A stretch of 35,572 bases of DNA from Candidatus Nanoarchaeia archaeon. GTDB lineage: Archaea; Nanobdellota; Nanobdellia; Pacearchaeales; GW2011-AR1. Below are positions 1 through 35,572 of the stretch, one piece after another; position 1 is the stretch's first letter; each line of letters begins with the position of its first letter. The stretch is from positions 418,986 through 454,557 of the forward strand of contig JAQTST010000001.1 in the NCBI GenBank assembly GCA_028711165.1, read 5' to 3'. The position numbers were made by a program, and so were the translations under genes. The notes beneath the pieces were generated by a model that saw nothing but the letters and a program-made list of their open reading frames with translations, searched no databases and had not been told where the DNA came from.

Positions 1-1
1 T

Positions 2-1231
2 GTCCTGCAGGAAGCTGGTTTTAAAACCCCTTCAGAAATTCAGGAGAAAGCGATTCCTCTAGCTCTAGCCGGGAAAGACATAATCGGCGGTTCTGCAACT
101 GGAAGCGGAAAAACTTTAGCATTCGCATCCGCAATTATTGAAAATATTATACCTAATCAGACTATTCAGGCATTAGTCCTTACTCCAACAAGAGAATTAG
201 CAGAACAAGTCGCGAGTTCTATAAGATATTTTTCAAAAAATAAAAGATTGAATGTCATTGCTGTTTACGGCGGAGTTAATATCGGCCCGCAAATCAGACA
301 GCTCTACAGGGCCGACGTTGTCATTGGAACTCCCGGAAGAATTCTTGACCATATAAACAGGAGAACTATGAATTTAAACAATGTAAAAATTCTTGTCCTC
401 GACGAGGTTGACAGAATGTTCGACATGGGATTCAGCAGAGACGTTGAAAATATTCTGCATTACTGCCCGAAGCAAAGACAGACAATGATGTTTTCAGCGA
501 CGATATCTCCTGACATTGATTACCTTGCAAAAAAACATACAATAAATGCTATTCAGGTTTCAGCAGAACCACAAGTTGACCCGAAAAAATTGAAACAGAT
601 TTACTATGATGTTCCTTCTGAAAAAAAGTTTTCATTGTTTGTTCATTTGCTGAAAAAAACTCCAGGCATGGCTATGGTTTTCTGCAACACAAGAAGAAAT
701 GTTGATTTTGTTTACAAAAATCTGAGAAATTTGGGAGTTAATTCGGTGGCAATTCATGGCGGACTTACGCAGAATAACAGAACAAGAATCCTCGGAGATT
801 TCCAGAGACAGAATGTAAAAGTTCTGGTTTGCACCGACGTCGCAGGAAGAGGATTAGATATCAAAGGAGTTACTTATGTCTACAATTATAATATGCCAAA
901 AATAAGCAATGATTATGTCCACAGAATTGGAAGAACAGCGAGGGCAGGAAACGAAGGGAAAGTTGTGAATCTTTTATCCTGCGAGGATTATATGCTTTTT
1001 AGAAAAATAAAGGAAGACGATTCTTTTAAAATTGAAGAAGAGAGACTTCCTGAATTTGAATATGTGATTATAAAACCAGAATTTAAAAAAAGCAACAGGG
1101 GAGGAAATTTTGGCAGGAGAGATTTTTCTGACAGGAAAGATTTCCAGCCAAGACGAGATTCAGGCAGAAGAGATTCTCCAAGAAGAAATTTTTCTCCGAG
1201 AAGAGATAATAGAAACTGGGGAAGAAGATAA
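2..1231 (+). CDS. DEAD-box ATP-dependent RNA helicase, 5' truncated at window edge
   Basis: Frame is open from base 2 (VLQEAGFKTPSEIQEKAIPLALAGKDIIGGSATGSGKT...PTRELAEQ) into the 248..1231 ORF. Motifs: SGKT, PTREL, GTPGR, DEVD, SAT, HRIGRTAR. Arg-rich RRD/SPRR tail. Confidence 0.95.
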   Translation, partial: VLQEAGFKTPSEIQEKAIPLALAGKDIIGGSATGSGKTLAFASAIIENIIPNQTIQALVLTPTRELAEQVASSIRYFSKNKRLNVIAVYGGVNIGPQIRQLYRADVVIGTPGRILDHINRRTMNLNNVKILVLDEVDRMFDMGFSRDVENILHYCPKQRQTMMFSATISPDIDYLAKKHTINAIQVSAEPQVDPKKLKQIYYDVPSEKKFSLFVHLLKKTPGMAMVFCNTRRNVDFVYKNLRNLGVNSVAIHGGLTQNNRTRILGDFQRQNVKVLVCTDVAGRGLDIKGVTYVYNYNMPKISNDYVHRIGRTARAGNEGKVVNLLSCEDYMLFRKIKEDDSFKIEEERLPEFEYVIIKPEFKKSNRGGNFGRRDFSDRKDFQPRRDSGRRDSPRRNFSPRRDNRNWGRR

Positions 1232-1261
1232 ACTTAAAACTATTTCTTTCATTGATTTATC

Positions 1262-2080
1262 ATGAACGTCGAACAAAAAGTCAAGCAAACTCTTGAGAAA
1301 ATAAAATTGTCTAAGAAAGATAAAATATTAGTTGCACTTTCCGGAGGCAAGGATTCGACAGTCACGGCTTATCTTCTGAAAAAATTAGGATATGACATTG
1401 AAGGATTTCACATTAATCTGTCTATGGGAGAATACAGCAAAAAATGCCTGGACGCCGTCGAGAAACTTTGCAATGATTTGAAAATAAAACTCCACCTTTA
1501 CAATATTAAAGATGAAATGGGCGGAAGCATGTGCTATATCAGAAGCGCAATTCAAACGGGAGAGCAGGGGAAGGGTTTGAAGAATTGCGCAATCTGCGGA
1601 GTTATAAAAAAATGGATTATGAACCGCGAAGCGAGAAAAATTGGTGTGAGTAAAATTGCGACAGGACACAATCTCGACGATGAAGTTCAAACTTTTCTTA
1701 TGAATATTCTGAAAGGAAGCCCGCAACTCAGCGCAAATTCCGGAGCAATAACAAAAAATAAAGAAGATAAAAAATTTATAACAAGAATAAAACCTTTGTT
1801 TTACGTCGATGAAAATGATATCAGAGAATATTCAAAAAAGAAAAAACTTCCTGTTGTTTATGAAAAATGCCCATGCGCTTTAGATTCTTACCGAATACAA
1901 ATCAGGCAATTCACAAACAGTTTAACAAAAAAAGAAAAAGAAAATGTCATAAAAAATTTTGACAGACTTTCTGATAAGATACAGAATTTGAAATTAGAAG
2001 GAGAACTGAATTATTGTGAGAAGTGCGGAGAACCTTCGAGAAATAAGATTTGCAGAATGTGCGCGATGATTAAAAAATAA
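1262..2080 (+). CDS. tRNA 2-thiolation protein, Ncs6/TtuA/TtcA-like PP-loop ATPase
   Basis: PP-loop SGGKDS, CAICG, GHNLDDEVQTFLMN, C-terminal CxxC...CxxC zinc finger (CEKCGEPSRNKICRMC). Confidence 0.88.
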   Translation: MNVEQKVKQTLEKIKLSKKDKILVALSGGKDSTVTAYLLKKLGYDIEGFHINLSMGEYSKKCLDAVEKLCNDLKIKLHLYNIKDEMGGSMCYIRSAIQTGEQGKGLKNCAICGVIKKWIMNREARKIGVSKIATGHNLDDEVQTFLMNILKGSPQLSANSGAITKNKEDKKFITRIKPLFYVDENDIREYSKKKKLPVVYEKCPCALDSYRIQIRQFTNSLTKKEKENVIKNFDRLSDKIQNLKLEGELNYCEKCGEPSRNKICRMCAMIKK

Positions 2081-2084
2081 TTTC

Positions 2085-2360
2085 TTATCTTTTAGCTTTC
2101 ATGTAAGCTTCTCTGAACTCACAGGTGCGCATCTTGTCATAATTTATAAAAAATTTCTCCAGACATGCTAAACTATCGACATTGGTTGCAAAACACAAAC
2201 GCCCTTTTGAAAGCAATGAAAGACTGGTTCTATATCCTTTTTCAGGATTGTACAATGGGGGAATATCATGTCCTCTTCCTGCCTTGCAGAAGATTACTTT
2301 TCCCTGACTTAACATTTTTTCTTCGGCAAAGTCGCATTTTAATATTGAAGTATCTATCAT
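2085..2360 (-). CDS. hypothetical protein (91 aa)
   Basis: ORF with an archaeal TATA-like box (TTTTAAACTA on the minus strand) about 30 nt upstream of the ATG. No family recognised. Confidence 0.5.
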   Translation of the reverse strand: MIDTSILKCDFAEEKMLSQGKVIFCKAGRGHDIPPLYNPEKGYRTSLSLLSKGRLCFATNVDSLACLEKFFINYDKMRTCEFREAYMKAKR

Positions 2361-2563
2361 AGTTTTAACTTCAAAAATTAGTTTAAAATAATTTATATAT
2401 CAAAAGATACATATCAAAATTATCTTTTTTCTCGATATTTCTTGTATGCCGCTGTTGTAACTTTAAGTGGAAATAAATGTTTAAATAGTAATTTTTTCTT
2501 TCAATCTAGCTTATACAAGCGATAGAAAAAAAGAGGATATGACATACAAGATGTTGTACAAAA

Positions 2564-2621
2564 GACACCTTATCGGTTTCTTTTGTAAGCTTCCCCTTAA
2601 ATTTGGGTCACGCCTGATAAG
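2564..2621 (+). repeat. dispersed structured repeat, copy A (nrdR 5' leader)
   Basis: GACACCTTATCGGTTTCTTTTGTAAGCTTCCCCTTAAATTTGGGTCACGCCTGATAAG; similar to 6290..6349 and 14643..14705. Confidence 0.8.
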
Positions 2622-2630
2622 CAATAAAAG

Positions 2631-3068
2631 ATGGATTGTCCGTATTGTTTTCACATTGAGTCAAAGGTGACTGATAAGAGGAAATCACCTGAAGGAATTA
2701 GACGGAGGCGTGAATGCCTGAAATGCGGGAAAAGATTCACGACGTATGAAAAAGCAGTGAGAGAAGATTTGTCTGTGATAAAAAAAGACAGACGGCGTGA
2801 GATGTTCGACAGGGGAAAACTCGAGAACGGAATAAACCGGGCTTTTGAAAAGCGTCCTGTTGAGAAGAAAAAAATTGAAAAAATGATAAACGAAATTGAG
2901 GAACAGATAAGGAAGAGAGGAAAAAAAGAAATCAAAAGCTCTGAAATCGGCGAGCTTGTCATGAAAAAAATAAAAAAAATCGACAATGTTGCTTACATCA
3001 GATTTGCATCGGTATACAGAGATTTTCAGGATATAAATGATTTTAAACAGGAAATAAAGAAATTATAA
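2631..3068 (+). CDS. nrdR: NrdR-like transcriptional regulator (zinc ribbon + ATP-cone)
   Basis: N-terminal CPYC...CLKCGKRFTTYE zinc ribbon followed by an ATP-cone; directly upstream of nrdD. Confidence 0.92.
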   Translation: MDCPYCFHIESKVTDKRKSPEGIRRRRECLKCGKRFTTYEKAVREDLSVIKKDRRREMFDRGKLENGINRAFEKRPVEKKKIEKMINEIEEQIRKRGKKEIKSSEIGELVMKKIKKIDNVAYIRFASVYRDFQDINDFKQEIKKL

Positions 3069-3075
3069 CAGAAAG

Positions 3076-5181
3076 ATGGTTGAAAAAATATTAAAGAGGA
3101 ATGGAAAGGTAGATAATTTTGACCCGTCAAAAATAGAAAATGCAATCTGGAAAGCAGTGCAATCTGTCGGCGGGGAAGACAGAGAAAAGACAAAATATAT
3201 TTCTAATTTGGTTGTAAAAAAAATTGAAGATGACATCGGGAGCACAGGGAGAATTCCGCAGGTAGAAGAAGTGCAGGACATAGTTGAAAAAATTTTGATG
3301 GAAGAGGGGCACGCAAAAACTGCAAAGGCTTACATCCTTTACCGGCAGAGTCATGAAGAATTGAGAAGAGTCAAAGGTTTATTCGACACGATAGAAGTTG
3401 TAGAAGATTACCTGCATGGCAGAGACTGGGCGATAAAAGAAAACGCAAATATGGATTTCTCTCTTCAAGGATTGAATAATTTTATTTCGGGGAAAATAGT
3501 TCCAAAATATTGGCTGAGGAAAATTTATCCTGAGAAGGTTAGAAAAGCACATGAAAACGCAGAGATTCATATACATGATTTGGGAACTCTCGGGCCTTAT
3601 TGCGTCGGGTGGGACTTGGAAGATTTGTTAATTACAGGAATTAAAGGGGTTCCGGGGAAAGTCGAAGCTGGTCCTGCGAAACATCTCAGAACTGCTTTGG
3701 GGCAGGTTGTTAATTTTTTCTATACGCTTCAAGGCGAGAGCGCAGGAGCACAGGCATTTTCTAATTTTGATACCTTGCTTGCGCCGTTCATAAAAAAAGA
3801 TAATCTTGATTATTCCGAAGTAAAACAATGCATTCAGGAATTTTTATTTAATGTTAATGTTCCGACGCGTGTTGGTTTTCAGACGCCATTCACGAACATA
3901 ACTATGGATTTGAAAGTGCCGGCTTATCTAAAAGACAAACCCGCAATTATCGGCGGAGAAATGCAAAATGAGAAGTACGGGGATTTCCAGAAAGAGATGG
4001 ATACAATAAATCAGGCTTTTGCTGACTGCATGCTTAAGGGAGATGCTGCGGGCAGATTATTTACTTTCCCTATACCGACGTATAATATCACAAAGGACTT
4101 TGATTGGGACAACCCTGATTATGATCTTTTATGGGAAATGACTGCTAAGTACGGAATTCCTTATTTTTCTAATTTTATTAATTCAGATATGAAACCAGAA
4201 GATGCGAGGAGCATGTGCTGCCGATTGAGACTTGACCAGAAAGAATTGAGAAAAAGGGGCGGGGGTTTATTTGGCTCAAATCCCCAGACAGGCTCGATAG
4301 GAGTTGTTACAATCAATCTACCGAGAATTGGGTACACCTGCAAAGATGAATCTTCTTTTTTCAAACGGCTTGAAGAACTGATGGAAATCAGCAAGGAAAG
4401 TCTGGAGATAAAAAGGAAAACTGTTGAAAATTTCACAGACAGCGGATTGTATCCTTATTCAAAATTTTATTTAAAAAATGTCAAGGCAAGATTTGGAAAA
4501 TATTGGGAGAACCATTTTTCTACGATTGGTATTTTGGGAATGAATGAAGCGATTATGAATTTCATGCCAAACGAAAATATAGCGACGGAAAAGGGCAGAA
4601 ATTTTGCAATAAAAGTTTTGGATTTCATGAGAGACAAGCTGGAAGTGTATCAAAAAGAAACAGGGAAAATTTATAATTTAGAAGCAACTCCAGGGGAAGG
4701 GACAACTTACCGATTTGCGAGCATTGACAAAAAAAGATTTCCGAAAATTATAACTGCAAATGAGGATGCTGTTAAAAAAGGAGCAGCTCCGTATTACACA
4801 AATTCAAGTCAGCTGCCTGTCCACCATACAGATGATTTGTTTAAAGCATTAAGCCTGCAGGATGAATTGCAAACGAAATATACCGGAGGAACAGTATTCC
4901 ATACTTTTGTCGGGGAGAGACTGGACAAAGAAAATGTAAAAATGCTTGTCAGGAAAATTGCAGAAAAGTTCAAACTCCCTTATTTTACAATAACTCCCAC
5001 ATTTTCAGTATGTCAGGAACACGGATATCTGCCTGGGGAACAATATTCCTGCCCAACCTGCTCCAATGAAACAGAAGTTTATTCCAGAGTTGTAGGCTAC
5101 ATTCGTACCAAAGAAAGAATGAACAAAGGCAAACAATCAGAGTTTGATGACAGAAAAATGTTTAAACCTAAAATAGAGTAA
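3076..5181 (+). CDS. nrdD: anaerobic (class III) ribonucleoside-triphosphate reductase
   Basis: N-terminal ATP-cone, NrdD core, C-terminal Cys cluster (CQEHGYLPGEQYSCPTCSNE) and glycyl-radical-like RVVGYIR motif. Confidence 0.95.
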   Translation: MVEKILKRNGKVDNFDPSKIENAIWKAVQSVGGEDREKTKYISNLVVKKIEDDIGSTGRIPQVEEVQDIVEKILMEEGHAKTAKAYILYRQSHEELRRVKGLFDTIEVVEDYLHGRDWAIKENANMDFSLQGLNNFISGKIVPKYWLRKIYPEKVRKAHENAEIHIHDLGTLGPYCVGWDLEDLLITGIKGVPGKVEAGPAKHLRTALGQVVNFFYTLQGESAGAQAFSNFDTLLAPFIKKDNLDYSEVKQCIQEFLFNVNVPTRVGFQTPFTNITMDLKVPAYLKDKPAIIGGEMQNEKYGDFQKEMDTINQAFADCMLKGDAAGRLFTFPIPTYNITKDFDWDNPDYDLLWEMTAKYGIPYFSNFINSDMKPEDARSMCCRLRLDQKELRKRGGGLFGSNPQTGSIGVVTINLPRIGYTCKDESSFFKRLEELMEISKESLEIKRKTVENFTDSGLYPYSKFYLKNVKARFGKYWENHFSTIGILGMNEAIMNFMPNENIATEKGRNFAIKVLDFMRDKLEVYQKETGKIYNLEATPGEGTTYRFASIDKKRFPKIITANEDAVKKGAAPYYTNSSQLPVHHTDDLFKALSLQDELQTKYTGGTVFHTFVGERLDKENVKMLVRKIAEKFKLPYFTITPTFSVCQEHGYLPGEQYSCPTCSNETEVYSRVVGYIRTKERMNKGKQSEFDDRKMFKPKIE

Positions 5182-5182
5182 A

Positions 5183-5929
5183 ATGAAAATAACAGAACTG
5201 AAAAAAATTTCTCTTATAGATTACCCAAGTAAAATTTCTACAATTCTCTTTACTCCGAAATGCAATTACAAATGTCCAACCTGCCATGCAAAACAGATTC
5301 TTCAGAATAAAAAAGAACTTGATGAAAAAGCAATTTTTGAGTATCTCGATTTTGCAAGAGATTTTATCGACGGAGTTGTGATTTGCGGGGGAGAACCGAC
5401 GAGAGAACAGGGGCTAAAATATTTTTTAAGGAAACTAAAAGACAAAGGACTTGCAGTGAAACTCGACACAAACGGGAGCAATTATATTCGTCTGGGGGAA
5501 TTAAAAAAGGAAGGGTTAGTCAAATATGTTGCAATGGACGTGAAGGGGCCGATGAGATTGTACGCAAAACTTGTGGGGGAAGATTTTACCGACGAGAGAG
5601 ATGAGGTTGTGAAAGCAATTGAGGTAGTTTCGCAATTTCCCAATTATGAATTCAGGACAACAGTTGTTCCTGTAACAAGAAGTAAAGGAATTAGTTTTAT
5701 GACTGCAAGAGAAATCGGCGATACAGCCAAATTAATTTATGAATCTACAGGAGATGACAACCATAAATATTTTCTTCAGGGGTTTATTGCGAGAAGCAAA
5801 GATGAAATGGTTGATGAAAAGTTCGCAAAAGAAAATCTTCCTGAGAAATTTTGGGAGACTCCGAAAAAACATTTAGAAGACTGTCTGGCTGAAGCAAAAA
5901 AATATCTGCCGAATGCGAAGATAAGGTAA
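5183..5929 (+). CDS. nrdG: anaerobic RNR activating protein, radical SAM
   Basis: CNYKCPTCH (CX3CX2C) radical SAM motif; follows nrdD. Confidence 0.9.
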   Translation: MKITELKKISLIDYPSKISTILFTPKCNYKCPTCHAKQILQNKKELDEKAIFEYLDFARDFIDGVVICGGEPTREQGLKYFLRKLKDKGLAVKLDTNGSNYIRLGELKKEGLVKYVAMDVKGPMRLYAKLVGEDFTDERDEVVKAIEVVSQFPNYEFRTTVVPVTRSKGISFMTAREIGDTAKLIYESTGDDNHKYFLQGFIARSKDEMVDEKFAKENLPEKFWETPKKHLEDCLAEAKKYLPNAKIR

Positions 5930-5955
5930 AGCAAATCCATAATTTTTATAAATGT

Positions 5956-6300
5956 GTGAAAATGAGTAGTAGCATGACAAACAATGACAGCGTTCCTGAA
6001 CTCACCAGCAAAGAGTTTGAAGAGTTTACAAAAAAGGGGCTGGTGTTTATTGATTTTTTTGCAGAATGGTGCATGCCGTGTGTTATGATGGCGCCTGTTG
6101 TCGACGAGGTAAGCGAGAAATTCAGAAACAAAATAAAATTCGGGAAAGTAAATGTCAGCGATAACGAAGCACTTGCAGGAAAATTTAATGTCAGTTCGAT
6201 TCCTAATTTTATTCTGTTTAAAGACGGAAAAAAAGTTGAGCAGTTTGTCGGAGCGATTGATGCGGACGAACTGGAATTTAAGTTGCGAAGACACCTATAG
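5956..6300 (+). CDS. thioredoxin
   Basis: Thioredoxin fold with AEWCMPC active site and cis-Pro SSIPNFILFKDG; start could also be 5962 or 5977. Confidence 0.92.
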   Translation: MKMSSSMTNNDSVPELTSKEFEEFTKKGLVFIDFFAEWCMPCVMMAPVVDEVSEKFRNKIKFGKVNVSDNEALAGKFNVSSIPNFILFKDGKKVEQFVGAIDADELEFKLRRHL

Positions 6301-6349
6301 GTTTCTTTCGCTTAATCTTCCCTTTAAATTTGGGTCACGCCTGATGAAG
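6290..6349 (+). repeat. dispersed structured repeat, copy B (overlaps thioredoxin stop codon)
   Basis: GACACCTATAGGTTTCTTTCGCTTAATCTTCCCTTTAAATTTGGGTCACGCCTGATGAAG. Confidence 0.8.
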
Positions 6350-6392
6350 TTTGTATAATAATTTTTATAAATAGCAAATTATTTTGTGAGAT

Positions 6393-6620
6393 ATGAAGAG
6401 GATTTTAGAAACAAAAGTCGATGGTGAAAAGATAAAGTATTCTACTCTATTGATAAAAGAAACTAACTGGACTGATATTGGAGCAGTGATGCACATAAGA
6501 GGAACGATTGAAGGAGAACACAGAAAAAATGGGAATAAAGAATTAGTTTTAGTTGCGATGACTCCGAAAGAGTATGAAAATTATCTGAGATATATCAATG
6601 ATGTTGATGACGGAAGATAA
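6393..6620 (+). CDS. hypothetical protein (75 aa)
   Basis: ORF preceded by TATA-like TTTTTATAAATAG. Confidence 0.6.
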   Translation: MKRILETKVDGEKIKYSTLLIKETNWTDIGAVMHIRGTIEGEHRKNGNKELVLVAMTPKEYENYLRYINDVDDGR

Positions 6621-6624
6621 CAAA

Positions 6625-6635
6625 CTTTTTTAAAT
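6625..6635 (+). promoter_or_regulatory. putative TATA box for the tRNA-fragment/tRNA-Lys transcript
   Basis: CTTTTTTAAAT about 30 nt upstream of the tRNA-like fragment at 6662. Confidence 0.5.
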
Positions 6636-6661
6636 CAATTTTTCTAATTAAATTATAATTA

Positions 6662-6738
6662 AGGCTCCGTAGCTCACTGAGGGGCACATCCCCTTACACT
6701 AACCCCTTGCTTAAAACGCATTGATTCGCTACGTGGCC
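6662..6738 (+). other. partial tRNA duplication / tRNA-like element
   Basis: AAGGCTCCGTAGCTCA (6660-6675) repeats the 5' end of tRNA-Lys (6746-6761); followed by AGGGG-CACAT-CCCCT hairpin and CTACGTGGCC, which partly pairs back to GGCTCCGTAG. Confidence 0.5.
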
Positions 6739-6747
6739 AAAACGGAA

Positions 6748-6822
6748 GGCTCCGTAGCTCAGCCTGGTTAGAGCACTGGACTTTTAATCCAGGTGTCGAG
6801 GGTTCAAATCCCTTCGGGGCCA
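6748..6822 (+). tRNA. tRNA-Lys (anticodon TTT), no intron
   Basis: Cloverleaf: GGCTCCG/CGGGGCC acceptor, anticodon arm CTGGA-CTTTTAA-TCCAG, T-loop TTCAAAT. T-run follows. Confidence 0.95.
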
Positions 6823-6863
6823 TTTTTTCTTAGAAAGAAGTATGCAAAAAGAGAAACCAAAAG

Positions 6864-6873
6864 GTTTTTAAAT
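6864..6873 (+). promoter_or_regulatory. putative TATA box for rpoH-rpoB
   Basis: GTTTTTAAAT upstream of rpoH. Confidence 0.5.
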
Positions 6874-6938
6874 TAAATTTTGCTGATTTTTATTATTCCT
6901 AAGTTGCTAAAGTTTAGGTATCCGGAACGTAAATTTTA

Positions 6939-7145
6939 TTGACTAACACCATGCATATTCTCCAACCAAAACACATAAAACTAAATGAAAAAGAAACAGA
7001 AGAACTTCTCAAAAAATTAAATATCTCCAAGGCACAATTGCCGAAAATTCTCTCTGATGATGCCGCACTTCCGGAAGGCTGCGGCGTCGGTGATATAATT
7101 AAAATTGAAAGAAAATCCGGCGAGTATTTCAGGGTTGTTGTTTAA
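6939..7145 (+). CDS. rpoH: DNA-directed RNA polymerase subunit H (Rpb5 C-terminal homolog)
   Basis: HILQPKHIKLNEKETEELLKKLNI...GDIIKIERKSGEYFRVVV; start may be 6951. Confidence 0.92.
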   Translation: MTNTMHILQPKHIKLNEKETEELLKKLNISKAQLPKILSDDAALPEGCGVGDIIKIERKSGEYFRVVV

Positions 7146-7147
7146 AA

Positions 7148-10100
7148 ATGAAAAACAATAATCATCTCGTCATAAAAAAATACCTTGAGGGGCACTCCCT
7201 CGTCGAATCGAACATAATTTCTTTTAATGAATTTCTTGAACACAGAATGCAGGAAATCGTCAGTGAAATTTCTGAAGGCCTGGCAAATGAGGAATTTGAA
7301 ATCTCGCTTGGAAAAGTCAGCATAGAAAAACCGAAAGTTATCGAGGCTGACGGAAGCTCGTCTTTGATAATGCCGTATGAAGCGAGGCTGAGAAACTTAA
7401 CTTATTCTGCGCCTGTAACTCTTGAAATCACAATAAGAAAAGGAGACCAGGTTGATTCTGAAACTGTTGAAATCGGAAAGATTCCAATCATGGTAAAAAG
7501 CAAGGCGTGCAATACTTACGGAATGAATAACGAACAGCTCGTTGAAAATTTTTCTGACCCGCTTGATCCGGGAGGATATTTTATCGTCAACGGAAATGAG
7601 AGAGTAATGATTATGGCTGAAGACCTTGCAGAAAACCAGCCTTTTATCGAGACAAACAGCAAGGGAAATTTGAACTTAAGATTATTTTCATTAAAGGGAA
7701 CTTACAGAATTCCTGTCACAATCTCCGAGGGCAAGGAAGGAATTTTCGATTTGTCTTTCAGCAGATTCAAGGACATCCCTGCAATCGTGATGCTTAAGGC
7801 ACTTGGGTTAATCAAAGAATCTGACATCATGAAATACGTTGGAAAAGAAACTGACAGCGTCATTGTTAACCTTTACGAGTTTGTCAATCTTGCAAACAAA
7901 GAAGACGCGATGATGTTCATTGCAGAAAAGACAGGACTTCAGGGAACGAAAAAAGAAATCCTCGACAGAATAAAACAAAGAATTGATTCTTACCTTCTTC
8001 CTCACATCGGACAGAAAAAAGAAAACAGAATGAACAAAGCGATAACAATCTGCAAACTGATAAAACAATTTTTGATTGCCAAGGAAAATCCTGAACTCAG
8101 AACAGACAAGGACCATTACTCAAACAAGAGAGTCAGACTTTCAGGAGATTTGCTTGCAAACCTTTTCAGAGTTAACCTCGGAATTCTTATAAGAGATATT
8201 CAATATTCAATACAAAAATCTTCAAAGAGGAAAAAATTCTTCTCGATAAAAGTCATCGCTAAATCTACTCTATTTTCACACAGAGTTGAATCTGCAATCG
8301 CAACAGGAAGCTGGACAGGAGAAAGAAGCGGAGTCACGCAGAATATGGATAAGACAAATTATTTCGCAATGATTTCGCAGCTGCAGAGAGTTTCAAGTAT
8401 GCTGCCTTCTGACCAGGAAAACTTTTTGGCAAGAACACTTCATCCTACTCACTACGGAAGATTCTGTCCGATTGAAACACCAGAAGGAACTGAAATTGGT
8501 TTGAGAAAAAATCTTGCAGTTATGAGCAAAATATCGACGAGAGTTGAGCTTGACGAGACAAAATTTTTGATTGGTTTGGAATCAATTGGAATGGAAAGAG
8601 ACGGAGCAGAAGGTGCTGATGTATTTTTCAACGGAAGATTTATTGGGAATGTAAAAGAGACAGATGATTTTGTGAAAAAGATAAAAGAAAAAAGAAGAGC
8701 CAGAGAATTGCCGATACAGATGAGTGTCAGAAATGACAAAGAGTTTGGCACAATTTTGATTTCTACAGAGCCAGGAAGAGTTTTGAGACCTTTAATAATT
8801 GTTGAAAACGGAAATGCTAAACTAAAGAACGAACATAAAATTCAGATTGAACAGGGAGAGTTATTGTGGGATGATTTAACCGGCAACGGAATAATTGAAT
8901 ATCTCGACGCTGCTGAAGAAGAAAATGCACTTGTCTCTCTGTACGACGAGGAAATTACTCCTGCACACACTCATCTTGAAATTGACCAGATGGATTTATT
9001 CGGAGTTGTAACAAGTCTGGTTCCTTACGGAAATCACGACCAGAGTTCGAGACTTAACAGAGGAAGCAAGACGCAGAAACAGGCTCTTGGAATTTATTCT
9101 GCAAATTATCTGTGCAGATTAGACACTGATGTTTCTATTTTACAATATCCTCAGAAGCCGATTGTAAGAAGTTTCATGTACGACACACTTAACACTTATC
9201 CAGCAGGACAGAATCTTGTCGTCGCTGTTATGACATATGAAGGCTACAACATGGAAGATGCCCTGGTGTTCAACAAAGGAAGTCTGCAAAGAGGAGTCGG
9301 AAGAAGTTTCTATTTCCGTCCTTATTCTGCTCTTGAAATGAATTACGCAGGAGGATTGAAAGATGAAATTGTAATTCCTGAAAAAGATGTTTCTGGTTAC
9401 AAGACAGAAGCAAGTTACAGATATCTTGAAGACGACGGAATAGTCTATCCTGAAGCAGATATTGGCGAGGGTGAAGTAATGATAGGAAAAGTTTCGCCTC
9501 CTAAATTCCTTTCAGAAGCAAGAGAGATTTCAGTCAAGACAAGAAAAGAATCAAGTGTCACAATGAGACAGGAAGAAAAAGGAACTGTCGACGCTGTTTT
9601 CGTGACAGAAGATTCTGAGGGCAACAAAATTGTTCAGGTAAGAACAAGAGACCAGAGAATTCCTGAAATCGGAGACAAGTTTGCAACTTCTCACGGACAG
9701 AAAGGAGTTATCGGAATGATAGTTCCTCAGCAGGATTTCCCATTCACATCAAGAGGAGTTCGCCCCGATGTAATTTTTAATCCACACGGTTTGCCGTCGA
9801 GAATGACTGTAGGTTATCTGCTTGAATTAATTGCAGGTAAAGTTGGAAGTCTCAGCGGTGAAGTTGTCGACGGAACAAGTTTCTCAGGAGTCGGAAAGAA
9901 AGAACTTGAAGAGCAATTGAGAAATCTTGGATTCAGATTTGACGGAAAAGAAACAATGTACAACGGAATTACAGGACAGAGAATGTCTGCAAAAATCTTC
10001 GTCGGTAATTTGTATTATCTGAAACTTAAATACATGGTAGGAAACAAAATGCACGGAAGAGCGTCGGGAAAAGTTGCGTTGCTTACAAGACAGCCAATTG

Positions 10101-10402
10101 AAGGAAGAAGCAGAGGAGGAGCATTGAGACTTGGAGAAATGGAGCAGGAAGCATTAGTTGCTCACGGAGCGTCGCTGTTATTGAAAGAAAGATATGATTC
10201 AGACAAAGTTGTTTTACCAATCTGCACTAAGTGCGGAAGCATTGGTGTCGACGATAATATTCGAAATAAATTAACATGTCCAATGTGCGGAAGTGAAGAC
10301 ATCGAGCCAGTTGAAATGTCTTATGCATTCAAGTTATTACTTGAAGAATTGCAAGGCTTGCATATCCACACAACATTTGGATTAAAAAATAAATATGAGT
10401 AA
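7148..10402 (+). CDS. rpoB: DNA-directed RNA polymerase subunit B (unsplit B'/B'')
   Basis: Full-length RpoB with ETPEG, NGNERVMI, EDALVFNKGS, GDKFATSHGQKG and C-terminal zinc ribbon. Confidence 0.97.
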   Translation: MKNNNHLVIKKYLEGHSLVESNIISFNEFLEHRMQEIVSEISEGLANEEFEISLGKVSIEKPKVIEADGSSSLIMPYEARLRNLTYSAPVTLEITIRKGDQVDSETVEIGKIPIMVKSKACNTYGMNNEQLVENFSDPLDPGGYFIVNGNERVMIMAEDLAENQPFIETNSKGNLNLRLFSLKGTYRIPVTISEGKEGIFDLSFSRFKDIPAIVMLKALGLIKESDIMKYVGKETDSVIVNLYEFVNLANKEDAMMFIAEKTGLQGTKKEILDRIKQRIDSYLLPHIGQKKENRMNKAITICKLIKQFLIAKENPELRTDKDHYSNKRVRLSGDLLANLFRVNLGILIRDIQYSIQKSSKRKKFFSIKVIAKSTLFSHRVESAIATGSWTGERSGVTQNMDKTNYFAMISQLQRVSSMLPSDQENFLARTLHPTHYGRFCPIETPEGTEIGLRKNLAVMSKISTRVELDETKFLIGLESIGMERDGAEGADVFFNGRFIGNVKETDDFVKKIKEKRRARELPIQMSVRNDKEFGTILISTEPGRVLRPLIIVENGNAKLKNEHKIQIEQGELLWDDLTGNGIIEYLDAAEEENALVSLYDEEITPAHTHLEIDQMDLFGVVTSLVPYGNHDQSSRLNRGSKTQKQALGIYSANYLCRLDTDVSILQYPQKPIVRSFMYDTLNTYPAGQNLVVAVMTYEGYNMEDALVFNKGSLQRGVGRSFYFRPYSALEMNYAGGLKDEIVIPEKDVSGYKTEASYRYLEDDGIVYPEADIGEGEVMIGKVSPPKFLSEAREISVKTRKESSVTMRQEEKGTVDAVFVTEDSEGNKIVQVRTRDQRIPEIGDKFATSHGQKGVIGMIVPQQDFPFTSRGVRPDVIFNPHGLPSRMTVGYLLELIAGKVGSLSGEVVDGTSFSGVGKKELEEQLRNLGFRFDGKETMYNGITGQRMSAKIFVGNLYYLKLKYMVGNKMHGRASGKVALLTRQPIEGRSRGGALRLGEMEQEALVAHGASLLLKERYDSDKVVLPICTKCGSIGVDDNIRNKLTCPMCGSEDIEPVEMSYAFKLLLEELQGLHIHTTFGLKNKYE

Positions 10403-10679
10403 AATGGAAAAAAGTAAGATACCTAAAAGATATATATTGAAATTAAGAGAAAGAAGAAAAAAAGTAAATAAGGCATTGGATAACATAGTTGAAAATTTCA
10501 AAGATATAGAAGAAAATTTATCACCTTTCCAAAAATCATTCGGGATTAGATGTTTAGAAAAAGGAAATCAAATGAATTACTCACCAATAAAAGGATTTGA
10601 AGGGATTCATGGTGAATATAAAGATAAGGAAGGAAATATTTTCCACATACAAATAAATTATTATCAACATAAAAAATGA
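10395..10679 (+). CDS. hypothetical protein (94 aa) between rpoB and rpoA
   Basis: ORF overlaps the rpoB stop by 8 nt; basic N-terminus. Confidence 0.65.
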   Translation: MSKMEKSKIPKRYILKLRERRKKVNKALDNIVENFKDIEENLSPFQKSFGIRCLEKGNQMNYSPIKGFEGIHGEYKDKEGNIFHIQINYYQHKK

Positions 10680-10725
10680 CAGAACTATCGTTCAGCACAA
10701 ATAAAAATTCAGGAGAATTTTCATA

Positions 10726-13700
10726 ATGATAGAAGGAAAACCAGTCAAGAAACGAGTAGATGAGATAAGGTTCTCATTGCTTGGACCTGAAAGCATTAAG
10801 AAACTTTCAGCGGCGAAGATAGTCACACCAGAATTGTATAACATCGACGGATATCCTGTTGACGGGGGACTTATGGATTTGAGACTTGGTGCAATTGATC
10901 CCGGAGTAAGATGTCGTACCTGCGGGGGAAGATTGAAAGAATGTCTTGGACACTCAGGAAGCATTGACTTGGCTCGTCCTGTAATTCATCTGAAATACGT
11001 TTCACTAATTGAACTTGGACTTAGATGTTTCTGCAAGGAGTGCGGGAAATTATTGCTATCAGAAAAAGATTTGGAAAAATATACTCCAAGCGAAAGAGCA
11101 AAAAAAGCAAAGGACGCGAAGAAATGTCCTTACTGCGGTGCTGTTCATGAGAAAGTAAAACTTGACAAGCCGACTAATTTCTTAGTGGGAAAAACAAGAC
11201 TTTTCCCGACGGAAATCAGAGAAACTTTGGTGAACATTCCTGACGAGGAACTTAGAAAAATCGGAGTTAATCCTGTAACCTGCAGACCAGAATGGGCTAT
11301 TCTTACAATGCTTCTTGTTCCGCCGGTAACAGTTCGTCCGTCGATAATTTTAGAATCAGGAGAAAGAAGCGAGGATGATTTGACGCACAAACTTTCTGAT
11401 ATTATAAGAGCAAACCAGAGACTTTGGGAAAACCTTAACGCAGGAGCTCCAGGAGTTATTATTGAAGATTTGTGGGATTTACTTCAGTTCCACGTAACAA
11501 CATTCTTTGACAACAGCGTCGCTAAAATCCCTCCTGCAAGACACAGAAGCGGACAGCCGTTGAAAACAATTATGGAAAGAATAAAAGGAAAAGAAGGAAG
11601 AATAAGAAAGAACCTTGCCGGTAAGAGAGTAAATTATTCCGGAAGAACTGTAATTTCACCAGACCCTTCGATAGGAATTAATGAAGTTGGAATTCCATTC
11701 GAGATTGCGAAAGTTGTAACTGTTGCCGAGAGTGTTACTGATTTGAATATTGAAAAACTTAAAAAATTAATTGAGAAAGCAGAAGAATATCCTGGGGCAA
11801 ATTACGTGATAAGGCCCGACGGAAAAAGGAAAAAGATTTCTCCTGATTTGAAAGCAGAAATAATTGCTGAATTAACAACTGGCTACAAAGTTGAAAGACA
11901 TTTGCAGGACGGCGATGTTGTTCTTTTCAACCGTCACCCTTCCCTTCACAGAGGAAGTTTGATGGCTCACTTCGTGAGAGTTTTGCCTGGAAGAACTTTC
12001 AGACTGCACCCTGCTGTTGCAACTCCTTACAACGCTGACTTCGACGGAGACGAAATGAATATTCACTCACCGCAGACAGAAGAAGCAAGAGCAGAAGCAA
12101 AAATACTTTTGGATGTAAAAAGAAATTTAATTTCTCCAAAAAATAATACAAACTTAATCGGATGTATCGGCGATGCGATTACAGGAAATTATCTTCTTGG
12201 CGACGAGGAATTCACAAAAGAATATGCAAACCAGCTTCTTTTCAAGGCAGGCATTGATTCATTAATTTCAAAAAAGACAATCAAAGGAACTGAACTTTTC
12301 TCAGGACTCTTGCCAAAAGTTGATTTTGAAAATGATTCTGTTCAGATTAAAAACGGACAAATTGTCAGAGGAGATATTAACAAAACTTTGTTTGGAAGTG
12401 AAGACGGAGAATTGATAAAACAGCTTGAGAAAGACGTTGGAATTAACGACACTTTTGACACAATCAGAAAAGTTTTCAATCTTGGAGTCAAATATTTATC
12501 AGACAAGGGAATTACAATTTCAGTTGAAGATTTGGACTTGGACCAGAAAGTTATCGACGCTGGTGAGGAAGTAATCAAGAAAGCTGAGAAGAAGACAGAG
12601 GAAATAATTGATGAGTATAACAGAGGCGAGCTTGAAAGAATTCCGGGAAAGACAGAAGAGGAATCGAGAGAGATTAAAATATTGCAGACACTTAATGAAG
12701 TAAGAACAAAGATTGGAGAAATTGTAAAGAGAGAATTCCCCAAGGAAAATCCTGTCAGTCATATGATTAAATCTGGTGGCGGTGGAAATATTTTGAATAT
12801 TACTCAGATGGCTTCCTGTGTCGGACAGCAGGCTTTGTGGGGAAGGAGAATTGACATTGGTTACAACGACAGAACACTTTCATTTTTCAAGAAGGGCGAC
12901 TTGTCACCTCACGCAAGAGGATTTATCAGAAGCTCGTTCATCAGAGGATTGAGGCCTGACGAATTTTTCTTTGGAGCGGTTACAGGAAGAGACTCACTTA
13001 TGGATACAGCATTGAGAACTCCGAAGTCAGGATACTTGTACAGAAGACTTGCAAATGCACTTCAGGATTTGAGAGTTGAATACGACGGGACAGTAAGAGA
13101 CAGCAACAATAATGTTATACAATACAAATACGGCGACGACGGACTTGATGTTTCAAAACTTCACATGGGAGAGCAGGTTAATCCGGGAGAAGCAATCGGA
13201 ATTGTAACTGCACAATCTTTCGGGGAACCATCGACGCAGATGGCACTTAACGTATTCCACTTCGCAGGAGTCCAGGAAATGCAGGTTACTATGGGTTTGC
13301 CGAGATTAATTGAAATTTTCGACGCGAGAAAAAAACCATCTTCTCCAAAAATGGAAATTTTCCTAAACAAAGATTTCAATAACGAGAAAGATGCAAAAGT
13401 TTTCGCTGAAAAAATCAAGGAAGTAACTTTGAGAGAAATTGCCTCTGAAATAAATCTTAATTTCAGCAACAAGACAATCGAGATAAAAATTGACAAGAAA
13501 GGATTGAGACAGACTCACAGTTCTGTCAAAACTATCGTCGAGAGATTGAATGATTTGGGATTTTCAGCGAAGGAAAAAGACGAGTCAATCATGCTTAATG
13601 TTTCTGAACTTGGATTCAAGGAAATTTACCAGATGAAAGAAAAACTCAAGAAGACGATAATTTCGGGAGTCAAGGGAGTCAAGCAGATTTTAATTGTAAA

Positions 13701-14220
13701 GAGAGAAAAGGATTTTGTTATTCTTACTCTCGGAACAAACATGAAAAAAATGATTGAACTCAAGGAAGTCGACGCTGAGAGATTGATTTCAAACGACTTT
13801 TACGAGATGGCAGATGTTTTCGGAATTGAAGTTGCGAGACAGATGATAATGGATGAAATTTACAACGTGATAAATACTCAGGGTTTGGACATCAACGAAA
13901 GACACTTGAAATTAGTTTCCGACGCTATGACAAACACAGGAGAAATCAAAGGAGTTACAAGAATGGGAATTATCGCACAGAAATCTTCAATCCTCGCAAG
14001 AGCAACTTTCGAAACTCCTGGAAAACAATTCATAAATGCGACGATAAAAGGAAGCAAAGACAAATTAATCAGCGTCATAGAAAACATAATGTTAAATCAG
14101 CCAGTTCCAGTAGGAACAGGACTTCCAGGATTAATGGTTAAAGTAATTGGGCCATTAGTGAAAGAAGAATCTGAGAAAAAAACAGCAAAGAAGAAAATTG
14201 TTGAGCAGACGAATAAATAA
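10726..14220 (+). CDS. rpoA: DNA-directed RNA polymerase subunit A, single polypeptide (A'+A'')
   Basis: CRTCGG...CLGH zinc site, YNADFDGDEMNIH catalytic motif, uninterrupted into A'' region (GEAIGIVTAQSFGEPSTQMALNVFHFAG) and its C-terminus. Confidence 0.96.
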   Translation: MIEGKPVKKRVDEIRFSLLGPESIKKLSAAKIVTPELYNIDGYPVDGGLMDLRLGAIDPGVRCRTCGGRLKECLGHSGSIDLARPVIHLKYVSLIELGLRCFCKECGKLLLSEKDLEKYTPSERAKKAKDAKKCPYCGAVHEKVKLDKPTNFLVGKTRLFPTEIRETLVNIPDEELRKIGVNPVTCRPEWAILTMLLVPPVTVRPSIILESGERSEDDLTHKLSDIIRANQRLWENLNAGAPGVIIEDLWDLLQFHVTTFFDNSVAKIPPARHRSGQPLKTIMERIKGKEGRIRKNLAGKRVNYSGRTVISPDPSIGINEVGIPFEIAKVVTVAESVTDLNIEKLKKLIEKAEEYPGANYVIRPDGKRKKISPDLKAEIIAELTTGYKVERHLQDGDVVLFNRHPSLHRGSLMAHFVRVLPGRTFRLHPAVATPYNADFDGDEMNIHSPQTEEARAEAKILLDVKRNLISPKNNTNLIGCIGDAITGNYLLGDEEFTKEYANQLLFKAGIDSLISKKTIKGTELFSGLLPKVDFENDSVQIKNGQIVRGDINKTLFGSEDGELIKQLEKDVGINDTFDTIRKVFNLGVKYLSDKGITISVEDLDLDQKVIDAGEEVIKKAEKKTEEIIDEYNRGELERIPGKTEEESREIKILQTLNEVRTKIGEIVKREFPKENPVSHMIKSGGGGNILNITQMASCVGQQALWGRRIDIGYNDRTLSFFKKGDLSPHARGFIRSSFIRGLRPDEFFFGAVTGRDSLMDTALRTPKSGYLYRRLANALQDLRVEYDGTVRDSNNNVIQYKYGDDGLDVSKLHMGEQVNPGEAIGIVTAQSFGEPSTQMALNVFHFAGVQEMQVTMGLPRLIEIFDARKKPSSPKMEIFLNKDFNNEKDAKVFAEKIKEVTLREIASEINLNFSNKTIEIKIDKKGLRQTHSSVKTIVERLNDLGFSAKEKDESIMLNVSELGFKEIYQMKEKLKKTIISGVKGVKQILIVKREKDFVILTLGTNMKKMIELKEVDAERLISNDFYEMADVFGIEVARQMIMDEIYNVINTQGLDINERHLKLVSDAMTNTGEIKGVTRMGIIAQKSSILARATFETPGKQFINATIKGSKDKLISVIENIMLNQPVPVGTGLPGLMVKVIGPLVKEESEKKTAKKKIVEQTNK

Positions 14221-14301
14221 AAAAATTCTTTTATTTCTAGAAAAGTTTAAATAAGGATTATTTAATCAAATAAAATGAGAAAAGAAAAAACTATGAAAAG
14301 A
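14181..14301 (+). repeat. direct repeat copy 1 (rpoA 3' end + promoter + start)
   Basis: AAGAAGAAAATTGTTGAGCAGACGAATAAATAAAAAA...TTTCTAGAAAAGTTTAAATA...TTAATCAAATAAAATG...AAAACTATGAAAAG, repeated at 14731..14840. Confidence 0.85.
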
Positions 14302-14610
14302 ATTCTCCAGAGTATCGGGATAGAAGAAGAAGGAATAGATTTAGTCAGTAAAGTTTTAGATTTAGAATCAACAGATTCAAATGTTCATTCAATTGAATTG
14401 CATCACGGGACAATACATTATAATGGTCTTTGGGTAAATGTTTTATTATCAGAAAATTTTCCAAATATGGAAAAATTTCAGAATTATCTTAATGTAAAAG
14501 GATTAAAAGGAACTGCAACTAAGACGACTGAAAAAAATCCAGATTATCGCCTTTATAATAATAAAATATTAATAGAATTTTCTAAGCCAGAATATTATCC
14601 TAAAAGATAA
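14275..14610 (+). CDS. hypothetical protein (111 aa) inserted downstream of rpoA
   Basis: ORF with TATA (GTTTAAATA) about 25 nt upstream; alternative start 14293. Confidence 0.65.
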   Translation: MRKEKTMKRILQSIGIEEEGIDLVSKVLDLESTDSNVHSIELHHGTIHYNGLWVNVLLSENFPNMEKFQNYLNVKGLKGTATKTTEKNPDYRLYNNKILIEFSKPEYYPKR

Positions 14611-14642
14611 AACCCCTACGGAAAAAGAGTTCTTGATGCGCG

Positions 14643-14705
14643 GACACCTACGCGGTTTCCTTCGCTTAACCTTCCCCTTGAAATGGGGGTTTACAACCCG
14701 ATAAG
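14643..14705 (+). repeat. dispersed structured repeat, copy C
   Basis: GACACCTACGCGGTTTCCTTCGCTTAACCTTCCCCTTGAAATGGGGGTTTACAACCCGATAAG. Confidence 0.7.
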
Positions 14706-14730
14706 ATGACAAACACATTAGAAAGAGAAC

Positions 14731-14840
14731 AACGAAGAAGAAAATTGTTGAGCAGACGAATAAATAAAAAATTTCTAGAAAAGTTTAAATATAGTTCATT
14801 TAATCAAATAAAATGGAAAAAGGAAAAACTATGAAAAGCA
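14731..14840 (+). repeat. direct repeat copy 2 of rpoA 3' end + promoter
   Basis: AAGAAGAAAATTGTTGAGCAGACGAATAAATAAAAAATTTCTAGAAAAGTTTAAATATAGTTCATTTAATCAAATAAAATGGAAAAAGGAAAAACTATGAAAAG. Confidence 0.85.
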
Positions 14841-15175
14841 AAAAAAGTTTAGTGTCAGCACTTGTTTTAGCAGGACTTTCTTTATCTGGATGTTCTAGAA
14901 CAGATTATAATTTACCTAATGAAGAAAAAGTTCGCGTAATAAATTGGATGCCGGATTTTTGGGAAGATAGTTTAACTATAACAAAAACAGACGGAAGAAT
15001 TATAGAGATTAAGTATTCTGGTAACTTAGAAAATCCCTATATTAATTCGGTTAATATTACAAAAGACAAATTAACAGAAGAGTATACGCAACCAGAAGTT
15101 TTAGAAGGAGCAAAAAAAGAATTTGCAGAATATTACAAAAAAATTACTGAGGCAGGATTAAAAGATTTACAGTAA
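14813..15175 (+). CDS. putative lipoprotein (paralog of 15692..16042)
   Basis: Signal peptide with lipobox LSLSGC; shares KKSLVSA, DLPNEE-like, TKTDGRII, GLKDLQ with the second copy. Start may be 14831. Confidence 0.75.
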   Translation: MEKGKTMKSKKSLVSALVLAGLSLSGCSRTDYNLPNEEKVRVINWMPDFWEDSLTITKTDGRIIEIKYSGNLENPYINSVNITKDKLTEEYTQPEVLEGAKKEFAEYYKKITEAGLKDLQ

Positions 15176-15224
15176 GTCGTTAACTAAAACTTTATAAAAC
15201 AAATTCTTCTTACAAAAATATAAC

Positions 15225-15647
15225 ATGATTACAAGTACACTTAACATGCAGGACATGAGATATCTAAATCTCTTCGGCAAAATCACGAGAGTAGAGACAA
15301 GGCATTTTATCAGATATAATAACATGATAATTTTCTGCGTGCCAAAAGAATTAGTGATGCGGGCTGTCGGAAGGGGCGGAGAAAACCTCAGAAGACTTAG
15401 TGAAGTTCTTAACAAAAGAGTCAGAGTAATCCCGATACCGAGGGGAATTCACGACGCGAGAGGATTTATTCAGACAATTGTAAAACCTGCAGTATTCAAA
15501 GATTTAGAAGTCAAGGGAAGCGAAATGATTCTCACAGCAGGAAGCATGCAGAACAAAGCGACGCTGATGGGAAGGGGAAAAGTAAGAATGATTGAGATGG
15601 AAAAAATCGTCAAGGATTTTTTCGGAAAGGAGTTTAAGATAATATAG
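15225..15647 (+). CDS. nusA: NusA-like KH-domain transcription factor (archaeal)
   Basis: KH motifs (VGRGGENLRRLSEVLNKRVRVI; AGSMQNKATLMGRGKVRMIEMEKIV); syntenic between rpoA and rps12. Confidence 0.85.
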   Translation: MITSTLNMQDMRYLNLFGKITRVETRHFIRYNNMIIFCVPKELVMRAVGRGGENLRRLSEVLNKRVRVIPIPRGIHDARGFIQTIVKPAVFKDLEVKGSEMILTAGSMQNKATLMGRGKVRMIEMEKIVKDFFGKEFKII

Positions 15648-15691
15648 TTCTCCTACATCAAATTTAAAAATAAAATTTTATCTACAAATTT

Positions 15692-16042
15692 ATGAAAACA
15701 AAAAAAAGTTTAGTGTCAGCGATTGTTTTATCGACGGGAATTCTTTTTGGCGGATGTTCTAAAGTATGTTATGATTTACCTAATGAAGAAACAGTTTGCA
15801 TAGAAGAATCTATCGGTGCAGATGCCTTGACTGTAACAAAGACAGATGGGAGAATTATAAAATATGTTTATTATGAGACGGGCGATAATCCTCTCCCAGA
15901 ATATGTTGCAATTACAAAAGATAAAAAAACAACAGAGTATAGACAAAAAGAAGTCTTAGATGAAGCAAAGAAACAAATTATAGAATATTACAAGAGAGCT
16001 AAAAAAGATGAAGTTGAACAAGGATTAAAAGATTTACAATAA
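15692..16042 (+). CDS. putative lipoprotein (paralog of 14813..15175)
   Basis: Lipobox-like LFGGC; paralogous to the preceding lipoprotein across its length. Confidence 0.75.
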   Translation: MKTKKSLVSAIVLSTGILFGGCSKVCYDLPNEETVCIEESIGADALTVTKTDGRIIKYVYYETGDNPLPEYVAITKDKKTTEYRQKEVLDEAKKQIIEYYKRAKKDEVEQGLKDLQ

Positions 16043-16060
16043 GTTATTTCACTTCGGAAA

Positions 16061-16070
16061 GTTTTATAAA
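16061..16070 (+). promoter_or_regulatory. putative TATA box for rps12
   Basis: GTTTTATAAA upstream of the rps12 leader. Confidence 0.45.
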
Positions 16071-16102
16071 TCAATTTCTCAAAGATAATTATTATACAAT
16101 AA

Positions 16103-16122
16103 GTTAGAACAGAAATTCTAAC
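16103..16122 (+). promoter_or_regulatory. hairpin in rps12 5' leader
   Basis: GTTAGAA-CAGAAA-TTCTAAC, perfect 7-bp stem ending 20 nt before the ATG. Confidence 0.55.
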
Positions 16123-16142
16123 ATATAGTTTAGGAAAAAACT

Positions 16143-16565
16143 ATGGGATTAAAATCAGCAAAGAAATTAGTGAAAGACAGAAAGAAGTCAAGATGGCACG
16201 ACAAAAAGTTCATTGCTAAAACTCTGAACCTTTACGAGAAAGCAGACCCGCTCGAGGGTGCTAATCAGGCGAAGGGAATTGTTCTTTCAAAACTTCAAAA
16301 AGAAGCTAAGCAGCCAAACTCAGCGATGAGAAAGTGCTGCAGAGTTCAGCTTAAGAAAAATGCGAAAACAGTAATTGCATTCATACCAGGAAACCTTGCA
16401 CAGCGATTTATCGACGAGCACGACGAAGTTATGATTCAGAGAATAGGCGGAAAACAGGGAAGAAGTAAGGGAGATATACCAGGGGTACGATTTCAAGTTA
16501 TTCAAGTAAATGATCAACCACTGCATTTGTTAGTTAGTGGAAAGATTGAGAAGGGTAGAAGATAA
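16143..16565 (+). CDS. rps12: 30S ribosomal protein S12
   Basis: [34 protein letters not shown]...FIPG, archaeal S12/S23e. Confidence 0.96.
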
Positions 16566-16789
16566 TGACAGAGATATATGATACTTTAAATGAATTTGCA
16601 AAAAATTATCAAACTTACATTTTGGGTGGTTGGGTTTTACTTTCGGGTATTACTGCACTAGTATGCAGACATAACTATAAAGAATCTAAAAAATTTCAAA
16701 AAGAATTTTCAGGAGAACTGGATATTATAAATAATAATCTAAAAGAATCCCTTTATGTAGAAAATGAAAGGAGAAATAATTTAAATTAA
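16565..16789 (+). CDS. small single-TM protein (74 aa)
   Basis: Start overlaps the rps12 stop; TM segment TYILGGWVLLSGITALVC then charged tail. Confidence 0.6.
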   Translation: MTEIYDTLNEFAKNYQTYILGGWVLLSGITALVCRHNYKESKKFQKEFSGELDIINNNLKESLYVENERRNNLN

Positions 16790-16790
16790 A

Positions 16791-17039
16791 ATGGTAGAAA
16801 GAAGATTTACACTTGCAGATAAAACAGATGTTGCAAAAATAAGTTCTCATTTAATTTCAAGAAGATTAGCTACAGAAGCTAAATATTCTAGAAATAGTGT
16901 AGAATACAAAGTCGGCTCTGGCAAAGTGGCAGTTCAGTACGAAGGGGATTTGGCAAAAATAATTATTTCAAAAAATGTTCCAAGAAAAATAAGTAATGAC
17001 TTGGCAGCTATAGGAGGATACAGATGGAGACATCTATGA
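16791..17039 (+). CDS. hypothetical protein (82 aa)
   Basis: ORF tightly packed between the TM ORF and rps7; overlaps the rps7 start. Confidence 0.65.
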   Translation: MVERRFTLADKTDVAKISSHLISRRLATEAKYSRNSVEYKVGSGKVAVQYEGDLAKIIISKNVPRKISNDLAAIGGYRWRHL

Positions 17040-17629
17040 ATTTCAAAGTTTTTGATTTGTATGATCTTTCGGGAATTGAAGTTAAAGATCCAGGACTGAA
17101 ATCTGTAATAAATCTTCAGCCGAAATTAATTATCAAAAGTTCAGGAAGAAATGTCCAGAGATTTGGGCAGACAAAAGTAAACATTATTGAAAGATTAATG
17201 AACAGACTTGCTGCTGCCGGACACAGAGGAAAAAAACACAAGATAATCAAAGGAACATCGACGGGAAAATACTCAAAGAACATGAAAATTGTTCTCGATG
17301 CTTTCAAGATGATAGAAAAGAAAACAGGGAAAAATCCTGTTGAAGTTTTGGTTAAAGCAATTGAGAATTCTGCACCAAGAGATGAAATCACAGTTATCGA
17401 ATACGGGGGAGCGAGATATCCTCAGGCAGTTGATGTTTCTCCACTAAGAAGAGTTAATCTTGTTCTGAGATGGATTGTTCACGGAGCAGGAGACAAAGCA
17501 TTCAACAAAAAGAAAACAATCACAGAAGCACTTGCAGAGGAAATTGTTTTGGCATACGAAAACAGCGGTGATAGTTTTGCAATGCGAAAAAAGAATGAAA
17601 GTGAAAAGCAGGCAGATAGTGCTCGTTAA
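17024..17629 (+). CDS. rps7: 30S ribosomal protein S7
   Basis: S7 core (VNIIERLMNRL...NPVEVLVKAIENSAPRDEI...RRVNLVLRWI). AGGAGG about 7 nt upstream. Confidence 0.95.
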   Translation: METSMNFKVFDLYDLSGIEVKDPGLKSVINLQPKLIIKSSGRNVQRFGQTKVNIIERLMNRLAAAGHRGKKHKIIKGTSTGKYSKNMKIVLDAFKMIEKKTGKNPVEVLVKAIENSAPRDEITVIEYGGARYPQAVDVSPLRRVNLVLRWIVHGAGDKAFNKKKTITEALAEEIVLAYENSGDSFAMRKKNESEKQADSAR

Positions 17630-17637
17630 TTACCAAA

Positions 17638-17648
17638 ACTTTTTAAAC
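17638..17648 (+). promoter_or_regulatory. putative TATA box for EF-2
   Basis: ACTTTTTAAAC upstream of a ~90-nt leader. Confidence 0.45.
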
Positions 17649-17712
17649 CAAATTTCTTATGATTGATTATCTCGCGGTTTGAAAAAATTTTCAATTTTTT
17701 CTCCTGTCCTCG

Positions 17713-17725
17713 GCAGGAAACCTGC
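17713..17725 (+). promoter_or_regulatory. hairpin in EF-2 5' leader
   Basis: GCAGG-AAA-CCTGC; flanking A/T arms (GAAAAAATTTTCAATTTTTTC and GAAAAATTTTGC) can also pair. Confidence 0.5.
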
Positions 17726-17753
17726 GGATACAAAATTAGAAAAATTTTGCATA

Positions 17754-19943
17754 ATGGCAGAGAAAGAAACACAATTTCAGAAGATACAAAGACTTAGTTC
17801 GAATCAGAAACAAATCAGAAATATAGCGACGAGCGCGCACATTCACCACGGGAAAACTGCACTTACAGATAATCTGCTTGCAGCGTCGGGATATATGGCT
17901 GCAAAAAATGCGGGAAATCTTGAAGAGGGAATGGCAACATGGCAACACGCCGACGAGCAGGAAAGATTGATGACTGTTGATTCTGCAAATGTTTCTATGG
18001 TTCACGATTTCCACGGCGAGGAATATTTAATTAATTTAATTGACACACCAGGACACGTTGATTTTGGGGGAAATGTTACAAGAGCAATGAGAGCTATCGA
18101 CGGGACAATCGTTTTGGTTTGCGCTGTCGAGGGAATAATGCCTCAGACAGAAACTGTAATCAAGCAGGCATTGAGAGAAAGAGTTCGACCTGTTTTGTTC
18201 ATCAATAAAGTTGACAGACTTATCAAAGAAATGAAACTTACTCCCGAGGGAATGCAGCAGAGATTTGTAAAAATTATTCAGACATTCAACGACTTGATTG
18301 CAAAAATTGCCGAGGGAGAATTCAAAGAAAAGTGGCTTGTTAACATCAACGACGGAAGTGTTGCATTCGGAAGCGCGAGAGAAAACTGGGCTCTGTCTGT
18401 TCCGTTTATGAAAAAGAAAAATATAACTTTCAAAGATATTTTTACACTTTATGAAATGAACGAGCAGGACAAGAAAGACTGGGTTTGGAAAAACGCACCT
18501 CTTTACGAAGTTCTTTTGGATATGGCAGTTAAACATTTACCAAATCCATTGGAAGCACAGAAATACAGAATTCCGAAAATCTGGAAAGGAGATTTGGACA
18601 GTGAGTTCGGGAAAAATTTAATTAACTGCAATCCGAAGGGAAAAGTTGGTTTTGTAATCACGAGAATTGTAATTGACCCGCGTTCAGGAAAAGAAATTTC
18701 TGCAGGAAGATTATTCTCGGGAACTTTGAAAAACGGGATGGAAGTTTATCTTAATCTTGCGAAAAAGAAACAGAAAGTTCAGCAGATACTTATTTACAAC
18801 GGAATAAAACCAGAGCAGATTGACGAGATTGGGCCTGGGAATGTTCTCGCGATTTCAGGAGTTACAGGAGAAGCAGGAGAGACAGTTACTCTCGAGCCGG
18901 AAACTCCGTTTGAAGAACTGAAACATATTTTTGAACCAGTTGTTACAAAATCTATTGAAGTCAAGAAAATGATGGATTTGCCGAAGCTGGTAGAAATTCT
19001 GAAACAGGTTGCAAAGGAAGACCCGTCGGTAAAAGTTGAAATCAACGAGCAGACAGGAGAATCCTTGATTTCAGGAATGGGAGAACTTCATCTTGAAATT
19101 ATTGAAAACAGAATCAGAACAGAAAAAGGACTTGATGTAAAAACATCTGCTCCTATCGTCGTGTACAGAGAAACAGTTAACAAAACATCTCCTGCTGTCG
19201 AGGGAAAAAGTCCAAACAAGCACAACAGTTTTTTTATCTCTGTTGAGCCGATGGACGACCAGACTTATGATGCAATCAAGAACGGAGAAATTCCTGAGGG
19301 GAGAGTCAAGAAAAAAAGTCAGGAACTTTCAAGTGTGCTTTCAAAGTTTGGCTGGGACGGAGAAACAATCAGAAGTGTCAGAGATGTCTACAAAGGAAAT
19401 ATGTTTTTTGACAATACAAAAGGAGAAGTTCACATTGGGGAAGTTATTGAAATGGTTCTCGACGCATTTGAAATGGTAATTGACAAGGGGCCTTTGGCAA
19501 GAGAGCCATGTACAAAAATGAAATTTTATCTCGACGATATCAAACTTCACGAAGACGCAATTCACAGAGGGCCTGCTCAGGTTTATCCTGCTGTCAGAGA
19601 ATCAATAACAGAAGCAATGAAAAAAGCAGACGCGTGTTTATTCGAGCCAGTCCAGATTCATCTTATTGAAATTCCAAACAGATTCCTAAGTGCTATCACA
19701 AGACTCGTCGGAGGCAAGAGAGGAATGCTTTTAGAAGTCAAGCAGGAGGAAGAAGACAGCGAGGTAAGAGCGAAGATTCCCGTCGCTGAAATGATTGGAT
19801 GGAGCAATGATTTGAGAAGCGCGACAGAAGGAAGAGGAGTTTCATCTTTGGCAGACCAGCTGTTCGAAAAAGTTCCTCAGTCATTAACTGCAGATATTGT
19901 AAAGAAGATAAGACAGAGAAAAGGTTTATCAGAGAATCAGTAA
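17754..19943 (+). CDS. fusA: elongation factor 2
   Basis: AHIHHGKTALTDNLL, DTPGHVDF, NKVDR; DAIHRGPAQ diphthamide loop. ATG 17754 (MAEKETQF) preferred over TTG 17679. Confidence 0.96.
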   Translation: MAEKETQFQKIQRLSSNQKQIRNIATSAHIHHGKTALTDNLLAASGYMAAKNAGNLEEGMATWQHADEQERLMTVDSANVSMVHDFHGEEYLINLIDTPGHVDFGGNVTRAMRAIDGTIVLVCAVEGIMPQTETVIKQALRERVRPVLFINKVDRLIKEMKLTPEGMQQRFVKIIQTFNDLIAKIAEGEFKEKWLVNINDGSVAFGSARENWALSVPFMKKKNITFKDIFTLYEMNEQDKKDWVWKNAPLYEVLLDMAVKHLPNPLEAQKYRIPKIWKGDLDSEFGKNLINCNPKGKVGFVITRIVIDPRSGKEISAGRLFSGTLKNGMEVYLNLAKKKQKVQQILIYNGIKPEQIDEIGPGNVLAISGVTGEAGETVTLEPETPFEELKHIFEPVVTKSIEVKKMMDLPKLVEILKQVAKEDPSVKVEINEQTGESLISGMGELHLEIIENRIRTEKGLDVKTSAPIVVYRETVNKTSPAVEGKSPNKHNSFFISVEPMDDQTYDAIKNGEIPEGRVKKKSQELSSVLSKFGWDGETIRSVRDVYKGNMFFDNTKGEVHIGEVIEMVLDAFEMVIDKGPLAREPCTKMKFYLDDIKLHEDAIHRGPAQVYPAVRESITEAMKKADACLFEPVQIHLIEIPNRFLSAITRLVGGKRGMLLEVKQEEEDSEVRAKIPVAEMIGWSNDLRSATEGRGVSSLADQLFEKVPQSLTADIVKKIRQRKGLSENQ

Positions 19944-19966
19944 ATTATATTCTGCAAAAACAAAAA

Positions 19967-19976
19967 GTTTTTAAAC
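19967..19976 (+). promoter_or_regulatory. putative TATA box for EF-1A
   Basis: GTTTTTAAAC. Confidence 0.5.
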
Positions 19977-20029
19977 CTAATTTTTTTTAGATGATTAACA
20001 AATTCTGAAAAGAATTTACATAATATACA

Positions 20030-20107
20030 ATGGCTAAGCTAAAACGCCAAAAGCGTTTTGCAAAACCCATTTTTACAACAAAAAAACAAAAACGAAAAAA
20101 TGGCTAA
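20030..20107 (+). CDS. candidate uORF (25 aa) overlapping the EF-1A start codon
   Basis: ATGGCTAAGCTAAAACGC...AATGGCTAA encodes [25 protein letters not shown]; its last codons overlap EF-1A ATGGCTAA in another frame. Confidence 0.35.
20041..20059 (+). promoter_or_regulatory. hairpin in EF-1A 5' leader
   Basis: AAAACGC-CAAAA-GCGTTTT perfect 7-bp stem. Confidence 0.55.
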
Positions 20108-21389
20108 AGAAAAACCAAACATGAACGTTGTGTTCGTCGGGCACGTTGACGCTGGAAAGTCAACTACAGTCGGTAGACTTCTTTTCGACTCTGGAGTTGT
20201 TTCAGAACAGGAAATGAAAAAGCTTAGAGAAGAAGCTGAAAAGCACGGAAAGGCTGGTTTTGAATTCGCATTCGTTATGGATAAAATTAAAGAAGAAAGA
20301 GAAAGAGGAGTTACAATTGATTTAGCTTACAAGAAAATTATGACTGACAAGTTCCAGGTTACAATCATTGACGCACCAGGACACAGAGACTTTGTCAAAA
20401 ACATGATTACAGGAGCTTCACAAGCTGATGCTGCTTTCCTTGTCGTCGCTGGAACAACAGGAATAGAACCTCAGACAAAAGAACACTTGTGGCTTTTGAG
20501 AACTATGGGAGTCCAGAATCTTGCTGTTGCAGTAAACAAGATGGACGCAATAAATTTTGATAAAGCTAAATTCGAAAAGATAAAAGAAGATGTTTCTGCA
20601 TTGCTTAAGACAGTTGGATACAAACTTGAAAAAGTTAACTTTATCCCATGTTCAGGATTAAAAGGAGACAATGTTTTTAAGAAATCACCAAATTTACCTT
20701 GGTACAACGGACCTACAATTACAGGACAAATTGATTTGTTCCCTGTTCCAGAATTGCCTACTAACCTTCCAATGAGAATGCCTGTTCAGGATGTTTATGA
20801 AATCACAGGTATTGGAACTGTTCCAGTTGGAAAAATTGAAACAGGAATTATGAAAGTTGGACAAAAAGTTATAGTTCTTCCAGGAAGAAGCGGTAAAGGA
20901 GTTCCTGGGGAAGTCAAGACAATTGAAATGCACCATGAATCAATGCCAGAAGCTTTGGCAGGAGATAATGTTGGAATAAACATAAGAGGAGTTGGAAAGA
21001 AAGATATTGCAAGAGGAGATGTTATCTGTGCTGCTGAAAAACCAATCACAATCGTTGAAGAATTCATTGCTCAGATTGCAGTAATCAACCATCCTACTGT
21101 TTTAGCTAAAGGATACACACCTGTATTCCACGTTCACACAGCTCAGGTTCCTTGCCAGTTTATCGAACTTATAGAACAAATTGACCCTAAGACAGGACAA
21201 GCTTTGAAAACAAATCCAGACTTCTTGAAGAACGGAGATGTTGCTAAAGTAAGAATCAAACCACAGGGAAACTTATGTCTTGAAACTCAGAAAGAAAATC
21301 CTTTCATGTCAAGATTTGCAGTAAGAGACGCTGGTGCAACAGTTGCAGCTGGTGTATGCATTGAAATTACAAAGAAAAAGGCGTTGTAA
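20100..21389 (+). CDS. tuf: elongation factor 1-alpha
   Basis: [25 protein letters not shown] motifs. ATG 20100 ([14 protein letters not shown]) preferred over TTG 20058. Confidence 0.97.
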
Positions 21390-21447
21390 TTTGATTATTG
21401 AATTTTTCTAAATAAAAATTTTTAAACTCAAATTTTATTATCCTTTT

Positions 21448-21585
21448 ATGTCAGAAGAAAAAAAAGAGAATAAGTATCTTGTTTTGATAACAGGGAGGAA
21501 CACGCATTTTGAAATCCCAGTAAATAACATAAAAGATTTTAATGATTTGCAGAATATTCTTGAAATTCTGAAAAGGAAGTTATAA
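21448..21585 (+). CDS. small hypothetical protein (45 aa)
   Basis: MSEEKKENKYLVLITGRNTHFEIPVNNIKDFNDLQNILEILKRKL; stop overlaps the next start; below the ORF track size cutoff. Confidence 0.5.
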   Translation: MSEEKKENKYLVLITGRNTHFEIPVNNIKDFNDLQNILEILKRKL

Positions 21586-22142
21586 TGTTAAGAAAAGAGA
21601 TGACTAAAGTTGAAATCGAGAAGGAACTTGCGGGGAAAGGCGATTATGTTCTTATTGACAATATAACAAGATTCGCGAAGGAGAGCATTCCGACAGATAT
21701 AAGGAAATTTATTTACGTCAAACTTGCTGAAATTTACGAGAAGAGAAACATGTTTGCCGACGCTGCTGATATTTATGGGAAGCTTGCGGAAATTTCTGTA
21801 CCTCAGGCAGAAAAAGGAAATTATTTTGTAAAAGAGACTGAGAATTATATTCGAGCAGGGTTTTTTGACAAGGCAGACATGGCGATAAAAAAAATTATCA
21901 CTGTGGTGAAAGCAACTGAAAGGCCGAAGATAATGCTTTCGATAAAAGAGTTCTACAAGAATCAGGCAGCAAATTATGAGAAAGAAAAGAGGAGAAGCTT
22001 TGCTGTGAAAACTTACGAGAAACTTTTGACATTAAATATTTCCGACGCTGAAAAAGACGAAATAAATAAAAAACTTCTCGGGCTTTACAAAGAACTCGGA
22101 ATGATTGGGCAGTATATGGCTTTGCAGAAAAGACTTGGATAA
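21585..22142 (+). CDS. helical-repeat (TPR-like) protein
   Basis: Repeated amphipathic helices (VKLAEIYEKRNMFADAADIYGKLAEI; SFAVKTYEKLLTL). Confidence 0.65.
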   Translation: MLRKEMTKVEIEKELAGKGDYVLIDNITRFAKESIPTDIRKFIYVKLAEIYEKRNMFADAADIYGKLAEISVPQAEKGNYFVKETENYIRAGFFDKADMAIKKIITVVKATERPKIMLSIKEFYKNQAANYEKEKRRSFAVKTYEKLLTLNISDAEKDEINKKLLGLYKELGMIGQYMALQKRLG

Positions 22143-22172
22143 ATTTAAAAAATAGATAGTATTAGTATAACT

Positions 22173-22616
22173 ATGAAAAAGAAAAAGGAACTGGTGATAA
22201 GAATTGATAATCGTCTTCTTTATACAATCATTGCATTTGGGATTTTGGCCGCAGTTGCCGTCGGTGTTTACGCTTACGGAACCAGCAGTCCGTCGGTATT
22301 TGGACACAGCGTCGGAGAATTGAATTTTAGTGATGCAATCAGGGGAAATATGAATGTCGAGGGAGGAATAACTGCAACAGGAAGAGTTTCTGCAGCAGAT
22401 GTCAAAATAACTAATGAAGTGTTTTATTGGAAATTTGGGTTAAATAAAAATTGCAATGATGTATGCGGTGCAGCAACTAAGGGGATAAAAACAAATACAG
22501 GAATTTGCATTGCTGCGTGGTCAGCTCCGGGCGGAGGTTCAGATTCAAAATCAATCTGTACAGTCACTCTTGCATATGCTGAATGTCTTTGCGTTGGAAT
22601 GTATTCTTCTGCTTAG
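22173..22616 (+). CDS. membrane-anchored secreted protein, N-terminal TM
   Basis: Basic N-terminus then LLYTIIAFGILAAVAVGVYAYG; Cys-containing extracellular domain. Confidence 0.6.
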   Translation: MKKKKELVIRIDNRLLYTIIAFGILAAVAVGVYAYGTSSPSVFGHSVGELNFSDAIRGNMNVEGGITATGRVSAADVKITNEVFYWKFGLNKNCNDVCGAATKGIKTNTGICIAAWSAPGGGSDSKSICTVTLAYAECLCVGMYSSA

Positions 22617-22620
22617 ATAA

Positions 22621-22630
22621 ATTTTTAAAC
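22621..22630 (+). promoter_or_regulatory. putative TATA box for dnaG
   Basis: ATTTTTAAAC; implies a leader of roughly 180 nt. Confidence 0.4.
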
Positions 22631-22695
22631 CACTTCTTCTTACCTATTTTAGAAATATCTATTGAGTTATAGATTATATCACATTCACATTCACA

Positions 22696-22812
22696 TTTCC
22701 TATTCATTTTTGACAGGAAAGCAGTATTGAAAGAGAGAGATTTGTAAGTCTAAGATATTTCTGAAATCATACGATTTCAAATAATTAAACAAGGAAAGCG
22801 ATTACGCATCGC
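22696..22812 (+). promoter_or_regulatory. structured dnaG 5' leader with three tandem hairpins
   Basis: TTTCCT(22696)/AGGAAA(22715); GAAATC-ATAC-GATTTC (22763-22778); GCGAT-TACGC-ATCGC (22798-22812). Confidence 0.5.
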
Positions 22813-22824
22813 GAAAGGAGAAAC

Positions 22825-23958
22825 ATGGCAAAAATAAGTCCAGTATCGATAAAATACATGATACATGCGAATTTTTCAGCTGAAGGAGCCCTTGAAAAGC
22901 CAGATGTAATTGGAGCCATATTCGGGCAGACAGAGGGACTTTTAGGTGCTGAACTTGAAATGAGAGAACTTCAGAAAGAAGGAAAGATTGGAAGAATCGA
23001 AGTTGATTTGCACAAGGAAGGCAAGAAAACTGTCGGAGTTATAAAAATTCCAACAGCTGTTGACCAGTCAGAGACAACTTTGATTGCTGCTGCTATCGAG
23101 ACAATAGAAAGAATAGGGCCTTGCGATTCTCAGATTGAAGTTGAAAGAATTGAAGATGTGAGAGGAAGCAAGAGAGACTATATTGTTGAAAGAGCAAAGA
23201 AACTTATGCAGGAAATTCACGGAAAAACTGATTCAAGGGAAATTTCTACAGAGATTAAAGAATCTGCAAAAATTGCCGGAATCAAGGAATACGGGGATGG
23301 CAAACTTCCAGCCGGAGACATTTCAGGAAAAGAACTTATTGTCGTTGAAGGAAGAGCAGACGTTGTCAATCTTTTAAGAAACGGAGTGAACAATGTCATA
23401 GGAATGAACGGAACAAAACTTCCTGACGAAATAAGAGAATTGGGCAAAGAAAAAGAAATAACTCTTTTTGTCGACGGAGACAGAGGAGGAAAACTTATTG
23501 CTCAGAACGTTGTTGAAAATGCTGATGTAAAATACATTGCAGTTGCACCAGACGGAAAAGAAGTTGAAGAACTTGCAGGAAAAGAAATTTTAATGGCTCT
23601 TAGAAAAAAAATTCCCGCAAGGGAATTTTTTTCTAAAAAAGAGGAACAAAGAAGTGAGAGAAAAAAAGAATTTGAATTAGGAACTGACGAAAAAGATAAA
23701 TTAAGAAAAATTGAAAATGAAAATAAGGGAAGCGGAAAAGCTGTGCTTCTTGATAATTCTTTAAATGAAATAAAAAAAGTCTCTGTAAAAACTCTTGCAA
23801 GTTCATTGTCAAGAAGCCGGGACAAACCAACTGCAATTGTTATTGACGGAACAGCAACAACTCCAATTATAATTTCTGCTGAAGAAATCGGAACAAAAGT
23901 TATTGCAGCGAAAAATTTCGCAACAACTGACACAAGCATTAAACTGATGAGTTTATAG
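22825..23958 (+). CDS. dnaG: archaeal DnaG-like primase
   Basis: KYMIHANFSAEGALEKPDVIGAIFGQTEGLLG N-terminus; TOPRIM (VVEGRADVVNLLRNG...FVDGDRGG). Confidence 0.96.
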   Translation: MAKISPVSIKYMIHANFSAEGALEKPDVIGAIFGQTEGLLGAELEMRELQKEGKIGRIEVDLHKEGKKTVGVIKIPTAVDQSETTLIAAAIETIERIGPCDSQIEVERIEDVRGSKRDYIVERAKKLMQEIHGKTDSREISTEIKESAKIAGIKEYGDGKLPAGDISGKELIVVEGRADVVNLLRNGVNNVIGMNGTKLPDEIRELGKEKEITLFVDGDRGGKLIAQNVVENADVKYIAVAPDGKEVEELAGKEILMALRKKIPAREFFSKKEEQRSERKKEFELGTDEKDKLRKIENENKGSGKAVLLDNSLNEIKKVSVKTLASSLSRSRDKPTAIVIDGTATTPIIISAEEIGTKVIAAKNFATTDTSIKLMSL

Positions 23959-23963
23959 TAAAA

Positions 23964-24341
23964 ATGAAGGGAATGTCATTAGAAGAGTGTGTAGAAAAAG
24001 CAAGAAAATTTGTTTTCGAGTATGGAAGTTGTTTATTATTCTTTGATGTAAAAGGTTCAAGAAACTTTAAGGACAGGCAAAAGTTAAATGATGATTTATT
24101 GATTATGATGGAAGATTTAAATGGGAAGTTTTCAGAATCTTTTCAGAAAAATAACCTTGCAGTCCAGTCAAAAAGAGAAAAGGGGTTTGCAACTTTACTC
24201 GGAGACGGCTCGTGGGCGGGAATTACTTCTCCTGCAATAGTTGAAGAGATAATTAATTACCAAAAAAGAGAATATCCCGAAATCCAATTATATTGGGGCG
24301 TGGCAAAAGACGGGATGGAGATTTTGGATAAGTATTTATAG
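23964..24341 (+). CDS. hypothetical protein (125 aa)
   Basis: ORF co-directional and adjacent to dnaG. Confidence 0.65.
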   Translation: MKGMSLEECVEKARKFVFEYGSCLLFFDVKGSRNFKDRQKLNDDLLIMMEDLNGKFSESFQKNNLAVQSKREKGFATLLGDGSWAGITSPAIVEEIINYQKREYPEIQLYWGVAKDGMEILDKYL

Positions 24342-24372
24342 CAATTTGTTTTATGATATATGGACAGAGATA

Positions 24373-24669
24373 ATGGTGAGTAATCTTCCATGGAAAAAGA
24401 GCAGGGCAATAATCATTGATGTTTATGAAGCTGAGATTGTAAAAGAGGCAGGAGACTATTATTCTATCGAATTTCACGATTCTAATATGGGAATAACTGT
24501 AACAGAAATTCCAAAAAAGGAGTTCAAAAATTGGCCCGAAAAAATCAAAAAAGGGAGCTCTTTTGGGATTGTTTTATATGAGGAGAAAATAACTGATGAT
24601 TTGTATGTCAGCAGGATTGGTTCGTGGCCTCCTGAGAAATATTGGAATAAAAGAATTTTAGAAAATTAA
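24373..24669 (+). CDS. hypothetical protein
   Basis: ORF; ATG 24373 preferred over TTG 24346. Confidence 0.6.
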   Translation: MVSNLPWKKSRAIIIDVYEAEIVKEAGDYYSIEFHDSNMGITVTEIPKKEFKNWPEKIKKGSSFGIVLYEEKITDDLYVSRIGSWPPEKYWNKRILEN

Positions 24670-24756
24670 TTTTACCGACGGTAGATTATAATTTCACCGA
24701 TTGTTACTGACATTTGGGGAAATATGTAGGATTCCTCTATTTGTTGTCACCATAAA

Positions 24757-24766
24757 GTTTATAAAC
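24757..24766 (+). promoter_or_regulatory. putative TATA box for the surface protein gene
   Basis: GTTTATAAAC. Confidence 0.5.
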
Positions 24767-24787
24767 AATTTTCAGCTTGAATTTTTA

Positions 24788-24808
24788 CAGAAAACGCATA
24801 GTTTTCTG
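24788..24808 (+). promoter_or_regulatory. hairpin in surface-protein 5' leader
   Basis: CAGAAAAC-GCATA-GTTTTCTG perfect 8-bp stem ending 11 nt before the ATG. Confidence 0.6.
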
Positions 24809-24819
24809 CAATTAAAAAA

Positions 24820-25995
24820 ATGGAAAATAAACACAAAATGAATGCCAAAAAACTTTTGGTTTCTTTTTTGTTAATCGCAAGCGTGTTGTTCTTAGCAACT
24901 GCTGTAAGTGCTGCTGATATAGCATCTGATTACACTATTGAAGTAGATAGTGTTGATGTTACTGAAAGTGCAAGTGTCATTGCTGGCGAGACTGCGGAAG
25001 TGAAAATTAAATTCACTGCTGATGATCTCGATCTTGGTGATGGTGAAACAAGTGCATCTAATGTAAGAATAAAAGTAACACTTGAAGGCGAAAAAGCTGA
25101 TGTAACTGCTGTTACACCTCTTTTCGATGTTGAAGAAGGAAAGACTTATGTTAAAACATTAGTTTTGAAAGTTCCTTCAGAACTTAAGGATGATTTAAGT
25201 GATGACTTGACTATGGATGTAAAAATCTGGAATTCAGATTTTGAAACAGAAGAACAAGATATTACTTTGAGAGTTCAAAGACCTTCATACGACTTTGCTA
25301 TTAAGTCTGTATCAACAAGCAATGCAATTAATGCTGGACAATCAATGCCAGTTGAAGTTGTTTTGAAAAATGTTGGTTACAATGATGCAGATGACGTTTA
25401 CGTAACTGTATCTATACCAGAACTTAATGTTGTTAAATCAGCTTATTTCGGAGACTTAGTTGCTCTTGAAGAAGATGACGAAGATGACGAAGACACTGCA
25501 AGTGGAAAACTTTACTTAGAAGTGCCTTACACTGCTCAAGCTGGAGTTTACACTTTAGTTGTTGAAGTTGAAAACGATGAGACAACAAGCACTGTTGCGA
25601 AAGAAATAACAATAGAAAACGGTGTTTCTGACTTAGCAATAAGATCAGGAAACGATTTGATTGTTCTTAACCCTACAAGCCAATTAAAGGTTTACACAGT
25701 TAATTACAATGGAAACGACGTTACTGTTGTTGTTCCTGCTGTTTCAAGCAAGAATGTTGCAATAGAAGTTCCTGCAGGAGACTATAACTTTGATGTTACT
25801 GTCTTATCTGGAGAAACTGTATTAAGCACTGTTGCTTTTAGCGGTACAAGTCAAGAAACTGTAGAATTGACAAACCCAGTTTTCGTATTGACAGTTATAT
25901 TGTCAATTGTATTCTTGGTATTGTTAGTTGTATTAGTTGTATTGATAACAAAGAAACCTCAAAAAACTGAAGAATTCGGCGAAAGCTATTACTAA
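24820..25995 (+). CDS. S-layer/CARDB-like surface protein with signal peptide and C-terminal TM anchor
   Basis: Signal peptide (LLVSFLLIASVLFLATAVSA), Ig-like/CARDB-like segments (MPVEVVLKNVGYNDADDVYVTVSI), acidic patch EEDDEDDED, C-terminal TM. Confidence 0.8.
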   Translation: MENKHKMNAKKLLVSFLLIASVLFLATAVSAADIASDYTIEVDSVDVTESASVIAGETAEVKIKFTADDLDLGDGETSASNVRIKVTLEGEKADVTAVTPLFDVEEGKTYVKTLVLKVPSELKDDLSDDLTMDVKIWNSDFETEEQDITLRVQRPSYDFAIKSVSTSNAINAGQSMPVEVVLKNVGYNDADDVYVTVSIPELNVVKSAYFGDLVALEEDDEDDEDTASGKLYLEVPYTAQAGVYTLVVEVENDETTSTVAKEITIENGVSDLAIRSGNDLIVLNPTSQLKVYTVNYNGNDVTVVVPAVSSKNVAIEVPAGDYNFDVTVLSGETVLSTVAFSGTSQETVELTNPVFVLTVILSIVFLVLLVVLVVLITKKPQKTEEFGESYY

Positions 25996-26009
25996 GTTGA
26001 TTGAGTAAA

Positions 26010-26042
26010 TTTTTATTTTTTTTATTTTTTTTATTATTTTTT
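26010..26042 (+). terminator. T-tract terminator after the surface protein gene
   Basis: TTTTTATTTTTTTTATTTTTTTTATTATTTTTT directly after the stop. Confidence 0.6.
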
Positions 26043-26071
26043 AACCCAAGGGAAGAGGGGGAGGAATTAAG

Positions 26072-26839
26072 ATGACAAGTGAAATAATCCCAAGAGATAG
26101 AATACCCCAAGAAGCATTGAGATTAATTAATGAAATTTCCGGGATTAATGCAGTTATTCCGACGATGGAAGAGGACCCAAGTATTATCGAAGGGTATTTT
26201 GAAATAGAAAGAAAAAAGATTACAACATTAGGGGAATTATACAACTATAAAAATGGTTTAGAGAATGCATTGAGAAATTATTCTGCAAACCCAAGAGTCC
26301 AAGGTTATCTCGAAGAGTTGGATTATTCTAAAGAGGTAGGAAAGTTAAATCTCATAGTATCTAAGTTAGAACGAGAGTCTGCTCTCGGCGGAAAGATTTT
26401 GAAAGATGTTTGGAATAAATGTTTTGATAATGGTTTTAACATGGATTATCAGGATGACACAGGAGAATTACTGGGGGAGAAAGAATCTTCTTTAAGAATA
26501 TCTCTGTATGGAGATATAGATATTAAAAAAGTCAGTATAAGATATAATATTAAGGGGGTTAGCCCAAGCATAGTTTTAAAACAAAATAAACCAAAATTTA
26601 TTGAGAAAATTAAAGGTAAAAAATCAGGAGAGATAACTGCAGATGTGTATAAAATGGTAGATGATTGTAAGATGGGTTATCAAAAGGGAATTTCTTTAGA
26701 GAGAGTTATTAATGTGATAGACAGGTGTATTTTAGAAAATGGTTTTTATTCGGGAGGACTTAAACAATTTAGAAAAATTATTTTGAATCTCCCAAGTATT
26801 ATGAATAAATATTTAGAGGATAAGTTAGGGGAAAGATGA
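26072..26839 (+). CDS. uncharacterised protein (255 aa), gene 1 of a four-gene cluster
   Basis: ORF preceded by strong Shine-Dalgarno AGGGGGAGGA. Confidence 0.7.
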   Translation: MTSEIIPRDRIPQEALRLINEISGINAVIPTMEEDPSIIEGYFEIERKKITTLGELYNYKNGLENALRNYSANPRVQGYLEELDYSKEVGKLNLIVSKLERESALGGKILKDVWNKCFDNGFNMDYQDDTGELLGEKESSLRISLYGDIDIKKVSIRYNIKGVSPSIVLKQNKPKFIEKIKGKKSGEITADVYKMVDDCKMGYQKGISLERVINVIDRCILENGFYSGGLKQFRKIILNLPSIMNKYLEDKLGER

Positions 26840-27375
26840 CAAATAGATATTACAAAAACTTTGAAAATTTGTTAGATGATTTCATGAAAGGAAGGCCTGA
26901 AGAGTTGGATAAAGTTGTTGAAGAAACAACTAATAAAATAAGAGGACGTTCTATTGGGGAAGTTCTTTCTCTTGGAAAAGAATATTTAGAGAATAATAAT
27001 TATATGGGAGCTATAACCTCGTTTAATGAAGTTAAGAAAGATAAGAAGACAAAATATTTAGGAGAATTATACAATTATCTTGTATTTGTTATTATCAATT
27101 CAAGGGTAGACAAGGATTCTGTTCCTCAGGATTTTAGACAAGAAGTAGATAGTCTTGTCTTGGAGAAAATAATTTATTGCATGATGGAATCGACGAGAAT
27201 GTATGCTGAAAAAGAAATTCCTAAAGAGGAACTTTTTTCTATTGAATTTTTTATAGACAGAATACAATTCAGAGATATGACAATAAAAGACAGAACAGAA
27301 TTTAACAGAATTTATAACAAGTTCAAAGAATATGCTCTTGATGTTTTTACCGAAGATAAAGATGGAAACAAATGA
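26836..27375 (+). CDS. uncharacterised protein (179 aa), gene 2 of the cluster
   Basis: ATGA overlap with gene 1. Confidence 0.7.
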   Translation: MTNRYYKNFENLLDDFMKGRPEELDKVVEETTNKIRGRSIGEVLSLGKEYLENNNYMGAITSFNEVKKDKKTKYLGELYNYLVFVIINSRVDKDSVPQDFRQEVDSLVLEKIIYCMMESTRMYAEKEIPKEELFSIEFFIDRIQFRDMTIKDRTEFNRIYNKFKEYALDVFTEDKDGNK

Positions 27376-28093
27376 TATTAGTGCAAAAGATTTGAAATTG
27401 ATGACAGATTATTTCAGCCTTAAAGCTGTAATGCCTTATCTTTCTGATGAGAAAGCAGTTAAAGATTATCTTGAAACTCAGAAACTGGACATTCCTCAGG
27501 AGCAGTTTAAAGAATATTTTTCAAGTTTAAAGAAAGAAGTCAGTTATCTTATTGAATATAATAAAGAAGCAAGAGATTTTTACCTGAGACTTGAGAACCC
27601 GAAATCGGTTGATGAGAAAATTGAAGATTTATTTTCTTACAAGAATAAAAATAATTTGGAGGAGAAATTTACAGGTGTATTAAAAGATACTCATAATGCT
27701 GTTATGAAAACAAATTTTAATCTTTACAGTATGGCAGATATAAGCGTCAGCAAAATTAAAGATAATTACTGGGATGTTGCTAAAATAGAATTATATTCTT
27801 ATATGGGAAGATTCAATACTATTTTTACGTTAAAAAAATCCATCTTCGAACCAAAAGTAATATTAAAAACTTATCTTGGAGAGAACATTAATGAAAGAGT
27901 GAATAAAGGTTCTATAAAAGATCTTTTTGATATGTATTGGAAATCTCTTGTCAGTGAAGGACAGGGAATGGCGGGGAGGCAAATTAAGAGAATTATTGAT
28001 TTAGAAGGAGAGGTTGAACTCCATTTGTCGAGGAGGAAAAATAATATAATAGATATTTTTGAGGGAAATAATGGGAAGGAAAAACAGGAATAA
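27362..28093 (+). CDS. uncharacterised protein (about 243 aa), gene 3 of the cluster, possible divergent paralog of gene 1
   Basis: ATG 27362 overlaps gene 2 end; N-terminal similarity to gene 1 (LKAVMPYLSDEKAVKDYLE / INAVIPTMEEDPSIIEGYFE). Confidence 0.7.
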   Translation: METNDISAKDLKLMTDYFSLKAVMPYLSDEKAVKDYLETQKLDIPQEQFKEYFSSLKKEVSYLIEYNKEARDFYLRLENPKSVDEKIEDLFSYKNKNNLEEKFTGVLKDTHNAVMKTNFNLYSMADISVSKIKDNYWDVAKIELYSYMGRFNTIFTLKKSIFEPKVILKTYLGENINERVNKGSIKDLFDMYWKSLVSEGQGMAGRQIKRIIDLEGEVELHLSRRKNNIIDIFEGNNGKEKQE

Positions 28094-28655
28094 AAAAATT
28101 ATAATGTTTGAAGGGTATAAACTTCCGAAAATTGAAAAAGGGTTTGAAATTGTGTATGATTATAAATTTGAAGAGAGGGGAATTTATCCGAGTTTCAAGA
28201 TTTTATATGACGCACCAAAACTTTTGATGGAAAGCGATGAAAAAAGATTAAAGAAATGCATTTATGATATCTTATTTGAATTAACTAATGGGGAATATAA
28301 AGAGATTAAAAAAATAATAGATACAAGGAGTAAAAAAATTGAATCTGAAAATGATACTGCGATGGGAATATTTGACAACAGATATGACAGGAAAATAGAC
28401 AAACATTTATTCTACAAGATAAGTTTAGATGACAAAGTCACATTAGAAATTGAAGATTACAAACCGAAGAGAATTGACAAATTTTCCAAAAAGGAAAAGA
28501 AAACTTATTATTTCGAAGACAGCAAATTGAATGAAGTAATTGACAAGTTTAGGTTCAATCCGAATAATATCTCAGTTTTTGTCGCGAGGCAGATTGAATT
28601 TGGCGGGGACAGATTATTTGAAGAAATTTATGGTTTGCTTGGCGGGGAAATTTAA
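28071..28655 (+). CDS. uncharacterised protein (about 194 aa), gene 4 of the cluster
   Basis: ATG 28071 with upstream GAGGG; overlaps the end of gene 3; convergent with the SMC-like gene. Confidence 0.7.
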   Translation: MGRKNRNKKIIMFEGYKLPKIEKGFEIVYDYKFEERGIYPSFKILYDAPKLLMESDEKRLKKCIYDILFELTNGEYKEIKKIIDTRSKKIESENDTAMGIFDNRYDRKIDKHLFYKISLDDKVTLEIEDYKPKRIDKFSKKEKKTYYFEDSKLNEVIDKFRFNPNNISVFVARQIEFGGDRLFEEIYGLLGGEI

Positions 28656-31511
28656 TTACATCTTCAAACTTATTATCTTACTGATTCCGTCGTGCATGCT
28701 GATTCCGTAGAGATTTGTGGCGTTTGCGATGACTTCATCATTGTGGGAGATAACTATGTATTGCCCTCTCTGCATATATTTTTTCAAAAGTTCTGCAAGG
28801 CGCTCGGAGTTTCTCTTGTCAAGTGCAGCGTCGATTTCGTCGAGGATATAAAAATAATACGGCTTTAATTCCTGAATTGCAAAAATCAGCGAAAGAGCAA
28901 CCAAAGTTTGTTCTCCTCCTGAAAGAGATTTGACATCGAAATATTTTCCGTGTCCTGTTTTCACGATTATATTAACTCCGCCGTTGAATGGCTCTTTCTT
29001 GTCTTCAAGTTCAAGATAGACGTGCCCTTTCTGGCTGAGCTGGGAGAAGTTTCTCGAGAATATTTCATTCACAGAATTAAGCGTCTGCAAAAATGTTTTT
29101 TTCTTTTTCACGTCAATCTCGTGGATTATTTTTAAAATTCCTTCTTTTTCTTTTGCGATGATTTCTGTTTTTTCTTTTATTGAATCGTATTCATTTTTGA
29201 TTGAGTCATAAACTTCAAGCGAGCGGAGATTTACATTTCCTATCTGCGAGAGAAGTTCCTGAGTTTTTGCGAGTTTTTCTGTGAGGAAATTTCTATTTGT
29301 TTTTATTATCTCAACGTCGGGGAAATCAAGCATTTCTGTTTCGAGATTTTCAATTTCTGCGTTTATTCTTGCGATATCAATCTTTAGGTTGTTTAATTCC
29401 TGTTCAAAATTATAGACGATATTCTGCTTTTTTGAGATTTCAATTTCGTTGTCTCTGATTTTTCTCTGGAGAGAATCACGTTCAGAAATCATCTTCTGGA
29501 ATTTTTCAACAAGTTCGCTTTCCTGTTTTTTCTTTTTCTCGAGCAACTCATTTTTTTCTTTTATTTTCTTTTTTATCTCGACAAGTTCTGAGCTCAAATC
29601 TTCCTCTTCCCTCGACAATTGTTTAAAAGAAATTTTTCCCCTTTCAAGTTCCCTCTGTTTAAAGGAAATTTCTGAATCCATATTCTCCTGACTTCTCAGG
29701 GAAATTTCCTGAACTTCAATTTTCAGCGTTTCATATTTTTGCTCAATGTTTGAATTTTCATCAAAAGAGTTTTCGAGATTCTTTTCTCTTTTCAAAAGTT
29801 CTGACAGTTCTCCTTTAAGATAATCAATTTTTTCCTGAACAGTTTTTATCTGATTCTGCTTTTCATGAATATTCGAAAGTTTTGCCAAATCAGAATTTCC
29901 TCTTGAAATCTCAGAGGTTATTTCTTCTATTTCCTGATTCAAAAGAGATTTTTTCTGGAGAATATCTTTGAGTTCTCTGTCAGAATTTTCTATCTCTTTG
30001 TTCAGGGAAGTTATCTTCTGGTGAATTTCTGAATGCATAGAATCGATGTGCTCTTTTGTAATCGTGCTCTTGCAGAGAGGGCAAATATCCATCTTTGAAA
30101 TTTTTTCAACCAGTTTTTTCTGCTTGTCAATTTCATATTCATTTGCTCCTGAAAGTTTTTCCAAACTGATTTCTTTTTTGGAAAGATTATCGAGAAGATT
30201 TTTCTTTTCTGCAATCGCCATTTTTAGAGAATCAATTTTCTCCTGCGTTGTTTTTGGATTAGACAATTCCTGAGAAATTGATTTTACCTGCTTCAGCAAA
30301 AACTCGGATTCATTTATGTAAGAGTTCAGCGTTGTTTTTTTGTCCTGAATTCTCTCTTTTAATGATTTAAGTTCAGATTTCAAAGTGTAGAATTTTTTTC
30401 TCTGCTCTTCGAGTTTTTCAAGCTCCTGTTTTTTAGATTCTATCTCTTTTTGATTTTTTGCCGTCGACAAAGGCTTTTGCAAGTCTTTCATACCCAAGTC
30501 AAGATTTCTCAGAGATTCCTGAAGTTCCTGCTTTTCTTTTGAGATTGAAGAAATTTTATTTTCATAATTTTCAAGACGAACATTCATGCCTGCAAGTTCT
30601 GCCCTGATATTTGCAATTTCCTGATTAAGTCTTTCCTGCTCCAGTCCTGTCGATTTTTGGATTGTTGAGTTTATTGTTGATATTTTTGATTCAAGATTTT
30701 CTATAAGGGCTCTTAGTTCAGAAATTGATTTTTTTTCTTTTTCTATCTCCTTGTTTTTCTGGGAAATTTTTGAGTTAACCTCGTCGGAAATTTTTTTCTT
30801 TTGGTTTATGTCAGAATAAATAATGCTGGCTTTGAATTTTTTCACGTCGGATTCGAGTTTTTTGAACTTCAGTGCCTGCTGTCTTTCTTTTTCAAGATTG
30901 TTAAGATAAATTGTTCTCTCTCTCAGAATCGCCAAAACTTCTTTTAACTTCTCTTCTGTTTTTTCAAGTTCAGAAAGAGATTTTTCTTTTCGCATTTCGT
31001 AGATGGAAATTCCTGAGACTTCCTCGATGACTTTTCTTCTTTCTTCCGGCTGCATTCTTGCAAAATTCTGGATTTCCCCCTGAAGAACAATATTAAATCC
31101 GTTCGGGTCTATTCCTCCCTGTGCCAGCAATGACAAGACTTCCTGTCTTGTGCTGACAGCGTCGTTAATTTTGTAAATACTCTGTCCATTTCTTCGGACA
31201 ATTCTTTTTACAGAAATTTCATTTTTGTCGATAGAAAAAATTCCGTCGGAGTTGTCAAGAACCATTTCAACCATTGCCTCTTTTGCCGGAGCTGCTGCCT
31301 TACTTCCAAGGAAAATTAAGTTTCCTGCTTTTGCTGCACGCATAGATTTTATAGACAATCTTCCGAGAACAAAACAGAGCGCGTCAGAAACATTGCTTTT
31401 CCCGCTTCCGTTTGCACCGACGATAACATTAATTCCCGGAGATAATGGAATTTCTGTTTTCCTTACAAAACTCTTGAATCCATACATCACTAATTTTTTA
31501 ATGTACATCAT
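28656..31511 (-). CDS. smc: SMC-type chromosome ATPase with a central Rad50-like CPxC zinc hook
   Basis: SMC N-terminus (YGFKSFVRKTEIPLSPGINVIVGANGSGKSNVSDALCFVLG), SMC C-terminus (SLSGGEQTLVALSLIFAIQELKPYYFYILDEIDAALDKRNSERL), coiled coil with CPLC at residues 477-480 of 951. Confidence 0.92.
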   Translation of the reverse strand: MMYIKKLVMYGFKSFVRKTEIPLSPGINVIVGANGSGKSNVSDALCFVLGRLSIKSMRAAKAGNLIFLGSKAAAPAKEAMVEMVLDNSDGIFSIDKNEISVKRIVRRNGQSIYKINDAVSTRQEVLSLLAQGGIDPNGFNIVLQGEIQNFARMQPEERRKVIEEVSGISIYEMRKEKSLSELEKTEEKLKEVLAILRERTIYLNNLEKERQQALKFKKLESDVKKFKASIIYSDINQKKKISDEVNSKISQKNKEIEKEKKSISELRALIENLESKISTINSTIQKSTGLEQERLNQEIANIRAELAGMNVRLENYENKISSISKEKQELQESLRNLDLGMKDLQKPLSTAKNQKEIESKKQELEKLEEQRKKFYTLKSELKSLKERIQDKKTTLNSYINESEFLLKQVKSISQELSNPKTTQEKIDSLKMAIAEKKNLLDNLSKKEISLEKLSGANEYEIDKQKKLVEKISKMDICPLCKSTITKEHIDSMHSEIHQKITSLNKEIENSDRELKDILQKKSLLNQEIEEITSEISRGNSDLAKLSNIHEKQNQIKTVQEKIDYLKGELSELLKREKNLENSFDENSNIEQKYETLKIEVQEISLRSQENMDSEISFKQRELERGKISFKQLSREEEDLSSELVEIKKKIKEKNELLEKKKKQESELVEKFQKMISERDSLQRKIRDNEIEISKKQNIVYNFEQELNNLKIDIARINAEIENLETEMLDFPDVEIIKTNRNFLTEKLAKTQELLSQIGNVNLRSLEVYDSIKNEYDSIKEKTEIIAKEKEGILKIIHEIDVKKKKTFLQTLNSVNEIFSRNFSQLSQKGHVYLELEDKKEPFNGGVNIIVKTGHGKYFDVKSLSGGEQTLVALSLIFAIQELKPYYFYILDEIDAALDKRNSERLAELLKKYMQRGQYIVISHNDEVIANATNLYGISMHDGISKIISLKM

Positions 31512-31589
31512 TTTAATAGGAAGAAAGGGGATTTTTTAAAGGTTAAGCGTCAATTAAAAGTTTAAAAATAGAAAGTTTGAAGTAAATTA

Positions 31590-32006
31590 ATGAAAGATAG
31601 AAAACTAAAAATTAGAATAGAAAAATATTCTTCTCCGGATAAACTGGGTTATAACATTTTTATAGAAGGAAGAAAAGGTAGTGGATTTGTTATTGCAGAA
31701 CCGCTTTTAGCAGAACATAAGCCAGACAGAGAAATATTCTATAAATTGGGGGTTGGAAAAAAAGATTTAGTTGTGTATATTTCCCATTTTTATCCGAATG
31801 GATTTCCGGGAGAGGAGGAAAATATGAGAAAGGGAGTTGGAAGTATAGTTTTAGATTTTGTTTTGAAGGATTTGAAAGAAAGAGAAATTAGAGGAATAAA
31901 TCTTGCCGCAACAACAGATTATATGATAAAATTTTGTAACAAAAATAATTTTATTGAAAATAATTCTTTCAGAGGATTATACAGAAGATTCTATAAATTA
32001 ATTTAA
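31590..32006 (+). CDS. possible GNAT-family acetyltransferase
   Basis: RKGVGSIVLDFVLKDLKEREIRGINLAATTDYMIKFCNKNNFIEN resembles GNAT motifs A/B. Confidence 0.5.
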   Translation: MKDRKLKIRIEKYSSPDKLGYNIFIEGRKGSGFVIAEPLLAEHKPDREIFYKLGVGKKDLVVYISHFYPNGFPGEEENMRKGVGSIVLDFVLKDLKEREIRGINLAATTDYMIKFCNKNNFIENNSFRGLYRRFYKLI

Positions 32007-32668
32007 ATCAATTTTTGCTGTTCAGCCATAGAGCAGACATCCTTCCAAGTGCTCCAGGTTTTTCTGAATATTCCTTTGTCGCCGTAAGTCTGAGCATGTT
32101 TTTGCAGGAATTTTGTCGTCAGCGGGTCTGAACAATATCCTGAACCAATTTCGCTTCCGTACTGCTCTTTTAATTTTCCCATCTCAATTTCTCTGACGCA
32201 TTTTGCGAGAATTGATGCTGCGGAAACTGAAATATGATTTACATCTGCCTTATGCTCGCAGACAATTTCCAGGTTAGATAAATTATTAATTTTTGTTTTG
32301 AGATAATCTTTCCATTTTTCTATGCTGACAGACGGGCAGTCAATTATCACTTTTATCCTGCTGAAACCTTTGTTTATTCTGTTAATTACTTCTGCCATTT
32401 TTATAGCTTCCAGTGCATTCAGATTTATTCCGTCGTGGTTTTTCCTGTCGATTTCCTCGGGATGGGCGAGGACGATTTCGAAAGTTTCTGCGAGTCCTTT
32501 TATTTTTTCAGACAAGAATTCTCTTCTCTTCTGAGTTAACTGTTTGGAGTCTTTCACTCCGAGATTTTTTAATTCACTCTCGACTGTATCGTCGATTAAA
32601 CATCCCGCGAGAACCATTGGGCCGATTACAGGGCCTCTTCCGGCATCGTCTATTCCAAGTATTAACAT
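32003..32668 (-). CDS. rnhB: ribonuclease HII
   Basis: LGIDDAGRGPVIGPMVLAG, VKDSKQLTQKRRE, HKADVNHISVSAASILAKCVRE. Confidence 0.93.
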   Translation of the reverse strand: MLILGIDDAGRGPVIGPMVLAGCLIDDTVESELKNLGVKDSKQLTQKRREFLSEKIKGLAETFEIVLAHPEEIDRKNHDGINLNALEAIKMAEVINRINKGFSRIKVIIDCPSVSIEKWKDYLKTKINNLSNLEIVCEHKADVNHISVSAASILAKCVREIEMGKLKEQYGSEIGSGYCSDPLTTKFLQKHAQTYGDKGIFRKTWSTWKDVCSMAEQQKLI

Positions 32669-32698
32669 AACCTTATACAGAATGAATGGTTTTTAAAA

Positions 32699-33151
32699 TT
32701 AATTAGAATCAATAAGTTTGTCTAATTTGAAGAAAGTCCTGATTTGATTATTAGGGAGTACTCTTGAACCACATTCATCAACATAACCTTCAACAAGTCT
32801 TGAATAAATTAAATCTCTGAATTCTGTGTCATAAGCATATTTATTATTTCTTGGATTAAAATTCTCATCTAAAGAATTGACTATTCTCCAAAGAGATTTT
32901 TCAAAATCTTTTCTTCTTCCCCGATTATGAGAATGATAAATTCCAGAATACCAAAACGGATTATATGATTCAGCAAATCTTATTTTATGGTCGGAATGTT
33001 TTGGAATTGGTGCGGGAATTAAAACCACTTTAAGTCTGTTGTTTAACAAATCATTATACAGGAATTCTGCTTCTTCAATAAAATTTTTTCTTGGAAAAAT
33101 AGGCAAGTATGCAAGTCTTTTTTCCGGAGTCCATATCTCTCTTTCACCCAT
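32699..33151 (-). CDS. hypothetical protein (150 aa)
   Basis: ORF with no recognised family. Confidence 0.6.
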   Translation of the reverse strand: MGEREIWTPEKRLAYLPIFPRKNFIEEAEFLYNDLLNNRLKVVLIPAPIPKHSDHKIRFAESYNPFWYSGIYHSHNRGRRKDFEKSLWRIVNSLDENFNPRNNKYAYDTEFRDLIYSRLVEGYVDECGSRVLPNNQIRTFFKLDKLIDSN

Positions 33152-33304
33152 TCTCCCAGAAAACTAAAGAGACTTTTAAGGATTTATTTGATGAAAGGAT
33201 GTTTAGAAAGTAGCGGGGGTTACTCCTTGCCCCACTCGTTGCAATTAAATTTTTCTGGCACTCGTGAAACAACTCGGGATTTGAATTCAAATCCCAAAAT
33301 AGAA

Positions 33305-33423
33305 TAGCGGGGGTGGGATTTGAACCACACGACCTTCGGGTTTCCCATGCGTATGTGTGGGAATGGAAATCTTCCCGATTTGCTTATGGGCCCGACGAGC
33401 ACTCCAGGCTGCTCCACCCCGCT
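33305..33423 (-). tRNA. initiator tRNA-Met (CAT) with a 43-nt intron at 37/38 (33342..33384)
   Basis: AGCGGGG/CCCCGCT acceptor with A1-U72, three G-C pairs in the anticodon stem (TCGGG/CCCGA); exon junctions form a bulge-helix-bulge (CCCA/TGGG flanked by TAA and AAA bulges). Confidence 0.9.
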
Positions 33424-33506
33424 ATAAAATATTAAGACGTTTGTAATCTTTTAAACGTTTCGTCGGTGTTCAGAAAATATTTAAATTGCTTTTGACTGAT
33501 TAGATA

Positions 33507-34283
33507 ATGAAAAAAAAGAGGAGAAAAAATCCGATAATAGCTCTTGCTCAAATTAAATATTATGATATAAATAAAAATAATAATGTTGAGAAGATAAAAA
33601 AGTATATTCGGCTGGCGAAGAAAAAAAATGCAGACATTATTTGCTTCCCAGAATCTGTTGTAACCCGAACAAAAACTCTTCATTTCGACGATAAATTTGT
33701 CAAAGAAATAAAACAGGAATGCAAAGAGAATTCTATCTGGTGTATAATAACTGAAGATTTTATCCTGAAAGGCAAACCTTACAACCTTACGATTTTAATT
33801 GACAGGTGTGGAAAAATAAGAGGCAGTTATAAAAAAATAAATCTTTATGGGGACAGCGACGGAATTTATCCGGGGAAAAGAATAAAAGTTCTTCAGACGG
33901 ATTTTGCGAAAATTGGAATTGCAGTTTGCTGGGATTTGGCATTTGCTGATTTGTTTAAGAAAATGAAACAGCACGGAGCCGAAATTGTTTTTTGTCCTGC
34001 GTTTTGGTGCTATGAAGAAAAAGCTTATGATAAAAATCACAGGAAAGAAGAAACTGATTTACTTAGGGCGTTGATCAGAACGCGGGCTTTTGAAAATATT
34101 TATTTTGTGGGGCTGATAAATCCCGTAACAAAAAGAGCAGACAGAGTTTCATATTCGGCAATTGTTTCTCCGCAGAGAATTCTGAAAGAGATTATAAACA
34201 AAGAAGGGTTGATAATTTCAAAAATAGATTTAAAAGAAATAAAAAAGATTGAGAAGCTTTATTCCGACGAGAATATAAATTGA
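33507..34283 (+). CDS. carbon-nitrogen hydrolase (nitrilase superfamily)
   Basis: Glu-Lys-Cys triad contexts: CFPESVV, SYKKINLYG, GIAVCWDLAF. Confidence 0.88.
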   Translation: MKKKRRKNPIIALAQIKYYDINKNNNVEKIKKYIRLAKKKNADIICFPESVVTRTKTLHFDDKFVKEIKQECKENSIWCIITEDFILKGKPYNLTILIDRCGKIRGSYKKINLYGDSDGIYPGKRIKVLQTDFAKIGIAVCWDLAFADLFKKMKQHGAEIVFCPAFWCYEEKAYDKNHRKEETDLLRALIRTRAFENIYFVGLINPVTKRADRVSYSAIVSPQRILKEIINKEGLIISKIDLKEIKKIEKLYSDENIN

Positions 34284-35132
34284 TTATCTTGCTTTTTTCT
34301 TCAGAAAATCCAGAATTTCTCCGACTAATCTTTTCCTGTCGTTGATGAAAAAGTCCAATCCCGGCTGGGCGTTAATTTCGAGGACGAGCCATTTGCCGTC
34401 TTTTTTTAGAAAATCTATTCCGCAGACACTTATTCCAAAAACCTTGATTGTTTTTTTGATTGTCTTTTCAAGTTCTTTATCGACTTTAAATTTTCCAATA
34501 TGATTTGAATGATTCCCTGTTTTCTTCCAGCCCTTTCCAGGACGAATTGCAGTCTGAACAATTTTATCTCCGACGACAGTAACTCTATAACTTAATGAAC
34601 TTACAAATTCCTGAGCAATTATTGCCAATCTTTCAGAACCTTTTTTCCAGAATCGTTTCATGATTTGTTCTGCTTCTTTTGTATTTTTAGCCATGGCAAC
34701 ATACTCGCCATTATTTCCCTGAATTCTTTTCAGGATTACAGGCCAGTGATTAAATCCGATTAATTCTTTTTTTGCGACAGGAATATTTTCAGATAATAAT
34801 ATTGTCTTCAAGGTTGGAATTTTGTGCTTGAAGCATTTCATAAAAAACATCCATTTGTCCTCGAAGTAGTAAAATTTATTCGATGGCTCTATCACTTTAT
34901 CTCCGAGCTCTTCAATTGTTTTCGTGAGTTCCATAGAAATATCTTCTGTGCTGTTGTTAAAAAAAAGGTCGCATTTTTTTACATCTTCTTCTATATCCTC
35001 TTCGGTGAGATATTTATTCGTGTTAATCATGATTAGGTTTATACCTTTCTCTTTGGCGACTTCTCTGAACAGCCTATCTTCTTTTTTTGGGTGAATCTCG
35101 TTGAAGATGTACCCTATAGAAATTTTTTTCAT
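34284..35132 (-). CDS. ATP-grasp (RimK/LysX-like) ligase
   Basis: WPVILKRIQGNNGEYVAMAKN, AQEFVSSLSYRVTVVGDK, GISVCGIDFLKKDGKWLVLEINAQPGLDFF. Confidence 0.85.
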   Translation of the reverse strand: MKKISIGYIFNEIHPKKEDRLFREVAKEKGINLIMINTNKYLTEEDIEEDVKKCDLFFNNSTEDISMELTKTIEELGDKVIEPSNKFYYFEDKWMFFMKCFKHKIPTLKTILLSENIPVAKKELIGFNHWPVILKRIQGNNGEYVAMAKNTKEAEQIMKRFWKKGSERLAIIAQEFVSSLSYRVTVVGDKIVQTAIRPGKGWKKTGNHSNHIGKFKVDKELEKTIKKTIKVFGISVCGIDFLKKDGKWLVLEINAQPGLDFFINDRKRLVGEILDFLKKKAR

Positions 35133-35572
35133 ATTTTTCTCAATGCGCTTTTTTGTATGTAAAGAAGGAATAATAAACCAATCACAGAAATTATCCCTGT
35201 TAACAGGAATACAACTTTAAAACCCGTCAGGTAAATAAATCCTAAATCAAGGCTTACATTATCTGCGAGCCATCCGCCGACGCCGGCAGTTATTGCCGCT
35301 GCGAATCCTACTCCGGAAGAATGAAGAGAATACTGGAAACCTCTTGCTCCTTTTTCGAGATGAGCTGTAAATAAACTTGACCACGACGGATAAGCAAATG
35401 CCGCGCCAAGTCCGTATAGAAATTCGATTACATAAAGATGATACACTGAAGTCATAAAAATATAAGCAAATGGAACCAGTGCAATGATAATAGTTCCGAG
35501 TTTTAGCATCCATAATCTGTCTTTAGGATTGAATTTGTAAGAGAATACTATCTGAAGAATTGAATATGTGAA
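35129..35572 (-). CDS. MFS-type transporter, 5' truncated at window edge
   Basis: Frame open from the window end (FTYSILQIVFSYKFNPKDRLWMLKLGTI...) through multiple TM helices; ATGA overlap with the ATP-grasp gene. Confidence 0.75.
   Translation of the reverse strand, partial: FTYSILQIVFSYKFNPKDRLWMLKLGTIIIALVPFAYIFMTSVYHLYVIEFLYGLGAAFAYPSWSSLFTAHLEKGARGFQYSLHSSGVGFAAAITAGVGGWLADNVSLDLGFIYLTGFKVVFLLTGIISVIGLLFLLYIQKSALRKI

What the first reader, a model, noticed from the sequence alone, without database searches (positions are those of the whole stretch)
28656..31511. SMC-type ATPase with a Rad50-like zinc hook at the exact centre instead of a hinge
Both ATPase ends read as SMC: GxNGSGKSNVSDALCFVLG at the N-terminus and LSGGEQTLVALSLIFAIQ...FYILDEIDAALD at the C-terminus. 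The middle has no globular hinge. It is coiled coil with a single CPLC motif at residues 477-480 of 951, almost exactly the midpoint, where Rad50 carries its CPxC zinc hook. The chain is shorter than typical hinge-bearing SMCs. This suggests a hinge-to-hook swap, with metal-dependent apex dimerisation in what may be the organism's main SMC. Other archaeal SMC-superfamily proteins with unusual apices exist, so novelty needs a family survey.
Basis: partly seen in the sequence, partly recalled or inferred. Interest (0 to 1): 0.85.

Follow-up and report, generated by a model that had tools for sequence, protein, structure and literature searches.

The report
Archaeal condensin SMC with Rad50 hook
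A whole order of tiny archaea (Candidatus Pacearchaeota) carries a chromosome-organising SMC protein whose normal hinge joint is gone and replaced by what looks like the zinc-clasp tip of the DNA-repair protein Rad50, a swap that, as far as I could find, has so far been seen only when made in the laboratory.

Summary
Confirmed and extended. The minus-strand ORF 28656-31511 (951 aa) is a condensin-type SMC ATPase of a Ca. Pacearchaeota archaeon. It has no hinge; its exact midpoint carries CPLC (477-480). Both cysteines are present in 116/116 orthologue rows, against a mean arm conservation of 52%. No SMC_hinge was found in any sampled member of the order, while 200/280 genomes of the class have one. 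Head domains of the order form one clade (100/98), sister to hinge-bearing Woesearchaeota SMCs and far from Rad50.

The protein is a mosaic. Residues 1 to ~346 and ~609 to 951 match hinge SMC in register; residues ~354-602 match Rad50 230-474 collinearly (hhalign 99.5%), which hinge-SMC slices never do. An apex profile finds the P. furiosus Rad50 hook first in the whole PDB (3e-10). The genome also has ScpA, ScpB and a separate Mre11-Rad50, and no second SMC was found. This is a natural equivalent of the engineered B. subtilis Smc(Zh) (PMC5344682). Some sister families carry a third apex, with neither hinge nor hook. Zinc binding and dimerisation are inferred, not tested.

The parts
28656..31511 (-). 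smc gene, 951 aa hook-type SMC ATPase (only SMC found in the genome)
30465..31511 (-). residues 1-349: N-terminal ATPase head and proximal arm, matching hinge-bearing Woesearchaeota SMC in register
31392..31418 (-). Walker A GANGSGKSN, residues 32-40 (site where several relatives carry an intein)
29706..30452 (-). residues 354-602: apex module collinear with Rad50 230-474 (distal arms plus hook)
30072..30083 (-). CPLC zinc-hook motif, residues 477-480; both Cys in 116/116 orthologue rows
28656..29684 (-). residues 610-951 and stop: C-terminal proximal arm and ATPase head (SMC type)
28908..28925 (-). ABC signature LSGGEQ, residues 863-868
28830..28853 (-). Walker B FYILDEID, residues 887-894

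Best explanation
This is the condensin-type SMC (Smc of Smc-ScpAB) of a Ca. Pacearchaeota archaeon in which the distal arms and hinge were replaced, in an ancestor within the order, by the distal arms and zinc hook of a Rad50. Shown: SMC heads and proximal arms, Rad50-like apex, strictly conserved CPxC at the tip, no hinge, ScpA/ScpB and separate Mre11-Rad50 in the same genome. Inferred: two SMC chains dimerise at the apex by four cysteines holding one Zn2+, the heads engage with ATP and are bridged by ScpA-ScpB, and the resulting ring entraps or translocates DNA as other condensins do, with the hook serving as the dimerisation joint.
For: Heads: best PDB hits are Pyrococcus SMC (3e-103) against 5e-13 for Rad50; NCBIfam SMC_prok_A 533 bits against ASRP 140 and Rad50 117; the order's SMCs form one clade 100/98, sister to hinge SMCs of Woesearchaeota. 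Apex: profile search of the PDB gives the P. furiosus Rad50 hook 6zff 3.2e-10 and 1l8d 5.5e-10, next hit 0.003; AF2 of the apex (pLDDT 94.5) is helix - 13-residue loop holding CPLC - helix; Foldseek's top three are Rad50 hooks. Mosaic: slices 170-349 and 620-829 match hinge SMC in register (79-98.6%), slices 440-589 match Rad50 in register (75-97%) and not SMC; whole module 99.5%, E=2.5e-22, collinear; controls at most 33%. Conservation 116/116. Partners: ScpA in 44/53, ScpB in 50/53, Rad50 in 50/53 relatives. Precedent: engineered Smc(Zh) supports normal growth of B. subtilis on rich medium (PMC5344682).
Against: No experiment; no dimer or zinc modelled (the tool folds one chain). The Pfam hook hit of this single protein is below its cut-off and the Foldseek E-values are not significant (0.03). 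Coiled coils inflate profile comparisons, although the controls were low. The genome is 88.6% complete, so absence of a second SMC in this one genome is not proof; the same absence of a hinge across the order is stronger.
Confidence: 0.88

Rival explanations
1. It is a divergent Rad50/SbcC or a member of the archaea-specific SMC-related proteins (ASRP: ClsN, Sph), families that carry a zinc hook anyway.
For: Central CPxC; ASRP and Rad50 NCBIfam models do match (140 and 117 bits); ASRP are known to carry the hook (PMC9389158).
Against: Both are far below their cut-offs (300; 700-1000) while SMC_prok_A/B give 533/531; a very long branch separates it from Rad50; a proper Mre11-Rad50 pair sits elsewhere in the genome; heads are sister to hinge SMC. 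ASRP sequences were not put in the tree.
Confidence: 0.04
2. The hook arose de novo (convergence) inside an SMC that had lost its hinge, without any Rad50 sequence being transferred.
For: A hook is short; hinge-less hookless SMCs exist in the same order and the family f7 that branches first is hookless, so a bare hairpin intermediate is plausible.
Against: Similarity to Rad50 extends over about 250 residues in register on both sides of the hook, including arm pieces without the hook (488-606 alone 96.6%; 346-470 alone 90.4%); hinge-SMC and short-form arms show nothing like it.
Confidence: 0.15
3. The central CPLC is a structural or redox site, not a dimerisation hook, and the protein dimerises elsewhere or works otherwise, as the hookless sister forms may do.
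For: Sister families f4 (part), f6 and f7 have SMCs with neither hinge nor CxxC, so a metal apex is dispensable in the order.
Against: The motif sits at the tip of the predicted hairpin, matches the Rad50 hook by sequence and is among the most conserved spots of the arms; in Rad50 two such cysteines per chain hold one Zn only when two chains join (established knowledge of the Rad50 hook).
Confidence: 0.08
4. Assembly chimera or artefact joining an smc and a rad50 gene.
For: Metagenome-assembled genome.
Against: The same architecture occurs in about a hundred genomes, and the genome keeps a complete separate rad50.
Confidence: 0.005

Closest known systems
Canonical archaeal/bacterial SMC of Smc-ScpAB (TIGR02169, TIGR02168)
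   Same: Heads, proximal arms, ScpA and ScpB in the genome, single SMC, phylogenetic position
   Different: Hinge PF06470 and distal arms absent; Rad50-like distal arms with CPxC hook instead; scores below the curated cut-offs of the full-length models
Rad50/SbcC zinc hook (PF04423; PDB 1l8d, 6zff)
   Same: Hook sequence and predicted hairpin, about 250 residues of apex in register
   Different: Heads are SMC; a separate Rad50 next to mre11 exists in the genome
Engineered B. subtilis Smc(Zh), Smc hinge replaced by P. furiosus Rad50 hook (Burmann et al. 2017, PMC5344682)
   Same: Same architecture: condensin heads and arms with a Rad50 hook as apex; the engineered protein supports normal growth on rich medium
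   Different: Made in the laboratory; the natural form also carries Rad50-like distal arms and is fixed across much of an archaeal order
ASRP family: coalescin ClsN, Sph (PMC9389158)
   Same: Archaeal SMC-superfamily protein with a zinc hook
   Different: ASRP form a clade outside SMC in that paper, and their NCBIfam cut-off is not met here
Hinge-less oceanic actinobacterial SMC (PMC12153180)
   Same: SMC head protein without hinge
   Different: Those lack the CXXC; bacterial; closer in idea to the short hookless forms seen here in families f4/f6/f7
Lamassu LmuB (PMC10586767)
   Same: SMC-like ATPase, often with a zinc hook
   Different: Rad50-like, about 650 aa, part of a defence system; here only modest similarity to the LmuB models

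Membership tests
SMC (condensin-type, Smc-ScpAB) | SMC-type N and C ATPase heads with Walker A, signature, Walker B | tested here: met
SMC (condensin-type, Smc-ScpAB) | Head domains fall inside the SMC clade | tested here: met
   one clade 100/98, sister to Woesearchaeota hinge SMC
SMC (condensin-type, Smc-ScpAB) | Central SMC_hinge dimerisation domain | tested here: not met
   No PF06470 in the protein or in any sampled genome of the order
SMC (condensin-type, Smc-ScpAB) | Curated score cut-off of TIGR02169/TIGR02168 | tested here: not met
   533 of 729 and 531 of 567 bits, as expected with the hinge missing; a hinge SMC of the class scores 728.5 and 599
SMC (condensin-type, Smc-ScpAB) | Kleisin ScpA and KITE ScpB in the genome | tested here: met
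   (presence only; physical binding not testable)
Rad50 | Rad50-type heads | tested here: not met
[quoted passage not shown]
   (sequence and predicted fold; zinc not tested)
Rad50 | Gene next to mre11 | tested here: not met
   mre11 is adjacent to the other, true rad50; physical association not testable
ASRP (ClsN/Sph) | NCBIfam NF045487 cut-off 300 bits | tested here: not met
   139.7 bits
ASRP (ClsN/Sph) | Branches with ClsN/Sph in a head tree | not tested
   no ClsN/Sph sequences were in the tree
Zinc-hook dimer | Zn-dependent dimerisation | not testable with these tools
   only single-chain prediction possible

The most novel reading that the evidence does not exclude
A natural SMC-Rad50 chimera: in an ancestor within Ca. 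Pacearchaeota the apex of a Rad50, probably the cell's own (distal arms and zinc hook, about 250 residues), replaced the distal arms and hinge of the only condensin SMC, perhaps more than once (the two hook subtypes each resemble the order's Rad50 more than each other), and in other lineages of the order the apex is instead a small helical cap with neither hinge nor hook. The SMC apex is thus an exchangeable module in nature.
Probability: 0.75. Interest if true: 0.87.

Novelty: new variant of a known kind. Interest (0 to 1): 0.83.

Why it matters
A current review separates SMC (hinge, kleisin, KITE) from Rad50 (zinc hook, Mre11) (PMC10586767). This order breaks that rule: hook plus kleisin and KITE. 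The hinge is often given specific roles in DNA binding and ring opening; an order whose only SMC lacks a hinge suggests that those roles are dispensable or can be supplied by a hook, as the engineered Smc(Zh) of B. subtilis suggested. It also gives ready-made hinge, hook and hookless variants on homologous heads and arms for testing what the apex contributes.

Tried and rejected
Rad50 or ASRP membership. Cryptic hinge missed by Pfam: rejected, as apex slices match Rad50 and the AF2 model is a plain hairpin. Defence protein: LmuB and other PADLOC models match modestly, and Pfam showed no defence gene among the neighbours scanned. Assembly chimera. Other orders of the class with a hook: the 19 class genomes outside the order without a hinge hit have no SMC match, or only partial or weak ones. 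Aenigmatarchaeota short SMCs (about 820 aa) looked hingeless by length, but the one read in full, L102, still has a hinge-like centre by eye. The donor tree of the apex was unresolved, with long branches joining. One script picked wrong hinge boundaries for some sequences, so its hinge-flank comparison is not used; replace it. Three of 53 relatives and 5 of 180 order genomes gave no SMC match; put down to incompleteness, not followed up.

Full report
What is there. The ORF lies on the minus strand (28656-31511), 951 aa. It has SMC-type Walker A, signature and Walker B motifs; SMC_N E=7e-48, no SMC_hinge, Rad50_zn_hook at 468-507 E=0.01. The best solved relatives are Pyrococcus SMC heads. The only CxxC is CPLC at 477-480, the exact midpoint.

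Organism and genome. The closest named relatives in GTDB genomes are Candidatus Pacearchaeota. The window's genome is 0.64 Mb, 88.6% complete. One SMC was found in it, besides an Mre11-Rad50 pair with its own CPTC hook, ScpA (286 aa) and ScpB (180 aa). So the hook protein is the condensin SMC and Rad50 is separate.

Distribution. 175 of 180 genomes of the order have a match; in the window's own family the full-length copies are about 950-1040 aa, or about 1490 with an intein. No SMC_hinge in 49 order genomes against 4 of 4 outgroups of the class; 200 of 280 class genomes have a hinge and none of those is from this order. The 19 class genomes outside the order without a hinge hit have no SMC match, or only partial or weak ones, mostly at contig ends. 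The hinge loss is therefore confined to this order as far as sampled.

Conservation. 80 further orthologues were fetched. In 116 aligned hook SMCs (a few are duplicates between collections), Cys477 and Cys480 are 100%, Pro478 99%, His488 97%, while the arms average 52%. None of the hinge SMCs examined has a CxxC near its middle.

Family. With Rad50 as outgroup, SMC and Rad50 are separated by a very long branch. Without it, 35 SMCs of the order form one clade (100/98), sister to eight hinge-bearing Woesearchaeota SMCs (100/98). NCBIfam: SMC 533, ASRP 140 (cut-off 300), Rad50 117 bits.

Apex. A profile of 45 apexes searched against the whole PDB puts the P. furiosus Rad50 hook first and second (3.2e-10, 5.5e-10); the next hit is 0.003. 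40 of 45 members hit Pfam Rad50_zn_hook. AF2 (pLDDT 94.5) gives helix 27-76, a loop with CPLC, helix 90-163 in the 164-aa fragment; Foldseek's top three are Rad50 hooks, though with E about 0.03. A 27-residue hook core alone matches the Pacearchaeal Rad50 hook at 98%; hook core against Rad50 arm gives 0.6-1.4%.

Mosaic. Sixty-residue slices of the hook-SMC profile match hinge SMC in register at 170-349 and 620-829 (79-98.6%), and Rad50 in register at 440-589 (offset about 128; 75-97%), where they do not match SMC. Slices of hinge SMC and of the short forms do not match Rad50 (maximum 33% and 14%); a reversed-profile null reaches 20%. As one piece, 346-606 matches Rad50 at 99.5%, E=2.5e-22, collinear 354-602 with 230-474. 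All three SMC forms share the proximal arm up to about 346 and from about 609. The region between is about 475 aa in the hinge form, 260 aa in the hook form and 105 aa in the short form: an exchangeable apex.

Origin. Each hook subtype (window's family; families f2/f4/f8) scores higher with the order's Rad50s of the f4/f6/f8 type (174, 166) than with the other subtype (110) or with Woesearchaeota Rad50 (95, 58). This suggests a local Rad50 donor and perhaps repeated transfer or gene conversion; the apex tree is too weak to decide, and unequal rates could also produce this pattern.

Third form. Families f6, f7 and part of f4 have about 780-810 aa SMCs with neither hinge nor CxxC. f7 branches first; the f4 short forms nest inside hook lineages, so loss of a hook there is the simplest reading. 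AF2 of one (pLDDT 73, modest) shows two extra helices capping the arm.

Literature. Burmann et al. made this swap in B. subtilis and it supported normal growth on rich medium (PMC5344682); Tatebe et al. did the reverse in fission yeast Rad50 (PMC6969161). Hinge-less marine actinobacterial SMCs without CXXC are reported (PMC12153180). No open-access paper found describes a natural hook in a kleisin-type SMC; subscription papers and preprints were not searchable, so priority is not certain.

Mechanism. Shown: architecture, conservation, presence of partners, mosaic. Inferred: Zn-mediated apex dimerisation, ring with ScpA-ScpB, condensin function.

Noticed in passing
L033:182-2401; also L013, L017, L023, L026, L027: Several relatives carry a ~500-aa insertion in the Walker A motif of this same SMC, giving ORFs of about 1490 aa; in L033, the one scanned, it is an intein (Intein_splicing 9e-36, LAGLIDADG). 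Hinge SMCs of the class with ORFs of 1650-1690 aa may have it too.
   Followed up: partly
L035-L042: SMCs of about 780-810 aa with neither hinge nor hook in families f4 (part), f6, f7; apex predicted as a small helical cap. A second, unexplained way of doing without a hinge.
   Followed up: partly
G187, G199, G208, G215 and other f13 genomes: All nine sampled genomes of family f13 in the same class, several 90-95% complete, show no SMC match to this query at all: possible loss of SMC.
   Followed up: no
window 26072-28655 (+): Four ORFs of 179-255 aa in a row beside smc, with no convincing Pfam match.
   Followed up: no
L098, L100, L102: Aenigmatarchaeota SMCs are only about 820 aa; L102 still has a hinge-like centre, so its arms are very short.
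   Followed up: partly
L274 (G030 Rad50): Rad50 of family f2 has CYTC instead of CPxC in its hook.
   Followed up: no
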